From positions 186,001 to 250,000 of the forward strand of contig NZ_JARACK010000002.1 of assembly GCF_028767185.1 (NCBI RefSeq): a stretch of 64,000 bases of DNA, in the 5' to 3' direction. Position numbers and translations under genes: made by a program. Under the pieces are notes generated by a model that ran no database searches, had not been told where the DNA came from, and was given only the letters and a program-made list of their open reading frames with translations. Below are positions 1 through 64,000 of this stretch, piece by piece. Numbering within the stretch: position 1 is the stretch's first letter; each line of letters opens with the position of its first letter. The stretch is from Mangrovimonas aestuarii. GTDB lineage: Bacteria; Bacteroidota; Bacteroidia; Flavobacteriales; Flavobacteriaceae.

Positions 1-138
1 CCTATGCAGCAATATGCCTTTTTGTATATCCTTTGGATGGTTTTTATAGGATTTCCCTTTTACACTGTCTGCCATAAAATTACCGATACGAACCAATTCG
101 TTGTTTCCGGAAAGATAAATATGCGCGAGAAAATTCAT
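1..138 (-). CDS. acpH: Acyl carrier protein phosphodiesterase (AcpH/DUF479), N-terminal part only
   Basis: The minus strand reads a 46-residue N-terminus beginning MNFLAHIYLS, followed by GNFMADSVKGK, which is typical of the AcpH/DUF479 family of metal-dependent HD-like hydrolases. The family removes the 4'-phosphopantetheine group from acyl carrier protein. The gene runs off the left edge of the window, so only the start is visible. It diverges from the glmM-type gene, with 73 bp between the two start codons. The family assignment rests on the characteristic N-terminus alone. Confidence 0.8.
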   Translation of the reverse strand, partial: MNFLAHIYLSGNNELVRIGNFMADSVKGKSYKNHPKDIQKGILLHR

Positions 139-184
139 AAGTGGAATTTACAAATTCATAATTTAAGTTTCGAGATACGAGTAG

Positions 185-192
185 TATATTTG
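185..192 (+). promoter_or_regulatory. -7 promoter box of glmM
   Basis: TATATTTG matches the Bacteroidota -7 consensus TAnnTTTG and lies 19 bp before the glmM ATG. No clear -33 TTG is seen at the usual distance. Confidence 0.55.
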
Positions 193-211
193 TGGAAATT
201 CAAGAAACACT

Positions 212-1600
212 ATGACACTTATAAAATCCATTTCAGGAATTCGAGGAACCATTGGAGGCGCCATTGGTGATAATTTAACCCCAATCGATGCAGTGACTTT
301 TGCAGCGGCTTATGGAACTTGGTTGAAACAACAGCGTGATAAAGACAATTACCGTGTTGTTGTAGGGCGTGATGCTCGCATATCTGGCGAAATGATACAG
401 AATTTGGTAATGAACACTCTGGTAGGTCTAGGTATCCATGTCATCGATTTAGGACTGTCTACTACTCCAACGGTTGAGGTTGCAGTACCAATGGAACATG
501 CAGATGGAGGGATCATCCTAACAGCAAGCCATAACCCCAAACAATGGAACGCTCTGAAGTTGTTGAATGCAAATGGTGAGTTTCTGAGCGCAGATGATGG
601 AGCAACTATTTTAAAGATTGCCGAAGAAAATAATATGACTTTCATTGAGGTGGACAAACTGGGAGAAATATCTATTAACGATGCCTATATCGACATCCAT
701 ATCGATGAGGTTTTGAAAATGGATTTGGTTAATCCAGATGCTATTAAATCGGCAAAGTTACGCGTGGTAGTCGACGGTGTAAATTCTACTGGAGGAATTG
801 CCGTTCCGCGTTTATTAGAGCGTTTAGGTGTTGATGTTACAGAACTTTACTGTGAGCCTAGCGGACATTTTCCTCATAACCCAGAGCCATTGAAAGAGCA
901 TCTTACAGACTTGGCTCAATATGTAGTGAAAGAAGGTGCTGATTTAGGAATTGTAGTCGATCCCGATGTTGATCGTTTGGCCTTTATGGATGAAAAAGGT
1001 GAGATGTTTGGAGAGGAGTACACTTTGGTGGCCTGTGCCGATTATGTGTTGGAGAAAGAAAAGGGAAATACCGTAAGTAATATGAGTTCTTCACGCGCCT
1101 TAAGGGATGTTACCGAAAAGCACGGAGGCTCGTACCAAGCTAGTGCAGTAGGCGAAGTAAATGTAGTTGAATTGATGAAGGAAACCAATGCGGTTATTGG
1201 AGGAGAAGGTAATGGAGGTATTATATACCCAGAATTGCACTACGGTCGTGATGCCCTTGTTGGAATAGCACTGTTCTTAAGTTTGTTAGCCGAGCGAAAA
1301 GTTTCTGTAAGTGAACTTAAAGCAAGCTATCCGCAATATTTTATGAGCAAGAAAAAGATAGAACTAACTCCAGGATTGGATGTTGATGGAATCTTGAAGA
1401 CCATGGAAGAGCGCTATGCTTCAGAGCAGATAACTACTAACGATGGGGTAAAAATAGACTTCCCTGAAAACTGGGTGCATTTGCGCAAAAGTAATACCGA
1501 ACCAATCATTAGGATATATACCGAGGCTAAAAGCCAAGAAGCAGCCGATGACTTAGCTGTTAAATTTATTGAAGAAATTAAGTCAATAGCAAACATTTAA
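212..1600 (+). CDS. glmM: Phosphoglucosamine mutase (GlmM-type phosphohexomutase)
   Basis: This 462-residue alpha-D-phosphohexomutase converts glucosamine-6-phosphate to glucosamine-1-phosphate on the route to UDP-GlcNAc, for peptidoglycan and LPS. The catalytic phosphoserine loop TASHNP lies at residues 104-109 (Ser106), the Mg-binding loop DPDVDR at 250-255, and the phosphate-binding loop RKSNTEPIIR near 425-434. All four domains of the family appear to be present. The ATG follows a TATATTTG box by 19 bp. Bacteroidota have one such enzyme that may also act on phosphomannose, so the exact substrate is inferred. An aminotransferase gene follows 32 bp downstream and may be co-transcribed. Confidence 0.9.
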   Translation: MTLIKSISGIRGTIGGAIGDNLTPIDAVTFAAAYGTWLKQQRDKDNYRVVVGRDARISGEMIQNLVMNTLVGLGIHVIDLGLSTTPTVEVAVPMEHADGGIILTASHNPKQWNALKLLNANGEFLSADDGATILKIAEENNMTFIEVDKLGEISINDAYIDIHIDEVLKMDLVNPDAIKSAKLRVVVDGVNSTGGIAVPRLLERLGVDVTELYCEPSGHFPHNPEPLKEHLTDLAQYVVKEGADLGIVVDPDVDRLAFMDEKGEMFGEEYTLVACADYVLEKEKGNTVSNMSSSRALRDVTEKHGGSYQASAVGEVNVVELMKETNAVIGGEGNGGIIYPELHYGRDALVGIALFLSLLAERKVSVSELKASYPQYFMSKKKIELTPGLDVDGILKTMEERYASEQITTNDGVKIDFPENWVHLRKSNTEPIIRIYTEAKSQEAADDLAVKFIEEIKSIANI

Positions 1601-1632
1601 GTATTTTAGCGGCCCAATAAGAAACTGGAATT

Positions 1633-3132
1633 ATGACGATAAAGGAAGCCACTGTATCAAGACAGTCTCAATTAGAGCAATATTTTAAAACGTTTAGAAA
1701 GCATATCGTTGGAGTAAATCAAGAGTTTGACACTCCTTATGGTACCAAGAAAATGGTTTATACCGATTGGACTGCTTCAGGACGTTTGTACCGCCCAATT
1801 GAGGAAAAGTTATTAAATGACTTCGGTCCTTTTGTTGCTAATACCCATACGGAAACTACTGCATCTGGTACAGCTATGACTATGGCTTATCACGAAGCTA
1901 GACACATTATTAAAAAGCATGTTAACAGTAACCAAGATGATGTGTTAATTGTTGACGGGACTGGTATGACGGGGGTTGTGAATAAATTCCAGCGTATTCT
2001 AGGCTTGAAAGTACCAGAAAATTTAAGAGCGTACACCAATGTACCTGACGAATTACGTCCAGTAGTGTTTATCACTCATATGGAGCACCACAGTAACCAA
2101 ACCTCTTGGTTGGAAACCATTGCTAAGGTAGAAGTGATTCCACCAGCACAAGATGGTTTGTTCTGTATGGAAGAGTTTGAGAAATTATTGGAACAGTATA
2201 AAGATTGTCCTTTAAAAATAGCTTCGGTGTCTGGAGGGTCGAATGTAACAGGGCTTGAAACACCATATCACGCTATTGCTAAAAAGATCCATCAGCATGG
2301 AGGTGTTTGTTTTGTGGATTTCGCTTGTACCGCACCATATGTAGACATCAATATGCATCCTGAGGATGAAGAAGAAGCGTTAGATGCTATTTTCTTTTCT
2401 CCACACAAATTCTTGGGAGGGCCAGCGACATCGGGTGTCTTGTTGTTCAACAAGAAGCTTTACAAGAATATGATTCCAGATTGTCCAGGTGGAGGTACCG
2501 TAAGTTGGACCAACCCTTGGGGGGAGCATAAATACATCGATAATATAGAAGATCGTGAAGACGGAGGTACACCTGGTTTCCTTCAAACCATTAAAACTGC
2601 TTTATGTATTAAGTTAAAGGAGCAAATGGGAGTAGAGAAGATGTTGAAGCGTGAGCATGAGTTGTTACATCAAGTTTTCAATAGATTGGGTAATGTACCT
2701 AATATTAATATTTTGGCGCCACAACACCAAGAGCGTTTGGGGGTAGTATCATTTTACATTGATGATTTGCACTATAATTTGGGTGTTAAATTACTTAACG
2801 ATCGTTTTGGAATCCAAACAAGAGGAGGGTGTAGTTGTGCTGGAACTTATGGACACTTTTTGTTGCATGTAGATCAGGATTTATCCCGTGAACTAACCTC
2901 TGAAATTAGTTTAGGGGAATTGAGCAGAAAACCGGGTTGGATTCGTATGTCTATTCATCCAACTACTACATGTGAAGAAATAGATTTTGTATGCGATAGT
3001 ATTATTGCATTGGCAGAAAACCATAATGAATGGGCTGATGATTATAGTTATAATAAATCCAATAACGAGTTTATCCACCACAGCTTTAAAAGTCAAGCTA
3101 AAACTCAAGTAGAAGCGTGGTTTGAGTTGTAA
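1633..3132 (+). CDS. Class V aminotransferase / cysteine desulfurase-like PLP enzyme
   Basis: The protein has 499 residues of fold-type I class V aminotransferase type. The PLP-binding lysine is in FFSPHKFLGGP (Lys259) and the cofactor-contacting Asp is in FVDFACTAP. A C-terminal RGGCSCAGTYGH segment (Cys400/402) lies where SufS/CsdA enzymes carry their persulfide cysteine. It is longer than SufS (about 405 residues) and has an unusual N-terminus (VYTDWTASGR), so it belongs to a separate subfamily found in Bacteroidota and cyanobacteria whose substrate is not settled. It follows glmM by 32 bp. A cysteine desulfurase role is possible but unproven. Confidence 0.75.
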   Translation: MTIKEATVSRQSQLEQYFKTFRKHIVGVNQEFDTPYGTKKMVYTDWTASGRLYRPIEEKLLNDFGPFVANTHTETTASGTAMTMAYHEARHIIKKHVNSNQDDVLIVDGTGMTGVVNKFQRILGLKVPENLRAYTNVPDELRPVVFITHMEHHSNQTSWLETIAKVEVIPPAQDGLFCMEEFEKLLEQYKDCPLKIASVSGGSNVTGLETPYHAIAKKIHQHGGVCFVDFACTAPYVDINMHPEDEEEALDAIFFSPHKFLGGPATSGVLLFNKKLYKNMIPDCPGGGTVSWTNPWGEHKYIDNIEDREDGGTPGFLQTIKTALCIKLKEQMGVEKMLKREHELLHQVFNRLGNVPNINILAPQHQERLGVVSFYIDDLHYNLGVKLLNDRFGIQTRGGCSCAGTYGHFLLHVDQDLSRELTSEISLGELSRKPGWIRMSIHPTTTCEEIDFVCDSIIALAENHNEWADDYSYNKSNNEFIHHSFKSQAKTQVEAWFEL

Positions 3133-3152
3133 TAGGATAAGTAACTAAAAAT

Positions 3153-3186
3153 AAAAAAAGGGTGGTTTTAAAACCACCCTTTTTTT
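3153..3186. terminator. Bidirectional rho-independent terminator
   Basis: A perfect inverted repeat (GGGTGGTTTT / AAAACCACCC, 3160-3179) is flanked by A7 on the left and T7 on the right. It separates the convergent aminotransferase and acyltransferase genes and can terminate both. Confidence 0.9.
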
Positions 3187-4075
3187 ATTGAAATTCTTTA
3201 GGAACTTTATTTCTGTGCTTCCAGCGTTTATGTGTCCATAAATAATATTCTGGAGCTTCGTAAATCTGGGCCTCCACCTTTTTAAGGAACATATCTGTGA
3301 TTTCGTAATTCTCAAATTCTTTTGGGTTTTCAGCAAGTGTCTCGAAAGTAGTTTCGTAAAAACCGCGTTTTAATCGTTTCACTCTAAAAAATACAACTGA
3401 CATGTCTATTCGTTTGGCCAACATTTCAGCACCTGTATGTACCGGAACTTTTATGTTCATAAATTCGGTCCAATGAAAAGCTCTATTTGCTTTTGGTGAC
3501 TGATCGGAAACAAACCCACAAATGGTTAGGTCGCCTTTAGCCCTAGCTCGTAGTAAAGTTGGAATGGTTTCTTTTGTAGTAATAAGGTAACTGTTGTATT
3601 TTGCACGGATTCTTTTAACCAAGCGGTCAAAGTACTTGTTTGCTAAACGTTTGTAAACCGCGTAGCCTTTCACTTCAACGTAGGATTGTAAAACAAATAT
3701 CCATTCCCAACTTCCATAATGGGCGCACATAAGTGCAATATTCTTATCTCGATCTACCAAATCGTTTATAAGCTCGACGTTTTTAAATGTGAAACGCTTT
3801 TTCATTTCCTTTTCAGATATGGTTAGTGACTTAATGGCCTCAACTATCATATCACAAAGATGGTGGTAGAACCGAATTGTAATTCTTTTGATTTCCTTTT
3901 CGGATTTTTCAGGAAATACTAGTTCAAGATTAGCCCTAACCGTTTTCTTTCTATAGCCAATTATGTAATAAAGAAGGACAAATAAACCATCAGAAAACGC
4001 ATATAGTAGTCTGAAAGGAAGAATGGAAATAATCCACAAGAGTGGATAAATTAAAAGGTAAGCAATAAATTGCAT
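3185..4075 (-). CDS. LpxL/HtrB-family lipid A (lysophospholipid) acyltransferase
   Basis: This 296-residue membrane-anchored acyltransferase probably adds a secondary acyl chain to lipid A precursors at the inner membrane. An N-terminal hydrophobic anchor (residues 1-40) precedes the catalytic H(x4)E motif in AHYGSWEW (His119, Glu124). A later FVSDQSP segment is typical of the LpxL/LpxM fold. A minus-strand TATATTTG box at 4100-4107 gives a short leader. The gene is monocistronic, ends in the bidirectional terminator, and diverges from the rhomboid gene. Acyl-chain specificity cannot be read from the sequence. Confidence 0.85.
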   Translation of the reverse strand: MQFIAYLLIYPLLWIISILPFRLLYAFSDGLFVLLYYIIGYRKKTVRANLELVFPEKSEKEIKRITIRFYHHLCDMIVEAIKSLTISEKEMKKRFTFKNVELINDLVDRDKNIALMCAHYGSWEWIFVLQSYVEVKGYAVYKRLANKYFDRLVKRIRAKYNSYLITTKETIPTLLRARAKGDLTICGFVSDQSPKANRAFHWTEFMNIKVPVHTGAEMLAKRIDMSVVFFRVKRLKRGFYETTFETLAENPKEFENYEITDMFLKKVEAQIYEAPEYYLWTHKRWKHRNKVPKEFQ

Positions 4076-4099
4076 TATTATGTTTTAGTTTTGCGAGAG

Positions 4100-4107
4100 C
4101 AAATATA
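4100..4107 (-). promoter_or_regulatory. -7 promoter box of the LpxL-like gene
   Basis: TATATTTG on the minus strand (plus-strand CAAATATA) lies 24 bp before the ATG at 4075 and matches TAnnTTTG. Confidence 0.55.
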
Positions 4108-4134
4108 TAGTATATTTAAAGAAAGTTTTACTTT

Positions 4135-4782
4135 ATGGGTTTACAATTAGTGACGCTTATAATAATAGCTGCCAATGTGATTATTTCGTATAAGGGATTT
4201 GGCGATTATGGGTTCTTTGAAAAGTATAAGTTTAATATTAGAGGTATTCGCCGAGGAGAACAAATAAGGATGTTGAGCAGTGGCTTTTTGCATGTCAACA
4301 CTTCTCATTTACTATTTAATATGCTCACGCTTTACTTTTTTGCAAATATTGTCATACATTTTCTTGGAACTTTTCATTTTCTAATTGTGTATTTGGGAAG
4401 TCTGTTAATAGGTAACCTATTGTCTCTTTATTTCCATAAAGATGAATACCATTATAGTGCTGTAGGGGCTAGTGGAGCGGTTACGGGAATTGTTTATTCG
4501 GCTATTTTGCTACAGCCAGATATGAGTTTGTACCTCTTTTTTATACCTATTCCAATTCCTGCTTACATATTTGGGATTGGGTATCTGCTGTATTCTATTT
4601 ACGGGATGAAAAAGCAGTTAGGCAATATAGGTCATGATGCTCATTTTGGGGGAGCTATTGGTGGCTACCTGCTAACCTTATTATTTGCTAGTTGGTTGTT
4701 TGAAGAACATTTAATGATGATAATATTGCTGGCTTTGCCAATCTTGTTATTGTTTGTTTTAAGGCGGGTAGGAAAGTTATAA
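4135..4782 (+). CDS. Rhomboid-family intramembrane serine protease
   Basis: The protein has 215 residues and six predicted transmembrane helices. It shows the rhomboid landmarks: the helix containing SGFLHVNTSHLLFNM, the catalytic Ser113 in GASGAVTG, and the catalytic His170 in GHDAHFGGAIGG. Such enzymes cleave transmembrane substrates within the membrane; the substrate here is unknown. The gene diverges from the LpxL-like gene. A TATATTTA sequence at 4111-4118 is a near-consensus -7 box. It ends at a strong bidirectional terminator. Confidence 0.9.
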   Translation: MGLQLVTLIIIAANVIISYKGFGDYGFFEKYKFNIRGIRRGEQIRMLSSGFLHVNTSHLLFNMLTLYFFANIVIHFLGTFHFLIVYLGSLLIGNLLSLYFHKDEYHYSAVGASGAVTGIVYSAILLQPDMSLYLFFIPIPIPAYIFGIGYLLYSIYGMKKQLGNIGHDAHFGGAIGGYLLTLLFASWLFEEHLMMIILLALPILLLFVLRRVGKL

Positions 4783-4820
4783 AAAGAAAAGGCTTCGGTA
4801 CTCCGAAGCCTTTTCTTTTT
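4781..4820. terminator. Bidirectional rho-independent terminator
   Basis: A 17-bp stem (GGCTTCGG ... CCGAAGCC core) with a TACT loop, flanked by A-rich and T-rich arms, lies between the convergent rhomboid and TlpA-like genes. It overlaps the rhomboid stop codon. Confidence 0.9.
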
Positions 4821-4839
4821 ATGGTATAAAACAGAAAGA

Positions 4840-5970
4840 TTAGTTCAATAATTCAGCAATTTTATCTTCAAGCGCTTGACCTCTTAAGTTTTTAGCGATG
4901 ATAACACCGTTTTCATCTATGATGAATGTAGCAGGGATAGACTTGATGTTATATTCCTTAGCGATAGGGTCGTTAAAGTAATTAAGATTAGATACATGAT
5001 GCCATGTTAGGTTGTCCTTTTCAATAGCTTCTAACCATGCATTTTTAGCATCTTTTTGACGCGGAGAACCATCTAAAGAAACCCCTACGATTTCCAACCC
5101 TTTATCATGGTATTTTTCATAAACTTTAACAACATTTGGGTTTTCACGACGACATGGTCCACACCAAGAGGCCCAAAAATCGATAATTGTTACTTTTCCT
5201 TTAACGTCACTCAACGTAATTTCCTTACCATCAGGCGTTGGAGCAGTAAAATCTGGAGCCTTGCTTCCTTCAGCTGTAGCCAAAGCGGCATGAAGTGAAG
5301 TACCAATGCCTTTTCCTGGGCGCGTTTCTTTCATCTTTTCTGGCATGCTTTGGTAAATGTCGTTGATTTCCTTTGCTGTCCCTTTTTTTCTGTTTAAAAG
5401 GCTTTCAAGGATTAACATTGCTACAAAAGAATCTTTGTTTTCTTTTACAAAGTTCATTTCGTAATTTTCACTATCCGTCATTAATTGTTTATAGGATTCA
5501 GTGGCTTCAGCAAGCTTTGCCGAATCGTTCTCAGTTTGAGCCAAACGCATTTCGTTACGAATTTCAAAATTCTTTTTGCTCAAATTAAGATTGTGCTTTT
5601 GGTACTGTCTTAACAGATTATTTTCTTTAGATCCCTGAGCTAGAGATTTATTTAAACTGTCTTTGTAAATGATAAGGTCAATGTTATCGTTCTCAAGAAC
5701 AAAAGGTAGGTTATAAGTCAGGTTTTCTACCGAAACAAAGTGGACATCCAAATTGTCGGAGTTTCCAACAAAAGAAAAGCTGTTGTTGTTTACTTCGGTG
5801 GTATCAACATCAACTAGTTTATTGTCTTTAACTGTTTTTAAAAATACTTTGGTGCCATTATCAATACCGGCAATATCACCATTAATGGTGTAACCGTTTG
5901 AAGAAGTTTCGTTGTTACAGGCAGTAAGGGCTAACAATCCAACTCCAGTTAATAAAGCGTGTCGTAACAT
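4840..5970 (-). CDS. TlpA-like thiol-disulfide lipoprotein with DUF4369 domain
   Basis: This is a 376-residue lipoprotein. The signal MLRHALLTGVG ends in lipobox LTAC (Cys18), followed by an N-terminal DUF4369-type beta domain and a C-terminal thioredoxin/AhpC-TSA domain with WCGPC (Cys270/Cys273) and a cis-Pro loop in KSIPATF. It probably reduces periplasmic disulfides, as TlpA/ResA proteins do. An upstream in-frame TTG at 5995-5997 would add nine residues. That TTG is part of the TATATTTG promoter box, so the ATG at 5970 is preferred. The gene is monocistronic. Confidence 0.88.
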   Translation of the reverse strand: MLRHALLTGVGLLALTACNNETSSNGYTINGDIAGIDNGTKVFLKTVKDNKLVDVDTTEVNNNSFSFVGNSDNLDVHFVSVENLTYNLPFVLENDNIDLIIYKDSLNKSLAQGSKENNLLRQYQKHNLNLSKKNFEIRNEMRLAQTENDSAKLAEATESYKQLMTDSENYEMNFVKENKDSFVAMLILESLLNRKKGTAKEINDIYQSMPEKMKETRPGKGIGTSLHAALATAEGSKAPDFTAPTPDGKEITLSDVKGKVTIIDFWASWCGPCRRENPNVVKVYEKYHDKGLEIVGVSLDGSPRQKDAKNAWLEAIEKDNLTWHHVSNLNYFNDPIAKEYNIKSIPATFIIDENGVIIAKNLRGQALEDKIAELLN

Positions 5971-5994
5971 AAGTTTTGCAAATTTAAGTTTAGG

Positions 5995-6002
5995 CAAATA
6001 TA
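5995..6002 (-). promoter_or_regulatory. -7 promoter box of the TlpA-like gene
   Basis: TATATTTG on the minus strand lies 24 bp before the preferred ATG. A second, weaker candidate TAAATTTG lies at 5978-5985, almost abutting the start. Confidence 0.55.
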
Positions 6003-6074
6003 ATAGGATAAACTATAAAAGCTAAATTATTACGGTGTACAAGTTTAAAGATTACAAATCTGTTAACATTTTAC

Positions 6075-6082
6075 TACTTTTG
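6075..6082 (+). promoter_or_regulatory. -7 promoter box of mnmE
   Basis: TACTTTTG matches TAnnTTTG and lies only 4 bp before the ATG at 6087. If used, it would give a leaderless or nearly leaderless mRNA. Confidence 0.45.
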
Positions 6083-6086
6083 TGAC

Positions 6087-7481
6087 ATGAAACAAAACGA
6101 TACCATTATTGCTTTGGCATCGCCTTCTGGAGCAGGTGCAATAGCCGTTTTAAGGTTGTCCGGACCAAAGGCTATAACCATTGCCGACAGCGCATTTAAA
6201 TCGGTTCATGATAAGCTCTTACAGGACCAAAAAACGCATACCATTCATTTGGGACATATTGTAGACGATGGGCGTGTAATTGATGAGGTTTTGATATCGG
6301 TTTTCAAAAACCCGAAATCGTATACAGGAGAGGATGTGATTGAGGTATCGTGCCATGGTTCTACTTACATCCAGCAAGAAATTATTCAACTATTTTTAAG
6401 GAAGGGTTGCCGTATGGCCAGCGCAGGAGAGTTTACCCTTCGTGCTTTTTTAAACGGAAAATTGGATTTAAGCCAAGCCGAAGCTGTTGCCGATTTGATT
6501 GCCAGCGATTCTGCAGCTTCTCACCAATTGGCAATGCAGCAAATGCGCGGAGGCTTTTCTTCGGAAATAGAAAAACTAAGACAGGAACTGTTAAACTTTG
6601 CTTCGTTGATTGAATTAGAGCTTGACTTTGCCGAAGAGGATGTGGAATTCGCCGATAGGACTCAGTTTAAGGAATTGTTGGAGCGCATTGTTTTTGTGTT
6701 GAAACGTTTGATAGATTCTTTTGCTGTTGGTAATGTGATTAAAAATGGAATTCCGGTAGCTATTGTTGGAGAGCCTAATGTTGGTAAATCTACGTTGCTT
6801 AACGCCTTGCTTAATGAAGAGCGTGCTATTGTAAGTGAAATAGCAGGAACGACACGAGATACCATTGAGGATGAAATCATTATTAAGGGTATTGGATTTC
6901 GATTTATTGATACAGCCGGAATCAGGGATACCAAAGACGTAGTTGAGAGTATCGGGATCAAAAAAACCTTTGAGAAGATAGAGCAAGCTCAAGTGGTAGT
7001 TTTCTTGGCAGATGCTTTCAATTTAATTGAAAATGGATTGGTTGGCTCTTTTAAGATTGAAATAGAGCGCATCAAGAATAAATATCCACAAAAGCCATTG
7101 GTGATTATTGCCAATAAAGTAGATCGATTAAGTGAGGAAGCGATTCAACTTCTTACCAACGAGATTCCCGAACTTCATTTATTATCAGCTAAAACAGGAG
7201 TAGGGGTAGAAGAGCTTAAAGATAAGCTACTGGATTTTGTGAATACCGGAGCTTTACGAAATAACGAGACCATTGTTACCAATACGCGTCACTACGATTC
7301 TTTATTGAAGGCTTTAGAGGAAATCCAAAAGGTGAAATACGGACTGGAAACAGGGCTTTCTGGTGACCTTATGGCTATAGATATTCGTGAGGCATTGTAT
7401 CACTTTGGAGAGATAACCGGGCAAGTTACCAATGATGAATTACTGGGTAATATTTTTGCCAATTTTTGCATCGGTAAATAA
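6087..7481 (+). CDS. mnmE: tRNA uridine-5-carboxymethylaminomethyl modification GTPase MnmE
   Basis: The protein has 464 residues and full MnmE architecture. An N-terminal folate-binding TrmE domain (about 1-120) and a helical domain are interrupted by a G domain with P-loop GEPNVGKS (228-235), G3 DTAG (275-278) and NKVD (343-346). It ends in the invariant C-terminal FCIGK, whose Cys is important for activity. With MnmG it modifies U34 of certain tRNAs in the cytoplasm. The start is supported by the family-typical NDTIIALASPSGAGAI N-terminus. It is convergent with the gamma-carbonic anhydrase-like gene. Confidence 0.97.
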   Translation: MKQNDTIIALASPSGAGAIAVLRLSGPKAITIADSAFKSVHDKLLQDQKTHTIHLGHIVDDGRVIDEVLISVFKNPKSYTGEDVIEVSCHGSTYIQQEIIQLFLRKGCRMASAGEFTLRAFLNGKLDLSQAEAVADLIASDSAASHQLAMQQMRGGFSSEIEKLRQELLNFASLIELELDFAEEDVEFADRTQFKELLERIVFVLKRLIDSFAVGNVIKNGIPVAIVGEPNVGKSTLLNALLNEERAIVSEIAGTTRDTIEDEIIIKGIGFRFIDTAGIRDTKDVVESIGIKKTFEKIEQAQVVVFLADAFNLIENGLVGSFKIEIERIKNKYPQKPLVIIANKVDRLSEEAIQLLTNEIPELHLLSAKTGVGVEELKDKLLDFVNTGALRNNETIVTNTRHYDSLLKALEEIQKVKYGLETGLSGDLMAIDIREALYHFGEITGQVTNDELLGNIFANFCIGK

Positions 7482-7553
7482 TAGACTGCATCGGGGAGTC
7501 TCTTTTAGATAGGTTTCATCCCATATTAATTGTGTATTTGATGCTTAAAAATT

Positions 7554-8108
7554 CTATAAGCTGTTTTTGTTTTTTTGAGTTTTGGCTTCCTTCATCATCT
7601 CTATTAAAACCTGTTTTTGTTGTTTTTTAAATTCCGGTTCAGACCAAAGCCTATGATTTCCTTCTGCATATGCTTTAGCATTTTCATAATACATCAAGGA
7701 AAGAAATCGGTTCTTTATTGTTTGTTCCAAAGCTTTATCACTGCTAATATTTTTTACAGTCTCTCCTTCTCTAATGACAGTGCCCGCCTCTATAACACAA
7801 CCGTCTTCAACCACGGCCCCATCCAAAATCATTGCTCCAGATCCAATAATACAATCATTACCAATAGATGCTCCATGAATTAATACTTTGTGACCAATGG
7901 TGCAATTTTTTCCGATGATCACGGGATGCCTATAGCCTACATGAATGATGGTTCCATCTTGGATGTTAGTTCCTTCATTAACCTGAATGAAGTGGTCTTC
8001 AGCTCTCATGACCACAAATGGCCAGACTGAAACTTTTGATTCTAGTTTATACTCACCATAAAGGCATGAGCTAGGATGAACAAATACATTGTTTTCTTTT
8101 TTTATCAT
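7554..8108 (-). CDS. Gamma-carbonic anhydrase-like hexapeptide-repeat protein (YrdA/CaiE type)
   Basis: This 184-residue left-handed beta-helix protein carries repeated [I/V]G-x4 hexapeptides. The three histidines that bind zinc in gamma-carbonic anhydrases are present at His56, His73 and His78, along with TNIQDG and GHKVLIHGASIG. Most family members lack proven anhydrase activity, so the function is uncertain. It starts 8 bp after the stop of the PhyH-type oxygenase and is very probably in one operon with it, suggesting joint action on a small metabolite. Confidence 0.82.
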   Translation of the reverse strand: MIKKENNVFVHPSSCLYGEYKLESKVSVWPFVVMRAEDHFIQVNEGTNIQDGTIIHVGYRHPVIIGKNCTIGHKVLIHGASIGNDCIIGSGAMILDGAVVEDGCVIEAGTVIREGETVKNISSDKALEQTIKNRFLSLMYYENAKAYAEGNHRLWSEPEFKKQQKQVLIEMMKEAKTQKNKNSL

Positions 8109-8116
8109 CTTTATGA

Positions 8117-8929
8117 TTATTTGGTAAGGTAATGAGCTGATGTTGAGTTTCTTGAGGAATCAAAACTTTCAGGTCTGAAACTTCCATGAAGGATATTACC
8201 GTCAAATAGTATGGCATCTCCCTTTTTTAATTCTGGACCAAATCTACTTGATTTAATCTTCTCAAGTATTAATTCAAGGGTTTCTTTCCCTTCTTTGTAA
8301 ATGCAAAGCATTTGGCTGCTATTTTGCGATTCATAGTTCTCTTGTTTCATGGAAGATAGTATTCGGTATTTGCCAAAAAGGGTGTCAATTTCCTCCGAAA
8401 AATACCCAGGTTGCAGGAGTTTGTGTGTTCTAGGATAAACAAAGAAACCGCCATTTTTAGGAGAGATGTCTTCGAGGGCTACCCAAACGCCAAGCATACG
8501 CTGTTGCTGTTTAAATATCAATGAATCAAAATGTTGTTCCGTACCCCTGTTGCTCTCAAAATACATGGTTTTATAAAGCTCAAATTCTCTGTTGTCAAAG
8601 CTTGAAATAAAACTTTTGGCTTTATTAGAGTTAAACAACTTTAAAAAGGGATCTGAAATATTTGTATCGTTTTCCAGATGTAGGTTCATAAGAGGATTAA
8701 CGACAAATCCACTTTTTGTAAATCGATTTTGTTCGGGGCTATTGCTTTTTATTCTATAAAACTCTTTTTCGCTGTATTTGATGCTGTCTTGAAAAGCTGT
8801 TATTATCGCTTCACATTCATTATCAGTAAAAAAATTATTAATAACTAGAAAGCCTTGCTGATCAAATAAAATTCTTTCTTTGGATGTCGCTTTCCTGTTT
8901 TTATCAAATTCACAATAAAGTTCAGTCAT
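8117..8929 (-). CDS. Phytanoyl-CoA dioxygenase (PhyH)-family Fe(II)/2-oxoglutarate oxygenase
   Basis: The protein has 270 residues with the double-stranded beta-helix features of PhyH oxygenases. The iron-binding H-x-D is in EQHFDSL (His133, Asp135), the distal His248 is in GNILHGSFRPES, and an Arg about 12 residues later could bind 2-oxoglutarate. An upstream TTG at 8956 is in frame, but it lies inside a TATATTTG promoter box (8954-8961), so the ATG at 8929 is chosen. It heads a two-gene operon with the gamma-carbonic anhydrase-like protein. The substrate is unknown; known relatives hydroxylate lipids, amino acids and secondary metabolites. Confidence 0.8.
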   Translation of the reverse strand: MTELYCEFDKNRKATSKERILFDQQGFLVINNFFTDNECEAIITAFQDSIKYSEKEFYRIKSNSPEQNRFTKSGFVVNPLMNLHLENDTNISDPFLKLFNSNKAKSFISSFDNREFELYKTMYFESNRGTEQHFDSLIFKQQQRMLGVWVALEDISPKNGGFFVYPRTHKLLQPGYFSEEIDTLFGKYRILSSMKQENYESQNSSQMLCIYKEGKETLELILEKIKSSRFGPELKKGDAILFDGNILHGSFRPESFDSSRNSTSAHYLTK

Positions 8930-8953
8930 ATACTCATTTGGTAATTTCTCAAA

Positions 8954-8961
8954 CAAATATA
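8954..8961 (-). promoter_or_regulatory. -7 promoter box of the PhyH operon
   Basis: Minus-strand TATATTTG lies 24 bp before the ATG at 8929. It is the same arrangement as upstream of the TlpA-like and LpxL-like genes. Confidence 0.55.
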
Positions 8962-9162
8962 AACAGGTTTACCTTTAATTAATTGAACTTATTAACTGAA
9001 GTATTAAAATCTAAATTCAATTTTAATTACGTAAGAAGTGTATTTCATCAGAATAAAAGTCAGATAGTCCAAATTATTTGAATGGGGTAAAATCATTTTA
9101 TAGGTTAGCATTCTTAAAATCAATTATTTGATTTTGTGTTAAACTCCCTATTCAATCCTAAA

Positions 9163-9567
9163 ATGAAAAAATATATTTTAGCTGCGCTTGCCCTAGTATT
9201 GACTTTATCTTGTTCAAATAATGATGATATTGTAAAACCACCACAAGAATTAATTAAAGGAAATTGGGTGGAATTTTTACCATATTCACCAGTTTCATGT
9301 GAAATGAATACTCTAAATTTTTTTAATGATGAGGTTACCATGAAGACTATGACAAGAAGTAACCCATGTACTTATGAGAACACCACATATTCCTATGGTT
9401 TGGAAAATTCAACCCTAACATTTTATGAAACATATGAAAATGGGGAGATAGGAGTTATTCAACAATTTCATGTCGCAGAGCTCGGGGAACAACTTCTTAC
9501 CTTTTATCCTATTTCTCAACCAAACACTTCCGAAGAAAAAGGTGAATTTATATACTTGAAAGAGTAA
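9163..9567 (+). CDS. Small lipocalin-like lipoprotein of unknown function
   Basis: This 134-residue protein has a clear lipoprotein signal, MKKYILAALALVLTLSC, with Cys17 as the lipidated residue. It then shows a KGNWVE... opening, alternating strands and two cysteines, resembling the lipocalin-like lipoproteins common in Flavobacteriaceae. An in-frame GTG at 9136 would put nine residues before the signal, so the ATG at 9163 is preferred. It is monocistronic, with no recognised partner and no assignable function. Confidence 0.65.
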   Translation: MKKYILAALALVLTLSCSNNDDIVKPPQELIKGNWVEFLPYSPVSCEMNTLNFFNDEVTMKTMTRSNPCTYENTTYSYGLENSTLTFYETYENGEIGVIQQFHVAELGEQLLTFYPISQPNTSEEKGEFIYLKE

Positions 9568-9827
9568 TTTAAATTGGTACTTAGTTTTGACATATATCTT
9601 TACATCTTCACATTAAGAGTAGGATAAGGAAACATAAAATCCCTTGGTTTTTACTTCACCAGACATTTCTTTGAACATATTGTTTCTCCCTTTTTTAAGA
9701 CAATACGTAAAAGACCATTTTTACCCATCATTATTAGTACTGAAAACTATTATCTAAAGAGATTAACAAAGCTTTTGGTCTCTTTGAAACCTCTGTAATT
9801 TAATGGCTCTATTTTAATTTTATTTTA
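9568..9827. other. Non-coding stretch with no recognised feature
   Basis: There is no ORF with family resemblance. The bases are AT-rich and contain no convincing terminator for the preceding lipoprotein. Confidence 0.4.
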
Positions 9828-9859
9828 TTGACAGTTCATTTTGGGAGCCCTTACATTTG
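9828..9859 (+). promoter_or_regulatory. Promoter of the DsbA/FrnE-like gene
   Basis: TTG (9828-9830), a 21-bp spacer and TACATTTG (9852-9859) match the Bacteroidota -33/-7 promoter. The 5' leader of about 70 nt contains an inverted repeat CAGTAAAA/TTTTACTG near 9864-9889. Confidence 0.5.
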
Positions 9860-9937
9860 CTGACAGTAAAAAAATATCAGTTTTACTGAAAGTTTTAAAT
9901 ACCTAAAGCGTCAAAGCCCTAATACAAAGAAAAAATT

Positions 9938-10633
9938 ATGCACATAAAAATATGGTCCGATATACGCTGTCCATTCTGTTATATTGGAAAAAAACACTTC
10001 GAAACTGCTTTAAACAATTTCCCTCATAAAAATAAAATCACCATAGAATGGAAAAGTTTTGAGTTGGACCCTAATTTGCAAACAAACCCAGATACAGATG
10101 CATTATCTCATTTTGTAGAAAGTAAAGGGATTGAAAAGGAACAAGCTATACACATGTTTGATAATGTAACAGCAATGGCTGCAAACACTGGTCTGGAATT
10201 TAATTTAGAGCAATCTATTCCTGCAAATTCCCTTAACGCTCATAGACTTTTACACTTTGCTAAACAACAAGGCTTAGTAGATCAAACAAAGGAAACTCTC
10301 CTTTTTACTCATTTAAGTGCTGGTAAGAATATTGATGATATCAATGTCTTAACAGAATTAGCCAAATCTTTAGGAATGGATGAGCTTAAAGTAAAGCAAA
10401 TGCTAGAATCAGATGATTTTGTATACGATGTAAGACAAGACGAAATGGAGGCCAGAAACCTAGGGATTAATTCGGTGCCGTTTTTTGTTTTAGATAACAA
10501 ATATGGCATTTCAGGTGCACAACCTGTTGAGGTTTTTACTCAGTCACTACAAGAAATTTGGGAGAAACATCAAAGTAACTTAGAGGTTTTAGTAGGTAAC
10601 AACGCTTGTGATGTTGAGGGTAATTGTAATTAA
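9938..10633 (+). CDS. DsbA-family FrnE-like thiol oxidoreductase
   Basis: The protein has 231 residues and no signal peptide. A thioredoxin fold with active-site CPFC (Cys11-Cys14) lies immediately at the N-terminus, followed by a helical insertion and a cis-Pro loop in GINSVPFFV. This is the FrnE / 2-hydroxychromene-2-carboxylate isomerase-like branch of DsbA. The absence of a signal suggests a cytoplasmic role, for example in oxidative stress. The C-terminus has two more Cys. It is preceded by a good promoter and is monocistronic. Confidence 0.87.
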   Translation: MHIKIWSDIRCPFCYIGKKHFETALNNFPHKNKITIEWKSFELDPNLQTNPDTDALSHFVESKGIEKEQAIHMFDNVTAMAANTGLEFNLEQSIPANSLNAHRLLHFAKQQGLVDQTKETLLFTHLSAGKNIDDINVLTELAKSLGMDELKVKQMLESDDFVYDVRQDEMEARNLGINSVPFFVLDNKYGISGAQPVEVFTQSLQEIWEKHQSNLEVLVGNNACDVEGNCN

Positions 10634-10774
10634 TAGTGAATCCTATAATGGTATTCATTAGAGCTTTGGTAATGTAACCTTTTCTTTTTTGAGGAATATT
10701 TTAATTATATGATATCAACTACTAGTGTGAGAGTTTGCTATACTTTTCAGAAACTTAAATACAAAATAAACAGA

Positions 10775-10806
10775 ATAGCGACTTGAGTTTTAACTCAAGT
10801 CGCTAT
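10775..10806. terminator. Perfect 15-bp hairpin, probable terminator of the PfpI-like gene
   Basis: A 15-bp perfect inverted repeat with a 2-nt loop (arms 10775-10789 and 10792-10806) lies 19 bp past the stop of the minus-strand gene. The downstream tract on that strand is only moderately T-rich. Termination is therefore likely but not certain. Confidence 0.6.
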
Positions 10807-10824
10807 ACCTAATTCAAGTAGTTT

Positions 10825-11625
10825 TTATTTTAGTTTTTTTAATAATAATTCTGCAACTAGTTCTGAAGATGATGGGTTTTGTCCAGTTATTAATAAACCG
10901 TCTTCAATTGCATAAGGATTCCAATCAGCTTTTTTTGAGTAAATCCCCCCATTATTTTTAAGCATGTCTTCTACTAAAAAAGGCACAACTTTAGTTAATT
11001 GAACAGCTTCTTCTTCTGTGTTTGAAAATGCGGTGACTTTCTTTCCTTTTACCAACGGTTCTCCATCAGTGTTTTTTGTATGCTTGAATATAGCAGGTGC
11101 GTGACAAACCGCAGCAACAGGTTTACCGTTATTATAAAAATCTTCAATTAAATTAATTGAGTTATTATCTTCAGCTAAATCCCATAATGGTCCGTGACCT
11201 CCTGGGTAAAATACTGCATCATAATCTGCTTGATTTACTATTTCTAATTTCAATGTTTTAGATAAAGCTTCTTGAGTTTCTTTATCTTCGTTAAACCTTA
11301 CGGTTGCAGGAGTTTGAAAATCTGGAGAAGAACTTTTGGGATCTATTGGAGGTTGACCTCCTTTTGGAGAAGCTAACGTTATTTTTACTCCATTATCTTT
11401 TAATAAATAGTAAGGAGCCGCAAACTCTTCTACCCAAAAACCAGTTTTCTCTCCCGTACTTCCTAATTCTTCGTGACTTGTCAATACAAATAATACTTTT
11501 TTCATTGTTGTATCTTTTTGTGTGTTATTACCTAGCTTTTGTTCTTTAACTTTGCTTTTATTTGTGTTATTACCACAAGATGAAAGTAGAACTAAAGCGA
11601 TTATCATTGTTGTTAATCTTTTCAT
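10825..11625 (-). CDS. DJ-1/PfpI-family (Hsp31-type) lipoprotein
   Basis: The protein has 266 residues with lipobox LSSC (Cys17), so it is membrane-anchored. It continues as a class I glutamine amidotransferase-like DJ-1/PfpI domain with the nucleophile elbow AAVCHAPA (Cys174, His175) and the conserved acid in TGFWVEEFAAPY (Glu66/67). Relatives act as glyoxalase III / deglycase or chaperone; an extracytoplasmic version is less common. A Crp-like regulator is encoded 74 bp upstream on the same strand. A TAATTTTG box at 11651-11658 suggests its own promoter. Confidence 0.85.
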   Translation of the reverse strand: MKRLTTMIIALVLLSSCGNNTNKSKVKEQKLGNNTQKDTTMKKVLFVLTSHEELGSTGEKTGFWVEEFAAPYYLLKDNGVKITLASPKGGQPPIDPKSSSPDFQTPATVRFNEDKETQEALSKTLKLEIVNQADYDAVFYPGGHGPLWDLAEDNNSINLIEDFYNNGKPVAAVCHAPAIFKHTKNTDGEPLVKGKKVTAFSNTEEEAVQLTKVVPFLVEDMLKNNGGIYSKKADWNPYAIEDGLLITGQNPSSSELVAELLLKKLK

Positions 11626-11650
11626 ATGATATCTAATTTATTAATAACTA

Positions 11651-11658
11651 CAAAATTA
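11651..11658 (-). promoter_or_regulatory. -7 promoter box of the PfpI-like gene
   Basis: Minus-strand TAATTTTG lies 25 bp before the ATG at 11625. A TGAT-N6-ATCA palindrome (11689-11702) lies about 41 bp further upstream and may be an operator for the neighbouring Crp-like protein. Confidence 0.45.
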
Positions 11659-11699
11659 TAGTATGAAGCTATTTTAAAAATTGATGTATGATAATTAAA

Positions 11700-12284
11700 T
11701 CAATCTTGAGCTATTTCTCTCCTTATTCTGCTGAGGCTTTCTGTAGTTATTCCTAAAAAAGAGGCTATATGATAGTTTTTTACACTTTTTTCGATGTTTG
11801 GGTAGGTGTTTAAAAAAGACAGATATCTTTCCTTTGCAGACTGAGCTAAACTCGCTAAAATTCTTCTTTGAAAACTAGTAAAGGCCTTTTCCATTTTTTT
11901 TCTAAAAAAGGATTCTAATTGAGGTACATCCGAAAACAATTCCTCCATATCTTTTCTGGAAATTTTATACAAGATGGCATCTTGAATAGTTTCAATATTC
12001 ATTATGGCTTTGGTTGTAGTGAAGAATGCTGTATAGTCACTTATCCACCAATCATTAATTGCAAATTGTAAGGTGTGTTCTTTACCTAATTTATCGATAA
12101 AATAGGTTCTTAAGCATCCGTTGCTTACATAATATTGGTTATAAACAGTCTCATCAGCTTTTAAAATCACAACACCTTTTTTTAAATTGAGTTTTTCAAG
12201 TTTACTTTCAATAAGATATTGTTCTTTTTCAGAAAGAGAAATGTCTTTAAATATTTTTGATACTATTGAGTTTTCGGAGTTCAT
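11700..12284 (-). CDS. Crp/Fnr-family transcriptional regulator
   Basis: The 194-residue protein has an N-terminal cNMP-binding jelly roll (about 20-120) and a C-terminal winged helix, with recognition helix ITTESLSRIRREI near residues 178-190. The E-x-x-S-R pattern in that helix is what FNR uses to read TTGAT half-sites. The effector pocket lacks an obvious canonical cAMP-binding cassette, as in many Bacteroidota members. The PfpI-like lipoprotein gene follows on the same strand and is a likely target. The stop falls at 11700, inside a possible operator. Confidence 0.85.
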   Translation of the reverse strand: MNSENSIVSKIFKDISLSEKEQYLIESKLEKLNLKKGVVILKADETVYNQYYVSNGCLRTYFIDKLGKEHTLQFAINDWWISDYTAFFTTTKAIMNIETIQDAILYKISRKDMEELFSDVPQLESFFRKKMEKAFTSFQRRILASLAQSAKERYLSFLNTYPNIEKSVKNYHIASFLGITTESLSRIRREIAQD

Positions 12285-12362
12285 TTAAATTACTCAAACA
12301 GTTTGTGTATGATTTTGTTATTTAAGTGTAAAGTTAAAGTTTTGTAGAAAACCATAGTATAG

Positions 12363-12408
12363 CCGTAAGGACTTTCCTCGGGAAAGTCCCTAGCCATTAA
12401 TTCTACGG
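12363..12408. repeat. Intergenic nested hairpin element
   Basis: A 9-bp perfect stem (GGACTTTCC / GGAAAGTCC, 12369-12377 with 12381-12389, loop TCG) is enclosed by a second pairing, CCGTA (12363-12367) with TACGG (12404-12408). It is GC-richer than its surroundings and is not followed by a T tract. Its role is unknown. Confidence 0.4.
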
Positions 12409-12467
12409 TGCCCTAAAAGTTTATTTTTTAATTACCCGTTTTGGAAAGTAGTAATATATAATGATAA

Positions 12468-12492
12468 AGGCTGTCTTTTTAGGACAGCCTTC
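12468..12492 (-). terminator. Terminator of the FG-GAP repeat gene
   Basis: A 9-bp stem AAGGCTGTC / GACAGCCTT with a 7-nt loop lies 27 bp past the stop of the minus-strand gene. Confidence 0.65.
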
Positions 12493-12518
12493 AAATTAGT
12501 TTCAATCGATATAAAAAG

Positions 12519-13979
12519 TTATATAATTACAACTTTCTTGATCGTACTGCTTCCTTGTTCATTGGTTATTTTTAAGATGTAAACCTCATTCTCATTTAAA
12601 TTTTCATTGTTGATTTTCACACCTTTTAGGTTGTAAATAGATAACTCAATTTTTTCATCGGTTAGTACTGTAATTTTAGAGTCGTGAACTTCAATAACGT
12701 AATCGTTAATTATAGAGAAATCATCTGCAGAAAGTACGATTGAAGAATTTTCATAAACCTTAACATGCCCTGAGTCCAATCCATTGCCATCATTACCAGG
12801 GGCACCTACAGCTAAAATTGATCCATCACCAGATAAACAAACTGCATCACCAAAATAGTCTTCACTAGCTTCCCCGTCGATATCTTGACCAATTTGAACC
12901 CAAGTCCCTGATTGGTTTTCAAATACTCTTACATGGCCAGAATCACTTCCATTACCATCATTAGAGTCTGCTCCTATAGCAATAATACTACCATCTCCAG
13001 ATAAACAAACAGACCAACCAAAATAGTCTTCACCAGCTTCCCCGTCGATATCTTGACCAATTTGAACCCAGGTCCCTGATTGGTTTTCAAATACTCTTAC
13101 ATGGCCTGAGTTGGTACCATTATCGTCGTTTTCAATCGCTCCGACTGCAACTATACTACCATCATCAGACAAACTTACAGAGAAACCAAAATAGTCCTCA
13201 CTAGCTTCCCCGTCGATATCTTGACCAATTTGAACCCAAGTCCCTAATTGGTTTTCAAAAACTCTTACATGGCCAGAGTCGAATCCATTGCCATCGTTTG
13301 AATCAGCTCCTATAGCGACTATATTTCCACTAGCAGATAAACTTACCGTCGAGCCAAAATAATCGTCACTGGCTTCACCATCGATATCTTGTCCTATTTG
13401 AACCCAAGTTCCAGCTTGGTTTTCGTACACTCTTACCTGACCAGAATCAACTCCATTTCCATTGTTAAAAGGTGCTCCAATAGCAACAATGTCACCATCA
13501 TCCGATAGGCTAACTGAGTAACCAGAATGGTCGTCACTGTTTTCTCCAATTATATCCTGTCCAATTTGAACCCAATTGCCAGATTGATTTTTAAAAACTT
13601 TAACCTTACCCAAGTTTGAATTATTAATACTTATGCTGTACCAATATGAACCAATAGCAACAATATCCCCATCAGCAGATAAACTTACAGACACACCAGA
13701 GTAATTAAAACCAGTATCACCGTCAATATCCTGCCCTATTTGAACCCAATTACCCAATTGATTTTCATACACTCGAACATGTCCAGAGTAAGTCCCATTG
13801 TCACTGTTATAGTCTGCACCAATGGCCATTATTGAACCGTCATCAGAGAGGGATACTGATACTCCAGAGCCATCTCCAGAATCCTCTCCGTTAATGTTTT
13901 GACCAATCTGTGTCCATTGCCCAAAGCTATAAAGAGAGTTAAAAAACATCGCTATTAAAAGAAAGTAAAGTTTAGTCAT
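12519..13979 (-). CDS. Secreted FG-GAP-like repeat protein with T9SS C-terminal sorting domain
   Basis: The protein has 486 residues. Signal peptide MTKLYFLLIAMFFNSLYSFG is followed by seven tandem repeats of about 56 residues. Each repeat has W-x-QIGQ(D/N)I-(D/N)GE, then SVSLS-DG-I-AIGA, then SGHVRV(F/Y)ENQ, which form a beta-propeller of FG-GAP/integrin type. The last 70 residues (ELSIYNLKGVKI ... KITNEQGSSTIKKVVII) are a Por/T9SS type A sorting domain. The protein should therefore be exported by the type IX system and anchored or released at the surface. The repeats are nearly identical at the DNA level with a 168-bp period. The ligand is unknown. Confidence 0.85.
   Translation of the reverse strand: MTKLYFLLIAMFFNSLYSFGQWTQIGQNINGEDSGDGSGVSVSLSDDGSIMAIGADYNSDNGTYSGHVRVYENQLGNWVQIGQDIDGDTGFNYSGVSVSLSADGDIVAIGSYWYSISINNSNLGKVKVFKNQSGNWVQIGQDIIGENSDDHSGYSVSLSDDGDIVAIGAPFNNGNGVDSGQVRVYENQAGTWVQIGQDIDGEASDDYFGSTVSLSASGNIVAIGADSNDGNGFDSGHVRVFENQLGTWVQIGQDIDGEASEDYFGFSVSLSDDGSIVAVGAIENDDNGTNSGHVRVFENQSGTWVQIGQDIDGEAGEDYFGWSVCLSGDGSIIAIGADSNDGNGSDSGHVRVFENQSGTWVQIGQDIDGEASEDYFGDAVCLSGDGSILAVGAPGNDGNGLDSGHVKVYENSSIVLSADDFSIINDYVIEVHDSKITVLTDEKIELSIYNLKGVKINNENLNENEVYILKITNEQGSSTIKKVVII
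12780..13920. repeat. Tandem ~168-bp coding repeats
   Basis: Identical anchors such as TATCTTGACC recur at 12881, 13049 and 13217, exactly 168 bp apart. More diverged copies continue to about 13920. The array codes for the propeller blades of the secreted FG-GAP protein. Confidence 0.85.
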
Positions 13980-14130
13980 ATTTGTCAGTTTAAAGTTGAA
14001 AGTTTACCCCGTTAAAAATAGACTTAATTCCTACAAAAACAATTGTTTTTACAAAATTTGAAAGAGCGCGTTTTTAAAGTTATAGCTTTTTCTGAAAACC
14101 CCAATAATTGAAAATATGGTTATAAATTTT

Positions 14131-15219
14131 TTAAAAGGCTTCTCCTATTCTAAAATAAAATCCCCAGTCGCCTTTACCTACAGCAGCATCAAGTCCAATA
14201 TTGAATTTTACGTTTTTAAATGCTCTGTATCTGTAACCCACACCAATACCGGGATAAAGCCCCCAATCGAAATCTTCGGTATCAGAACCATAGATCGTTG
14301 AAAGGCCGGCAAACCCCACCAACCCCATTTTGGGGTTAAAATTATAGCGATATTCACCTTGCAGTGCCATTTGTCCGTCACCTCTGTATTTACCTTCCGA
14401 ATATCCACGAATGTCTTTGCCTCCAATAGTAACCTGTTGTTCAAAGGGGATGTTACCAAGCCCAAAACTTCCAAAAAATCGTGCTGCAATCACATCAGTC
14501 TTATTACGTAAACTGTAGTATTGGTTTAGAATTGTAACAAATCGATTTGCAGTGTTATTATTCCCAACCCATTTGGGGTAGGTTATCAAACGGAGTCTTA
14601 ACTTTCGCCCATAATAGGGGTAATATACATCTGATCGGGTATCCCAAAGTGCATTTAATTCCAGCCCATGGGTTCGGGTAATAGAGGAGGGTTGAACCTC
14701 ATCTTCATAATCTGTATCATAATACGAAAAGGTATAGGTTAAACCTCCATATAGGTGTTCAACAATACGTTTTTGAACTCCTGCACTAATGATACTTGTT
14801 TTGGTACCATAGTCATAAAAGCCCGGAGCTTCAAAATCGTCTAGATAGAATTGAGAATTATGGTTACCGGTCACTGCAAATAAATTTATTCTCCACCGAT
14901 CTTCATTGAGGTATAGTTTGTTGAATAAAGCTATGAAATAAGAGCTATTTGTAGTATAAACTGCAGAAGCGCCAGAAAGAGATTTGGGAGAAATAGTGTC
15001 GTTTTTAATAGGGTGGTACATTACCATTGGAATAGCACCAAACATAAATTTCAAATTCCGGTTGTAGTTAATGAACGGCATTACCGTAAAGTCTATTTTC
15101 TTTTCTTTTTTTACTTTAAGAAGGGAATCGGTTTTATGTTGTGCTATTGAAGAAACAGAAAAACCAAGGGTAAGAATCCAAAATGCAGAAGTAATTATGG
15201 TTACTGATATTAACTTCAT
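14131..15219 (-). CDS. Omp85/BamA-type outer-membrane beta-barrel protein without POTRA domains
   Basis: This 362-residue protein has an N-terminal signal (cleavage near SSIAQH) and no room for POTRA domains. It then consists almost entirely of amphipathic strands that end in an aromatic residue (GEAF). The segment IRGYSEGKYRGDGQMALQGEY matches the conserved loop-6 R-G-[FY] motif of the Omp85 superfamily. Short POTRA-less members such as this are called surface-antigen or patatin-associated barrels. It probably forms a transport or assembly pore in the outer membrane; the substrate is unknown. It is monocistronic. Confidence 0.8.
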   Translation of the reverse strand: MKLISVTIITSAFWILTLGFSVSSIAQHKTDSLLKVKKEKKIDFTVMPFINYNRNLKFMFGAIPMVMYHPIKNDTISPKSLSGASAVYTTNSSYFIALFNKLYLNEDRWRINLFAVTGNHNSQFYLDDFEAPGFYDYGTKTSIISAGVQKRIVEHLYGGLTYTFSYYDTDYEDEVQPSSITRTHGLELNALWDTRSDVYYPYYGRKLRLRLITYPKWVGNNNTANRFVTILNQYYSLRNKTDVIAARFFGSFGLGNIPFEQQVTIGGKDIRGYSEGKYRGDGQMALQGEYRYNFNPKMGLVGFAGLSTIYGSDTEDFDWGLYPGIGVGYRYRAFKNVKFNIGLDAAVGKGDWGFYFRIGEAF

Positions 15220-15489
15220 TTATTAATTTTTTTAAAGGAATGCTGCCAAACGTTTATCGGTTTATCTAAAATAAATAAAATAAACGTATGTGTTAGTAAA
15301 TCAGTCGGTTAAGTTTGTTTGAGAGGGGGAGTAATCGATAGTATCTGGAACATTTATCGGGAAATAAATCTCATAAAAGTAACAACCTGAATACTTTAAG
15401 TGAATTTTTCTATCTATTTACTCTATTCGTTAGCTTTTATTTAAAAGATAAACATTATGTTTTATCACTATTGGCCTGAAAACTTAACA
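15220..15489. other. Intergenic region between divergent genes
   Basis: There is no ORF or stable hairpin of note. It should hold the promoter of the minus-strand Omp85-type gene, for which I see only a near-consensus box (CAAACGTT on the plus strand at about 15248). Confidence 0.3.
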
Positions 15490-15519
15490 TTGCTATTAGG
15501 TTAGTTCAATGTATTTTTG
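15490..15519 (+). promoter_or_regulatory. Promoter of the 103-residue protein
   Basis: TTG (15490-15492), 19 bp and TATTTTTG (15512-15519) give a full Bacteroidota -33/-7 promoter with a leader of about 18 nt. Confidence 0.6.
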
Positions 15520-15543
15520 CAAACTGAAATAAACTAGCTAACT

Positions 15544-15855
15544 ATGAAAACTTTGGATTCAGGACTTTTAAACGTTATTACATCAAAAATCTGTAATTTT
15601 AAGAAATTAGACAATATCCAGTTTTTGGAGCAGGAGAGTAATGAGGATTACAAATGTTTCAAATTGTCTTATTACACAGAATTTGAGGGATTTCATGTTT
15701 GCAGAGTGGAAATTGACTTAAAAAAAGAAAAGCTTTCCATAGGTTTAGATGGTGATTCGTTTTTGGGAACATTTAAATTTTCTAACTCCAATTTAAGTAG
15801 CGACAGTTTTGAAGCCTGTACTTGCGAAACCCAAGAACCGAGTTTGTTTTGCTAA
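15544..15855 (+). CDS. Small hypothetical protein with Cys-rich tail
   Basis: This 103-residue soluble protein has no signal or membrane segment. It carries CTCETQEPSLFC at the C-terminus and two further Cys, so metal or redox binding is possible. It has its own consensus promoter and is followed by a strong terminator, which supports a real, monocistronic gene. I do not recognise the family. Confidence 0.6.
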   Translation: MKTLDSGLLNVITSKICNFKKLDNIQFLEQESNEDYKCFKLSYYTEFEGFHVCRVEIDLKKEKLSIGLDGDSFLGTFKFSNSNLSSDSFEACTCETQEPSLFC

Positions 15856-15881
15856 TAATTAACAGGGAGTTTATTTTATAC

Positions 15882-15911
15882 AAAAAGCCGCTTAATTTTA
15901 GCGGTTTTTTG
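15882..15911 (+). terminator. Rho-independent terminator
   Basis: The stem AAAAGCCGCT / AGCGGTTTTT with a 7-nt loop and T6 lies 27 bp after the stop of the 103-residue protein. Confidence 0.85.
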
Positions 15912-16019
15912 ATTTAAAATCGATGATTGAAGGAAAGAATATAATAAAGTGGTTCTTTGGTTTATTTCAGCTTCAATAAAGTGATTTTGGATTGAAATAC
16001 GGATAGGTAACTATTTACT

Positions 16020-18212
16020 TTAAACAAGAACGTTTTCTGAATCTGAATCGGCACAAAAAACAGCTGAAACTCGTGATTGGTTAACGATTTCAACCATTTG
16101 TTCCACGGTCATTCCTGCTTCAATATTAAATATGTTTAAATCGGTGTTTTGCTCCTTGTTTACATTGTCGATCAGATAGCCTTGCTTTATTGAAATGGAA
16201 GTGCTTTTGGGGAATCTTACCATAGTTTTTAGATCCTCTATATCTTTGTCCATAAATATCAAGGATGGATTGTTGTTTAGAATATTTACATCGACACTTC
16301 CTTTCCAATTACGGCAAATCAACAGAGCTATAAGAGTTGATAAATCATTGTTCTTAACACTGAATGTTTCCTTCCAGTCATCGGGGACATTGGTCATCCA
16401 TAGATTGATGTTTTTTTCCAAAGCCAAACTGGCTGTAGAAAATGGAATATAAACTATCAGCCCAAAATTATTCTTTTTAGTATCCAGAATAAGGTTGTCA
16501 TAATAGGCCAAATTTGAGGAAGCAGGATCAATGCTCGAAAAAATGGTATTGGGTTTAAAAAAGGCGGCTTTCAATGATTGCATACTCAAATTCACTGTTG
16601 TATTAAAATCAGTATTATCTATAACTGTAAAAGAAGCCGATAATTCACTTTCCTTAAATTTAGTGACGGCATTTTCAAGAAAGTTTTCCATATATCGCTG
16701 TTCCATATCATCCTCATTTCTGAAAGCCAGTATTTTTACCGAACCTTTAGGGTAAATTATAGAATGTATTAGTTTAAAAGAACTTCTGAGTTCTTTTTGC
16801 ATGGCTACTGGCATTAGCAAATCTGGCCGCCACGATCTAACTTCCCTTTCTTGCCGTAAACTGCTTGTTTTTTTTGTAGCCCATTCTGCTAAGGCGGTAA
16901 AGAGACCACTTCTTGAGTCTCCAACTGCAGATTTAATATTCTTTTTAACGAGATAAAGATAAAAGAGAACAATGAAAACGATAGAAAACAGAGCAACCAT
17001 AACGTTTATTACAAACATTATGGCAATTGAGCCCAAAGCACCAATAGCGGGAACAATGGTAGGGATTTTTAGGGTAGGCCTATAACTCGGTAAACCCAAT
17101 GTTTGTTCAACTAAAGCGACAACATTTACCATGGCATAAGTAATCATAAAGAACATAGTGAGTATTGGAGCTATCGTGTTTAGGTTTCTCAGAGTAATAC
17201 CAATAAGCACAATTATTGCGGTTATTAGCATAGCATTAACCGGTTCTCCTTTTTTAGAAAGTGTTGCTATGAGCTTACTTTTAGGGATGATGTTTTTCTC
17301 TCCTAAGGCTAGCAATATGCGTGGTGCTCCAACAAATGAACCAAGTGCAGATGAAAGGGTAGCTCCCAACAATCCCGCAAGAACCATGGGGCCATACAAT
17401 GCTTTGTCTATAAAAATGGTGTAATTTTTTACCAGTTCGTCGGGAGTAGCTATAACCGAGGCTACAAATATTAGACTCAGATAAATAACTGTTGTGATAA
17501 GTACAGAACTAATTGTTCCCAAAGGGATGCTTTTTCGTGGATTGGTAAGGTCTCCAGACATATTTGCTCCTGCCATTACTCCCGTTACTGCAGGAAAAAA
17601 TACTGCGAAAACCGTCCAAAAAGAGGAACCCTTAAAATTGTTTTCAACAGAACCTGGGTACTTTCCATACCATTCAATGTCAAAATTTAATTCGTTTACA
17701 AATAAAGCTCCGTATATAGATACTAACGATAAAAAAATTATACCCAGAATTACATATTGTATCTTAAAGGCAAAACTAGTGCTTACAAAGGCAATTATCA
17801 TAACAATGGCAAAAATGACCATATCCATGAGAAATGGATTTATTGTAGGTAAAAGGGTTTGCAGGCCCTCTCGAAATCCAAAAATGTACATAGTAACAGC
17901 GATGGCTTGGGCAAAGTAAAAAGGAATCCCTATGGCTCCACCTATTTCCAATCCAAGGGATTGAGAAATCAAGCTAAATGCACCTCCACTGCCAATTCTT
18001 ACATTGGTAGTAATAGATGATAAGCTTAGCGCTGTTGTAAGCGTAATAGCTATAGCCAAAAGTACAATAGCTAAGGCACCTATAACTCCCGCGTTACCAA
18101 CAACCCATGGTTGTCTGATATACATAATCACGCCGAGGATAGTTAGCGTTGTTGGTGTAAATACCCCTGTAAATGTACCAAAGGTTTTCTTCTGTATTGG
18201 TTTTGTACCCAT
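16020..18212 (-). CDS. APC-superfamily permease related to SLC12 cation-chloride cotransporters
   Basis: The protein has 730 residues. Twelve or so hydrophobic helices fill about residues 10-430, beginning with TFGTFTGVFTPTTLTILGVI and IGSGGAFSLIS, both characteristic of SLC12-like members. A cytosolic C-terminal domain of about 280 residues follows, resembling the SLC12 C-terminal domain with UspA-like alternation of strands and helices. Ion or amino-acid specificity cannot be told from the sequence; K+/Cl- or amino-acid transport is possible. It is monocistronic, with a 484-bp upstream gap. Confidence 0.8.
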   Translation of the reverse strand: MGTKPIQKKTFGTFTGVFTPTTLTILGVIMYIRQPWVVGNAGVIGALAIVLLAIAITLTTALSLSSITTNVRIGSGGAFSLISQSLGLEIGGAIGIPFYFAQAIAVTMYIFGFREGLQTLLPTINPFLMDMVIFAIVMIIAFVSTSFAFKIQYVILGIIFLSLVSIYGALFVNELNFDIEWYGKYPGSVENNFKGSSFWTVFAVFFPAVTGVMAGANMSGDLTNPRKSIPLGTISSVLITTVIYLSLIFVASVIATPDELVKNYTIFIDKALYGPMVLAGLLGATLSSALGSFVGAPRILLALGEKNIIPKSKLIATLSKKGEPVNAMLITAIIVLIGITLRNLNTIAPILTMFFMITYAMVNVVALVEQTLGLPSYRPTLKIPTIVPAIGALGSIAIMFVINVMVALFSIVFIVLFYLYLVKKNIKSAVGDSRSGLFTALAEWATKKTSSLRQEREVRSWRPDLLMPVAMQKELRSSFKLIHSIIYPKGSVKILAFRNEDDMEQRYMENFLENAVTKFKESELSASFTVIDNTDFNTTVNLSMQSLKAAFFKPNTIFSSIDPASSNLAYYDNLILDTKKNNFGLIVYIPFSTASLALEKNINLWMTNVPDDWKETFSVKNNDLSTLIALLICRNWKGSVDVNILNNNPSLIFMDKDIEDLKTMVRFPKSTSISIKQGYLIDNVNKEQNTDLNIFNIEAGMTVEQMVEIVNQSRVSAVFCADSDSENVLV

Positions 18213-18696
18213 TTCTTAACCCTTAAAAATAGTGTCAATTAATCTTAAACCATGGTCTTAACTGTTAAGTCAATTGCATTTGGGGGAATTAATATTTTTA
18301 CTAGAAAGTGTGGGGCAATGTGGGCTTATATTCTTCTAAAATTAATAAAATTGAATTTTATACCGGAATAATTTTAAAGTGGGAGGCATATTAATGAGAT
18401 AGTTTCTAAAAAATTGATCAACTTTAGTTTAGGTCAGTCATTATTTTAGGGTTGAAACTCATCAAATTTAATATCCTGAAAAATAAAACTCCCTAGACCA
18501 ACAAAAAGTTTAAAAAATGAGTTGAAATATCAAATCTGCAAAATGATAGCACTATTGATAATTAGTTTTCGATTTTTACTTTAATCTGGTCTAAAAAATA
18601 CTAGGGGCTGATGTTTTTAATGGGTGGTGTGATTGCTTTCAGTATTTATTATGAAACTAAGGGTTTACTGAGTTTTGTTCACTTTTTTATTAAACC
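18213..18696. other. 484-bp non-coding region
   Basis: I find no coding potential, hairpin or repeat of note. A minus-strand TAAATTTG at 18473-18480 is a possible -7 box for the permease but would imply a leader of about 260 nt. Confidence 0.3.
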
Positions 18697-19236
18697 TTAA
18701 TTATTTGTTGTAATGTTTAATTTATCAACCCATATTTCTCGGTTGTTAACAACAAAATCTGCATGGGTATCATTATAAAACCTTAATCGAATTCCGTTAT
18801 CAACGATCCCTCCGGTTTTATGTTCGGAAACATCTTTCATTTCTGGTAAGTCGATTGATTTGTTGAGTTTTTTTAGGTTGAAATTATGGGATTGGAAAAT
18901 CAAACGTTTATTGGTTAAGTATAACTTCCCGCCAAAAGCATTCCATTTGTTTTTAAAGTAATTAGCCGCATCTTCAAAAATAATGGTTTCGCCCACCATT
19001 AACTTTGGAGCTTTTACACTTTTAAGAAATAGAGGCTTCATCAATTTTAATAATGCAGGGAAACCGAATCCCATAAATACACCAAATAGTATTGCTTGAA
19101 CAACAATGGATACAATTGTTTTAGAAGAGAAATCATCTGCTAAAATGAAATAGTTAATTAGATAAATTAGGATGCCATATACAATGATATAATATATGGT
19201 CAATAACAAGTTGTATTTAAGTTTTACTTGAGGCAT
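18697..19236 (-). CDS. Membrane protein with GRAM/PH-like domain
   Basis: In this 179-residue protein, two transmembrane helices (about 10-32 and 38-60) precede a soluble GRAM-like domain. Its core is KLYLTNKRLIFQSH, preceded by GETIIFEDAANYF, the usual GRAM/bPH beta-sandwich signature in bacteria. Such domains bind lipids or partners at membranes. The function is unknown. The outer-membrane protein gene upstream is 68 bp away on the same strand. Confidence 0.65.
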   Translation of the reverse strand: MPQVKLKYNLLLTIYYIIVYGILIYLINYFILADDFSSKTIVSIVVQAILFGVFMGFGFPALLKLMKPLFLKSVKAPKLMVGETIIFEDAANYFKNKWNAFGGKLYLTNKRLIFQSHNFNLKKLNKSIDLPEMKDVSEHKTGGIVDNGIRLRFYNDTHADFVVNNREIWVDKLNITTNN

Positions 19237-19304
19237 TGTTTTTACTTTTAAATAAAAAGCGAAAGATAAAGATATAAGTGGTTTGAAAACAATTTTACTG
19301 AAAT

Positions 19305-19943
19305 TTAAAAATCCACTCCAACTGAAAAATAAAAGGTGTTGGCATTAATTAATTTACGTTTCACATTGTTCTTTTCCATTTTATTAAGGTCCGATTGTCC
19401 TTTATAACCTATACCAAATGAAAAACAGTCGCTAATTTTCATTTTCATGCCTAGTTGTGTTGATAATCCAAAATTCCACCCAAGTCCTTTTTCTTTTGTG
19501 TTGCCTGAAGTAGTTTCCAACTCCTGCTTTAGTAAGTGGTTGGCATACCCTCCAAACCCGAAAATAATCTTGAAATTTTCACTTTGCCCTTTAAATGAAC
19601 TGGGCAGTAGGTTCCAATTTAGACTTACGGGAATCTGTAAATAAGTATTCTGTATATTGGCGTTTTCACCGTTGCTAAAAGTATTGGCATCAAATTCCAT
19701 TAAACCAATACCTGTTCCTATTTTTGTGTTTTTTGCAATTTTCATAGAAAACAAAAACTCACCACTATTGATAAAACCATTGAGTTTGGGCTGGCCAGTT
19801 TGTTCCAGTTTGGCAAAACCAAGATTGCCATTGGCAGTAATGTCAAATTTGGTTTCCTCCTTTGGAGGAGTGGTTTCATCGTTTTGGGTAAAAGCAGAAA
19901 ATGACGAAATTAGTAAGGCAAGCGAAAAGATTTGTTTTTTCAT
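19305..19943 (-). CDS. Outer-membrane beta-barrel protein (PorT-like)
   Basis: This 212-residue protein has signal peptide MKKQIFSLALLISSFSAFTQ. Alternating amphipathic strands follow (FGFGGYANHLL, LGWNFGLSTQLGMKM, FSFGIGYKGQSDL), with a C-terminal aromatic ending FYFSVGVDF, the signal for BAM insertion. It fits the outer-membrane beta-barrel (OMP_b-brl/PorT) family found throughout Bacteroidota. No specific role can be given. Confidence 0.75.
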   Translation of the reverse strand: MKKQIFSLALLISSFSAFTQNDETTPPKEETKFDITANGNLGFAKLEQTGQPKLNGFINSGEFLFSMKIAKNTKIGTGIGLMEFDANTFSNGENANIQNTYLQIPVSLNWNLLPSSFKGQSENFKIIFGFGGYANHLLKQELETTSGNTKEKGLGWNFGLSTQLGMKMKISDCFSFGIGYKGQSDLNKMEKNNVKRKLINANTFYFSVGVDF

Positions 19944-20050
19944 TTAGGTTTTTTCTGTTAAAGGATGTACGAAAATAAATAACGGTAAATGCCGTGAAAT
20001 ATTACTTTTTTGTTTGTCCAGTATTTTGAAATAATGAAGTAGCGAATATG

Positions 20051-20075
20051 TATTATTATTATTATTATTATTATT
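20051..20075 (+). repeat. (TAT)8 microsatellite in a promoter
   Basis: Eight perfect TAT units plus one T end 18 bp before a TATTTTTG -7 box (20094-20101). They occupy the place of the -33 element of the DUF423 gene. Confidence 0.9.
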
Positions 20076-20093
20076 CCAAATGTTTGTGGATTA

Positions 20094-20101
20094 TATTTTT
20101 G
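20094..20101 (+). promoter_or_regulatory. -7 promoter box of the DUF423 gene
   Basis: TATTTTTG lies 29 bp before the ATG at 20131. No TTG is present at the -33 position, which is filled by the TAT repeat. Confidence 0.5.
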
Positions 20102-20130
20102 TGATATTTTTAGAAAGTAATAATTAAACG

Positions 20131-20508
20131 ATGAAAACAACAATTCTAACAGTAGCAGCTTTATACGGCGGACTGTCTGTTTTATTTGGAGCTTTTGGGG
20201 CTCATGCTCTTAAAAAAATATTTACCGAAGACCAACAGAAAAGTTTTGAAACAGGGGTAAAATATCAAATGTACCACGCCATAGTATTGTTGGTAATAGG
20301 TTTTCAATTTTCTTTCCAAACAAGTTTAGAACGTATTATGGGATGGTGTTTTGTAGTGGGGGTATTTCTATTTTCCTTTAGTATTTATGGACTTTGTATA
20401 AGTTCAGCCAAAGGAAGTAAAATGAAGTTTCTTGGTCCAATTACACCATTAGGTGGTTTGTTGTTGTTATTAGGTTGGGCGATATTATTGGTACAATTTA
20501 TCCTTTAA
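20131..20508 (+). CDS. DUF423-family (YgdD-like) inner-membrane protein
   Basis: This 125-residue protein has four hydrophobic helices and the family hallmarks GAFGAHALKK, then FETGVKYQMYHA, then GPITPLGGL. The function of DUF423 is not established. It is monocistronic with a terminator directly downstream; a trinucleotide microsatellite sits in its promoter region. Confidence 0.9.
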   Translation: MKTTILTVAALYGGLSVLFGAFGAHALKKIFTEDQQKSFETGVKYQMYHAIVLLVIGFQFSFQTSLERIMGWCFVVGVFLFSFSIYGLCISSAKGSKMKFLGPITPLGGLLLLLGWAILLVQFIL

Positions 20509-20509
20509 A

Positions 20510-20548
20510 AAAACAAAAGAACCCAACTGTTGCAGTTGGTTTCTTTTG
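20510..20548. terminator. Rho-independent terminator
   Basis: The stem CCCAACTG / CAGTTGG with loop TTG, extended by A-rich and T-rich arms, directly follows the DUF423 stop. It can also serve the convergent beta/gamma-crystallin gene. Confidence 0.8.
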
Positions 20549-20573
20549 TTGGAAAAAATCTTAGATGTATTAG

Positions 20574-21428
20574 CTAATCTCTTGAGACTTTAATGCTCGA
20601 TGTTCTATCATTCCAATCGTCATCACTTAGGCAGCTTACATCATCATAATATGTTTTACTACGTCCCTCGAAATTACTTTCTCTGTAAAGGGTTATTTTA
20701 TAACCTCGTGGAACTCTAATAGAAGATAAATTATCGTTACCAATACCTAGTTCATCATAGTTATAGCGTCCAACACCTAGTTTATTGCTACCTCCTTTGA
20801 AACCGCAATCTTTATATAGGGTAACCCCATGATCGCTATTATAATGACGTCCTGAATGATAGTTGTCATCACGACGATCATTATGAGAACTTCCTTGGCA
20901 AAGGGAGGTAGATGTTTTTGTTACAGAAGTAACTCTGTCATTTTTTACAAACATAATAAGACAACGATTATCTCTGCTACGATACCAATACAGCGACGTT
21001 AAATTGGAATTTCCACCAGTTTTTGTGACTCTGTAGTTTTTGTCCTGTAACATAGATGAAGCTCTGGATTCAGACATCCCACTGAGATCTGATAAGCGCA
21101 CATCGTCTCCATATCCATGTGAGTTATGAGAACTAGATCGATCTTTGTCACAGTCAAAGTCAGGTGATTTAACAACAGATCGTACTCTACCGTCAACTAG
21201 CTTCACGGTTACACATTCATTTCTCCTGCTATTCCACCAATTTTGATAAATTCCTGAGGTGGATTTGTCTACTTTTTCTAAGCGATAGCCTTTGTCTTTC
21301 AGTACTTCTTCCGCAGATCCACCGCGCATGTCTACTATTTCGTCCAGATTATAGGCTCGCTGTTGGCCAAAAGTCGAGGTGCTCAATAAAATAAAAGCAA
21401 TTACAGCGATAAGTTTGTTAGTGCTCAT
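20574..21428 (-). CDS. Secreted protein with two internal repeats and a Ca2+-binding beta/gamma-crystallin domain
   Basis: The protein has 284 residues. Signal peptide MSTNKLIAVIAFILLSTSTF is followed by two homologous repeats of about 65 residues (26-93 and 112-177). Each has a GxSxxxxxxxLxDKxYR opening and a paired Cys. A Ser/His/Asp-rich linker follows, then a C-terminal beta/gamma-crystallin domain (about 202-284). Both Greek-key motifs end with the N/D-N/D-x-x-S-S calcium signature (NDNLSS 231-236 and NDRTSS 273-278). Calcium binding is therefore likely; the repeat function is unknown. It is monocistronic. Confidence 0.75.
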   Translation of the reverse strand: MSTNKLIAVIAFILLSTSTFGQQRAYNLDEIVDMRGGSAEEVLKDKGYRLEKVDKSTSGIYQNWWNSRRNECVTVKLVDGRVRSVVKSPDFDCDKDRSSSHNSHGYGDDVRLSDLSGMSESRASSMLQDKNYRVTKTGGNSNLTSLYWYRSRDNRCLIMFVKNDRVTSVTKTSTSLCQGSSHNDRRDDNYHSGRHYNSDHGVTLYKDCGFKGGSNKLGVGRYNYDELGIGNDNLSSIRVPRGYKITLYRESNFEGRSKTYYDDVSCLSDDDWNDRTSSIKVSRD

Positions 21429-21770
21429 GAGATAAGAAATTATGGTTAAAAAAATATTTGCAACTCAAAAGGCAAATACATAACATTTTATTTACACCGA
21501 GAGGTGTGAAAATATTCTTTAGTCAAGTGCAGGTTTTTTTGGGGTAATTTTTTGTTTTCGTAAAGTTTTGTTTGTGAGGGGTGTATGATATAAATATAGT
21601 GAAATAAATTCAGTTTATATTATGGTTTTTTATAGAATATATTGATGTAATAATTTGATTTTAAATGCACTACATGTAAATACTCGGTTTTGTAATAGTC
21701 GCTCTATTTGATTATTAACCTGTAGTCTAAAAAGACTTAGGACATATATCGTTATAATGAGTTTTCGTAA
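21429..21770. other. Non-coding region between two minus-strand genes
   Basis: No ORF. It contains a one-mismatch -7 box for the crystallin gene (plus-strand CAAATACA, 21473-21480). Nothing else is recognised. Confidence 0.3.
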
Positions 21771-21772
21771 TA

Positions 21773-21802
21773 AAAAAAGAGACTGCTTAAAGTCTCTTTT
21801 TT
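21773..21802. terminator. Rho-independent terminator of rmuC
   Basis: The stem AAAAAAGAGACT / AGTCTCTTTTTT with a 6-nt loop lies 55 bp beyond the rmuC stop and is symmetric, so it can act in both directions. Confidence 0.8.
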
Positions 21803-21856
21803 ATGTCCTAGCCAAAGGCTTTATTTGTGATTTAACAATAATACTTTTGTCATTAT

Positions 21857-23200
21857 TTATTCATCATTATCATCGGCTCGTTTTAGTATTGCCTCAGGCA
21901 ATTCTTTTTTAGCTTTAGCTCCCATTTTTTTGAGTTTTTGAACACTGTTAACCAAATTGCCTCGACCTTCAACAAGTTTGTTCATAGCGGCCGAGTAATC
22001 TGTTTTGGCGGCATCCAGTTTTTTGCCCACTCCCATCAAGTCTTTTACCAGTCCTTCAAATTTATCGTAAAGAGCACCAGCTTGGCGAGCAATTTCAAGG
22101 GCATTGCGCTGCTGTTTTTCATTATTCCACATGGTGTCTATGGTGCGTAATGTGGCTAATAGGGTGGAAGGGGTAACGATTACGATGTTCTTTTCGAAGG
22201 CCTTGTTGTAAAGCGTAGGCTCTTCGTTAAGTGCAACCGCAAATGCAGGTTCTATAGGGATGAACATTAATACAAAATCTGGAGACTCGATATCATATAA
22301 ATCCTGATAGTTTTTGGCTGAAAGTTGATCGACGTGTTTTTTTATGGAGTTGACATGCGCCTTTAGGAATACTTCCTTTTCACCATCTTCAGAATTGATG
22401 TATCGGTTGTAGTCGGTAATTGAAACCTTAGAGTCGATAATCATTTTTTTATTATCCGGAAGGTGAAGAACAACATCGGGCATCACTCTAGAGCCATCTT
22501 CACGCGAAAAACTTTGCTGTACAAAATACTCGCGATCTTTTTCCAGGCCAGACTTTTCAAGAACACGTTCCAAGACCAATTCACCCCAGTTACCTTGCAT
22601 TTTACTGTCTCCTTTAAGTGCCTTTGTTAAGTTGGTAGCTTCCTTGGTCATTTGCATATTCAAGTCCTTTAGCCCCAACAACTGTTCTTTAAGCGCCGAA
22701 TGCATGGAAATACTTTCCTTTTGATTGTCCTCAACTTTTCTCTCAAACACCTGAATCTTTTCCTGAAGTGGACTTAAAAGCTGCTTGATATGATTCTTGT
22801 TTTGCTCTGCAAATTCTTTGTTTTGTTCTGTGAACTTGCTCGATTTCTCATCAAGTATTTTATTGGCCAACAACTCAAAGTCCTTGCGTAATTGTTCTTG
22901 TTGCTTTGCCAATTCTTCATCACGTTTGATGTTTTGTTGCTGAAGATTGTCGAATTCAGTATTTTTGCGAGCCAATTCAGCATTTAAAAAATCCTTTTCA
23001 CGACGAATATCTTCACGTTCAGCCTCTACTTTTTCAAGGCTTTCCTTTAATTGTGAGATGTTTTGATTAAGCTGATATTGGCGTTCCTCCAGCGTGCTTT
23101 TTTCGCCTTTACTTTTTAATTTGCTAATGGTTAAACCAATGTAGGCACCAATTCCACCAGAAAGGAGAATGGCTAAAACAAGGATAAGATTGTCGTTCAT
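21857..23200 (-). CDS. rmuC: DNA recombination protein RmuC
   Basis: The protein has 447 residues. One N-terminal transmembrane helix (5-25) is followed by a long coiled coil (about 35-190) and then the RmuC domain. Recognisable segments are GDSKMQGNWGELVLERVLE, MPDVVLHLPDNKKMIIDSK and LMFIPIEPAFAVAL. The family is predicted to hold a PD-(D/E)xK nuclease fold and limits inversions at short inverted repeats in E. coli. The DSKV segment supplies the Asp and Lys expected for the core. It lies 86 bp past the end of the btuD-like gene. Confidence 0.93.
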   Translation of the reverse strand: MNDNLILVLAILLSGGIGAYIGLTISKLKSKGEKSTLEERQYQLNQNISQLKESLEKVEAEREDIRREKDFLNAELARKNTEFDNLQQQNIKRDEELAKQQEQLRKDFELLANKILDEKSSKFTEQNKEFAEQNKNHIKQLLSPLQEKIQVFERKVEDNQKESISMHSALKEQLLGLKDLNMQMTKEATNLTKALKGDSKMQGNWGELVLERVLEKSGLEKDREYFVQQSFSREDGSRVMPDVVLHLPDNKKMIIDSKVSITDYNRYINSEDGEKEVFLKAHVNSIKKHVDQLSAKNYQDLYDIESPDFVLMFIPIEPAFAVALNEEPTLYNKAFEKNIVIVTPSTLLATLRTIDTMWNNEKQQRNALEIARQAGALYDKFEGLVKDLMGVGKKLDAAKTDYSAAMNKLVEGRGNLVNSVQKLKKMGAKAKKELPEAILKRADDNDE

Positions 23201-23286
23201 ATGAATACTGGGAATTTGGGTAAAGATACTTATTTTTTCAGTCTAAGAGTGATTGGTTTTGTCTCATGGAAATACCTGAAGTAAGA

Positions 23287-24081
23287 CTACTTTTTAATTC
23301 TAAAACTCCCCGTTTTATCATCAAATTCGATTAAATCTTTAGGAAAAAGTTTCTCAAAACTACCTTTAGTTATAAGGTTACAAGGTGAATCCGTTTCTAC
23401 TTCTCCTTTAGTCATGATAATAATCTTATTGCAAAGTTGGTTTGCTAAATCGATTTCATGGGATGAAAAAAGGATGGTTTTATTGGTTTCCTTGGCCAGC
23501 TTTTGCAATAGTTTTAAAATGTATGCTTTGTGGTACATGTCCAAGTGGGTAGTAGGCTCATCAAGAATAATCAGGTCGGTGTCTTGTGCCAAAGCACGAG
23601 ATATCATGGCTTTTTGTAATTGTCCATCGCTTAGCTCATAACACTTTTTGTATTTTAGATCTTCAATATGTGTAAGTTCAAGGGCTTGGTTGACTTTTGT
23701 TTTGTCTTCTTGGGTAAGATTACCAACCCAATTGGTATAGGGTTGTCTCCCCAAAGCAACCAATTCTGCTACCGATAAGTTTTTAGAAGCTACTTGTTCA
23801 GTGAGTACAATACTCAAAGATTTGGCTAAATCTATACTGTTATAATTTGTAATGGATTTTCCATTTATATTAATATCACCACTTAGAGGTTGTTGTACTT
23901 TGGTTAGCGTCCGTAACAGCGTAGATTTTCCTATACCATTGGCTCCAATCAACCCTACAAGTTCCCCTTTTTGAAGAGTAATATTTATACCTGAGGCAAT
24001 GGTGGTTTCACCTACTTTAGTATGGTATCCTATTTTGAGATTTTTGGTTTCTAAAACGATATGTAATTTGTCTTCCGTCAC
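23287..24081 (-). CDS. ABC transporter ATP-binding protein (BtuD/FecE type)
   Basis: This 264-residue ATPase carries Walker A GANGIGKS (46-53), signature LSDGQ (a variant of LSGGQ) and Walker B LIILDEPTTHLD. It energises the FecCD-type permease encoded just upstream. The start is a GTG at 24079-24081, 10 bp after the permease stop; no ATG lies before Walker A. It is the third gene of the operon (binding lipoprotein, permease, ATPase). Cobalamin is inferred from the divergent riboswitch-btuB unit; iron-siderophore or haem import is the alternative. Confidence 0.88.
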   Translation of the reverse strand: MTEDKLHIVLETKNLKIGYHTKVGETTIASGINITLQKGELVGLIGANGIGKSTLLRTLTKVQQPLSGDININGKSITNYNSIDLAKSLSIVLTEQVASKNLSVAELVALGRQPYTNWVGNLTQEDKTKVNQALELTHIEDLKYKKCYELSDGQLQKAMISRALAQDTDLIILDEPTTHLDMYHKAYILKLLQKLAKETNKTILFSSHEIDLANQLCNKIIIMTKGEVETDSPCNLITKGSFEKLFPKDLIEFDDKTGSFRIKK

Positions 24082-24091
24082 GATTTATTTT

Positions 24092-25114
24092 TTAAAATAC
24101 CATACTTCGTTTTCTCACCAATAGCCAAATTACAATCGGAGCACCAAACATAGAGGTAATTGCATTTATAGGTAAAGTATAATCACTCGCTGGTAACTGG
24201 GAGATACTATCGCATATTAACATAATAATAGAACCAAATAGAAATACAGCAGGGATAAGGATTTTGTGGTTTGAAGTGTTGAAAACCAATCGCGTTAAAT
24301 GTGGAATGGCCAAACCGACAAAAGCAATTGGACCCGCAAAAGCCGTAATGGTTCCAGCTAAAAGGCTTGTAGCAATGATGATGGTCATTCTAGCTTTTTT
24401 TATATTGAGTCCTAGACTACGGGCATAATTTTCCCCAAGTAATAGGGTATTGAGAAATTTTATTCCCAAAATGCAGAACACTAATCCAATAGCGTAAATG
24501 ATGGATAATATGATGAGTTCGTTCCAACTCAAATTGCCTACACTACCAAATCCCCAGAAAATATATTGTTGCAGCTGTTCAGCAGAACTGAAATAACTCA
24601 GTACGCTAACAATGGCAGCAGTAATACTGGCAAACATTAATCCAATAATCAGTATAGCCATTGTATCTCTAACCTTTGCAGATACCAACATGACAGCCAA
24701 TAGAACCAAGAAACTACCTAAACTAGCTGCAATAACGACGCTCCATTTGGAAGCCAATATAGCCGAGAATACACTACCGAAGATAGATGTTCCCAAAATA
24801 ACCAAAGCAACGCCTAAACTCGCTCCAGAACTTATGCCCAGAACAAAAGGTCCCGCTAAAGGGTTTCTAAACAAGGTTTGCATTAACAATCCGGAAATTC
24901 CGAGTCCAGAGCCTACAATTATTGCTGTAAAAGCCTTTGGTAAACGGTAATTTAATATGATATATTCCCAAGAGGAGTTGTCTACAGAGCCAAAGAGACT
25001 TTCGAAAACAGCTTTAACAGGAATCAACACAGAGCCTAGACATACATTGGCAAAAAAACAAATAACCATTATTAGGCTTAAAATGATAAAAGGCTTTTTG
25101 TAGTTGGATTCCAT
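24092..25114 (-). CDS. FecCD-family ABC transporter permease (BtuC type)
   Basis: The 340-residue protein has about ten transmembrane helices and the FecCD landmarks GLLMQTLFRNPLAGPFVLG and GPIAFVGLAIPHLTRL, the latter being the coupling helix region to the ATPase. It forms the inner-membrane channel of a type II importer for cobalamin or metal chelates. It lies 42 bp after the binding-protein gene and 10 bp before the ATPase gene. Confidence 0.9.
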   Translation of the reverse strand: MESNYKKPFIILSLIMVICFFANVCLGSVLIPVKAVFESLFGSVDNSSWEYIILNYRLPKAFTAIIVGSGLGISGLLMQTLFRNPLAGPFVLGISSGASLGVALVILGTSIFGSVFSAILASKWSVVIAASLGSFLVLLAVMLVSAKVRDTMAILIIGLMFASITAAIVSVLSYFSSAEQLQQYIFWGFGSVGNLSWNELIILSIIYAIGLVFCILGIKFLNTLLLGENYARSLGLNIKKARMTIIIATSLLAGTITAFAGPIAFVGLAIPHLTRLVFNTSNHKILIPAVFLFGSIIMLICDSISQLPASDYTLPINAITSMFGAPIVIWLLVRKRSMVF

Positions 25115-25156
25115 AAAACAGTTGTCGTAGTTTAAACGAATTTAGTAAAACCCTTT

Positions 25157-26299
25157 TTAATTCAGTTTTTTAAAGAAAAAAGGCTCATAATCAGGAAGAA
25201 GGTTAGGGTGGCAAATTTTTATTAAATCCTTCAATACAATATCGGGACGAGCCATTCCCAGCTCATAATACAAAACTCCATCTGTTGCTCCAATTGTATT
25301 GGTAAATGCATAGACCTCTCCGGTTTTAAACGCTTTAAATTGCGTGTAATGAGGATTGGCATTTTGAATTTCTTCGAGACTTCTGTAATGTGATGGACTT
25401 AACCAGATATCGGCCTCCTGTGCTTGGCTTAATACGGTTTCGAAGTTTAAGGATAAACTACCACCACCATGTGTGTCTTGCCATAAATAATTGGTGTTGG
25501 CATCTTTTAAAAGCTGCCCTTCGGCGCTGCTGCCTTTAGGTAAATGCCAAACATCCTTGGTCATGGCGCCACTTAAAATAGAAGGTTTTGTTTTAACCTC
25601 ATTTGCTATTTTTTTTGCTTCTAAATAATCGTTTTCAATGTTGTTGAAAACCTTGTTTGCTAAATCGGATTTGTTGAAAAGTGCACCAAAAAACTTAATC
25701 CATTCGGCTTTGGCTAGGGGGGAAGCTTCCATCCAGTCACCATTGTAAATCACAGGGATATTTGATTTTCTTATGGTTTCAAAGGTTTTATTGTTACCAT
25801 CAATTCCGAATCCAACTACCACATCGGGTTGTAGTGTTAAAAGAATTTCGGTGTTGATACCTTCGTTTTTTCCAAGTTCCTTAACCAATTCGTTATCAAT
25901 TCTGGTTCTTATCGATTCAGAAGAAATGTAATCGGTTCCAGGAAAACCTACCAAAGTTTCACTAGAGTTAAGTAAATCCAAAGCAGGGATATGGGTTGTC
26001 GATGTGACTACAATTCGTTCAACGGGAATTGTAATAATACCGTCAAAACCATTGGGTTCATTCTTAAATTTTTTGTTTTTATTTACCAAAAGGTATTTAT
26101 AATTCTTTTCTGCATCCGGCCAAGGATTTTTTATTTCCAAAACTTTATGGTCACCATAGTCGGTGACACTAAATCCGGTAGCGTAAGTCAGCATCATTGA
26201 AACACCTTTATTTTCATTATCAGAATGGGTGTTTTTTTTGTTTTTACAGCCTGTAAAAACTAGGTTAAAAAGGAGAATGATGGCTATTAGCTTTTGCAT
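25157..26299 (-). CDS. Substrate-binding lipoprotein of a BtuFCD-like ABC importer
   Basis: This 380-residue protein has lipobox FTGC (Cys18) and the two-lobed helical-backbone fold of class III binding proteins. Segments VVTSTTHIPALDLL, LVGFPGTDYISS, EILLTLQPDVVVGFG and GAMTKDVWHLPKGSS are typical. It would capture cobalamin, or another chelate, in the periplasm and hand it to the permease. A TAATTTTG -7 box lies at 26322-26329. It diverges from the cobalamin riboswitch, which supports a BtuF role. Confidence 0.85.
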   Translation of the reverse strand: MQKLIAIILLFNLVFTGCKNKKNTHSDNENKGVSMMLTYATGFSVTDYGDHKVLEIKNPWPDAEKNYKYLLVNKNKKFKNEPNGFDGIITIPVERIVVTSTTHIPALDLLNSSETLVGFPGTDYISSESIRTRIDNELVKELGKNEGINTEILLTLQPDVVVGFGIDGNNKTFETIRKSNIPVIYNGDWMEASPLAKAEWIKFFGALFNKSDLANKVFNNIENDYLEAKKIANEVKTKPSILSGAMTKDVWHLPKGSSAEGQLLKDANTNYLWQDTHGGGSLSLNFETVLSQAQEADIWLSPSHYRSLEEIQNANPHYTQFKAFKTGEVYAFTNTIGATDGVLYYELGMARPDIVLKDLIKICHPNLLPDYEPFFFKKLN

Positions 26300-26321
26300 T
26301 TTGAAAGGGTATTTGAGAGCC

Positions 26322-26329
26322 CAAAATTA
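26322..26329 (-). promoter_or_regulatory. -7 promoter box of the BtuFCD-like operon
   Basis: Minus-strand TAATTTTG lies 22 bp before the ATG at 26299. The leader is too short for a riboswitch of its own. Confidence 0.55.
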
Positions 26330-26370
26330 AGATTATTTCCATTTTTGATGCTGTTGATGATGAAATTCTT

Positions 26371-26378
26371 TACTTTTG
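26371..26378 (+). promoter_or_regulatory. -7 promoter box of the riboswitch-btuB operon
   Basis: TACTTTTG places the transcription start at about 26384, exactly in front of the riboswitch. A TTTG at 26344-26347 lies 23 bp upstream and may be the -33 element. Confidence 0.6.
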
Positions 26379-26383
26379 CGCCA

Positions 26384-26595
26384 CGTTTGGTTCGTTTTGG
26401 AAAATGTTTCCAAAAGGATTAAAAGGGAATCAGGTGAAACGAAATACAATTGTTAATTCCTGAACTGTTCCCGCAACTGTAATCTTAGTTCCATTTTTGG
26501 AATGCTTGCTGGCACTACTTCATACCACTGATTTGTTTTCAAATTGGGAAGGTCGCCAACAGGACGAGAGTCAGGAGACCTGCCAAGCGCTAATG
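26384..26595 (+). ncRNA. Cobalamin (adenosylcobalamin) riboswitch
   Basis: All conserved elements are present in order on the plus strand: AAAAGGGAA (26421-26429), GGTGAAA (26433-26439), TCCCGCAACTGTAA (26469-26482), and the B12 box AGTCAGGAGACCTGCC (26569-26584). It sits in the leader of btuB. After the aptamer, AGGTCTTGGC (26621-26630), just before the ATG, can pair with AAGACTTT (26605-26612) or with AGACCT/GCCAAG of the B12 box. This suggests control of translation initiation rather than termination, as no T-tract follows. Confidence 0.95.
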
Positions 26596-26632
26596 ATTTT
26601 TTAAAAGACTTTCGGGTAAAAGGTCTTGGCGT

Positions 26633-28453
26633 ATGAAACATCTTTTATTAATACTAGCACTAATTTGCTGTTTTTCAGTACAGGCACAAACCGATTCCAT
26701 TCAGGAGTTGGACGAGGTCATATTGAGTGATGTTAAGCTAAAACGTTACACTTCTGGATTTAAGGTTGAAGTGCTTAACGATTCGGTTTTAGCTTCCAAC
26801 ACAGTCTCAATGACTGATTTGTTGAGCTTCAATTCCAATATATATTTCAAGGAAAACGGAAAGGGGATGGTATCGTCACCTTCATTCAGGGGAACTAATG
26901 CATCACATACGGCTGTAATTTGGAACGGTATCAATATCAATTCCCAGTTAAATGGTCAGGTTGATTTCAATACCATTGCAGTATTTGGCTATGATAATAT
27001 TACTATTCGAAGTGGAGGAGGTAGTGTGCAATATGGAAGCGGAGCCATAGGAGGTAGTGTGCACCTAAATAACGATTTGGAATTTGGTAAGCATTTTAAT
27101 AATACACTTAGTTTGAGTTATGGAAGTTTTAATACCAGGTTACTGCAATATAGATTGAAGGCTGGAGAAAAACAATGGACAGCCGATTTTGGTTTTTCTT
27201 GGAATACATCAGATAATGATTATCCTTATTTAGGTACTGAAAAGTTTAACCAAAATGGAGAGTACAAGAATCTTGGAGTGTTTGCTAATTTTGGCTACGC
27301 TATAAATAAAAGACATAGTATAAAACTTCATAACCAATCGTTTATCGGTGATAGGAATTTCTCTGGCTCATTGGTGTCACCTTCCCGAAGTAAGTATACA
27401 GACAATAACTATAGAACACTTTTGCAATGGGTTTTTGTGAGCGATAAATTGGCATCTACTCTAAGTACTGCATATTTGGTAGAATCATTTAAGTATTTTG
27501 AGAACAAAAACTCTGACAACTATAGCTCTGGAGAGGTATTTAACAGTTTAGTAAAGCATAATTTGGATTATAAGTTTTCCAACCGTTTACGTTTCAGTAG
27601 CATTTTGGAATACAATAACTTTAGAGGTTCAGGTAGTAGTTTTGGAGATCCTGAACGGGACGCTTTATCAGCTACTGTATTGGCAAAGCATCAGTTGACA
27701 AACAGATTTGTTTACGGTGTTAATTTACGAAAGGATTTCACATCTGGATTTAAAAGTCCGTTTGTGGCATCTGTAGACGCTGCCTACCTGGTTTCTCAAG
27801 AATACAAACTGAAACTAAATGCTTCCAAAAATTTCAGGGTACCAACGTTTAATGATCTCTATTGGCAACCAGGGGGTAATCCCAATTTAAAGCCAGAATC
27901 GTCATATCAAGTTGATTTAGGGCATGACTTCACTTGGAATCACTTTAATTTTTTACTGAACACTTTCTATATCGACACTAATGATATGATCCAATGGAAA
28001 CCTATTAATGGAAATACATGGAGCCCAATAAACATTAATGAGGTTGAGCAATACGGTTTAGAGCTAAAAGTGGCCTATAAACAAAAGTTCGATAGACATT
28101 CTCTAAATGTTGAAGCGCATTACAGTTATACGGTGTCTCAAGATAAACAGACCAAGCGGCAGCTTATTTATGTGCCATTGAATAAGGGAGGACTTAATTT
28201 AGGTTATGCCTACTCTCAATTTGGGTTGTATTATCAACAGTTGTTTAATGGGGAGGTTTCTGTAATAGGCGGCGATTTGGAAGGATATAATGTAGCGAAT
28301 GCAGGGGTTCGGTTCCAATCGAGATCTAATAGGAATGTAGGTTACTCATTAGACCTTAAAATAAATAATATATACAATGCCTATTACGAAGTGGTGCCAG
28401 TAAGACCTATGCCTGGACGGTACTATAATGTAAAACTAACTTTAAATTTATAA
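26633..28453 (+). CDS. btuB: TonB-dependent cobalamin receptor (BtuB-like)
   Basis: This 606-residue outer-membrane receptor has signal MKHLLLILALICCFSVQAQ. The TonB-box region is near DSIQELDEVILSD, followed by a plug domain (about 35-150) with PSFRGTNASHTAVIWNG and a 22-strand barrel that ends with the aromatic-rich RYYNVKLTLNL. The cobalamin riboswitch in its leader makes vitamin B12 the likely ligand. The BtuG-like lipoprotein gene follows after 4 bp. It is shorter than many TonB-dependent transporters, as is usual for BtuB. Confidence 0.92.
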   Translation: MKHLLLILALICCFSVQAQTDSIQELDEVILSDVKLKRYTSGFKVEVLNDSVLASNTVSMTDLLSFNSNIYFKENGKGMVSSPSFRGTNASHTAVIWNGININSQLNGQVDFNTIAVFGYDNITIRSGGGSVQYGSGAIGGSVHLNNDLEFGKHFNNTLSLSYGSFNTRLLQYRLKAGEKQWTADFGFSWNTSDNDYPYLGTEKFNQNGEYKNLGVFANFGYAINKRHSIKLHNQSFIGDRNFSGSLVSPSRSKYTDNNYRTLLQWVFVSDKLASTLSTAYLVESFKYFENKNSDNYSSGEVFNSLVKHNLDYKFSNRLRFSSILEYNNFRGSGSSFGDPERDALSATVLAKHQLTNRFVYGVNLRKDFTSGFKSPFVASVDAAYLVSQEYKLKLNASKNFRVPTFNDLYWQPGGNPNLKPESSYQVDLGHDFTWNHFNFLLNTFYIDTNDMIQWKPINGNTWSPININEVEQYGLELKVAYKQKFDRHSLNVEAHYSYTVSQDKQTKRQLIYVPLNKGGLNLGYAYSQFGLYYQQLFNGEVSVIGGDLEGYNVANAGVRFQSRSNRNVGYSLDLKINNIYNAYYEVVPVRPMPGRYYNVKLTLNL

Positions 28454-28457
28454 GACT

Positions 28458-29534
28458 ATGAAACTAAGAAAAATGACTGCATTAGTACTTGTTGCTAGTG
28501 TATTTTTTAACTCCTGTAGCAGTGACGACGATTCAGCACAATCAGTACCTTTGGGTGATTATGAAAATGGAATACTTGTTGTAAATGAAGGTGGATATGG
28601 AAATGGTAACGCCTCAATCTCCTATGTGACTGATAATATGGTTGATGTTGAAAATGGCGTATACCAAAACGTAAATGGAACATTATTGGGAGATACTGCT
28701 CAAAGTTTAGCGTTTTATGGTAATTTGGCTTATATAGTTGTAAATAATTCTCAAAAGATAGAAGTTGTTAATCGTTACACCTTTGAATCGGTTGCCAGTA
28801 TTGATTCAGGGCTTTTTAATCCACGTTTTATTACTTTTTCAAATGGAAAAGGATATGTGACAAATTGGGGAGATGGGTTTAACGCCGATGATGACTTTAT
28901 TGCAGTGATTGATCCAATCAATAATTCTGTTGAAACAATCATTCCTGTTCAGGAAGGTCCAGACAAGCTTTTGGCAAATGGTGGCAACCTATATGTTTCT
29001 CACGGAGGAGGCTATAATACCAACAATATAGTTTCAGTGATTAATACTAGTACCAATAGCGTTATTACAACAATTTTTGTGGACGATAAGCCAGATGAAA
29101 TGATTACAAATAGTCAAGGTCAACTGGTTATAATGTGTGAGGGAGGAATACAATACGATCAGGATTGGAATATTGTTGGGCATACTCAGGCATCATTTAT
29201 AACTATAGATACTGTTACAAATGAGGTAATCGCAGCTATAGATTTTCCAGCAGAAAAACACCCTTCATTAATGACCTACAGTGCAGGAGAAATATACTAT
29301 TATCTTGAAGGAGGTATCTATAATGTAAATGAAAATGCTAATGAATTACCAGTAAGTTCAATAATAAATCAACCATTATATGGAGATTTAAAGGTGTACA
29401 ATGATATGGTTTTAGGAACTAATACAGATTTTGTTAATGGTACCGGTGAATTGGTGATTTTCGATCTTGGTACAAATTCTTTGATTGATAATAAAGAATT
29501 AAGAGTAGGAGCTTCACAAATCTACCTTAATTAA
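28458..29534 (+). CDS. YncE-like beta-propeller surface lipoprotein (BtuG-like)
   Basis: The protein has 358 residues with lipobox FNSC (Cys20) followed by SSDDDS, an acidic tract that in Bacteroidota often directs export to the cell surface. The remainder consists of repeating propeller blades with SLAFYGNLAYIVVNNSQKIEV and KLLANGGNLYVSHGG patterns, matching DUF5074/YncE-type proteins. It is the second gene of the riboswitch-controlled btuB operon. In Bacteroides, BtuG is a surface propeller lipoprotein that binds cobalamin tightly and caps BtuB. The same role is inferred here from fold and position. Confidence 0.82.
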   Translation: MKLRKMTALVLVASVFFNSCSSDDDSAQSVPLGDYENGILVVNEGGYGNGNASISYVTDNMVDVENGVYQNVNGTLLGDTAQSLAFYGNLAYIVVNNSQKIEVVNRYTFESVASIDSGLFNPRFITFSNGKGYVTNWGDGFNADDDFIAVIDPINNSVETIIPVQEGPDKLLANGGNLYVSHGGGYNTNNIVSVINTSTNSVITTIFVDDKPDEMITNSQGQLVIMCEGGIQYDQDWNIVGHTQASFITIDTVTNEVIAAIDFPAEKHPSLMTYSAGEIYYYLEGGIYNVNENANELPVSSIINQPLYGDLKVYNDMVLGTNTDFVNGTGELVIFDLGTNSLIDNKELRVGASQIYLN

Positions 29535-29551
29535 GAAAGATAAAAGTGCAT

Positions 29552-29588
29552 AAAAAAACGCTTTCAAATTGTTGAAAGCGTTTTTTTT
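29552..29588. terminator. Bidirectional rho-independent terminator
   Basis: The stem CGCTTTCAA / TTGAAAGCG with loop ATTG, flanked by A7 and T8, separates the btuB-btuG operon from the convergent PP-loop gene. Confidence 0.9.
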
Positions 29589-29594
29589 ATGTTT

Positions 29595-30296
29595 TTAAGT
29601 TAGTTCTAAATCGCAAAACCAAAAGCCCATGGCTTCGGAAGTATCATTTGGTGCTGGATATTCACGGTATACTTTTTCTCCTATTTTAAATGGAATTGGA
29701 TGTTTGAAAATTGGTCCATCAAAACAGAAGGTATGGAATTCTCCATTTTCACCGCAAGGGTCTACACTTTCAGGCAAGTCGTTTAAAAAGTTTTCATCCA
29801 AGGGATGGCCAACGGCATCTTTTCCAAAGTATTTGGCATTAGCACAAATTACTACCGCTTTAAAACCCAATTCGATGAACTCTCTCATTAGTTCTTTAGT
29901 GTCCCTTTTCCATAGCGGGAATACCGTTCTCATATTCAGTTTTGCCAAGTGTTCTTCACGATACCTTTTAAGGTCTTCCAAAAAAATATCACCAAAAGCA
30001 GCACATTCAAATCTATCTTGTTTTAATGCAGAGACCGTATCGTACATAATCTGATTATAAACTTTTATAGTTGCTTCTTTAGGAAGGGATATGATGTCAG
30101 CCGGTATGTTAATCGATTGCGTTTGAGCTTTAAGTAAGTCCCTATGTAGACCATGCATAGTGACACGGTTTTGTTCTTCACTAATAGTAGTTACAAGCTT
30201 TTCAATAGAGTATTCTTCATTTTGAAGAAGTTTATACAAAGCCAAAGCAGAATCCTTTCCGCTACTCCAGTTAAAGTAGGTTTTTGTTTTGGTCAT
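29595..30296 (-). CDS. PP-loop ATP pyrophosphatase, diphthine-ammonia ligase (Dph6)-like
   Basis: The protein has 233 residues. The PP-loop FNWSSGKDSALALY lies at residues 8-21, and the family-typical segments KAVVICANAKYFG and DPCGENGEFHTFC are present. Archaeal and eukaryotic members amidate diphthine on EF2, a modification bacteria lack, so the bacterial substrate is unknown. It starts 16 bp after the S41 protease gene and is probably co-transcribed with it. It is convergent with the B12 operon, but nothing in the sequence proves a B12 link. Confidence 0.85.
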   Translation of the reverse strand: MTKTKTYFNWSSGKDSALALYKLLQNEEYSIEKLVTTISEEQNRVTMHGLHRDLLKAQTQSINIPADIISLPKEATIKVYNQIMYDTVSALKQDRFECAAFGDIFLEDLKRYREEHLAKLNMRTVFPLWKRDTKELMREFIELGFKAVVICANAKYFGKDAVGHPLDENFLNDLPESVDPCGENGEFHTFCFDGPIFKHPIPFKIGEKVYREYPAPNDTSEAMGFWFCDLELT

Positions 30297-30312
30297 TAGA
30301 TCTATTAAAGGG

Positions 30313-31788
30313 TTACTCTTCCAAAGTGTTGTTAAAGATAAAACTAGGAAGGGCTTTGTCTATTTGCATATCCTCTTCAAATTTGATGAAGTCATTACTG
30401 TCTGCTACAGGTTTTAACCGTTTTAAATTTTGATGAGGTGAAAATCGACCTGTCCCAGCTATATTGGCCAAAGCTAATGCTAGCATTGGCTCATTTTGAT
30501 TTCCTAGAACACCAAGATTTTTGTAATCTTCGACAATATTGATATCTGGGACTAAACCATCGTGAGGAACAACTTGATCGTTTACATTTTTTGTTATAGC
30601 AACTAAAGGCTGCATAGCATAAGTATGTGTAGGGTTAACACCTTCTCTTGTGAAATCTGGAGAATCGTAAATGGTAATAGAGGCTTGCGATTTACCCACA
30701 GTATTTACACCCACCTGAACTACATCTATATAGGCTTTCAAACTGTTAATAATCATTTCACTGGCAGAAGCTGTTCTATCTGTAGTTATTACATAAAGTT
30801 GATCAAGATTAAGACTGTTAATAGAGTTGCCATTAAAACTGCTGGTAAAACGGTACAATAAGTTTTCCGGATTTGAGATTTGGGACATGATGTCTTCATT
30901 ATACTCCTGTTTGGCAAATATTTCACCATTTAGTCCTCCTGTAACCATACTTCCAAGTAAGGTGGCAGAATTTACAGAGCCTCCAGGGTTGTATCTTAAA
31001 TCCAAAACTAAGTGTTGAACACTGGCGTTTTGCAGTTCGCCAAAAGCATTGTTTAACTGACTGTTGAAATCTGAAGTAAATCCATTATACATGATGTAAC
31101 CAACATTTTCTCCATTAACCTCAAAGACTTCAGTGAGGTACACAGGATTCTCTGTATATGGAACTTTAGAAATAGATACACTCTCGTCCGTAGGTTCTAT
31201 GCTATCATCGGTATCGTCCTCGGGAGTTCCGTTGTCATTATAAATGGCAAGGCTTAAATTATAAGATTGATTTTGCAGTAATGAAAGGTAGTTGTTCTCG
31301 GTTAGGGATGTTTCGTTTACTGCATAAAAGATGTCGCCTCTTTTTAACCCAGCATTGCTAGCCTCACTATTAGGCAAAACGAGTCTAACTACACCAATGA
31401 TATCATTTGTAGAGTTTGGAGCGTAATATAACGAGAATTCCATGCCATTACTTGTAGTCGTTCCATTAAATTGTTGCTCAAGTGCAATATAGTCGTCAGT
31501 AATCCAACTAAAACGATCAATGGCTTGTCTTTCATAGATTAAGTTTTCAAAAAGTTCTTCAGGGCCTCCAAAGCTTTCCAAGTAATCACGATATTCCTGG
31601 TCACTGGTAAAACGGTTATTGGCTAAGTCTGGTTTTTCACTTTTATAAAGATATACAGCATTCATACCTTGCCAAACAAAATCCTTAATATCAAGTGAAG
31701 ACGACAAATTGTCGTCCATATCATCAAAGCAAGAGGTTAAAAAGCTGAAGCAAAGTGTAGCAATAAATAGGTGTTTTAGGGTCTTCAT
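30313..31788 (-). CDS. S41-family C-terminal processing peptidase lipoprotein
   Basis: The protein has 491 residues with lipobox LTSC (Cys20) followed by acidic residues. Next come an N-terminal helical region, a PDZ-like domain (about 115-200, including GLKRGDIFYAVN), and the S41 protease core LVLDLRYNPGG. The Ser/Lys dyad is Ser341 in TASASE and Lys366 in VGKSQ, separated by the usual 25 residues. It probably degrades or trims proteins at the envelope. The PP-loop gene follows 16 bp downstream. Confidence 0.9.
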   Translation of the reverse strand: MKTLKHLFIATLCFSFLTSCFDDMDDNLSSSLDIKDFVWQGMNAVYLYKSEKPDLANNRFTSDQEYRDYLESFGGPEELFENLIYERQAIDRFSWITDDYIALEQQFNGTTTSNGMEFSLYYAPNSTNDIIGVVRLVLPNSEASNAGLKRGDIFYAVNETSLTENNYLSLLQNQSYNLSLAIYNDNGTPEDDTDDSIEPTDESVSISKVPYTENPVYLTEVFEVNGENVGYIMYNGFTSDFNSQLNNAFGELQNASVQHLVLDLRYNPGGSVNSATLLGSMVTGGLNGEIFAKQEYNEDIMSQISNPENLLYRFTSSFNGNSINSLNLDQLYVITTDRTASASEMIINSLKAYIDVVQVGVNTVGKSQASITIYDSPDFTREGVNPTHTYAMQPLVAITKNVNDQVVPHDGLVPDINIVEDYKNLGVLGNQNEPMLALALANIAGTGRFSPHQNLKRLKPVADSNDFIKFEEDMQIDKALPSFIFNNTLEE

Positions 31789-31939
31789 TATCGTCTAATC
31801 TATAATCAAATTATAATCTTAAAAGCACTAAATTTAAGACATTATTTGGCAATAAAAATTTTTTGTAACAAAACACAGGCTCGTTCGTCGTAATAACAAA
31901 TCGCAGCATAAAGCGAAAAATTAACCATCAGAAAAGAAA

Positions 31940-32452
31940 ATGACTCAATCAGAGTTTTTAAATATTGTAATGCCTTTTAAGGATAAGGTCTTTCGGTTAG
32001 CGAAACGTCTTTTGGTTTCTAAAGAAGAGGCAGAAGATGCTACACAGGAAGTACTTATCAAGCTATGGAATAATAAATCGAAGATGAGTGCTTACAAGAA
32101 TATTGAGGCTTTTTCTATGACGATGACGAAAAATTTATGCCTTGATAAACTTAAATCGAAACAAGCTCAAAACCTTAAAATTGTTCACAGTAATTATAAA
32201 GATCATAATATCTCTGTTCAAAAGCAGGCTGAAATTGAGGATAGTTTGGATTGGGTGGCGAGGATCATTGAAAAACTCCCCGAGCAACAGCGACTTGTTG
32301 TACAATTAAGGGATATAGAACAATATGACTTTGATGAGATAGCTGCCGTATTAGACATGAAACCTACAGCTATACGTGTAGCATTGTCAAGAGCTAGAAA
32401 AACGATACGTACAGAATTAATGAAGACACATAATTATGGGATCTCAAATTAA
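31940..32452 (+). CDS. ECF-type RNA polymerase sigma factor
   Basis: This 170-residue protein has sigma-70 region 2 (about 10-80, with EEAEDATQEVLIKLW) and region 4 (about 115-165, with LPEQQRLVVQLRDIEQYDFDEIA). It lacks regions 1 and 3, which defines an ECF sigma factor. It heads an operon: the next gene overlaps its end by 17 bp and encodes a membrane protein that may be its anti-sigma factor, then two DUF4252 proteins. This layout recurs in Flavobacteriaceae. Confidence 0.92.
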   Translation: MTQSEFLNIVMPFKDKVFRLAKRLLVSKEEAEDATQEVLIKLWNNKSKMSAYKNIEAFSMTMTKNLCLDKLKSKQAQNLKIVHSNYKDHNISVQKQAEIEDSLDWVARIIEKLPEQQRLVVQLRDIEQYDFDEIAAVLDMKPTAIRVALSRARKTIRTELMKTHNYGISN

Positions 32453-32882
32453 ACATATAGAAGCACTACTTGAAAAGTATGAGAATGGACAAACTAATCT
32501 AAAGGAAGAGCAAGAGTTAAAAAACTATTTTTCGCAAGTAACCATTGCTTCACATTTAGAAGTGTATAAACCATTGTTTAATTACTTCTCAATTAGTAGT
32601 AATGAACAATATACCAAAGACGTTCCATTAAAAACCAAAAGCTATTTTAATTACAAATGGATTTCTGTCGCAGTTGTAGTTGTTTTAATGTTTGGGGCTT
32701 ATTTTGAGTTTGTTAAGTCACCACAACAAAATGATTTGGGAACCATTGAAGATCCTCAATTAGCCTACAATGAGGTGGTTAAGTCACTGGAATTGATGTC
32801 CAATCAATTTAACAAAGGTGCTTCAACTGTTGGCTATTTGGATGAAATTGAACAAACCCGAAAACTTATTTTTAAAGACTAA
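32436..32882 (+). CDS. Putative anti-sigma factor, single-pass membrane protein
   Basis: The protein has 148 residues. An N-terminal cytoplasmic segment (IKHIEALLEKYENGQTN..., about 1-65) resembles the start of Bacteroidota anti-sigma proteins. One transmembrane helix lies at about 76-92 (WISVAVVVVLMFGAYFEF), and the C-terminus of about 55 residues is extracytoplasmic. It overlaps the sigma gene by 17 bp, implying translational coupling. The anti-sigma role is inferred from position and topology; no ZAS zinc motif is present. Confidence 0.7.
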   Translation: MGSQIKHIEALLEKYENGQTNLKEEQELKNYFSQVTIASHLEVYKPLFNYFSISSNEQYTKDVPLKTKSYFNYKWISVAVVVVLMFGAYFEFVKSPQQNDLGTIEDPQLAYNEVVKSLELMSNQFNKGASTVGYLDEIEQTRKLIFKD

Positions 32883-32893
32883 AACCCAAAATT

Positions 32894-33496
32894 ATGAAAA
32901 CATCATTTTTAAATAGTAAACCCAAAATCATGAACAGTAAATTGATATTATTTGTATTGGCACTTATAGTGCTGCCTTTTAAAGGGATATCTCAGAACGT
33001 ATTCGATAAATACAGTGATAATCCAGATGTGACTTATGTGTCCATTAAGCCAAAAATGTTCCAAATGTTGGCTAAAATAGATATTAACACCGATGACCCT
33101 GAAGCCCAACAGTATTTAGATATGGTGAATAGTATTACCAGCTTTAAAACACTTGTTACCGATAATATGGAAATTGCAGGAGATATTGTAAAGTGGGTGC
33201 AATCCCGTACAGCTCAATTAGAGGAACTTATGGAGGTTAAGGATGAAGGCATAGTTGTGAAGTTTTATGTGAAAGAAGGCAGGGATGAGAACCATGTTGA
33301 AGAGCTCCTTATGTTTGTTAACGGTTTGTCTGAAGTAACAAAAAATGCAGATGTAAGCATTAACGGTCAAAAGAGAGAGGTAGAAACAGTAGTCATTTCA
33401 ATGACAGGGGATATTGATTTAAATCAAATCTCTAAGCTTACCCAGCAGATGAATATCCCTGGAGGTGAACATTTGGAAAAGGATAAGAAAAAATAA
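32894..33496 (+). CDS. DUF4252 protein, secreted
   Basis: This 200-residue protein belongs to DUF4252 (FDKYSDNPDVTYVSIKPKMF and a C-terminal AEDVSINGQ-like strand-helix region). Two starts are possible: ATG at 32894, or ATG at 32930, which gives a cleaner signal peptide, MNSKLILFVLALIVLPFKGIS. Both are preceded by the same AAACCCAAAAT sequence, as if the start region had been duplicated. The role of DUF4252 is unknown; it is usually encoded with ECF sigma factors and may be an extracytoplasmic effector or stress sensor. Confidence 0.82.
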   Translation: MKTSFLNSKPKIMNSKLILFVLALIVLPFKGISQNVFDKYSDNPDVTYVSIKPKMFQMLAKIDINTDDPEAQQYLDMVNSITSFKTLVTDNMEIAGDIVKWVQSRTAQLEELMEVKDEGIVVKFYVKEGRDENHVEELLMFVNGLSEVTKNADVSINGQKREVETVVISMTGDIDLNQISKLTQQMNIPGGEHLEKDKKK

Positions 33497-33504
33497 GAGT
33501 AGTC

Positions 33505-34047
33505 ATGAAAACCATAAAAAATACATTTTTAGCATTATTTGTGGCTATGATAGTGTTTAGTTGCAATAGCGGACCTACGTTACAGACTTATTTTGTAGAT
33601 CATCAGGAAACTCCCGATTTTACTTCTGCAGATATTCCAACAAATATTGTAAAGTTTGACACAGCCAGTTTATCAGATCGACAACTTAATGCCTATAATT
33701 CTGTTGAACGTTTAAACTTTTTAGGGTTTAAGGTAAGTGAAACCAATAAAGAATTATACAACAAAGAGTTGGATAAGATTAAAGTCATACTTGAAGACAA
33801 GCGTTACAACGATCTTATAGAGTTTAATGACAGAGGAAAGAAGGTTGTTGTAAAATATATTGGCGACAACGATGCTGCCGATGAGTTAATAGTGTTTGGT
33901 AGTTCAGCAGATTTAGGCTTTGGTATAGTACGTGTCTTAGGAGACGATATGAAACCATCGGATATGGCTAGTTTAGTAAAAGCCTTAGATCATGCCGATG
34001 TAGATGGAGAGCAGTTACAAAGCATTGCAGATTTTTTCAAACAATAA
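33505..34047 (+). CDS. DUF4252 lipoprotein
   Basis: This 180-residue protein has lipobox VFSC (Cys20) and a DUF4252 body that is a distant paralogue of the preceding gene, 8 bp away. The family-typical region VVVKYIGDNDAADELIVFG is present. It is the last gene of the sigma factor operon and is followed by a strong terminator. The function is unknown; its lipid anchor suggests it acts beside its secreted paralogue. Confidence 0.82.
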   Translation: MKTIKNTFLALFVAMIVFSCNSGPTLQTYFVDHQETPDFTSADIPTNIVKFDTASLSDRQLNAYNSVERLNFLGFKVSETNKELYNKELDKIKVILEDKRYNDLIEFNDRGKKVVVKYIGDNDAADELIVFGSSADLGFGIVRVLGDDMKPSDMASLVKALDHADVDGEQLQSIADFFKQ

Positions 34048-34064
34048 AAGATTGAATTTTTAAA

Positions 34065-34102
34065 AACAAAAAAGGAACTGATATTCAGTTCCTTTTTTGT
34101 TT
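34065..34102. terminator. Bidirectional rho-independent terminator
   Basis: The stem AAAAGGAACTG / CAGTTCCTTTT with loop ATATT and long A/T arms ends the DUF4252 operon and faces the small membrane gene downstream of purB. Confidence 0.88.
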
Positions 34103-34294
34103 TTATTCTTCATTTATATCTTTATCCTTAAGATCATTTCCTCCATACAGCAGAACGTTTAAGGTGACTGTTAGAAAACCAATAATCAAAAGAATGGCAA
34201 CTACTAAGTTGTCCAATATGTCAAACACTCCAGCAAGTACAAAACCTATCGAGACTGAGCTGGTAAGCCCTAATGATTGTTTGTCATTAAGCAT
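34103..34294 (-). CDS. Small two-helix membrane protein downstream of purB
   Basis: This 63-residue protein has two hydrophobic segments (about 8-24 and 30-50) and an acidic, charged tail (NDLKDKDINEE). Its ATG lies 3 bp after the purB stop codon, so it is almost certainly on the purB transcript. A terminator follows its stop immediately. I recognise no family; the tight placement supports it being a real gene. Confidence 0.55.
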   Translation of the reverse strand: MLNDKQSLGLTSSVSIGFVLAGVFDILDNLVVAILLIIGFLTVTLNVLLYGGNDLKDKDINEE

Positions 34295-34297
34295 ATG

Positions 34298-35641
34298 TTA
34301 AATCCCTGTATAGTTGGCAGGGGTAATTTGTTTTAGTTCAGTTTTTATAGTTTCAGCTACCTCTAAGGTATCAATAAAATCTGAAATAGACACTTGAGTG
34401 ATTTTCGAATTTGTTCTGGTTAATCCTTTTAGAGCTTCATATGGATTTGGATAGCCTTCACGACGCAAAATAGTTTGAATCGCCTCAGCAACAACTGCCC
34501 AGTTGTTTTCAAGGTCTTCTTCAAACTTAGCTTCGTTTAGTAATAACTTGTTAAGTCCTTTTAATGTAGATTTAAATCCAATCAAAGTATGTCCGAAAGG
34601 TACACCAACATTTCTCAAAACGGTACTATCTGTTAAATCGCGTTGTAAGCGAGATAAAGGAAGTTTAGCCGATAAATGTTCAAAAACGGCATTGGCGATA
34701 CCAAGGTTTCCTTCACTGTTTTCAAAATCGATAGGATTTACTTTATGTGGCATAGCAGAGCTTCCTACTTCACCTTTTTTGATTTTTTGCTTAAAGTAAT
34801 CCATTGATACATAAGTCCAAATATCACGGTCAAGGTCGATTAAGATCGTGTTGATACGTTTCAATCCGTCAAATAAAGCAGCCATATGATCGTAGTGCTC
34901 AATTTGGGTAGTAGGGAAAGAGTGGTGTAACCCTAGAGTGTTTTCAACGAATTTAGTACCAAAAGCTTTCCAATCTACATTAGGATATGCAACGTGGTGA
35001 GCATTGTAATTACCTGTGGCGCCACCAAATTTAGCAGCATTAGGAATATCTTTAAGTAAGTTAAACTGAGCTTCCAAACGGGTAATGAATACTTCCATTT
35101 CTTTACCTAAACGAGTAGGAGAGGCAGGCTGTCCGTGGGTTCTTGCCAACATGGAAACACTGCTCCAATCGTTTGCCAATCCTTTAAGGGTATCTACCAA
35201 AGTTTGGAACTCACCATTGTATACTTCTTCAACAGCTTCCTTTATACTTAAAGGAACTGCTGTGTTGTTAATGTCTTGAGAAGTCAATCCGAAGTGGATG
35301 AATTCTTTATATTGAGAAATATTTAAAGCATCAAAACGCTCTTTAATAAAGTATTCAACCGCTTTAACATCGTGGTTTGTTACTTTCTCTATGTCTTTTA
35401 TAGCTTGAGCGTCACCAGCAGAAAAATTGGTGTAAATAGCTCTTAAGTCAGTAAAAAGGCTAGTGTTGAAATCTGCCAATTGTGGCAATGGAATTTCACA
35501 AAGAGCAATAAAATACTCGATTTCTACCCTAACACGGTACTTAATTAAAGCTTCTTCGGAAAAATAGGCTCCTAATTCGTCTACTTTGTTGCGATAGCGT
35601 CCATCTATAGGAGAGATGGCGTTAAGTGTATTTAAAGACAT
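34298..35641 (-). CDS. purB: Adenylosuccinate lyase
   Basis: This 447-residue enzyme of the fumarase/aspartase superfamily cleaves SAICAR and adenylosuccinate in purine synthesis. The signature loop GSSAMPHKVNPIDFENSEGN holds the catalytic Ser and binding Lys/Asn, and TSQDINNTA and ARTHGQPASPT are the other conserved regions. The opening LNAISPIDGRYRNKV is typical and fixes the start. The -7 box TATCTTTG lies at 35667-35674. A small membrane-protein gene follows on the same strand. Confidence 0.97.
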   Translation of the reverse strand: MSLNTLNAISPIDGRYRNKVDELGAYFSEEALIKYRVRVEIEYFIALCEIPLPQLADFNTSLFTDLRAIYTNFSAGDAQAIKDIEKVTNHDVKAVEYFIKERFDALNISQYKEFIHFGLTSQDINNTAVPLSIKEAVEEVYNGEFQTLVDTLKGLANDWSSVSMLARTHGQPASPTRLGKEMEVFITRLEAQFNLLKDIPNAAKFGGATGNYNAHHVAYPNVDWKAFGTKFVENTLGLHHSFPTTQIEHYDHMAALFDGLKRINTILIDLDRDIWTYVSMDYFKQKIKKGEVGSSAMPHKVNPIDFENSEGNLGIANAVFEHLSAKLPLSRLQRDLTDSTVLRNVGVPFGHTLIGFKSTLKGLNKLLLNEAKFEEDLENNWAVVAEAIQTILRREGYPNPYEALKGLTRTNSKITQVSISDFIDTLEVAETIKTELKQITPANYTGI

Positions 35642-35666
35642 AGTTTGTTTAGTTTTTTTAAAGCTG

Positions 35667-35674
35667 CAAAGATA
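35667..35674 (-). promoter_or_regulatory. -7 promoter box of purB
   Basis: Minus-strand TATCTTTG matches TAnnTTTG and lies 25 bp before the purB ATG. Confidence 0.5.
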
Positions 35675-35810
35675 GTTATTTGAGTTGGGATTTGGGAATT
35701 AGCAAGTTGGAAGATTTTGTTAAGTTCTATCACAAAGTTTAGAGAGAGTATTGTGGCTAAAAATAAGTAACTTAGAAGAGCTTAAAATTTATTTGAAGAA
35801 TGATATAGTT

Positions 35811-36377
35811 ATGGAAACCATTGATCTTCTCAGTTTAAGGAAACAGTTTGCTTATTATAAGCTTTTGGGAGATAGAACTATGGCTCAGTTGAGTGATGAG
35901 CAATTATTGTGGCAATATAATGACGATAATAACAGTATTGGTGTAATTGTAAAGCACCTCTGGGGGAATATGTTGTCTAGGTAGACTGATTTTTTGACTT
36001 CTGATGGCGAAAAAACATGGCGTGAAAGAGATGCTGAATTTGAAGCGGATATTAAAACACGAACTGAATTGATGGAAAAATGGGAAGCCGGTTGGTCTTG
36101 TTTGTTTTCAGCTATAGATTCGTTAACTGTTGATGATTTAGATAAAGAGATATTCATTCGTAATCAAGGGCATAGTGTGATAGAGGCTTTGTTCTGCCAG
36201 TTGGCTCACTATTCCTATCATGTAGGACAAATGGTGTACATCGGGAAAATGTTATGTGATAAGGAGTGGCAATCATTATCCATTCCCAAAGGGGAGTCCA
36301 AAGCATATAATGCTCAAAAGTTTTCAGAAGAGAAATTCAAACAGCATTTCACTGACGAGTTTCTGAAAAAGAAGTAA
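35811..36377 (+). pseudogene. DUF1572 (DinB-like) gene interrupted by an in-frame TAG
   Basis: Two ORFs in the same frame are separated only by TAG at 35982-35984. The first ends ...IVKHLWGNMLSR and the second continues TDFLTSDGEKTWRERDAEF. Joined, they form one complete DinB/DUF1572 protein of about 188 residues, a four-helix bundle with probable metal-binding His in VKHLWGN and LAHYSYHVGQ. As I recall the family, Trp follows MLSR, so TGG to TAG is the likely change. The ATG at 35811 is chosen; a TTG at 35751 is the alternative. Frame and similarity are intact on both sides, so the mutation looks recent. Confidence 0.85.
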
Positions 36378-36399
36378 CTAAACAAAAAACTAAAATAGT

Positions 36400-37884
36400 A
36401 TGTCTAGCCGTCGAAAAGCCCCTATAAATTTAGATGTTCAAGAGTTTAAAACGATAGGGTATAATTTAGTCGATGCGCTTTCGGAGCTTTTGGAGACCAT
36501 CTATATAAAAAAAGTCACATTAGGAGAAACCCCAAAAGAGATAAAGGAAATTTTGGGTGATGAATCATTACCCGAGCATGGAATATCTGCCGAATTGATT
36601 CTATCAAGAGCTCAAGAAATGCTTTTGGAGCATTCTTTATTTAATGGGCATCCACGGTTTTTAGGCTATATAACATCTTCTCAAGCACCTATTGGAATAT
36701 TAGCAGATTTATTGGCAAGTGGTGTTAATGCCAATTGTGGCGCCAACATTTTAAGCCCTATGGCGACTGCAATAGAAACTCAAACGGTAAACTGGTTGGC
36801 TGAACTTATAGGGCTTCCAAATACTTATGGAGGAGTTTTGGTGAGTGGTGGTAATATGGCAAATTTTACTGGTTTTCTTGCGGGAAGAACCCAAAAGGCA
36901 TCCAAGTTGTTCAAATCATCAGGTTTAAAAAATGAATCTAAGGAAATGGTGCTTTATTGTTCTAAAACAACACATACTTGGGTGGAAAAGGCAGCTGTTC
37001 TTTTTGGGCATGGTAGTAATGCGATTCGGTGGGTGGACACTCATGAAAATAGAAAAATGAATATATCTATTCTTGAGAGGCTTATTAAAGAAGATATAGA
37101 AAACGGAAAAGTACCTTTTATGGTAGTAGGTACAGCAGGTGATGTAAGTACAGGTATAGTAGATGATTTGGGGTCAATCGGTAAAATATGTGAAAAGTAC
37201 AAGCTTTGGTTTCATGTAGATGGAGCTTATGGTGTTCCCGCTGCAATTGTTCCTGAGGAAAAGGAGAAATTCAAAGGCTTGGAAATGGCCGACTCCATTG
37301 CCCTAGATCCGCATAAATGGTTATATAGTCCGCTTGAGGCTGGCTGTACTTTGGTGAAAAATTCAAAACATCTTAGCGATACTTTTAGCTCCCATCCTGA
37401 GTATTATAACTTTGATTCAGACGAAGCCGACCCTTCGGTGAATTATTATGAATATGGTTTACAAAACTCAAGGGGATTTAGGGCTTTAAAAGTATGGGCA
37501 GCTATAAAACAAGTTGGTAAACATGGTTATATTGATATGATCCGTGAGGATATCAATTTGGCAAAAATGTTTTTCGATCAGGCTAATGAACATCAAGAAC
37601 TGGAAGCGATAAGCCATAATTTAAGTATAACGACTTTGCGTTATGTCCCATTAAACTTAGCTGAACAGTATAAAGCTACAGGTTTTTTAAATGACTTGAA
37701 TCAAAAACTCTTAAACGTACTGCAGAAGGAAGGAGAAGTGTTTTTATCTAATGCCATAATTAACGGTACTTACTGTTTGCGCGGGTGTATTGTAAATTTT
37801 AGAACGTCAGAGGAAGACATATCAAATATTATTCAAATTATTGTCGAAAAAGGACAACGCGTATATTCGGATTTAAAATCCTAG
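36400..37884 (+). CDS. PLP-dependent amino-acid decarboxylase (group II)
   Basis: The 494-residue fold-type I decarboxylase has PLP-lysine Lys306 in LDPHKWLYSP, cofactor Asp274 in WFHVDGAYGVP and substrate-pocket motif SGGNMANFTG. It resembles aromatic-L-amino-acid/tyrosine decarboxylases more than glutamate decarboxylase. The substrate is not certain. A permease gene follows 79 bp downstream, which suggests an amino-acid/amine exchange pair, as in acid-resistance or amine-producing systems. It follows the broken DUF1572 gene by 22 bp. Confidence 0.85.
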   Translation: MSSRRKAPINLDVQEFKTIGYNLVDALSELLETIYIKKVTLGETPKEIKEILGDESLPEHGISAELILSRAQEMLLEHSLFNGHPRFLGYITSSQAPIGILADLLASGVNANCGANILSPMATAIETQTVNWLAELIGLPNTYGGVLVSGGNMANFTGFLAGRTQKASKLFKSSGLKNESKEMVLYCSKTTHTWVEKAAVLFGHGSNAIRWVDTHENRKMNISILERLIKEDIENGKVPFMVVGTAGDVSTGIVDDLGSIGKICEKYKLWFHVDGAYGVPAAIVPEEKEKFKGLEMADSIALDPHKWLYSPLEAGCTLVKNSKHLSDTFSSHPEYYNFDSDEADPSVNYYEYGLQNSRGFRALKVWAAIKQVGKHGYIDMIREDINLAKMFFDQANEHQELEAISHNLSITTLRYVPLNLAEQYKATGFLNDLNQKLLNVLQKEGEVFLSNAIINGTYCLRGCIVNFRTSEEDISNIIQIIVEKGQRVYSDLKS

Positions 37885-37963
37885 ATTAATGAAATCATTG
37901 GATTTGTAGTTGTAAAAAAATTAAAACCGACTGAAAAACGGGTGTTTTTAAAGCAGAATATTT

Positions 37964-39235
37964 ATGAGTAAAACAATTAGTCTCAGGGAAGCAATGTCTG
38001 TTGGAATAGGAGGCATGGTTGGAGGTGGGATTTTTGCTGTATTAGGACTTGCTGTTGATTATGCACAGGGTGGTACGCCTATTGCATTTGTATTAGCTGG
38101 TATTTTAGCACTTATTACTAGCTACAGTTATGTAAAACTGTCATTGAAGTTTCCGGATAGAGGTGGTACAGTTAAGTTTATCAATAAAGGGTTTGGTATT
38201 GGTGTCTTTAGTGGGGGAGTAAATAATTTATTATGGGTAAGTTATATTATTATGTTGTCTCTATACGCTTCTGCATTTGGGGCGTATGCGCCTAATCTTT
38301 GGGAAATAACAGGAAACAAAACGTTTGATTTCCATATTTATGCTTCTGGAATTATTGTTTTGGCGACTTTGATAAATTATTACAGTATAAAGGTGGTGAG
38401 TGCAATTGAATCTTATGCTGTTATTATTAAATTGGTGATTTTATTGGGGTTTGTATGTGTTGGTATTTATGGTCTGAAGAGTAATGTGAATTTGGAGCAA
38501 TTGAATTCAAGTTATTGGTCGGGACCTTTGAAGTTGATAACAGGAGGAATGTTGATATTTGTAGCTTACGAAGGGTTTGAGCTTATAGCCAATGCAGTCC
38601 CAGATATAGAGAATCCCTCTAAAAATATTCCTAAAGCTTATTATTATTCAGTACTATTTGTAATTTTTCTTTATATCATTATTGCTTGTGTAGCAGTAGG
38701 TTCGTTGCAGTTTGATTTGATTAAAAAAGCCGAAGATTATGTGTTGGCGGAAGCAGCTAAGCCTATTTTAGGACAAACAGGATTTGTGATTATTACGGTT
38801 GCGGCACTTATTTCTACTTTTTCAGCTATTAATGCGTCACTATATGGAGGGAGTCGCGTGAGCTATGAAATCGCAGAAGAAGATGAATTGCCTCATGAGT
38901 TGAGTAGTCAGTTTTGGAATCACCCTATAGGGTTATTGATTACTTCAATTTGTACTTTAATACTAGTGAATACTTTAAAACTTGAAAGTATATCTGTAGC
39001 AGGTAGCATTGGCTTCCTACTTATTTTTTCTATGGTTAACCTATCGGCATTTAAACTTCATAATTCAATTCAGGCAAATAAGACACTTCCGTTGGTTGGT
39101 TCAGTATTATGTATAATAGCAATGCTGGTTTTAATTTTGAGTCAGATAGGATCAGACCCCGTGGGGATAGTTGTTGCCTTAGGAGTTATTATTATATGTT
39201 TTGGAGGGGAATACGTTTATAAATTCAACAAGTAA
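37964..39235 (+). CDS. APC-family amino-acid permease
   Basis: The protein has 423 residues and twelve transmembrane helices. The N-terminal SVGIGGMVGGGIFAVLG (first-helix G-x-G-I-F substrate loop) and FVAYEGFELIANAVPDIENP in helix 6 are APC hallmarks. It could exchange the substrate and product of the decarboxylase upstream, or simply import amino acids. The decarboxylase-permease order suggests one transcription unit. Confidence 0.85.
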   Translation: MSKTISLREAMSVGIGGMVGGGIFAVLGLAVDYAQGGTPIAFVLAGILALITSYSYVKLSLKFPDRGGTVKFINKGFGIGVFSGGVNNLLWVSYIIMLSLYASAFGAYAPNLWEITGNKTFDFHIYASGIIVLATLINYYSIKVVSAIESYAVIIKLVILLGFVCVGIYGLKSNVNLEQLNSSYWSGPLKLITGGMLIFVAYEGFELIANAVPDIENPSKNIPKAYYYSVLFVIFLYIIIACVAVGSLQFDLIKKAEDYVLAEAAKPILGQTGFVIITVAALISTFSAINASLYGGSRVSYEIAEEDELPHELSSQFWNHPIGLLITSICTLILVNTLKLESISVAGSIGFLLIFSMVNLSAFKLHNSIQANKTLPLVGSVLCIIAMLVLILSQIGSDPVGIVVALGVIIICFGGEYVYKFNK

Positions 39236-39322
39236 TTTGTAGGTAAAATCAGTTGAAATTTAAGAATTCATTTTTATAGGAATATTTATATTCGCACATT
39301 AAAATTTTATTTTTTTAAATTC

Positions 39323-39973
39323 ATGGGAAGATTTATAGGTATTGCTTTTACGTTTTTTACAGTGTTTAATATGTGTGCCCAACATGGTTGGTTAAAAGGA
39401 GAAATACATCTGAAAAGCGGAGATACATTAAGTGGATTTGTCAAAATTCCACAGATTTCAAAAGATTTAGTTGCGACACCATTTAATAATCCTGATAGAG
39501 TTAAGTATAGAGATACTCGAAAATCAAAAACAAAAACGTTTGAAGATAATCAAGTAAACATGGTTGTTGTTGAGGATACCGAGGAAGGTACAGCATCCTA
39601 TGAATTTATTCCATTATCCAGAAAAAGAAATGCATTGTTCAGAGTTATTGAAAAAGGGAGCGTAACTCTATATGGTCGTAGTGTAGGGGCTTCAACATCT
39701 ATGGGGCCAACATTTTTTTCTCCAGCTGGAGGAAGTGCCGTACCTAATATCCCTACCCACTATTATTATAGTAGTTTTAATGAGTTTTATGTAATTAAAG
39801 AAGGTGAGAGTGAGGCTTTCCCTTTAATGAAACATGGGACATTAAGGTCATTTAAAAAACAAGCAATAAAATATTTTCATGACTGCCCTTCGGTAGTTGA
39901 GAAGCTAAAAAACAAGATGTACAAGGAAGAAGATGTAAAAGAAGTTGTTGAAGAATATAACGCTTGCATCTAA
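39323..39973 (+). CDS. Secreted protein of unknown function
   Basis: This 216-residue protein has signal peptide GRFIGIAFTFFTVFNMCAQ and a beta-rich body starting WLKGEIHLKSGDTLSGFVKI, a pattern common in uncharacterised Flavobacteriaceae secreted proteins. A one-mismatch -7 box (TATATTCG) lies near 39288-39295. There is no operon partner; function unknown. Confidence 0.6.
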   Translation: MGRFIGIAFTFFTVFNMCAQHGWLKGEIHLKSGDTLSGFVKIPQISKDLVATPFNNPDRVKYRDTRKSKTKTFEDNQVNMVVVEDTEEGTASYEFIPLSRKRNALFRVIEKGSVTLYGRSVGASTSMGPTFFSPAGGSAVPNIPTHYYYSSFNEFYVIKEGESEAFPLMKHGTLRSFKKQAIKYFHDCPSVVEKLKNKMYKEEDVKEVVEEYNACI

Positions 39974-40006
39974 ATTTTAATAAATTATCTTGAAAGCATA
40001 AGCGAC

Positions 40007-40582
40007 CTAATTGGGTTGCTTATTTTTTATTTGCCCTATAATATGCCTAGCCCTTGCTTTATATCCAGAACTTTCATTGGGGTATTCCTGTTGTAAAATG
40101 GTTATTAGTTCGGGATGAATCCAGTCAAATTCTTTGCCAAGTAAATAAAGACTGTTCATGGCGTAGGCTTTAGGTGCGATTTTTTGTTCAGTAATCATCC
40201 AATCAAAACAAGCTTCGACAATCCGATCTTTATGGATGCTGGATATAGTTGTTTTTATGCGATTCTCTTTTTTTGAAAAATAAGCAATGACCAAAAGCTC
40301 ACAGACCTTGGCGACTGGGCGTACGGTAGAGTCTAAATGAACCTGTTTCAAACCCTTTGTGAATTTATCCAATAAAGGAAGTATAGCCTCTAAATTTTCT
40401 TTACAGACAAATTCGAACACCCATGCTGCTCGCGATGATATTTTATCATCAACTTTAAACATAATATTCATAAGGGGCTCCATAAGGATTGGTTCATTTA
40501 AAACCATAAGAGCGTATTTCATTCTGTTTTCCCTCGATGCCTTAACGTATCTCAATTTATCGTACAATTCTGCTGGGCTCAT
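40007..40582 (-). CDS. All-helical, HEAT-like protein of unknown function
   Basis: This 191-residue soluble protein consists of repeated helix pairs (SRAAWVFEFVCKENLEAILPLLDKF; AKVCELLVIAYF; APKAYAMNSLYLLGKEF), suggesting HEAT-like repeats. The same family is often mislabelled adenylosuccinate lyase in databases, but there is no lyase signature. It diverges from the haem-binding protein gene with 41 bp between starts. Confidence 0.6.
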   Translation of the reverse strand: MSPAELYDKLRYVKASRENRMKYALMVLNEPILMEPLMNIMFKVDDKISSRAAWVFEFVCKENLEAILPLLDKFTKGLKQVHLDSTVRPVAKVCELLVIAYFSKKENRIKTTISSIHKDRIVEACFDWMITEQKIAPKAYAMNSLYLLGKEFDWIHPELITILQQEYPNESSGYKARARHIIGQIKNKQPN

Positions 40583-40623
40583 TCAATATTTTCTATATTT
40601 TTAGACCCTTAAAAATACAGAAG

Positions 40624-41097
40624 ATGAAACTTGTTAAAAAAATATTACTGGCTCTTTTAGTAATTTTTGTGATTGCTCAATTTTTTGGACCTGAAAAGAA
40701 CGAAGGTGATTTAGCTTCGGTAGATACTTTTATAGCAGATACCACTCCACCGGAGTCAGTACAAGTAATTCTTAAGGAAACTTGTTATGATTGCCATAGT
40801 AGCTTTACACGTTACCCTTGGTATAACAATATTACACCGGTAAATTACTGGATGGACGAGCATATAGAACACGGAAGAAAACACCTTGATTTCTCAAGCT
40901 GGGAAGGGTATTCGGTGAAGAAAAAAGACCATAAAATGGAGGAACTGATTGAAATGGTTGAAGAAAAAGAAATGCCATTACCTTCATATACATGGACGCA
41001 CGGCGATGCCAATCTTACCGATGAGCAAATTTCTGAAGTTATAAAATGGGCAGAACAAGTACGTTTTAAGTACAGTTTGGTGGAGAGACCACAGTAA
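40624..41097 (+). CDS. Haem-binding domain protein with CxxCH motif
   Basis: This 157-residue protein has an N-terminal membrane anchor (KKILLALLVIFVIAQFF) and a Haem_bd domain. The covalent haem motif CYDCH (residues 57-61) is followed by the family-typical SSFTRYPWYNNITPVNYWM. The domain should face the periplasm and may relay electrons or sense ligands. The glycosyltransferase gene begins at the base right after its TAA, so the two are co-transcribed. Confidence 0.85.
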   Translation: MKLVKKILLALLVIFVIAQFFGPEKNEGDLASVDTFIADTTPPESVQVILKETCYDCHSSFTRYPWYNNITPVNYWMDEHIEHGRKHLDFSSWEGYSVKKKDHKMEELIEMVEEKEMPLPSYTWTHGDANLTDEQISEVIKWAEQVRFKYSLVERPQ

Positions 41098-42342
41098 ATG
41101 ACACTTAAAAACAAAAAAGTTCTCATAATTGGCTTTGTATGGCCCGAGCCTAAAAGCTCAGCGGCTGGGAGTCGTATGTTACAATTGATAGAACTCTTTA
41201 ACGAGCATGGTTGCGATATTACTTATGTGAGCACTGCTATTCGTACAGAACAATCATTTTCTTTGGAGGATTGGGGAGTGTCAGTAGACAATATCCTATT
41301 AAACGATGCTTCTTTTGATGATTATATCTTAAAACTTCAACCAGATATTGTAATGTTCGATAGGTTTATGACCGAGGAGCAGTTTGGTTGGCGAGTTGCT
41401 AAGCATTGCCCTAATGCACTTCGTATTTTGGATACCGAAGATCTGCATAGTTTACGTTTTGGGCGTCAAAAGGCTTATAAGGATAATGTTCCTTTCGATA
41501 AAAGTTACTTGTTTAACGATATGGCCAAACGGGAATTAGCGAGCATTTACCGTAGTGATTTGAGTTTGATTATCTCAGAAGCTGAAATGAAACTTTTATT
41601 GAAGGAATTCAAGGTCGATAAAAACTTGATTTACTATTTGCCTTTTTTACAACCCAAGATTTTGTTTGAGCAGTTTCAGGAGCTGCCAGGGTTTGAAGTT
41701 AGAGAGCATTTTATGACTATTGGTAACTTTCTTCACGAACCTAATTACAATTCGGCTGTTCATATAAAAAATCATATTTGGCCCAATATAAGAAAGCAGT
41801 TGCCTAAAGCCGAAATGCATCTTTACGGTGCTTATGCTTCCCAAAAAGTATTACAACTCCATAATCCAAAAGAAGGGTTTTTGGTAAAGGGTTTTGCGGA
41901 AGATGTAAATATAGCCATACAGAAATACCGGGTTTGTCTAGCGCCATTACAATTTGGTGCAGGTTTAAAAGGGAAACTTATTGATGCGATGCACAACGGA
42001 ACACCTTGTGTAATGAGTTCTATAGCTGCCGAAGGGATGTTTGGAGAGCTTGAACCTAACGGATATATAGAAGACAGCCCTGAAGAGTTCGCAGATAAAG
42101 CGGTTAATCTATATAACAGTCAAACGTTATGGAAAGACTTTATGTTCAATGGTGTAGAAATAATAAACAAACGCTTTAATGTTGAGAAGTTAAAACCAGA
42201 GTTTATTTCTGCCATAGAATCACTTCTTAATAATCTTCAACAACATCGTTTAAACAATTTTATGGGTACTATGCTACAACACCACACCATGCAGAGTACT
42301 AAGTTCATGGCTAAATGGATAGAAGCTAAAAATAAATTGTAG
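41098..42342 (+). CDS. Glycosyltransferase (GT4-like, GT-B fold)
   Basis: In this 414-residue protein, the N-terminal Rossmann-like domain opens with VLIIGFVWPEPKSSAAGSRM. The C-terminal donor-binding domain carries LYGAYASQKV, GFAEDVNIAIQKYRVCLAPL and the E-x7-E-like region of GT-B enzymes. It has no signal or membrane helices. Its ATG abuts the preceding stop codon. The acceptor is unknown; the next gene makes cardiolipin. Confidence 0.78.
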   Translation: MTLKNKKVLIIGFVWPEPKSSAAGSRMLQLIELFNEHGCDITYVSTAIRTEQSFSLEDWGVSVDNILLNDASFDDYILKLQPDIVMFDRFMTEEQFGWRVAKHCPNALRILDTEDLHSLRFGRQKAYKDNVPFDKSYLFNDMAKRELASIYRSDLSLIISEAEMKLLLKEFKVDKNLIYYLPFLQPKILFEQFQELPGFEVREHFMTIGNFLHEPNYNSAVHIKNHIWPNIRKQLPKAEMHLYGAYASQKVLQLHNPKEGFLVKGFAEDVNIAIQKYRVCLAPLQFGAGLKGKLIDAMHNGTPCVMSSIAAEGMFGELEPNGYIEDSPEEFADKAVNLYNSQTLWKDFMFNGVEIINKRFNVEKLKPEFISAIESLLNNLQQHRLNNFMGTMLQHHTMQSTKFMAKWIEAKNKL

Positions 42343-42372
42343 GATTCTTTCAGGATTTGCTAACTTAATGGC

Positions 42373-43818
42373 ATGAACTGGATTATAATATTAGAGATTC
42401 TCTATTTCCTTTTCTTGCTGTTTGTATGTTATCGCATTATTGAGGATACACGCGACAGTGCCAAATCATTGGCGTACCTTCTATTTGTAATATTCGTCCC
42501 GGTAATTGGTATTATTATTTACTTCTCTTTCGGTATTAATTATCGCAAACGAAAAATCTATAACAAAAAGGTTTTTAAGAATGCCGAGCTTGAAAAAGAA
42601 CTGGCCGAGGAGGTTATGGAGTTTTCCGAGTCCATCATGAGGGAAAACAAATTGGGAAAACACCGAAAATTGGTGAATCTACTTCTTAAAGAAGATATCA
42701 GTCCTTTAACCAACGGGAATGAAGTGTCTCTTTTGATTAACGGAGAGGAAAAATTCCCAGAGTTGTTAAAAGCCTTACGTGGCGCTAAGCACCACATCCA
42801 TTTAGAATATTATATTTTTTATAATGATGATATAGGTAGGGAGGTAGCCGGCGTCTTGCTTCAAAAAGCTAAAGAAGGAGTTGAGGTACGTTTTATATAC
42901 GATGACTTTGGAAGCCGATCAATCAGAAAGGATCTAGTTCCTCGATTAAGAGAGGGGGGAGTAAAAACGTTTCCGTTTTATGAGATTAAATTGATAGCTT
43001 TTGCTAATAGATTAAATTATCGCAATCATCGAAAAATTGCCATTATCGATGGTACTGTAGCTTTCGTTGGTGGCATCAATGTGAGGAATCGTTATATAAA
43101 CAACGGAAAGACTAATTTATATTGGCGAGATACACATTTAAAGATTCATGGTCCAGCAGTTTGGTATTTGCAGTATTTGTTTTTGGGAGATTGGAATTTT
43201 TGTGCCAGTGATAGTGTAAGACCAGATGATCGATTGTTCCGACCTGTTGATGCTTTTAAAGCTAACCAGAACAAGCTTGTTCAGATAGCAGGAAGTGGTC
43301 CAGATTCTAAAACGCCAAGTATTCTGTATGCGTTGTTTCAAGCCATAAACCTTGCAGAAGAAGAAATCTTGATAACAACGCCTTATTTTATTCCCAATCA
43401 AAGTGTTAAAGACGCTTTGATTGTAGCAGCTATGAGTGGTGTAAGTGTTAAATTCTTGGTTCCCCATGAATCTGATTCAAAGTTTGTAAATGCGGCATCC
43501 CGATCATATTACAGTGCACTAATGGAAGCCGGTGTTGAGATTTATCAATATACCAAAGGATTTGTTCACGCAAAAACTGTAGTTGTAGATAGCCATATTG
43601 CGATAGTAGGTACAGCCAATATGGATATAAGAAGTTTTGAACTGAATTTTGAGGTTAATGCAATTGTTTATGATGAAGCTTTAGCTGGTAAACTTCGGTA
43701 TACTTTTTATAAAGATATTGAAGATGCACGATTGCTTGATTTAGAATTGTGGGAACAACGATCTACACATAAAAAGATTCTAGAGAATTTGGCTCGGTTA
43801 ATGTCTCCCATGCTATAA
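42373..43818 (+). CDS. cls: Cardiolipin synthase
   Basis: The protein has 481 residues. Two N-terminal transmembrane helices (PLDc_N, about 1-55) are followed by two phospholipase D domains with HKD motifs: His219-Lys221-Asp226 (NHRKIAIIDG) and His399-Lys401-Asp406 (VHAKTVVVDS). This is the standard layout of Cls enzymes that condense phosphatidylglycerol. It lies 30 bp after the glycosyltransferase gene, probably in the same operon. Confidence 0.95.
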   Translation: MNWIIILEILYFLFLLFVCYRIIEDTRDSAKSLAYLLFVIFVPVIGIIIYFSFGINYRKRKIYNKKVFKNAELEKELAEEVMEFSESIMRENKLGKHRKLVNLLLKEDISPLTNGNEVSLLINGEEKFPELLKALRGAKHHIHLEYYIFYNDDIGREVAGVLLQKAKEGVEVRFIYDDFGSRSIRKDLVPRLREGGVKTFPFYEIKLIAFANRLNYRNHRKIAIIDGTVAFVGGINVRNRYINNGKTNLYWRDTHLKIHGPAVWYLQYLFLGDWNFCASDSVRPDDRLFRPVDAFKANQNKLVQIAGSGPDSKTPSILYALFQAINLAEEEILITTPYFIPNQSVKDALIVAAMSGVSVKFLVPHESDSKFVNAASRSYYSALMEAGVEIYQYTKGFVHAKTVVVDSHIAIVGTANMDIRSFELNFEVNAIVYDEALAGKLRYTFYKDIEDARLLDLELWEQRSTHKKILENLARLMSPML

Positions 43819-43866
43819 ATACTCTGGGATAATTAATAATTTTAACTTTATCAATCCATTAACATT

Positions 43867-44853
43867 ATGTATACCAAGCGTAAATATGGTTTTTTTATGA
43901 CATTTAATTGGTCTAAAAGACCTTTTTTTATAGGGCTTGTTTATGCTCTAATATTGTTTTATACTGTTTTTTTATTTAAGTTGAATTTTGAAATTCCTTG
44001 GCAGCCCATTGGGGTTATTGGGATTGCTGTAGCATTTTATCTTGGGTTTAAAAACAACAGTTCTTACGATCGTGCCTGGGAAGCTCGTAAAATATGGGGG
44101 AGTATTGTAAATAATAGCAGAACCTTTGGAGCGGCCACAGTTGCATTTGTGCAAGGCGATGATGCTCACAAAATTCAAAAAGAGCTTATTTACAGACATA
44201 TTGCCTGGTTAACGGCATTGCGCCATCAGTTGCGGTTGAGTAGGGAATGGGAACATATTGAAAACCGACTTCAGGGATTATATGCACCCAAGGTTTGTGA
44301 GGACTATACCAATAGATTGGAAGATGAGCTTGAATCTTTCTTAAGTAACAAAGAGCTTAGGATTATGGAAGGAAGTAGTAATATGGCCACTCAAATTTTA
44401 AGGATACAGTCGGAGCGATTACAGGAGCTAAAGAACTTGAGATATTTTGAAGATTTTAGGCATATGGAATTTCATCATTTGGTTCAAAGTTTTTATGAAG
44501 ATCAGGGAAAGAGTGAACGTATTAAAAACTTTCCTTTCCCTAGACAATATGCTTCAACGGCATACTGGCTTTGTTTTATCTTTTGTCTTTTTGTTCCGTT
44601 TGGACTTTTAGATATTTTTAAACTGGAAAACTATTGGGTTTATTGGTTAGGACCTGTTCTTTCAGCTGTAATTATTTGGGTGTTTTTTTTAATGGAAAAG
44701 ATAGGTGATTATTCAGAAAACCCCTTTGAAGGCACCTATAATGATGTTCCCATTACCGCTATCGCTAGGGGAATTGAAATCGATATACGTGAAATGATTA
44801 ACGATACAGATATACCTAAACCAGTTGAACCTGAAAATGGCTTTTTAATGTAA
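43867..44853 (+). CDS. Bestrophin-family (UPF0187) membrane channel
   Basis: The 328-residue protein has the bestrophin-like opening with YRTRW-like WSKRPFFIG, four main transmembrane regions and conserved NNSSYDRAWEARKIWG. The second helix pair lies at about 230-280, followed by FLMEKIGDYSENPFEGTYND, the family's acidic C-terminal belt. Bacterial relatives form pentameric cation- or anion-selective channels. It lies 48 bp after cls. Confidence 0.88.
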   Translation: MYTKRKYGFFMTFNWSKRPFFIGLVYALILFYTVFLFKLNFEIPWQPIGVIGIAVAFYLGFKNNSSYDRAWEARKIWGSIVNNSRTFGAATVAFVQGDDAHKIQKELIYRHIAWLTALRHQLRLSREWEHIENRLQGLYAPKVCEDYTNRLEDELESFLSNKELRIMEGSSNMATQILRIQSERLQELKNLRYFEDFRHMEFHHLVQSFYEDQGKSERIKNFPFPRQYASTAYWLCFIFCLFVPFGLLDIFKLENYWVYWLGPVLSAVIIWVFFLMEKIGDYSENPFEGTYNDVPITAIARGIEIDIREMINDTDIPKPVEPENGFLM

Positions 44854-44880
44854 TAACAGGTGAAATCTGTATAAGTATCA

Positions 44881-45327
44881 TTAACTATTTAGCAATAACT
44901 TTTTTTTCTGCTCAGCCAAAACTCCTTTAAGGAGTTCAAAGAGATCCTTCTTTAAAGGTTTATAGTTGTCCCAATGGATTCTTATTGAATTTAAAAGCTC
45001 TTTATGTTCGTTAGTATACACTGTAGCACGATTGGTGTTATCAGATTTTTGGATAAGCCTATCCAAACTATTTTCGTGCTTTGAAATCTCATTTATCAGT
45101 TCTTTGTTTTTAGTTTGAATTTGGGATAACCGACCAATTAGAACTTTAGTTTTTTCAAAAATAGATTGGTCAATGAGGTTGATGGTATAAGTCTTTATCA
45201 TGTCATCAAAGAAGAGACATTCATCGTCAATAAAATTTAATTCCGATAACCAACGTATGGAATCAGCATGTAAATCCTTAATGTTAGGCCATTCCAAAGA
45301 CTCTGTGTTTGATGAAGGTGAATTCAT
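44881..45327 (-). CDS. Helical hypothetical protein
   Basis: This 148-residue soluble protein has long amphipathic helices (FEKTKVLIGRLSQIQTKNK; ENSLDRLIQKSDN) that probably form a coiled coil. It has no signal, membrane helix or recognised domain. It is the last gene of the stress cluster side before the convergent bestrophin. No FNR-like box is seen upstream; an inverted repeat (CCACG.CTG / CAG.CGTGG, 45345-45378) lies in its leader. Confidence 0.6.
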   Translation of the reverse strand: MNSPSSNTESLEWPNIKDLHADSIRWLSELNFIDDECLFFDDMIKTYTINLIDQSIFEKTKVLIGRLSQIQTKNKELINEISKHENSLDRLIQKSDNTNRATVYTNEHKELLNSIRIHWDNYKPLKKDLFELLKGVLAEQKKKLLLNS

Positions 45328-45518
45328 GGTAATCCTATGATTAAATCCACGCCTGTATACTTTGATTAACAGACGTGGAGATTAGTAATTGAGTTAACGA
45401 TTTTTTTCAATAAAGACTGGTTTTATGTTACTTGGAACATGAGTTATAAATTAATCAAAATAAAGTATTTGGGAAATGAGAACCGTCACTATTCTATGTG
45501 GGAAAAATATGCTGGTAT

Positions 45519-46895
45519 TTACCAAATGAGTCTTACTGTTTCGTACAGTTTAGGGGTTTTAACTTTCCATTGAAATGTATTATTAAGCTTAACACAAAAA
45601 GCCTGTTGGGCATTTGGTTCACCATGCACAAGAAAAACTTCTTCTGGAACATTTTTGATATCATTTAGCCAATGTAAAAGTTCTTGTTGATCTGCATGGG
45701 CTGAAAGACTTTCTAAACTGTGAATTTTGGCTTTTACAGGATAATATTTTCCGAAAAATTTTATTTCATGGGTACCTTCCTTTAATGCACGCCCTCGAGT
45801 ACCTTCTGCCTGAAACCCTACTAGTAAAACTCTTGTTGTAGGTTTGTCTATAAACTGTTGTAGATAAGTAAGAACACGTCCGCCAGTAACCATGCCGCTC
45901 CCCGCTATTACTATTTTACTGCCAGGATTATCTATTGTTTCCCAAGTTTCAGCATACGATTGTACCATGTTTAGATGATTGCACATGGCATAATATTCAT
46001 GCATGTCCATTTTATGCCAATCGGGAAACTGTTGGAACACATCAAAAACATTGTTTCCCATTGGACTGTCAACATAAATGGGAATGTTTGGTATTTTTCT
46101 CTTTTTGTAGAGTTGCCACAGTAAAAAGCTTATATATTGAATCCGTTCAACTGCAAAACTGGGAATTATTAAAAGTCCATTATCTTTGATGGTTTGATTG
46201 ATAAGGTCGATAAATTTTGCTTCCACATCTTCTTTATCATGTAGTCTATCACCATAGGTGCTTTCAATAAACAGGTAATCTGCCCATTCAGGATGTTTTG
46301 GATCTCTCAAAAGCAAATCGTTGGGTCGGCCAACATCACCAGAAAAAACAAACCGTTTGCCTGAAATATCTAATTCAATAAAAGTCGCACCAATAATATG
46401 TCCGTTGTATTGAAACCGAGCAGAAACAGTATCTGATAATGATATCCATTCGCCTTCATTTACAGACTTAAATCGCCTAATAGTAGATTCGGCTTCTGTA
46501 AGATTAAAAAATGGGAGTGCAGGTTGATGTAGAGTAAAACCTTCTTCGTTAGCTTTTTCGGCTTCCTCTTCATGTATTTTAGCACTGTCCTTAAGGATAA
46601 TTTCAGCAACTGCTAGAGTAGGGAGAGTTCCTAAAACGTTACCTTTAAAACCTTGTTTCACCAAACGAGGTAAATAACCAACATGATCCAGATGTCCGTG
46701 CGTTAGCAGAACAAATTCAATGGAGCTTACATCGATAGGAAGCGGATTCCAGTTTAGCAACCTTAATTCTTTTAAGCCTTGAAAAACACCGCTGTCTATC
46801 ATCAGGTTAACGTCTGGTGTTTTCAAAAAAAACTTTGATCCGGTGACTTCACCAGCGGCTCCCAAAAAAGTAATATTTACCGACGAAGTTTTCAT
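45519..46895 (-). CDS. Beta-CASP metallo-beta-lactamase-fold RNA nuclease
   Basis: This 458-residue protein has metal-binding HxHxDH at 66-71 (THGHLDHVGYL), followed by a beta-CASP cap (GSGMVTGGRVLTYLQQF) and RMMBL domain (SLSAHADQQELLHWL, VFLVHGEPNAQ). This is CPSF73/RNase-J-like, so RNA cleavage is the likely activity. An ATG at 46928 would overlap the upstream gene by 29 bp, so the ATG at 46895, 4 bp past that stop, is preferred. It is the last gene of the operon led by the first universal stress protein and so shares its FNR-like box. Confidence 0.87.
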   Translation of the reverse strand: MKTSSVNITFLGAAGEVTGSKFFLKTPDVNLMIDSGVFQGLKELRLLNWNPLPIDVSSIEFVLLTHGHLDHVGYLPRLVKQGFKGNVLGTLPTLAVAEIILKDSAKIHEEEAEKANEEGFTLHQPALPFFNLTEAESTIRRFKSVNEGEWISLSDTVSARFQYNGHIIGATFIELDISGKRFVFSGDVGRPNDLLLRDPKHPEWADYLFIESTYGDRLHDKEDVEAKFIDLINQTIKDNGLLIIPSFAVERIQYISFLLWQLYKKRKIPNIPIYVDSPMGNNVFDVFQQFPDWHKMDMHEYYAMCNHLNMVQSYAETWETIDNPGSKIVIAGSGMVTGGRVLTYLQQFIDKPTTRVLLVGFQAEGTRGRALKEGTHEIKFFGKYYPVKAKIHSLESLSAHADQQELLHWLNDIKNVPEEVFLVHGEPNAQQAFCVKLNNTFQWKVKTPKLYETVRLIW

Positions 46896-46899
46896 GTTA

Positions 46900-47736
46900 T
46901 TAATCATTACATAAAAATTCAACTTCATTAAGTACTTTTTCTTTTCTTATATCAGATAGTCCCATATGATCAAGGTAAAATGGTTCTTTTACTAGTTGTC
47001 TGCAAAGAACAATGCCGCGGTTTAATAAAAAAGATTTTTCCTTGGATGATAAAAGAGATGAAACGGTAATAGGATAAAGTTTTAAATCGTCTATTCTATC
47101 TTTTAATGCGTGATCTTTTGGGTAATCCCAACTTAATAGGAACATGCCTGAGCATTTTCCAAAATTTAAGGCGTCTTCTGTAAATCTTGTATTGGTAACT
47201 ACCCATGGAGGGTTTAATGCATTATTAGTTCTTGAAGACCAATTTGCTTTTATATCATTATAACGGGAAAGTATGTATAGCGGAACTTTTATATTACAGG
47301 TTTGTCCTCGGTCGCTATGAAACTTACACTCAACAAGAGTGGTGTGTTTATTGCTTGTGGCGACTACATCTACTTCATGTTTTACACATTTTCCCTGTAA
47401 AGTTTTACTAACATATGTATCGTATCCACTATGTTTCAACAAAGCACTTATAAAGTGCTCAAAAGGAAACCCAGTTGGACCTAAGTCGTAAATAGCACGT
47501 TTAAGTTTATACCTAGAAGCACAGGGAGTTTCAAATTCCCTTAGAAGGGAATAAGCCCTGTTGTAAATGGCTTCGGTAGTGATGTCCGGGTATATTTCCT
47601 TTTCTATTACTTTTAAAATAGAATTGATAGTGTGTAAGGAGGCACCAGATTTCTTAAGTGAATTCTTAAGTTTGTTTCTGGAAAACTCAACTTTTTCCCC
47701 AGAAGCTTTAACGATATCAGGTTGAAACTTTGCCAT
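46900..47736 (-). CDS. ATP-cone domain fused to a PD-(D/E)xK restriction-endonuclease-like domain
   Basis: This 278-residue protein has an N-terminal ATP-cone (about 5-90; IVKASGEKVEFSRNKLKNSL), a nucleotide-sensing module best known in ribonucleotide reductases. It is followed by an Mrr-like nuclease core: Asp123 in HEVDVVAT and Glu136-x-Lys138 in VECKFHSDRG, all catalytic positions present. The combination suggests a nucleotide-gated nuclease. It lies 24 bp after the BaeRF-like gene and 4 bp before the beta-CASP nuclease gene. Confidence 0.82.
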   Translation of the reverse strand: MAKFQPDIVKASGEKVEFSRNKLKNSLKKSGASLHTINSILKVIEKEIYPDITTEAIYNRAYSLLREFETPCASRYKLKRAIYDLGPTGFPFEHFISALLKHSGYDTYVSKTLQGKCVKHEVDVVATSNKHTTLVECKFHSDRGQTCNIKVPLYILSRYNDIKANWSSRTNNALNPPWVVTNTRFTEDALNFGKCSGMFLLSWDYPKDHALKDRIDDLKLYPITVSSLLSSKEKSFLLNRGIVLCRQLVKEPFYLDHMGLSDIRKEKVLNEVEFLCND

Positions 47737-47760
47737 GATATTAGCAGGCAGAAAGTACTA

Positions 47761-48165
47761 TTAAACGTTTTGATTGTAATAATTCCTAACCCAAGCCTTA
47801 ACTTGATTGGTTGTCATGCTATCGGCCTTTTTGACCTCTTTTACCTTTGAAGAAATAGCTTTATGGTGTTCCTGAAGGTCTTTATAGAGTTTAGAATTGG
47901 TTTCGGCAGGTCCAAAAATTACAATAGACTCACAGTCTTTAAGGTGTTCGGCAACAGTATTGAAATACGCTCTAAGCTGGTGTTTTTCACGTTCCAAATA
48001 TTTACTGTCCTGAACAACATCTTGTGGGCCCCATTGACCGCGACCAGAGCCACCGGAAACGTGGAATGTGTCTACGTTAGATTCGATTGTTTCTAACTCT
48101 TCGTTTGTTTCATTAAGGGTTACTATATGTGCTTTTTCCTTGTCTATCCAAATGCCTGTTTTCAT
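47761..48165 (-). CDS. BaeRF-like (bacterial eRF1-related) small protein
   Basis: This 134-residue protein has an RNase-H-like core starting GIWIDKEKAHIVTLNE and a later ESIVIFGPAETNSKLYKDL. That pattern resembles the middle domain of eRF1/Pelota-related bacterial proteins. A GGSGRGQWGPQD loop lies at about residues 38-49. Full-length relatives (BaeRF) are linked to ribosome rescue or hibernation; Rv2629 of the mycobacterial DosR regulon is one, as I recall. It is shorter than those, so the link is tentative. It lies 12 bp after the universal stress protein gene. Confidence 0.6.
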   Translation of the reverse strand: MKTGIWIDKEKAHIVTLNETNEELETIESNVDTFHVSGGSGRGQWGPQDVVQDSKYLEREKHQLRAYFNTVAEHLKDCESIVIFGPAETNSKLYKDLQEHHKAISSKVKEVKKADSMTTNQVKAWVRNYYNQNV

Positions 48166-48177
48166 GTTTAATATGTT

Positions 48178-49029
48178 TTAGTTAATAATATCGTGCATTA
48201 CCAAAATAGGGACTTTAGACTGGTAGGTTATTCCTTTAACCAAAGGTTTGCTTAAAATACTTCCAAAAAACATGTGCTTTTTGTTGATGAAGGCGATCAT
48301 ATCGCTGTTCCTGCTTTCAACAAAACAATTTATAGCAGTTTGAATGTTGATGTTTGATAGGGAATGGAATGAATGATCTATTGCCTCAAAATATTCCTGT
48401 AATAGTTTTTTGTTATTAAGTTGTTCGTTGTCTAAATGATCTTCTTTAGACACGTGCAATACCCTTATTGAAGCGTGGTTGATTTTGGCAATTTCAATAA
48501 GGTGTTGCAGTTCTTGTAACTTGATATTGATTTTATAATTGGTAGGGAAAACAATTTCTTTGGGAAGTTTTAGGGAAGCATCTTCTGGAATTACCAATAT
48601 TGGACATTGCCGTACTTTTTCCATGACATAAACCGCATTGCTGCCAAAAAATGAACCTTTGGAGCCCGTTGCTCCTTTAGTTCCCATAATTACCAATTGA
48701 ATGTCATGTTTTTCGGCTTCAGCTTTAATAGCTTCTACAGGACTATTAAATAAGGTTATGGTTTCAAAGTGATGTTTTGGATTTTTTTGGTCTCTAAAGT
48801 TTATCATATCCATCAATTTACCCATCTCGTTCTCAGCTTCCAATTTTGCAGCCTCAAAATTAGCTTCTCCGGGCTCAGGTACCATTAAGCTATTAAGATT
48901 ATAACCTGAAGCTGTGAAGGCGTTTAGAACATAAAATGTACAAGGATCATTTTTGAACAATTCCATGGCATAGCACATGGCGTGCCATGCATTTTTTGAA
49001 AAATCTGTGGGTAAGAGAATTTTCTTCAT
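48178..49029 (-). CDS. Tandem universal stress protein (UspA family) 1
   Basis: This 283-residue protein carries two UspA-like domains. The first holds the ATP-binding pattern G-x2-G-x9-G-S (MGTKGATGSKGSFFGSNA); the second is degenerate. It heads the operon usp, BaeRF-like, ATP-cone nuclease, beta-CASP nuclease. A perfect TGAT-N4-ATCA palindrome lies 52 bp upstream of the ATG, centred 33 bp from a TATCTTAA -7-like box. It is probably a stress-induced, ATP-binding cytoplasmic protein. Confidence 0.87.
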   Translation of the reverse strand: MKKILLPTDFSKNAWHAMCYAMELFKNDPCTFYVLNAFTASGYNLNSLMVPEPGEANFEAAKLEAENEMGKLMDMINFRDQKNPKHHFETITLFNSPVEAIKAEAEKHDIQLVIMGTKGATGSKGSFFGSNAVYVMEKVRQCPILVIPEDASLKLPKEIVFPTNYKINIKLQELQHLIEIAKINHASIRVLHVSKEDHLDNEQLNNKKLLQEYFEAIDHSFHSLSNINIQTAINCFVESRNSDMIAFINKKHMFFGSILSKPLVKGITYQSKVPILVMHDIIN

Positions 49030-49049
49030 GGATAAGATGTATTAAGTTA

Positions 49050-49057
49050 TTAAGATA
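49050..49057 (-). promoter_or_regulatory. -7-like element of the usp1 operon
   Basis: Minus-strand TATCTTAA keeps the TAnnTT core and is centred 33 bp from the FNR-like box. Its weak match fits an activator-dependent promoter. Confidence 0.45.
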
Positions 49058-49080
49058 CGTTTTTTTTGTGTTCACTAGAA

Positions 49081-49092
49081 TGATAAAAATCA
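49081..49092. promoter_or_regulatory. FNR-like operator TGAT-N4-ATCA, usp1 operon
   Basis: The perfect 12-bp palindrome TGATAAAAATCA lies 52 bp upstream of the usp1 ATG. It is one of six sites with the same layout in this cluster. Confidence 0.7.
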
Positions 49093-49141
49093 CTTTAACA
49101 ATCTGCTTGTTAGTATATTAAGTGTTTTTTAAGTAGTTTTT

Positions 49142-49984
49142 TTATTTGCTTTCGTGAAGTACTAAAAATGGGATAGTGGTATGATAGCTAATGCGTTCGA
49201 CAACAGGTTGAAATAGCAGTTTTTGAAAGTAATTGAGATTCTTGGCAACCATTACAATTATATCGATGTTTCTGCTCTCTACAAAACATTCAACGGCTTC
49301 CTCTACATGAGGGTTGGTAAGAAAGTAGAAGTTATGCGGCAAATCGTCAAAAATGTCCCCAAGTAAAGCTTTACTTCTCAATTGCTCATTGTTTAACTCA
49401 GTTTTTGATTTGGAGATATGAAGTACACTTAACGAAGCATGATATGTCTTAACCATATTGCTAATAGTTTGAAGGATACTTAAGTTATATTGTACTGAAA
49501 AATCCGTAGGGAAAGCAATTTCATCTAAAGGCTTAAAAGAGGCTTGCTCGGGAACTATAAGCGTATCACAGGGTACTTTGGTAATAACATTCGCAGTATT
49601 ACTGCCAACAATCAATTTTTTGAGTCCAGAAGCACCTTTGGTACCCATAACAATCATACTAATATTGTTCCTTTTTGTATAACTGCGCAATACATCGACC
49701 AAAGAGCCTTGTTCATTGGCTGTAACAAATTGGTGTTTGCTGCTCAAAGGGTTTGCCTTTATTTTAGGAAGCAATTCATGTAGTGTATGCTTGGTGCTTC
49801 CTGATATGCTTTTTTCAACTAAATTATGAGATGGATAGTAGGCCATATTGCCTCCTGAAAAGCCATATTGATGGTCTACATGCAACAAATGAAACGTACA
49901 AGAGGTAAATTGAAAATAACCCAATGCATATTCAAGAGCATTCCATGCGTTATCGGAAAAATCTGTAGGAAGCAGTATATTCAT
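49142..49984 (-). CDS. Tandem universal stress protein (UspA family) 2
   Basis: This 280-residue, two-domain UspA protein has the ATP-binding pattern in MGTKGASGLKKLIVGSNTA in the first domain. It is a paralogue of the other two Usp genes here. It forms its own transcription unit, with the FNR-like box 50037-50048 and a consensus TAAATTTG -7 box at 50006-50013. It sits between the usp1 operon and the receiver-Crp regulator gene. Confidence 0.88.
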   Translation of the reverse strand: MNILLPTDFSDNAWNALEYALGYFQFTSCTFHLLHVDHQYGFSGGNMAYYPSHNLVEKSISGSTKHTLHELLPKIKANPLSSKHQFVTANEQGSLVDVLRSYTKRNNISMIVMGTKGASGLKKLIVGSNTANVITKVPCDTLIVPEQASFKPLDEIAFPTDFSVQYNLSILQTISNMVKTYHASLSVLHISKSKTELNNEQLRSKALLGDIFDDLPHNFYFLTNPHVEEAVECFVESRNIDIIVMVAKNLNYFQKLLFQPVVERISYHTTIPFLVLHESK

Positions 49985-50005
49985 TACACATAATTACTAG
50001 TGTAA

Positions 50006-50013
50006 CAAATTTA
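50006..50013 (-). promoter_or_regulatory. -7 promoter box of usp2
   Basis: Minus-strand TAAATTTG is a full TAnnTTTG match, 21 bp before the ATG and centred exactly 33 bp from the FNR-like box. It anchors the spacing rule for the other sites. Confidence 0.65.
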
Positions 50014-50036
50014 GAATGCGTTAATGTTTCAATAAA

Positions 50037-50048
50037 TGATTATTATCA
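50037..50048. promoter_or_regulatory. FNR-like operator TGAT-N4-ATCA, usp2
   Basis: The perfect palindrome TGATTATTATCA lies 53 bp upstream of the usp2 ATG and 10 bp beyond the stop codon of the regulator gene. Confidence 0.75.
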
Positions 50049-50057
50049 GTAAAAGGT

Positions 50058-51104
50058 TTAATAAACGTTTTGGAGTTTTTCCAAGTCTATAATTTTTATG
50101 TTTCTCCCTTCAATTTCGATAATCCCCTCTTTTTTAAGATTGGATAAGGATCTAATAAGGGTTTCGGTGGCAATACCGGCAACGCTAGCTAAATCGTTTC
50201 TTGAGATTTTAATAGGAGCGTTTGGAGAGACGTTGAGCTTTTCTGAAAATTTAAGTAATGTCTTAGCCGTTTTCTTTCCTACTGAACCATAGGCCATTTG
50301 AAGCAATTGCTCTTTTACCGATTTTAAATCTTCAGTAAGCAATTCAATAAGGTTTAGCGTTAAATTAGGATTGTCTTCCAGTATGGTGTTAAGTTCAGTT
50401 TTTGTAATGCCAGCTAATTCGGTTTGGCTTAGTGCTGTAGCATAATCTTGATAGGGGATATTTTCGGTAAAGGAAGTATAGCCAAACAACATATCGGCAT
50501 TGTAAAGCGCCGTGATTAACTCTTTGCCATCTATGTCGAATGAATGTGTTTTTACTGCTCCTTTTATTATAAGGTAAATATAATTGGAATGGTCTCCTTT
50601 ACTGTAAATAACATCTCTATTATTAAAAATGAATGTTTGCCCATTGTCGTAAAAATAATTTTTAAGATCATTAAGATCATTAATTAGATTATCTGCGTTT
50701 TTGGCTACATTGGTATTGTTTTGTTCTTTAAATATCTGTGACCTGGCAATACGACTTTCTATGGCACTAATAAGTTCCTCTTCACTAAATGGCTTAGTGA
50801 TATAGTCATCTGCACCAAGGGACATACCTTTCCTAATATCTTGGCGTTCTGTTTTTGCCGATAAAAACAAAAAAGGAATAAATTTGGTTTGTTCACCTTC
50901 ACCAAGAGCTTTCAATACACTGTAACCATCAAGCTCAGGCATCATAATATCACATACAATAATGTCTGGTAAAAGGTTTTTTGCATAGTCCAGCCCTAGT
51001 TTTCCATTGGGAGCTGTAATTACATTATAGTTTGCTAGCTCTAAAAGTTCAGCTGTATTTTCTCTAATGGCTATATCGTCCTCTATTAATAGAATGGTTT
51101 TCAT
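50058..51104 (-). CDS. Response regulator with Crp/Fnr-type output (receiver + cNMP-binding + winged helix)
   Basis: In this 348-residue protein, residues 1-120 are a CheY-like receiver with phospho-acceptor Asp52 (IIVCDIMMPELDG). About 150-265 is a Crp-like effector jelly roll (YSKGDHSNYIYLIIKGAVK). About 270-345 is a winged helix whose recognition helix TETLIRSLSNL retains Glu314 and Arg318, the residues that read TGA in Crp/FNR proteins. It joins the FixJ and FixK steps in one polypeptide. The ATG overlaps the kinase stop by 4 bp. It is the likely activator at the TGAT-N4-ATCA boxes. Confidence 0.9.
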   Translation of the reverse strand: MKTILLIEDDIAIRENTAELLELANYNVITAPNGKLGLDYAKNLLPDIIVCDIMMPELDGYSVLKALGEGEQTKFIPFLFLSAKTERQDIRKGMSLGADDYITKPFSEEELISAIESRIARSQIFKEQNNTNVAKNADNLINDLNDLKNYFYDNGQTFIFNNRDVIYSKGDHSNYIYLIIKGAVKTHSFDIDGKELITALYNADMLFGYTSFTENIPYQDYATALSQTELAGITKTELNTILEDNPNLTLNLIELLTEDLKSVKEQLLQMAYGSVGKKTAKTLLKFSEKLNVSPNAPIKISRNDLASVAGIATETLIRSLSNLKKEGIIEIEGRNIKIIDLEKLQNVY

Positions 51105-52345
51105 GATTTGGCTTTATTTGGTATAGAAATATAAAAGGTAGATCCCTCATTTTCCTTGCTAACAAAGCTTATAGATCCCCCTAATTTTATAAGATGGGTT
51201 TTTACAATGTTTAGCCCAATTCCTGTCCCTTGAGTAATCAGAGCATTTTCAGCCCTAAAATACCGTTTAAATATATTCTTTTGATCTGCTCTTGGTATTC
51301 CAATGCCTTGATCCTTAACCTGAATATTTGTGTAGTTATTATCCTGGTTGACTATCACGTCTATGGTAGAGCGTTCAGACGAGTACTTTATAGCATTGTG
51401 TACTAGGTTGGACAATGCTAATTCCAGGATTTTTTCATCTTGGTAAACTGAAATCTCATCGATGTTTTGGGGATAATTAATGTTTTGTCCTTCCTTGAGA
51501 AGCAAATTGGAATTGTACACTACTTCGTTTATTACCTTACTCAATTTAAATTCACTATAGTTATAGCTAACCTTACCGCTCTCTAATCGTTCTATTGAAA
51601 GAAAGTCATTGAGAATATTGTTAAGGTAATGCACCTTATTGGTGATGGTGGTAATATGTTTATCCCGTTTTAATTGTTGTTCTGTTAACTTGTATTTGCC
51701 CAACAGCATGACCGAGGTTAAAATACCACTTAAAGGGGTTTTAAATTCATGTGACACCATTGATAGGAACTTTGTTTTGAGTTCTCCGAGCTCTTTTTCC
51801 TGTTTTAATGCCGTTTTTAATTTGTTTTCTGCACGTACCCTTTTTTGGTTTTCGGTTTTTAGTTTTACGTTTACTTCTTGAAGTTGGTTAATAGAATCGC
51901 GAAGCTCGTGAGTGCGATGAGCAACCTTCTCTTCTAATTCAGTATTTAACTTTTGTATTTCTAATTCTTGGGCTTTTCTTTTTGAAATATCTATAACCAA
52001 TGCCATAACATAAGTTTCTCCTTTAAAGTGAATAGGGTTCAATCCTGTTTCAATAGGGAAAACTTGACCGTCTTTGTTTACGCCATAAATATCACGACCT
52101 TGACCCATTTGCCTTTTTTCGGATTGACCAACAAATGTCTCAAAATGCGAGTGGTGCTTATGATGGTATTTTGAAGGAATTAAAAGGTTTAAGTCTTGAT
52201 TAATAAGTTCATCTTTGTCATAACCAAACATACGCTGGGTTGATTCATTTATAGCAACGATTTTTTGATTTCTATCTACTACCACAACGCCTTCTGATAC
52301 TGCCTCAAATAGAAGGTTAAATAAATTTTCTTTTTGGTTGAACAT
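51101..52345 (-). CDS. PAS-domain sensor histidine kinase, FixL-like
   Basis: This 414-residue kinase is soluble, without transmembrane helices. The PAS domain (about 8-122) has FixL-type features. His64 stands where haem ligand His200 is in Bradyrhizobium FixL, and Arg84, exactly 20 residues later, matches distal Arg220 (MGQGRDIYGVNKDG). A coiled coil (125-190), HisKA with phospho-acceptor His199 (MVSHEFKTPL) and a HATPase domain (DQGIGIP, GTGIGLNIV) follow. It is translationally coupled to the receiver-Crp regulator. Oxygen or redox sensing is inferred. Confidence 0.9.
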   Translation of the reverse strand: MFNQKENLFNLLFEAVSEGVVVVDRNQKIVAINESTQRMFGYDKDELINQDLNLLIPSKYHHKHHSHFETFVGQSEKRQMGQGRDIYGVNKDGQVFPIETGLNPIHFKGETYVMALVIDISKRKAQELEIQKLNTELEEKVAHRTHELRDSINQLQEVNVKLKTENQKRVRAENKLKTALKQEKELGELKTKFLSMVSHEFKTPLSGILTSVMLLGKYKLTEQQLKRDKHITTITNKVHYLNNILNDFLSIERLESGKVSYNYSEFKLSKVINEVVYNSNLLLKEGQNINYPQNIDEISVYQDEKILELALSNLVHNAIKYSSERSTIDVIVNQDNNYTNIQVKDQGIGIPRADQKNIFKRYFRAENALITQGTGIGLNIVKTHLIKLGGSISFVSKENEGSTFYISIPNKAKS

Positions 52346-52485
52346 TGAAAAGACTATTGATTTTAAGAATCGACTAAAAGTACAAAAATAACCTTACCCA
52401 ATCAAAGAAGAAGATATCATTTACCATAGGTTAGATAATCAGTTTAATGAATATTGTTTAACTTTATAAAAACTTAAAAAGTGTC

Positions 52486-52887
52486 ATGATGACATTAAGA
52501 AAAAACATAGCATTTTATCAAAATTTGGCCCGTTTGTTTTACGCAATTGCTTCTATAGATAACAATGTGCGGGACACTGAATACAATACCCTGAAGCAAT
52601 TGGTAAGGGATAAATGGTTGGATTTGGAAAAAATATCAGATCCTTTTGGTAGTGATACAGCTTATCAAATAGAAATTGTTTTTGATTGGTTGGATGCTAA
52701 CGATGATAAAGATGCTCAAGGTTGTTATAATACCTTTGTTGAGTTTAAGCAAAATAATAAAGAGCTTTTTACACCTGAAATAAATAAATTGATACTAAGT
52801 ACAGCAGAATCGATTGCTGATTCTTTTTCAGGCAAAAATAAAGCAGAGCAACAGCTACTCGAAAAGTTAAAGAACGAGATGAGGTAG
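52486..52887 (+). CDS. TerB-like helical protein
   Basis: This 133-residue all-helical soluble protein has NLARLFYAIASIDNNVRDTEYNTL, which resembles TerB/tellurite-resistance-like four-helix proteins, where acidic residues bind metal. The C-terminus (INKLILSTAESIADSFSG) fits the same fold. It diverges from the kinase gene with 140 bp between starts. The family call is tentative. Confidence 0.6.
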   Translation: MMTLRKNIAFYQNLARLFYAIASIDNNVRDTEYNTLKQLVRDKWLDLEKISDPFGSDTAYQIEIVFDWLDANDDKDAQGCYNTFVEFKQNNKELFTPEINKLILSTAESIADSFSGKNKAEQQLLEKLKNEMR

Positions 52888-52984
52888 ACGAGGCTTTGAT
52901 ATTTGTTCATATCTAAGAGCTGAATAGTTCTCGGTCAAAATATATAGCCCCAATTTATTTTTATGTGATTAAAACATTCAAATT

Positions 52985-53350
52985 ATGGGAGAGATAGCAA
53001 CATCAAACCGACAAATTACCTTGTATTACAATTCCAATTCCGGTCGAGCTAAACAAACTTTGGCTTATGCAAAGACTAAAGGATTAGCTGTTTACGAGGT
53101 TGATGTGTTAAAAACTACACTTACAGGAACGCAAATTGCAGAATTGGCAGATCGACTTAAGCTCGAAATTAAGGATTTGGTCAATCAGGAACACCCATCT
53201 TATACCCATCAATTTGAGCATCATGATTTTTCTGATGGAGACTGGATAACTTTTATTAGAAAACATCCCGATGTGTTGAAACAGCCCATTGCTATTAGGG
53301 GGGATAAAACAATTCTAGTAGAAACACCTACTGATATCATCAAAATTTAA
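52985..53350 (+). CDS. ArsC/Spx-like protein lacking the catalytic cysteine
   Basis: The 121-residue protein has the ArsC/Spx thioredoxin-like fold. It opens with ITLYYNSNSGRAKQTLAYA, where active ArsC has N-x-x-C-S; Cys is replaced by Asn/Ser. It ends in PIAIRGDKTILVETPTDI, typical of ArsC (PIV-x-G-x-x-A). It contains no Cys at all, so reductase activity is excluded and a binding or regulatory role is more likely. It sits 97 bp after the TerB-like gene. Confidence 0.75.
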   Translation: MGEIATSNRQITLYYNSNSGRAKQTLAYAKTKGLAVYEVDVLKTTLTGTQIAELADRLKLEIKDLVNQEHPSYTHQFEHHDFSDGDWITFIRKHPDVLKQPIAIRGDKTILVETPTDIIKI

Positions 53351-53428
53351 TGCCTCAATGGACCACTTTTGGAGATGTTACCTTTTATGACAATTGGTAT
53401 TTGTGTGGTAATGATTAATGGTTTAAGC

Positions 53429-53456
53429 CACAACAACAACAATAACAACAACAAAA
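53429..53456 (+). repeat. Imperfect (CAA)n microsatellite
   Basis: CAACAACAACAATAACAACAACAA-type repeats lie 37-64 bp upstream of the usp3 ATG, with one AAT interruption. Confidence 0.8.
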
Positions 53457-53492
53457 GATAACAGAATAGAAGTAGTTTGAAATAATAGAAAT

Positions 53493-54341
53493 ATGAAAAA
53501 AATAGTAGTGCCAACAGATTTTTCAGAGAATGCATTTAAGGCTGTAGTTTATGCAAAAAAACTGTTCGAAAACGAACCCTGTACGTTTTATTTGCTCCAT
53601 GCTTATGAGGTAAGCCCCTCACATCTTAGTAGTACGGTGAATAAAGCTAAAGGAACTCGACTGTTTAGAGCAATAGAAGAACAGGCTACAAGTGAAATGG
53701 ATAGGTTGTTCAAGAAGATGGTTAGTGAAAACAAAAATGAATTACATGTTTTCGAGAAGAAAATATTCGCTGAATCATTAGTAAATGCTATTGGTAGAAC
53801 CGTTATTGATAAAAATGTGGATTACATTTTTATGGGAACCAAAGGAGCTTCCGGGATGAAAGAGATTTTTATAGGTAGTAATACTGTAAACATTGTTAAA
53901 AGCATCAACTTTTGCCCTGTTGTAGCAGTGCCTCAAGGGTACGACTTTAAAGTGCCCGAGGTAATCTTGTTCCCGACTGATTTTAGACGAGCTTTTGAAG
54001 ATGTGGAAATTAAGCCTCTAAAAGGCATTGCAAAATTATGGAATTCAAAAGTGAAGGTTTTATATGTTACAAACGAACTCTCTTTGAGTGAGGAGCAACA
54101 GAAAAATAAGAATGTATTAGAGAAATTATTGGGAGACTTTGATTTGAGTGAAGAAAGAATAGACAAGCATGGCAGTATTGCAGCAGCGATAAACCATTTT
54201 TCACAAAATCAGGATATAGGTATGGTTACAATGATAAATACTCAACATAGTTTTACAGAGAACTTATTACGTGAAAAAGTGGTAAAGCACGTTGCTTTTA
54301 AAGTAGAAAAACCACTTTTGATCATACCTGAAATCAAATAA
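53493..54341 (+). CDS. Tandem universal stress protein (UspA family) 3
   Basis: This 282-residue, two-domain UspA protein carries the ATP-binding pattern MGTKGASGMKEIFIGSNTV in its first domain. The N-terminus KKIVVPTDFSENAFKAVVYA is homologous to usp1 and usp2. Unlike those, it lacks a recognisable TGAT-N4-ATCA box; a CAA repeat fills the -40 to -64 region. It may be transcribed from the ArsC-like gene upstream. Confidence 0.87.
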   Translation: MKKIVVPTDFSENAFKAVVYAKKLFENEPCTFYLLHAYEVSPSHLSSTVNKAKGTRLFRAIEEQATSEMDRLFKKMVSENKNELHVFEKKIFAESLVNAIGRTVIDKNVDYIFMGTKGASGMKEIFIGSNTVNIVKSINFCPVVAVPQGYDFKVPEVILFPTDFRRAFEDVEIKPLKGIAKLWNSKVKVLYVTNELSLSEEQQKNKNVLEKLLGDFDLSEERIDKHGSIAAAINHFSQNQDIGMVTMINTQHSFTENLLREKVVKHVAFKVEKPLLIIPEIK

Positions 54342-54387
54342 ATAAAAATGTGCTTTGATTTTAATGTTTGATTAAGTTGTTGTGATT

Positions 54388-54399
54388 TGATAGATGTCA
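54388..54399. promoter_or_regulatory. Degenerate FNR-like operator upstream of the SDR gene
   Basis: TGATAGATGTCA has one mismatch to TGAT-N4-ATCA. It lies 61 bp before the ATG at 54461 and is centred 33 bp from TATCTTAT (54423-54430). Confidence 0.5.
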
Positions 54400-54422
54400 T
54401 TTTATGATTTTTTTATTGTCCG

Positions 54423-54430
54423 TATCTTAT
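54423..54430 (+). promoter_or_regulatory. -7-like element of the SDR gene
   Basis: TATCTTAT keeps the TAnnTT core, as upstream of usp1, and is spaced 33 bp from the degenerate FNR-like box. Confidence 0.4.
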
Positions 54431-54460
54431 TGGTCATTATTAGTGAAAATATTTACAGAC

Positions 54461-55216
54461 ATGAAAGATCAATTTAAAGACAAAGTGGCTCTGGTTACCG
54501 GAGGTAGTTTTGGAATTGGAAGAGCTACGGCTATTGCTTTTGCAAACAAGGGCGCAAAGGTGGCTATTGTGGACTGGATTGAGGATGATGAAACCCTCAG
54601 TATTATAAATGAAGCTGGTGGCGATACTATCTTTATCAAATGCGATGTGTCTAAAGAAGATGATGTGAGGAACATGGTGGAAACAGTATGGAAAACCTTT
54701 GGGCGTTTGGACTATGCTTTTAACAATGCAGGAGTAGAAGGTGAGCAAGCCATCACAGCCGATTGTACGGTTGAAAACTGGGATCGCACCATAAACATTA
54801 ACCTAAGGGGAGTATGGCTTTGTATGAAATATGAAATCCCTTTGCTATTAAAACAGCATAAGGGTTCTATTGTAAACAACTCATCTGTAGCCGGATTAGT
54901 TGGATTTCAGGGCCTACCGGCTTATGTAGCATCAAAACACGCGATTGTGGGGTTGACTAAAACAACAGCTTTAGAATATGCTAAAGAAGGTATTCGGGTC
55001 AATGCAGTTTGCCCTGGAGTGATTAAAACCCCTATGATAGATCGCTTTACGGGTAAGGAAAAAACGGTAGAAAAACAGTTTGTAGATATGGAGCCCATAG
55101 GCCGTATGGGATTACCTGAAGAGGTAGCCGAAGCCGTTTGTTTTTTATGTTCGGATGCAGCTTCGTTTATTACGGGCAATGCCATGGCCGTAGATGGAGG
55201 TTGGATATCCCAATAA
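54461..55216 (+). CDS. Short-chain dehydrogenase/reductase (SDR)
   Basis: This 251-residue classical SDR has cofactor motif TGGSFGIGRA (near 14-23), NNAG (FNNAGVEG), catalytic Ser in NNSSVAG and Y-x3-K in YVASKHA. The Asp after the second strand (VDWIED) suggests preference for NAD. An ATG at 54404 would add an odd hydrophobic N-terminus and would lie upstream of the proposed promoter, so 54461 is chosen. A small SHOCT-domain gene follows 69 bp downstream. The substrate is unknown. Confidence 0.9.
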   Translation: MKDQFKDKVALVTGGSFGIGRATAIAFANKGAKVAIVDWIEDDETLSIINEAGGDTIFIKCDVSKEDDVRNMVETVWKTFGRLDYAFNNAGVEGEQAITADCTVENWDRTININLRGVWLCMKYEIPLLLKQHKGSIVNNSSVAGLVGFQGLPAYVASKHAIVGLTKTTALEYAKEGIRVNAVCPGVIKTPMIDRFTGKEKTVEKQFVDMEPIGRMGLPEEVAEAVCFLCSDAASFITGNAMAVDGGWISQ

Positions 55217-55285
55217 GTCGTATATTTATAGTAATGGAATAAGCTTGAAGGTCAAGTGAAATAATAGTCATAAAAATAGCTAGCC

Positions 55286-55513
55286 ATGCATGATATGAAT
55301 TGGGATAACTGGGTCATGAATTGGTTTTGGCTATTATTTTGGTGTGCTATTTTTATTTATGCCAGTTGGATAGTCTATAAATTAATAATGGGAAAGCATA
55401 TCGATAAAATGAATAAATCACCATTGCATGACCTCAAGAAAAGATTGTCCAGAGGTGAAATTACTAAAGTTGAATACGAAGAAGCCAAAAAAGCACTTGA
55501 CAAGGATGGCTAA
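55286..55513 (+). CDS. Small membrane protein with SHOCT domain
   Basis: In this 75-residue protein, one tryptophan-rich transmembrane helix (about 10-33) is followed by a SHOCT module (PLHDLKKRLSRGEITKVEYEEA), a short oligomerisation domain common at the C-terminus of small stress proteins. It probably shares a transcript with the SDR gene. Start at ATG 55286; an ATG three codons later is possible. Confidence 0.75.
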   Translation: MHDMNWDNWVMNWFWLLFWCAIFIYASWIVYKLIMGKHIDKMNKSPLHDLKKRLSRGEITKVEYEEAKKALDKDG

Positions 55514-55553
55514 GTTAGTAGCTATATACTATAGGACAGTGTATTTACAGCTT

Positions 55554-57947
55554 TTATTTTGATTTTGTTTTTTCTGATAGTAAAGTTTCCGCATTATTGA
55601 TGTTTTCTATGCCTTTAATTAAAGCATCGGGATTGAATGAAATACTATCTATACTCGATTCTACCAAAAAAGAGGTAAATTCAGGGAAATCGCTGGGAGC
55701 CTGACCGCAGAGCCCAATTCTTGTATGCGAAGTATTGGCTTTTTCTATGGCAAGGGAAATCATTTTTTTGGCAGCGGCATCGTTTTCATTAAAAAGTCCC
55801 GACATCAATTCAGAATCCCTGTCCACACCTAGAGTAAGTTGTGTAAGGTCGTTCGATCCAATTGAAAAACCATCGAATATTTTCGCAAATTCTTCAGCAA
55901 GGATAACGTTACTGGGTATTTCTACCATAGAATAGATTTCAAGTTTATTGACTCCCTGAATTAATCCATTTTGCTTCATCATGTCGACTACCTTGCGTCC
56001 TTCATCAAGCGTTCTGCAAAATGGTACCATCACCTTTAAATTGATAAAGCCCATATCATTTCTAACCTTTTTAATGGCTTCACACTCTAGGGCAAACCCT
56101 TCTTTATAGGAGTTGTTGTAATATCGTGATGCTCCTCTAAATCCCAGCATCGGGTTATCTTCACTAGGCTCAAATTGATATCCTCCAATGAGGTTGGCAT
56201 ATTCATTAGTTTTAAAGTCACTCAGCCTAACAATAACATCTTTGGGGTAAAAAGCAGCGGCAATAGTGGCGATGCCTTGTGATAGTCTATCTATAAAATA
56301 ATCTTCTTTACGCTCATAGAATCGGGTGAGCTTCTCTATATAAGCTTTTGTAGCTTCATCTTTTAGGGTGTTAAATGCTACAAGCGCCATAGGATGAATC
56401 TTAATAAGATGGGTGATAATGAATTCCATGCGCAATAATCCAACACCGTCATTTGGGAAAAACGAGAGTTCAAAGGCTTTGTCGGGATCGGCAAGAATGA
56501 GCATAGCTTTTGTTTTGGGCATTTTTATTTTGGCAAAATCAATTTGTTGAGTTTCAAACTTTAAACTCCCATCGTAAACATGACCGGTACTACCGTCAGC
56601 GCAGGATACAGTAATATTCTGAAAATCGGTAAGAACTTCTGTTGCATCACTACAGCCAACAATGGCAGGTACGCCCAATTCCCTTGCCACAATAGCGGCG
56701 TGGCTTGTTCTGCCTCCTTTATTGGTGATTATGGCATTTACTTTTTTCAGTAGTGGATCCCAATCTGGGGTAATGGAATCGGTGACGATAATATCGCCTG
56801 GATTTAGTTTGTCGCCCTCTTTAGGAGAATAGAGTCGTTTTGCTATCCCTGTAACTATTTTATGGCCAATGGCACTTCCTTGAGTGATTGGTTTGCCTTT
56901 TTCTGCTAATTTGTATGTGGTATGAAATGTTTTAGTTTGTTCTTTGTGAATGGTTTCAGGGCGTGCCTGAATGATGTAAAGTTGTTGGGTTAAGCCATCT
57001 TTTGCCCATTCTATGTCCATGGGTTTGCCATAATGGTTTTCAATTAAAATAGCCCATTTTGATAATTGATGAACTTCATTATCTGATAGTACAAACTCCT
57101 GTTGTTTGTCTTTTGGTGTATTGATATTTATTGTGGCAGCTTGTTCGTTCGATGTGGCATAGATCAAGGTTTTCTCCTTACTGCCCATTTTTTTCTGAAT
57201 AATAGCATAAAACCCTTGCTCAAGTGTTGGTTTAAAAACATAAAATTCATCGGGGTTAACCGTGCCCTGAACCATGTTTTCCCCTAATCCCCAAACACCG
57301 GAAAGGAGCACGACATTGTTAAAACCAGACTCAGGGTCAATGGTAAATCCAACTCCCGAACAGGCTTTGTCGGCACGTACCATTTTTTGAATTCCTACAG
57401 AAAGGGCAACCAATTCATGCTTAAAACCTTTATCCTCTCGATATTTGATAGCCCTATCGGTATAAAGGGATGCAAAGCATTTTTTTACGGCTTGCAGCAG
57501 ACTTTCATTTCCCTTAACATTTAAATACGTATCGTGAAGCCCAGCGAAACTGGCATCGGGCAAATCCTCTGCAGTGGCACTGCTGCGCACGGCAACCTCA
57601 ATAGAATCCTTGCCTCTTACCTTAGCGTAGGTATCCACTAAAACCTTCGAAAAAGCATCCGAAAACTGTCCGCCCATAATAAGGTTTCTAGCCTTATTGC
57701 CTACGTCATTTAGGTTGGAGTAGGAGTTTTTATCAAGTTCTTTAAGTATGCTTTTCAGCTTTTTTGTTAGGTTATTTTCTTTTAGGAACATCCTAAAAGC
57801 ATAAGCTGTGGTTGCAAAACCATCTGGAACGGTAATGCCTTCTTCGGTTAATTCGTTGTAGAGTTCGCCCAAGGATGCATTTTTTCCTCCTACAGTTTGA
57901 ATATCTCTTATTCCAATCTCACTGAACGTCTTAATAAGTGCTTCCAT
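55554..57947 (-). CDS. ppsA: Phosphoenolpyruvate synthase
   Basis: This 797-residue enzyme converts pyruvate and ATP to PEP, AMP and phosphate. The N-terminal ATP-grasp region starts DIQTVGGKNASLGELY. The swivelling phosphohistidine domain has GGRTSHAAIVAREL (His near 415), and the C-terminal TIM barrel ends with the catalytic Cys in GLCGQAPSD. The length is that of complete PpsA. A perfect FNR-like box lies 60 bp upstream with a TACATTAG -7-like box 33 bp away. Induction under low oxygen would favour gluconeogenic flux from pyruvate. Confidence 0.95.
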   Translation of the reverse strand: MEALIKTFSEIGIRDIQTVGGKNASLGELYNELTEEGITVPDGFATTAYAFRMFLKENNLTKKLKSILKELDKNSYSNLNDVGNKARNLIMGGQFSDAFSKVLVDTYAKVRGKDSIEVAVRSSATAEDLPDASFAGLHDTYLNVKGNESLLQAVKKCFASLYTDRAIKYREDKGFKHELVALSVGIQKMVRADKACSGVGFTIDPESGFNNVVLLSGVWGLGENMVQGTVNPDEFYVFKPTLEQGFYAIIQKKMGSKEKTLIYATSNEQAATININTPKDKQQEFVLSDNEVHQLSKWAILIENHYGKPMDIEWAKDGLTQQLYIIQARPETIHKEQTKTFHTTYKLAEKGKPITQGSAIGHKIVTGIAKRLYSPKEGDKLNPGDIIVTDSITPDWDPLLKKVNAIITNKGGRTSHAAIVARELGVPAIVGCSDATEVLTDFQNITVSCADGSTGHVYDGSLKFETQQIDFAKIKMPKTKAMLILADPDKAFELSFFPNDGVGLLRMEFIITHLIKIHPMALVAFNTLKDEATKAYIEKLTRFYERKEDYFIDRLSQGIATIAAAFYPKDVIVRLSDFKTNEYANLIGGYQFEPSEDNPMLGFRGASRYYNNSYKEGFALECEAIKKVRNDMGFINLKVMVPFCRTLDEGRKVVDMMKQNGLIQGVNKLEIYSMVEIPSNVILAEEFAKIFDGFSIGSNDLTQLTLGVDRDSELMSGLFNENDAAAKKMISLAIEKANTSHTRIGLCGQAPSDFPEFTSFLVESSIDSISFNPDALIKGIENINNAETLLSEKTKSK

Positions 57948-57975
57948 AGTATTTTATCCGAAATTTTGCCTCATC

Positions 57976-57983
57976 CTAATGTA
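57976..57983 (-). promoter_or_regulatory. -7-like element of ppsA
   Basis: Minus-strand TACATTAG has one mismatch to TAnnTTTG and is centred exactly 33 bp from the FNR-like box. Confidence 0.5.
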
Positions 57984-58006
57984 ATAATGATTTGTTGGAT
58001 GTAAAA

Positions 58007-58018
58007 TGATGTATATCA
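58007..58018. promoter_or_regulatory. FNR-like operator TGAT-N4-ATCA, ppsA
   Basis: TGATGTATATCA lies within the longer palindrome AAATGATGTATATCATTT, 60 bp upstream of the ppsA ATG. It could in principle also act on the divergent dodecin relic. Confidence 0.75.
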
Positions 58019-58061
58019 TTTATAAGATATTGTATTTCAGTTTGTCTTATAGGAGTTAATC

Positions 58062-58298
58062 AATGCAGTATTAAAATGTGTAAATTTTAAAGTGATAGAA
58101 ATTTCGGGCAATTCCACCAAAAGTTGGGAGGATGCTGCTCAACAAGTCGTTGATGAGGTATTTAAAACTGTAAAGGACATATAATTTGTTTATGTTAAGG
58201 ATCTACAGGCTAGAGTAGAGAACGATAAAATTGTTGAGTATAGGCTGAATACTAAGGTAAGCTTTGGTATTCATCAAAAATCATTACAATCGATTTAG
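58062..58298 (+). pseudogene. Dodecin gene with premature TAA and no start codon
   Basis: In one frame the sequence reads KVIEISGNSTKSWEDAAQQV, then VDEVFKTVKDI, then TAA (58182-58184), and after it FVYVKDLQARVENDKIVEYR and LNTKVSFGIHQ to TAG at 58296-58298. This is a complete dodecin, a 70-residue flavin-storing protein. The stop stands where the family has Lys (consensus VKNIKSVYVKE), so AAA to TAA is likely. No in-frame ATG/GTG/TTG precedes it. Downstream codons are intact, so the loss looks recent. It is convergent with and overlaps the phosphoribosyltransferase gene end. Confidence 0.85.
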
Positions 58299-58924
58299 GT
58301 AATGCTTTGGTACTTTAATATGTTTATGGCTTCGACATCTGTTACAGGGGAGAAATCTTCGTAATAGTTTCCCACAGCATGAAAATCTGAAGGAACTTCC
58401 AAACAGATAATTGAATGGATGGAAGGAGAATTGTTGAGTTTTTTTATTGCTTGGACAGAAGATACTGGAATGGCTATAATAATCTGTTTTGGCTCTTCTT
58501 TTGCTATTAGGGCTATGGTTGCCAAGATCGTGTTGCCTGTAGCGATACCGTCGTCTACAACAATTGCAATTTTGTCCTTTATTTTTATTGGCGTTCTAGC
58601 GCGATAGTATTCCTTCTGTCTTTTTTTTAGGGTTTCTCGAATGCGGTAGGCTTCCTTTTGTATATATCTTTCTGGAATATCTGTAGCACTTTCACCTAAA
58701 ACGAGGCTATTTAGACTTACGGCACCAATAGCATATTCTCGGTTATAGGGATGTCCTATTTTTTTTGTGAGCACAACTTCCAAAGGAAGATTGAGTTGTT
58801 TAGCTATAATTGCCCCTATGGGGAGTCCTCCTCGCGGTATTGCCAAAACCACAGCGTTGGCATCTTTGAAAGCGCTTAATCGATCTGCCAGTAACATACC
58901 TGCTTCATCTCTATTTTTAAACAT
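58295..58924 (-). CDS. Phosphoribosyltransferase-like protein
   Basis: The 209-residue type I PRTase fold has the PRPP-binding motif IVVDDGIATGNT (121-132) and the opening VVLAIPRGGLPIGAIIA. Such proteins are often encoded beside, or fused to, dienelactone hydrolases in stress clusters; Rv0571c of the mycobacterial DosR regulon joins both, as I recall. It is the third gene of the L,D-transpeptidase operon, 6 bp after the hydrolase. Its base substrate is unknown. Confidence 0.87.
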   Translation of the reverse strand: MFKNRDEAGMLLADRLSAFKDANAVVLAIPRGGLPIGAIIAKQLNLPLEVVLTKKIGHPYNREYAIGAVSLNSLVLGESATDIPERYIQKEAYRIRETLKKRQKEYYRARTPIKIKDKIAIVVDDGIATGNTILATIALIAKEEPKQIIIAIPVSSVQAIKKLNNSPSIHSIICLEVPSDFHAVGNYYEDFSPVTDVEAINILKYQSIT

Positions 58925-58930
58925 AATTCT

Positions 58931-59578
58931 CTATTTTGTTAAATACTCTCTGAACCAGGCTACAGACAAATTGGTAACCTGTTCTAATTTGCCCAGTTCA
59001 ACAAACAAATGAGTAGCCATGGGTACTATTAATAGTTTTTTTATATTGTTCATCTTTTCTAACGCCTTTCGGTTTAGTGCAATTACCACCTCGTCCCATC
59101 CTCCAACGATTAGCAGTGTGGGAGCTGTAACTAGGGCTAATTCTTCATCTCCAGACAAATCTGGTCGACCACCACGGGAAATAACAGCTCTAATTTTACT
59201 ACCCAGCCCTGCTGCAGCACGCAAGGCACATGCCGCTCCGGTACTAGCACCGAAATATCCAATGGGCAAGCTAGTCGAGAAGTCTTGGTTTTGTATCCAT
59301 TGGGTTACCTTAATGAGTCTTTCGGTAAGGAGGTTAATGTTAAATCTATTCTCATAAACGGTATCCTCTTCTTCAGTTAAAAGATCGAAAAGCAATGTTG
59401 CAAAGTTGTTATTGTTTAACGCATTAGCCACAAAGGTATTTCTAGGGCTTAATCGGCTGCTTCCACTGCCATGAGAAAAAATAACCATGCCTCGGGCCAT
59501 GTCTGGAAGCGATAGAATTCCTTTTAGAAATCGACCTTCTATTGGAATATTTATCTCGTTTGATAAGAACGTTTTCAT
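58931..59578 (-). CDS. Dienelactone hydrolase-family alpha/beta hydrolase
   Basis: The protein has 215 residues. The oxyanion segment is VIFSHGSGSSRLSPRN and the nucleophile elbow is GYFGASTGAACAL (Ser112). The acid lies in VGGWDEVV (Asp162) and the His in ATHLFVELG near the C-terminus, so the triad is complete. The ATG overlaps the preceding stop by 4 bp. Partnership with the phosphoribosyltransferase is conserved in other bacteria, but the substrate is unknown. Confidence 0.85.
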   Translation of the reverse strand: MKTFLSNEINIPIEGRFLKGILSLPDMARGMVIFSHGSGSSRLSPRNTFVANALNNNNFATLLFDLLTEEEDTVYENRFNINLLTERLIKVTQWIQNQDFSTSLPIGYFGASTGAACALRAAAGLGSKIRAVISRGGRPDLSGDEELALVTAPTLLIVGGWDEVVIALNRKALEKMNNIKKLLIVPMATHLFVELGKLEQVTNLSVAWFREYLTK

Positions 59579-60522
59579 TCTTTAGTTTGTTTGTCTTTTT
59601 GATAAATGTCTTCCAATTTTATTGGTTGTCCTTTGTCGCCCTTAATATTTAAGTCGTACCTAATCTGTATTTTAGTTCCAATAGGAGCGTAATAATATAT
59701 TATCCATGCATCAGCTTCTTTAACACCAATGCAGCCATTAGAGTATGCCTTTTCAAGGGTGTTGGGGTTGGTTGTAGGGTGAATCATCTGTCCGTAGCGC
59801 TCGCCGTTCAGTTCGGTTTCAATCCATGGAATTTGTGGCATTAATGTGGTTTTTCCATCATCCCTTTTAGTGTAATAATAGCGTCTGTCATCAACAGGGT
59901 TATAGAAATCGGGGTTTCTCACATGGCGGACAATAGTTCCCGTGCCGGTTTTGGTCTGTAAGCTGGTTAACTTATCGTTCATAGCCAGATATTTCTCTGT
60001 GTTCTTGCCCACACGTATAGGGAATGTATAGATAAGACTATCACCTTCATAAATACGTAATTTGAATTCCGGTATGTTGATATCTATTAGTGTTTTTTCG
60101 AAAGTATCAACAATCTTTTTCGAGAGTAAGGCATTCGGAATTAAAATGGAATCGTTTGGTTTGAGAATAACCATTTTTCGTTGATTGTATACAAACGAAT
60201 CTTTTGCCATCATTCTGTAGTAATCGGTATTGGCTAGAGTGGTGATGATAGATGGGTTAGCCCTTACAATAATGTGCTCAGAAAGCTGATAATTTATTAA
60301 AGGGGTGTATTGGTTTACCAATGAATCTATATAAGTAAAATAATTTTCTATTAGGACAGGTTTATCGACATGAACCCATTTTTCGGGAACAGAATCGATA
60401 TAGGAAACCTTTTGAATTGTGATTTGTTCTGAAGTAGCTGTTTCAAAGGAGAAGCTGTAACAATGTAGAAGACTAATCAAGAGTAATACGAGCATTGGCA
60501 GACAAATGCTATGAGTGTTCAT
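59575..60522 (-). CDS. L,D-transpeptidase (YkuD domain)
   Basis: This 315-residue protein has an N-terminal signal or anchor (ICLPMLVLLLISLLHCYSF) and a C-terminal YkuD domain, with catalytic Cys264 in YSNGCIGV and the upstream His in QMIHPTTNP. It makes 3-3 peptidoglycan cross-links or attaches proteins to the wall. It heads the operon with the hydrolase and phosphoribosyltransferase, and a perfect FNR-like box lies 47 bp upstream. This links wall remodelling to the proposed low-oxygen regulon. Confidence 0.87.
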   Translation of the reverse strand: MNTHSICLPMLVLLLISLLHCYSFSFETATSEQITIQKVSYIDSVPEKWVHVDKPVLIENYFTYIDSLVNQYTPLINYQLSEHIIVRANPSIITTLANTDYYRMMAKDSFVYNQRKMVILKPNDSILIPNALLSKKIVDTFEKTLIDINIPEFKLRIYEGDSLIYTFPIRVGKNTEKYLAMNDKLTSLQTKTGTGTIVRHVRNPDFYNPVDDRRYYYTKRDDGKTTLMPQIPWIETELNGERYGQMIHPTTNPNTLEKAYSNGCIGVKEADAWIIYYYAPIGTKIQIRYDLNIKGDKGQPIKLEDIYQKDKQTKE

Positions 60523-60537
60523 ATCTCATCATTTTTT

Positions 60538-60545
60538 TAAAGTTA
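60538..60545 (-). promoter_or_regulatory. -7-like element of the L,D-transpeptidase operon
   Basis: Minus-strand TAACTTTA has one mismatch to TAnnTTTG and is centred 33 bp from the FNR-like box. Confidence 0.5.
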
Positions 60546-60568
60546 GTGTTTTATCTTATTGTTTAAAA

Positions 60569-60580
60569 TGATGAAAATCA
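60569..60580. promoter_or_regulatory. FNR-like operator TGAT-N4-ATCA, L,D-transpeptidase operon
   Basis: The palindrome TGATGAAAATCA lies 47 bp upstream of the ATG and just beyond the stop of the ABC ATPase gene. Confidence 0.72.
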
Positions 60581-60587
60581 GTGATAA

Positions 60588-61262
60588 CTATCTTATTATT
60601 CTCCCATCTTCCATATCGATAATTCTATCTGTTTGTTTGGCAAAATCCATATCGTGCGTTACGATTAATAAACTCAGTCCTTGTTCCTCTTTAAGCCGTT
60701 TGAAGATATTTAATACGTTTTCTGAATTGTAACTGTCCAAATTCCCAGTAGGTTCATCACCCATCAATATTACAGGATCATTTATTAGGGCACGGGCAAT
60801 GGCAACACGTTGCTTTTCACCACCCGAAATGCGATTGGCTGTTTTTTGTGCCAAATGGTCTATGTGAAGCATTTTTAACTTTTCCATAGCGGTATGCTCT
60901 ATTTCTGCATTTGTTTTTGCAGCTAGTTTTCTAGCGGGTAGCATAACATTTTGCAATACCGTAAACTCAGAAAGCAAATAATGAAACTGAAATACAAAGC
61001 CAATATTTTTGTTCCTGATTTTTGATAGTTCGTTTGGGTGCTTGCCTGTAATCAATTCTTCATTTAGGTAGAGTTGTCCTTCATAATCTGTATCCATGGT
61101 AGAAAGGATGTAAAGCAAGGTAGATTTTCCTGACCCGGATTTCCCCATAATCGAAGCAAATTCTCCTTTTTTTACCTTGAATGTAATATCACGGAGCACA
61201 TGAAAAGGCACTGGCTTTTTAAAGTGTTTATTAATATGTTCTGTTCGCAGTACTAAATCCAT
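60588..61262 (-). CDS. ABC transporter ATPase (LolD/MacB type)
   Basis: This 224-residue ATPase has Walker A GKSGSGKST (40-48), signature ISGGEKQRVAIARAL and Walker B VILMGDEPTGNLD. The Y-loop and SGGEKQR pattern put it in the MacB/LolD branch that works with FtsX-type permeases. It is the third gene of the operon adaptor, permease, ATPase, 9 bp after the permease. Confidence 0.93.
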   Translation of the reverse strand: MDLVLRTEHINKHFKKPVPFHVLRDITFKVKKGEFASIMGKSGSGKSTLLYILSTMDTDYEGQLYLNEELITGKHPNELSKIRNKNIGFVFQFHYLLSEFTVLQNVMLPARKLAAKTNAEIEHTAMEKLKMLHIDHLAQKTANRISGGEKQRVAIARALINDPVILMGDEPTGNLDSYNSENVLNIFKRLKEEQGLSLLIVTHDMDFAKQTDRIIDMEDGRIIR

Positions 61263-61271
61263 AAGTATTTG

Positions 61272-62534
61272 TTAAGTGCCTCGAATAATTGTTACCGGAT
61301 CTATACGTTTCGCCCTTTGGGAAGGGAAATAACCGGCAATAAAAGTGGATAATAGAGCAAATATGATGGCGATACCATAGTACCATGGATTGTAATTAAT
61401 AGGGTAGGTAGTTATGGTAGGTAATGCTTCGGTTTTAAACGGAATCTGATCTATAATTCTGGATAGAAAAAAACCAATGGCTAGCCCTAAAATACCACCT
61501 ATAACACCAATAATTACAGCCTGACTCATAAAGATAATTTGAACATCGGTTCCAGAAAACCCCGTGGCTTTTAATATGGCAATATCCTTCATCTTTTCAT
61601 AAATAAGCATATTTAGGATGTTATAAATCCCAAATCCGGCAACGATTAAAAGGGTAATGGAAACGGCATATGTAATGAGATTACGAATGTTAGATCCCGT
61701 TTCAAACTGGGCATTGGCTTGATTGATGTCTATCGCCTTTACCTGGAATTGCCTTTCCAGCTCTTGAGCCATGGTTGTGGCGCGATTTATATCGAAAAGT
61801 TTGATGTTAATATCGGTAACATAGTTTTCGGCTTCCCCCATAATCCGCTGCACGGTCTTTAAATTGGCATAGCTTTGAATATTGTCTATATCTGCAATAC
61901 CACTTTGATAAATGCCCACAATCTTTAGAGGAAAAAGCCCTCCTTTTACCGTATTGATCTGAACCCGATCGCCAAGGTTTAACGACATTTTTTTGGCAAG
62001 ACCAGCTCCCAGAAGAATTCCGTTGTCTGTGTTATTAAGGGCTTCTGGAGATCCTTCAATGATGTAATTGGCCATATTGGAGAGGCGTGCTTCTTCCATA
62101 ATATCCACACCAGTTAAGTTACCTCCAAGGTCGATGGATCCGGACAGGTAAAATACCTGTGCTCGAAGTTGGGGGGTTGCGCCATTAACGTTTTTGTGGT
62201 TTTTAAGGTAATTAAGGATAGGTAGAGCATTATGGATTTTCTTTTGGCTTTGTTTAGGCTTGACTGAATGCACCACGTTAAAAGCTTCGCTGAATTTCTT
62301 ATAAAGTGATATTGGTTGTTTTTTCGAAGGTTCTATTTCATTGTAGAGGTGGATATGTGGCGTTTGGTTTAAAACGAGATCATCGAGCATTTTATTAAGC
62401 CCTGTCATAAAGCTCACAAGGGTGATATAGGCGCCAATACCAAAGGTAACCCCCAATGAAGCAGTAACAGTCGATTTCATTTTGGTGACCAGGTGCGTCT
62501 TTGCGATACCGAGTAATACCCTCCAATTAATCAT
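61272..62534 (-). CDS. FtsX-like ABC permease (MacB/LolCE type)
   Basis: The 420-residue protein has four transmembrane helices, the first at about 20-45. A large periplasmic domain of about 220 residues (46-270) follows, then three C-terminal helices with the FtsX signature (IYEKMKDIAILKATGFSGTDVQ). It couples ATP hydrolysis to mechanical work in the periplasm rather than classical transport. Its ATG overlaps the adaptor stop by 4 bp. The substrate could be lipoprotein, lipid or a small molecule. Confidence 0.9.
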   Translation of the reverse strand: MINWRVLLGIAKTHLVTKMKSTVTASLGVTFGIGAYITLVSFMTGLNKMLDDLVLNQTPHIHLYNEIEPSKKQPISLYKKFSEAFNVVHSVKPKQSQKKIHNALPILNYLKNHKNVNGATPQLRAQVFYLSGSIDLGGNLTGVDIMEEARLSNMANYIIEGSPEALNNTDNGILLGAGLAKKMSLNLGDRVQINTVKGGLFPLKIVGIYQSGIADIDNIQSYANLKTVQRIMGEAENYVTDINIKLFDINRATTMAQELERQFQVKAIDINQANAQFETGSNIRNLITYAVSITLLIVAGFGIYNILNMLIYEKMKDIAILKATGFSGTDVQIIFMSQAVIIGVIGGILGLAIGFFLSRIIDQIPFKTEALPTITTYPINYNPWYYGIAIIFALLSTFIAGYFPSQRAKRIDPVTIIRGT

Positions 62535-63607
62535 GATTTTGGTTTTACAAGTGCTGTTGTCTCATCTATACCATCCAATATTTCGATACGCTCAAGGTTT
62601 TGCAGACCGGTAACTACTTCAACCCAACCAGAATCTGTAAGTACTTTATTGTTGGATATATATGTTTTGGGGATGGTTAGGGCTTGCTCTTTGGTGGCAA
62701 TAATAATATTACCTTCGCCAGATAGACCAGGGTATAGTACTTTAGGCGAATCTACAAAAATAGCTTCTACCAAAAAGGTTTGTGATCGTTCGTCTTTTTT
62801 AGGGTATATTTTATCAACTGTGGCTTCAAAGACTTTACTTTTATAGGCATCTAAGGTGATGAGTGCTTTTTGGTTTAAAGCAACTTTTACAATATCCTCT
62901 TCGTCAATAAGCATTTCTATAATGAATATTTTGTCACTCCCAACGGTTCCTAAAGGTTCCTGTATTAAAACCGTTTCTCCCGGATTTTTGTATAAGGCGT
63001 AAACTTTACCATTAATTTTACTTTTTATGGTAAAATCTTTAGTGTTAATAAGCGAAGTCCTGTAATTATTCTGAGCCTGTTTTAATTGTGTTTCCAGTTC
63101 ATTTTCCATCCGAAAACGTTTGTTTTTCAGTAGGGAAAGTTTGTTGGACGAAAGTTCGTAAGCGAGTTGCTTATTGTCCAATTCCATTTTAGAACCTATT
63201 TTTTGATTCCATAGGTTCTTTTGTCTGAAGTAGTTGATGGAATCATTTTTGTAACTAAGCTGCGCTGCGAGGATTTCATCTTCAATTTCATCTAAAATAG
63301 CCGCCCTCCCTTGGTAGTTCTCCTTGGCAAGCTGTAGGGAGAGTTTAGCATTTTCTGTATTGAGTTTTGGTGTGTTGTTTATTACCTGTATAATACTATC
63401 TCCCTTTTTAACATTGTCACCTTCCTCCAAATAATTAAAGTCTAGAATGCCGCTTACTGCCGAATAAATTTCATAAAGGCTGTCTGGTTGTATGGTGACA
63501 GAGGAATACACGGATTCCGTGAGAGGTACTTTTTGGGGATATATACGCTCTTCATCTTTGTTACATGAAAATAGAACGAGTAAAATAATCAAATAGCATT
63601 TGGACAT
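62531..63607 (-). CDS. HlyD/MacA-type periplasmic adaptor lipoprotein
   Basis: This 358-residue protein has lipobox LFSC (Cys15). The N-terminal biotinyl-lipoyl half (SGILDFNYLEEGDNVKKGD), a helical hairpin (about 75-185), the second lipoyl half (SKINGKVYALYKNPGE) and a beta-barrel domain follow. It is the first gene of the efflux operon. A perfect TGAT-N4-ATCA box lies 53 bp upstream. No outer-membrane TolC-like gene is visible in the window. Confidence 0.9.
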   Translation of the reverse strand: MSKCYLIILLVLFSCNKDEERIYPQKVPLTESVYSSVTIQPDSLYEIYSAVSGILDFNYLEEGDNVKKGDSIIQVINNTPKLNTENAKLSLQLAKENYQGRAAILDEIEDEILAAQLSYKNDSINYFRQKNLWNQKIGSKMELDNKQLAYELSSNKLSLLKNKRFRMENELETQLKQAQNNYRTSLINTKDFTIKSKINGKVYALYKNPGETVLIQEPLGTVGSDKIFIIEMLIDEEDIVKVALNQKALITLDAYKSKVFEATVDKIYPKKDERSQTFLVEAIFVDSPKVLYPGLSGEGNIIIATKEQALTIPKTYISNNKVLTDSGWVEVVTGLQNLERIEILDGIDETTALVKPKS

Positions 63608-63659
63608 ACCTCCATGTGTTTATGGGGTTAAAATTCTGATATATTTCCAGCTATAAAAA

Positions 63660-63671
63660 TGATAATTATCA
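63660..63671. promoter_or_regulatory. FNR-like operator TGAT-N4-ATCA, efflux operon
   Basis: The fully symmetric ATGATAATTATCAT (core 63660-63671) lies 53 bp upstream of the adaptor ATG. The -7-like element at 63629-63636 (minus GAATTTTA) is weak but has the TTT in register 33 bp away. Confidence 0.72.
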
Positions 63672-63776
63672 TAACAACCAGTTTGTAATCAGTACTATCT
63701 CTTAGTTAATAAACAGATTAAATTTATATAAAAAAAAACGATTGCTTTAGTAAGATGCTTAATAGTAGAGTAAAAC

Positions 63777-64000
63777 CTATTTTGAGTTTATTTTCGCCCA
63801 TTCCCATTTTAATAAAGAATAACAATCGGAATCCTCATGTTTGCCATCAACAACATAATCTTCACGCATAGTGCCTTCCTTGGTGAAACCATAGCGTTGA
63901 AGAAGTTTAATAGAAGGGGTGTTCCAGTTGGCAACCAACGCTTCGATTCTGTGGAGTTTCATTTTACTAAACCCAAAGTCCAGTACTTCAACCAAATTTT
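63777..64000 (-). CDS. GNAT N-acetyltransferase (RimJ-like), C-terminal part
   Basis: The visible 74 residues cover the C-terminal half of a RimJ/RimL-type acetyltransferase: FSKMKLHRIEALVANWNTPS, then LLQRYGFTKEGTMRED, then YSLLKWEW. The acetyl-CoA-binding Q/R-x-x-G-x-A loop must lie beyond the window's right edge. The gene is open at the 5' side. Substrate unknown. Confidence 0.85.
   Translation of the reverse strand, partial: NLVEVLDFGFSKMKLHRIEALVANWNTPSIKLLQRYGFTKEGTMREDYVVDGKHEDSDCYSLLKWEWAKINSK

Follow-up and report, generated by a model that had tools for sequence, protein, structure and literature searches.

In the window analyzed here (64,000 nucleotides from Mangrovimonas aestuarii, contig NZ_JARACK010000002.1, positions 186,001 to 250,000), the minus strand of the region 45519-49029 encodes a universal stress protein (Usp), a 134-aa protein with an eRF1-middle-domain fold, a predicted nuclease composed of an ATP-cone and a PD-(D/E)xK domain, and a predicted RNase of the beta-CASP type. 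Comparison of gene neighborhoods identifies the nuclease pair as the constant part of this operon. The pair is met repeatedly in Bacteroidota and also on a plasmid of chlamydial origin; the Usp and 134-aa genes are lineage partners, and the combination of all four genes belongs to Flavobacteriaceae. Our tentative interpretation, which we rate somewhat below an even chance, is that of a low-oxygen or energy-stress operon built around an ATP-cone-gated nuclease that works with the RNase, the four genes being its Flavobacteriaceae form.

The four genes and their predicted products

All four genes are on the minus strand and are separated by 12, 24 and 4 bp, in agreement with the tight operon claimed in the original prediction, given that the beta-CASP gene starts at position 46895. 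The 4-bp gap depends on this start; the longest frame begins at 46928 and overlaps the ATP-cone nuclease gene by 29 bp. The identities originally proposed for the Usp, ATP-cone and beta-CASP proteins are all backed by profile scores over cut-off. The first gene (48178..49029) encodes a 283-aa protein, with the Usp domain PF00582 in residues 1-148 (83.5 bits, cut-off 24).

The third gene (46900..47736) encodes the 278-aa ATP-cone nuclease. Profile searches detected an ATP-cone (PF03477, 26.7 bits, cut-off 25.8) and the Mrr_cat domain (PF04471, 26.0 bits, cut-off 21), followed by AF1548-like_C at 21.9 bits, below its cut-off of 23.9. In the predicted model (pLDDT 93) residues 3-82 (47491..47730) match the ATP-cones of NrdR and RNR with Z-scores of 9-12 and rmsd of 1.5-2.4 Å (exception: 7agj, 4.0 Å), and several of these structures were solved with ATP or dATP. 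Thus a true ATP-cone fold is supported at the level of the model, as expected from the earlier assignment of an ATP sensor domain. This cone differs from those of NrdR and RNR in being fused to a nuclease rather than to a DNA-binding or reductase domain. According to an alignment with the RNR-like protein of the same genome, the key positions (VxK..G, K and T), which would take part in ATP/dATP binding, are largely kept; however, the Arg that follows the Lys in the RNR-like protein (VIKRDG) is replaced by Ala in the nuclease (IVKASG), and Arg is found in some homologs.

Residues 86-278 (46900..47481) of the model match both the nuclease and the C-terminal domains of AF1548 (PDB 1y88, function unknown; Z-score 22.9, rmsd 3.1 Å and 30% identity over 182 residues), but the solved chain of AF1548 (199 residues) has no ATP-cone and aligns only from residue 86 of our protein. 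The originally noted D..ExK core is indeed intact: D123, E136 and K138 are invariant in 43/43 aligned sequences, including the window's own, and the fold is of the Mrr/AF1548 PD-(D/E)xK kind. The nuclease domain also matches those of Cdn1, Card1 and Can2 (Z-scores 10.7, 9.9 and 9.8; rmsd 3.0-3.3 Å over 114-120 residues). CRISPR immunity offers known examples of nucleases gated by second messengers, and these three, like our protein, join a PD-(D/E)xK nuclease to an adenine-nucleotide sensor; there, however, the sensor is a CARF domain, whereas ours is an ATP-cone, so we rejected the classification as a CARF-type CRISPR ancillary nuclease (Can2/Card1). A second ATP-cone match beside the nuclease in three genomes was considered as a beta-CASP fusion and proved to be fused to a glucoamylase-like protein. 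In two annotated records the nuclease pair is named by its domains only, and among the titles and abstract openings of the open-access papers searched we found no paper on the ATP-cone/nuclease fusion or on the operon.

The last gene (45519..46895) encodes a 458-aa protein of the TTHA0252/CPSF73 type, with Lactamase_B, Beta-Casp and RMMBL all over cut-off. Its nearest solved relative is the RNase TTHA0252 (E-value 8e-70), and the HxHxDH motif, H166, D187 and H400 are invariant in 16/16 aligned sequences; by domain composition and metal motifs it is a predicted beta-CASP metallo-RNase. The likeness to TTHA0252, CPSF73 and the type VII CRISPR protein Cas14 covers the whole beta-CASP chain and the metal motifs, but the operon context is different. 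The best NCBIfam name, Cas14 (NF045584), was rejected, as the score is 359.5 bits against a cut-off of 800 and the C-terminal part of Cas14 is absent (model positions 2-425 of 612).

The 134-aa protein (47761..48165) was originally described as BaeRF-like, with a ribosome-rescue-like fold. Its AlphaFold model (pLDDT 79, below 50 in loop residues 37-45) matches the middle domains of Pelota, eRF1 and Balon (Z-scores 10-13), which upholds the fold and refines it to a single eRF1 middle domain, with profile scores below cut-off (eRF1_2 19.8 vs 27.1 bits; baeRF_family2 15.2 vs 26.9; NCBIfam Rv2629 16.5 vs 320 and AOC03 16.0 vs 330). In fold the model is nearest to eRF1 and Pelota and, among bacterial proteins, to the hibernation factors Balon and Rv2629 (Z-scores 10.0-11.4). 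The latter belong to the three-domain baeRF/Balon factors with a decoding-centre-binding N-domain, whereas our protein consists of the middle domain only. Single-domain baeRF families are described in a passage of PMC6514570. Within the Flavobacteriaceae alignment G46, Q48 and D49 of the conserved G-P-Q-D loop are invariant (26/26 sequences), and the loop is kept in the operon clade; we dropped it as a family-wide mark of a peptidyl hydrolase, since Q occupies this column in only 9/30 class-wide loci, own copy included. A further likeness to Balon is the stress-operon setting (for Balon, a passage of PMC10901736), here with Hsp20 in 24/80 loci and an HPF gene once (L038).

Conservation of the nuclease pair

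Among 80 named loci, almost all from Flavobacteriaceae, the beta-CASP gene lies directly downstream of the ATP-cone gene in 79. Recurrent partners in this family are Usp, the eRF1-middle-domain protein, Hsp20, a mechanosensitive channel and a D-2-hydroxyacid dehydrogenase. In 61 loci one of the four genes preceding the nuclease is a same-strand Usp gene, and 40 loci have, within four genes downstream of it, a same-strand homolog of the 148-aa helical protein of unknown function that follows our operon (44881..45327, minus strand) and is part of a wider conserved cluster. The 134-aa gene is near the nuclease in 26 loci, and the order Usp, 134-aa gene, nuclease, beta-CASP is contiguous in 17, with one intervening gene in 7 more.

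The other loci comprise 49 from the class (7 of these stretches are shorter than 11 kb owing to contig ends), 20 drawn from the phylum and chosen by the analyst, and 2 from plasmids. An adjacent beta-CASP gene on the same strand is present in 18/49 class loci (with the order of the pair reversed in L033 and L055), in 8/20 phylum-draw loci and in both plasmid loci, one of which is chlamydial. As 31 class loci and 12 phylum-draw loci lack the adjacent beta-CASP gene, this partner may well be dispensable for the nuclease. A Usp gene is close by in 7/49 class and 0/20 phylum-draw loci, and the 134-aa gene in 1/49 (on the opposite strand) and 0/20. Conservation of the neighborhood across Bacteroidota, by which the original prediction was to be judged, is thus seen for the nuclease pair, far beyond close relatives, but not for the four-gene set.

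Outside the 80 loci a commoner neighbor is a P-type ATPase homolog (13/49 class, 8/20 phylum-draw and 2/2 plasmid loci), and CzcA-type efflux genes occur in 4/49 class loci, so a role in ion or metal stress fits those loci as well. Genes of the AMP-phosphorylase type and for PRPP synthetase lie beside both nucleases in 7/71 other loci (L031, L053, L058, L059, L224, L240 and L241). The neighbor in L031 and L241 scores 475.4 and 506.5 bits, under the cut-off of 535 for the AMP phosphorylase family TIGR03327, and 585.4 and 601.6 bits, over the cut-off of 434.6, for the broader ARCH_P_rylase family TIGR02645. The Criblamydia plasmid operon adds genes for AMP phosphorylase, PRPP synthetase, phosphoketolase and acetate kinase. 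Searches of the window's own genome, run without a positive control, gave no match to AMP phosphorylase or phosphoketolase; ribose salvage is therefore, as far as searched, not part of this organism's version, and we did not adopt RNA-to-energy salvage as its role there.

A CRP/FNR-type box and candidate oxygen sensing

A TGATN4ATCA box, TGATTTTTATCA in the minus-strand reading (49081..49092), is centered 57 bp before the start of Usp, the first gene of the four. Such boxes are over-represented upstream in the 80 loci (present in 135 of the 683 windows; the best of 23 control half-sites reaches 13), and the exact box is found in only 36/80 co-directional runs. Of the 28 sites inspected in the M. 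aestuarii genome, 7 precede a start by 52-65 bp, and 5 of these 7 fall within our 64-kb stretch. Further minus-strand genes with a box are those for a second Usp identified by profile (49142..49984, box at 50037-50048), PEP synthase (55554..57947, box at 58007-58018), an L,D-transpeptidase of the YkuD type (59575..60522, box at 60569-60580) and an HlyD-type adaptor (62531..63607, box at 63660-63671), which heads the efflux set at 60588-63607. Thus a CRP/FNR-type box stands 52-65 bp ahead of the operon and of some neighboring genes, and its palindromic form before member genes is that of a CRP/FNR regulon. As for the FNR-like promoter proposed for all four genes, the box itself is confirmed, and its control over the whole set would follow from the tight spacing. 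A scan for sigma-70-type promoters round the operon gave 16 matches (shuffle mean 23.6), with no minus-strand match between the two Usp genes.

The likely reader of the box, we infer, is a protein with response regulator, cNMP-binding and CRP-type HTH domains (50058..51104, minus strand, profile match), homologs of which occur in the flanks of 30/80 loci. Next to it is a gene for a PAS histidine kinase (51101..52345, minus strand) whose PAS domain is closest to FixL oxygen sensors (E-value 2e-16) and also matches DosP; one His and one Arg align with the FixL His and Arg, which presumably have heme-related roles. The DosR regulon includes Usp and Hsp20. The system resembles the FixL-FixJ/FixK and DosR-type low-oxygen regulons in the FixL-like PAS kinase, the CRP-type box, Usp and Hsp20, but differs from them in that the response regulator itself bears the CRP HTH, and in its member genes. 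For low-oxygen induction there is only an indirect parallel, a trio of MBL-fold, PRPP-synthetase and thymidine-phosphorylase genes from Bradyrhizobium listed in a table of a microoxia comparison (PMC6515984).

Proposed function and alternatives

We propose that, as oxygen falls, the FixL-like kinase would act on the adjacent CRP-type response regulator, which would switch the operon on. The ATP-cone could be an energy gate on the fused nuclease, in analogy to CARF in Can2, Card1 and Cdn1, with adenine-nucleotide occupancy setting the shape or oligomer state; most simply, the nuclease would be off at high ATP and on once ATP drops. It would then cut cellular RNA and the beta-CASP RNase would degrade the products, while the 134-aa protein might occupy the peptidyl-transferase side of idle ribosomes. 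The net effect would be controlled RNA turnover and quiet ribosomes in anoxic energy shortage, and in some other lineages the AMP-phosphorylase-type enzyme and PRPP synthetase would recover ribose phosphate from the released nucleotides. We infer ATP gating, an RNA substrate and translation shutdown; RNA is favored as the target because of these salvage-type neighbors and because the nearest solved relative of the beta-CASP protein is an RNase. Counted against this explanation are the Mrr-group affiliation and the DNA enzymes among the structural neighbors, the limited number of exact boxes, the Ala for Arg in the cone, the frequent absence of beta-CASP, Usp and the 134-aa gene in the class and phylum-draw loci, and the commoner P-type ATPase there. 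We regard as doubtful a bolder version, an energy-charge-gated ribonuclease system in which the ATP-cone opens the nuclease as ATP falls under anoxia and, with the beta-CASP protein, RNA is dismantled, its ribose becoming a fermentable source of ATP where the operon adds the four genes seen on the Criblamydia plasmid, while Flavobacteriaceae pair the system with ribosome-silencing and stress proteins.

Mrr-group PD-(D/E)xK enzymes are mostly DNA nucleases, and the ATP-cone protein could be one that acts in restriction, defense or repair, the cone tying cutting to the dNTP/ATP supply, and merely travels with stress genes. The Mrr_cat assignment, structural neighbors such as AspBHI, MspJI, EndoMS and FokI, weak PADLOC similarity to ZorD1 and to a CARF-PD-(D/E)xK model (E-value about 2e-5) and the two plasmid copies agree with this, but the stable partnership with an RNase-type beta-CASP protein, the stress-type box and partners in Flavobacteriaceae, the lack of matches in 50,697 phage records and of CRISPR or defense genes among the neighbors identified in an unsystematic look make it improbable. 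The operon might instead be just a bag of co-regulated stress genes that share induction and no pathway. Usp, Hsp20, MscS, LDH and the 148-aa gene do behave as interchangeable neighbors, and the 134-aa gene is near in only 26/80 loci and in 1/49 class loci; yet the two nucleases stay together while their partners change, mostly with short gaps, on plasmids and in reversed order, so we consider this explanation unlikely, if worth keeping in mind. Finally, the beta-CASP protein is similar in sequence to archaeal aCPSF1/FttA and could end transcription or mature transcripts, with the ATP-cone nuclease as an accessory. It aligns, however, only to model positions 171-630 of aCPSF1, the N-terminal part of which (the KH region) is missing, and TTHA0252 is closer among solved structures; such a role seems very improbable.

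If the proposed energy-stress operon is real, a nuclease equipped with the cell's own ATP/dATP sensor would directly link energy and nucleotide state to nucleic-acid breakdown. A stand-alone eRF1-middle-domain protein is now tied to a defined stress operon, and this operon may allow a marine bacterium to dismantle RNA at times of energy shortage.

Products of the four-gene run

The run lies on the minus strand and comprises a Usp gene (48178-49029), the gene of a 134-aa protein (47761-48165), the ATP-cone nuclease gene (46900-47736) and the beta-CASP gene (45519-46895). The ORF coordinates confirm the four frames of the original prediction and its intergenic distances (12, 24 and 4 bp). The shortest of these assumes a beta-CASP start at 46895; the longest frame starts at 46928 and overlaps the nuclease gene. 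Usp, ATP-cone with Mrr_cat, and beta-CASP domains score over the Pfam cut-off in their respective products; the 134-aa protein falls below it for both eRF1_2 and baeRF_family2.

In the AlphaFold model of the nuclease (46 sequences, mean pLDDT 93), residues 3-82 match the ATP-cones of NrdR and ribonucleotide reductases (Z 9-12); except for 7agj, these matches span 72-81 residues at an rmsd of 1.5-2.4 A. For residues 86-278 the best match is AF1548, with 30% identity over 182 residues (Z 22.9, rmsd 3.1 A), followed by the DNA enzymes AspBHI, EndoMS, FokI and MspJI; the CRISPR ancillary nucleases Cdn1, Card1 and Can2 are also matched (Z 10.7, 9.9 and 9.8). The predicted D..ExK core is indeed intact: D123, E136 and K138 are invariant in 43/43 aligned sequences with identity down to 33%, i.e. 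the window copy and 42 of 49 class loci, the seven others, with cut, split or long-started frames, being omitted. The only other ATP-cone match in the genome is an 826-aa frame, taken for a putative ribonucleotide reductase large subunit. The VxK..G, K and T positions are kept in both cones, and the Arg that follows the Lys in the 826-aa frame is replaced by Ala in the nuclease; we presume functional roles for all these positions. The beta-CASP protein is nearest to RNase TTHA0252 among solved structures (E 8e-70), followed by type VII Cas14, archaeal aCPSF1/FttA and CPSF73, and its metal motifs are invariant in 16/16 aligned sequences.

The fold modelled for the 134-aa protein (pLDDT 79, loop residues 37-45 below 50) is that of the middle domain shared by eRF1, Pelota and two hibernation factors, Balon and Rv2629 (Z 10-13). 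Its GGQ-equivalent loop has the form G-[P/T]-Q-D, and the G, Q and D do not vary in 26/26 aligned sequences (the window protein and 25 of 26 homologues found); among the best 30 class-wide loci, own copy included, the Gln column holds Q in 9 and His in 9, and the stretch is gapped in 7. One study describes three baeRF families cut down to a single middle domain, and makes the case that the majority of baeRF proteins, having no Gln, are non-catalytic (PMC6514570). Another reports that Balon genes sit beside those of RaiA, Hsp20 and OsmC in stress operons (PMC10901736); a likeness to this is the HPF gene found 3' of the nuclease pair in one class locus, L038.

Conservation of the nuclease pair and its partners

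The nuclease query matched 50/295 class genomes, own included, from which 49 loci were retrieved after two fragmentary matches were dropped, and 49/296 genomes of the phylum draw. The linkage beyond close relatives on which the original prediction depended was found for the pair of ATP-cone nuclease and beta-CASP genes: they are adjacent on the same strand in 18/49 class loci (beta-CASP upstream rather than downstream in L033 and L055), and the pair occurs in 8/20 hand-chosen phylum-draw regions, 19 of them from outside the class. A nineteenth class case, L058, has the same-strand order nuclease, phosphorylase, PRPP synthetase, beta-CASP. Only two of 72,556 plasmid records contain the nuclease, both with the pair, and none of 50,697 phage records matched. 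The linkage did not extend in this way to Usp (7/49 class, 0/20 phylum stretches) or the 134-aa gene (1/49, on the opposite strand in L038; 0/20). Hsp20 is found near the nuclease in 4/49 and 0/20, PEP synthase in 4/49 and 1/20, and CzcA-type efflux in 4/49 class stretches; the commonest labelled neighbour is a P-type ATPase homologue (13/49, 8/20, 2/2 plasmids), labels being restricted to genes similar to 29 queries, so that further partners may go uncounted.

The best 80 loci listed in the contig search are biased towards close relatives; their titles name the Flavobacteriaceae or genera that we take to belong there, three giving only Bacteroidia or Bacteroidetes. Among these 80, beta-CASP lies directly 3' of the nuclease on the same strand in 79, a same-strand Usp at most four genes upstream in 61, and the 134-aa gene at most three genes upstream in 26. 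The exact four-gene run is seen in 17, with one inserted gene in 7 more. Flanking matches covering at least half of the query include Hsp20 (24), D-2-hydroxyacid dehydrogenase (16), an MscS-type channel (14), a CRP-type response regulator (30) and a kinase (28). No other element is as constant as the nuclease pair, whose partners differ by lineage.

A 148-aa helical protein (44881-45327) has zero Pfam matches over cut-off, and its homologue is encoded on the same strand among the four genes downstream of the nuclease in 40 of the best 80 loci. In Maribacter, Arenibacter and relatives a mechanosensitive-channel gene (e.g. L085:7079-7978, identified by Pfam; by similarity in other loci) separates the 134-aa or Usp gene from the nuclease. 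Another locus carries a second ATP-cone nuclease gene, 47% identical and facing the operon copy (L144:10227-11069, minus strand). In three genomes of the phylum, one small gene beyond the nuclease, a second ATP-cone is part of a glucoamylase-like fusion protein of 511 aa (L220:8351-9886, checked with Pfam; L221:8317-9852; L222:1241-2776); the cone may thus be an energy gate that can be moved between proteins, here to a sugar enzyme.

The TGATN4ATCA box

The window contains six copies of the CRP/FNR-type box TGATN4ATCA, where 1.7 are expected (0/100 shuffles reach 6), and the genome 97, against 47 for a control pattern. We inspected 28 sites: all six of the window, and 22 others picked from 50 listed of the 97, mostly for A/T-rich spacers or closeness to the window. 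Of the 28, 19 lie inside frames and 9 are intergenic. Seven of the nine, the other two excepted, stand 52-65 bp before a start: those of both Usp genes, PEP synthase, YkuD, an efflux operon, a 128-aa gene and flavin reductase. The YkuD gene and the HlyD/MacB-type efflux operon (59575-63607) have it at 52-58 bp. Upstream windows of the 80 loci and our window, orthologous and hence not independent, contain the box in 135/683 cases versus 0-13 for 23 control half-sites whose composition is the same or complementary. The predicted FNR-like site is present before the Usp gene of the run; the exact box is present in only 36 of the 80 co-directional runs ending in the nuclease. In the neighbouring kinase, the PAS domain is closest to FixL (E 2e-16) and DosP, and the neighbouring regulator is a receiver joined to cNMP-binding and CRP-type HTH domains; we infer that this regulator reads the box.

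Nucleotide-salvage neighbours and a possible role

AMP-phosphorylase-type and PRPP-synthetase genes accompany both nucleases in 7/71 loci: L031, L053, L058 and L059 of the class, L224 of the phylum draw (with another gene in between), and plasmids of Pontibacter (L240) and Criblamydia, Chlamydiota (L241), the last also encoding phosphoketolase, glycogen phosphorylase and acetate kinase. The phosphorylase scores over cut-off for ARCH_P_rylase and below it for AMP_phos (475 and 507 bits, cut-off 535); among solved chains it is nearest to 4ga5, an archaeal AMP phosphorylase. Four of five proteobacterial plasmid stretches examined (L242-L245, from Ciceribacter, Legionella fallonii, Caulobacter and Pseudorhizobium) unite beta-CASP, phosphorylase and PRPP-synthetase genes; in the fifth, beta-CASP lies amid Usp, Hsp20, nitroreductase and Fnr genes. 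None of the five has an annotated ATP-cone gene or was matched by the nuclease search of plasmid records. Three of L242-L245 carry a gene named phosphoketolase or xylulose 5-phosphate 3-epimerase. A microoxia table in PMC6515984 includes Bradyrhizobium diazoefficiens bll3115-bll3117 (MBL-fold hydrolase, PRPP synthetase, thymidine phosphorylase), which are similar to these neighbours in their names.

The RNase partner and the nucleotide-salvage neighbours make RNA a likelier target of the ATP-cone nuclease than DNA, which is possible too. Against a module that acts on RNA under energy stress stand the missing adjacent RNase gene in most class loci, the many loci that adjoin P-type ATPase genes, and our search of the own genome, in which neither AMP phosphorylase nor phosphoketolase was matched. 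A constant pair with varying partners is consistent with an energy-stress module whose ATP-cone would gate the fused nuclease, by analogy to Can2 and Card1, where the gating domain is CARF. For the Flavobacteriaceae operon we regard a low-oxygen or energy-stress setting as probable, and propose the full mechanism more tentatively, at slightly less than even chances.
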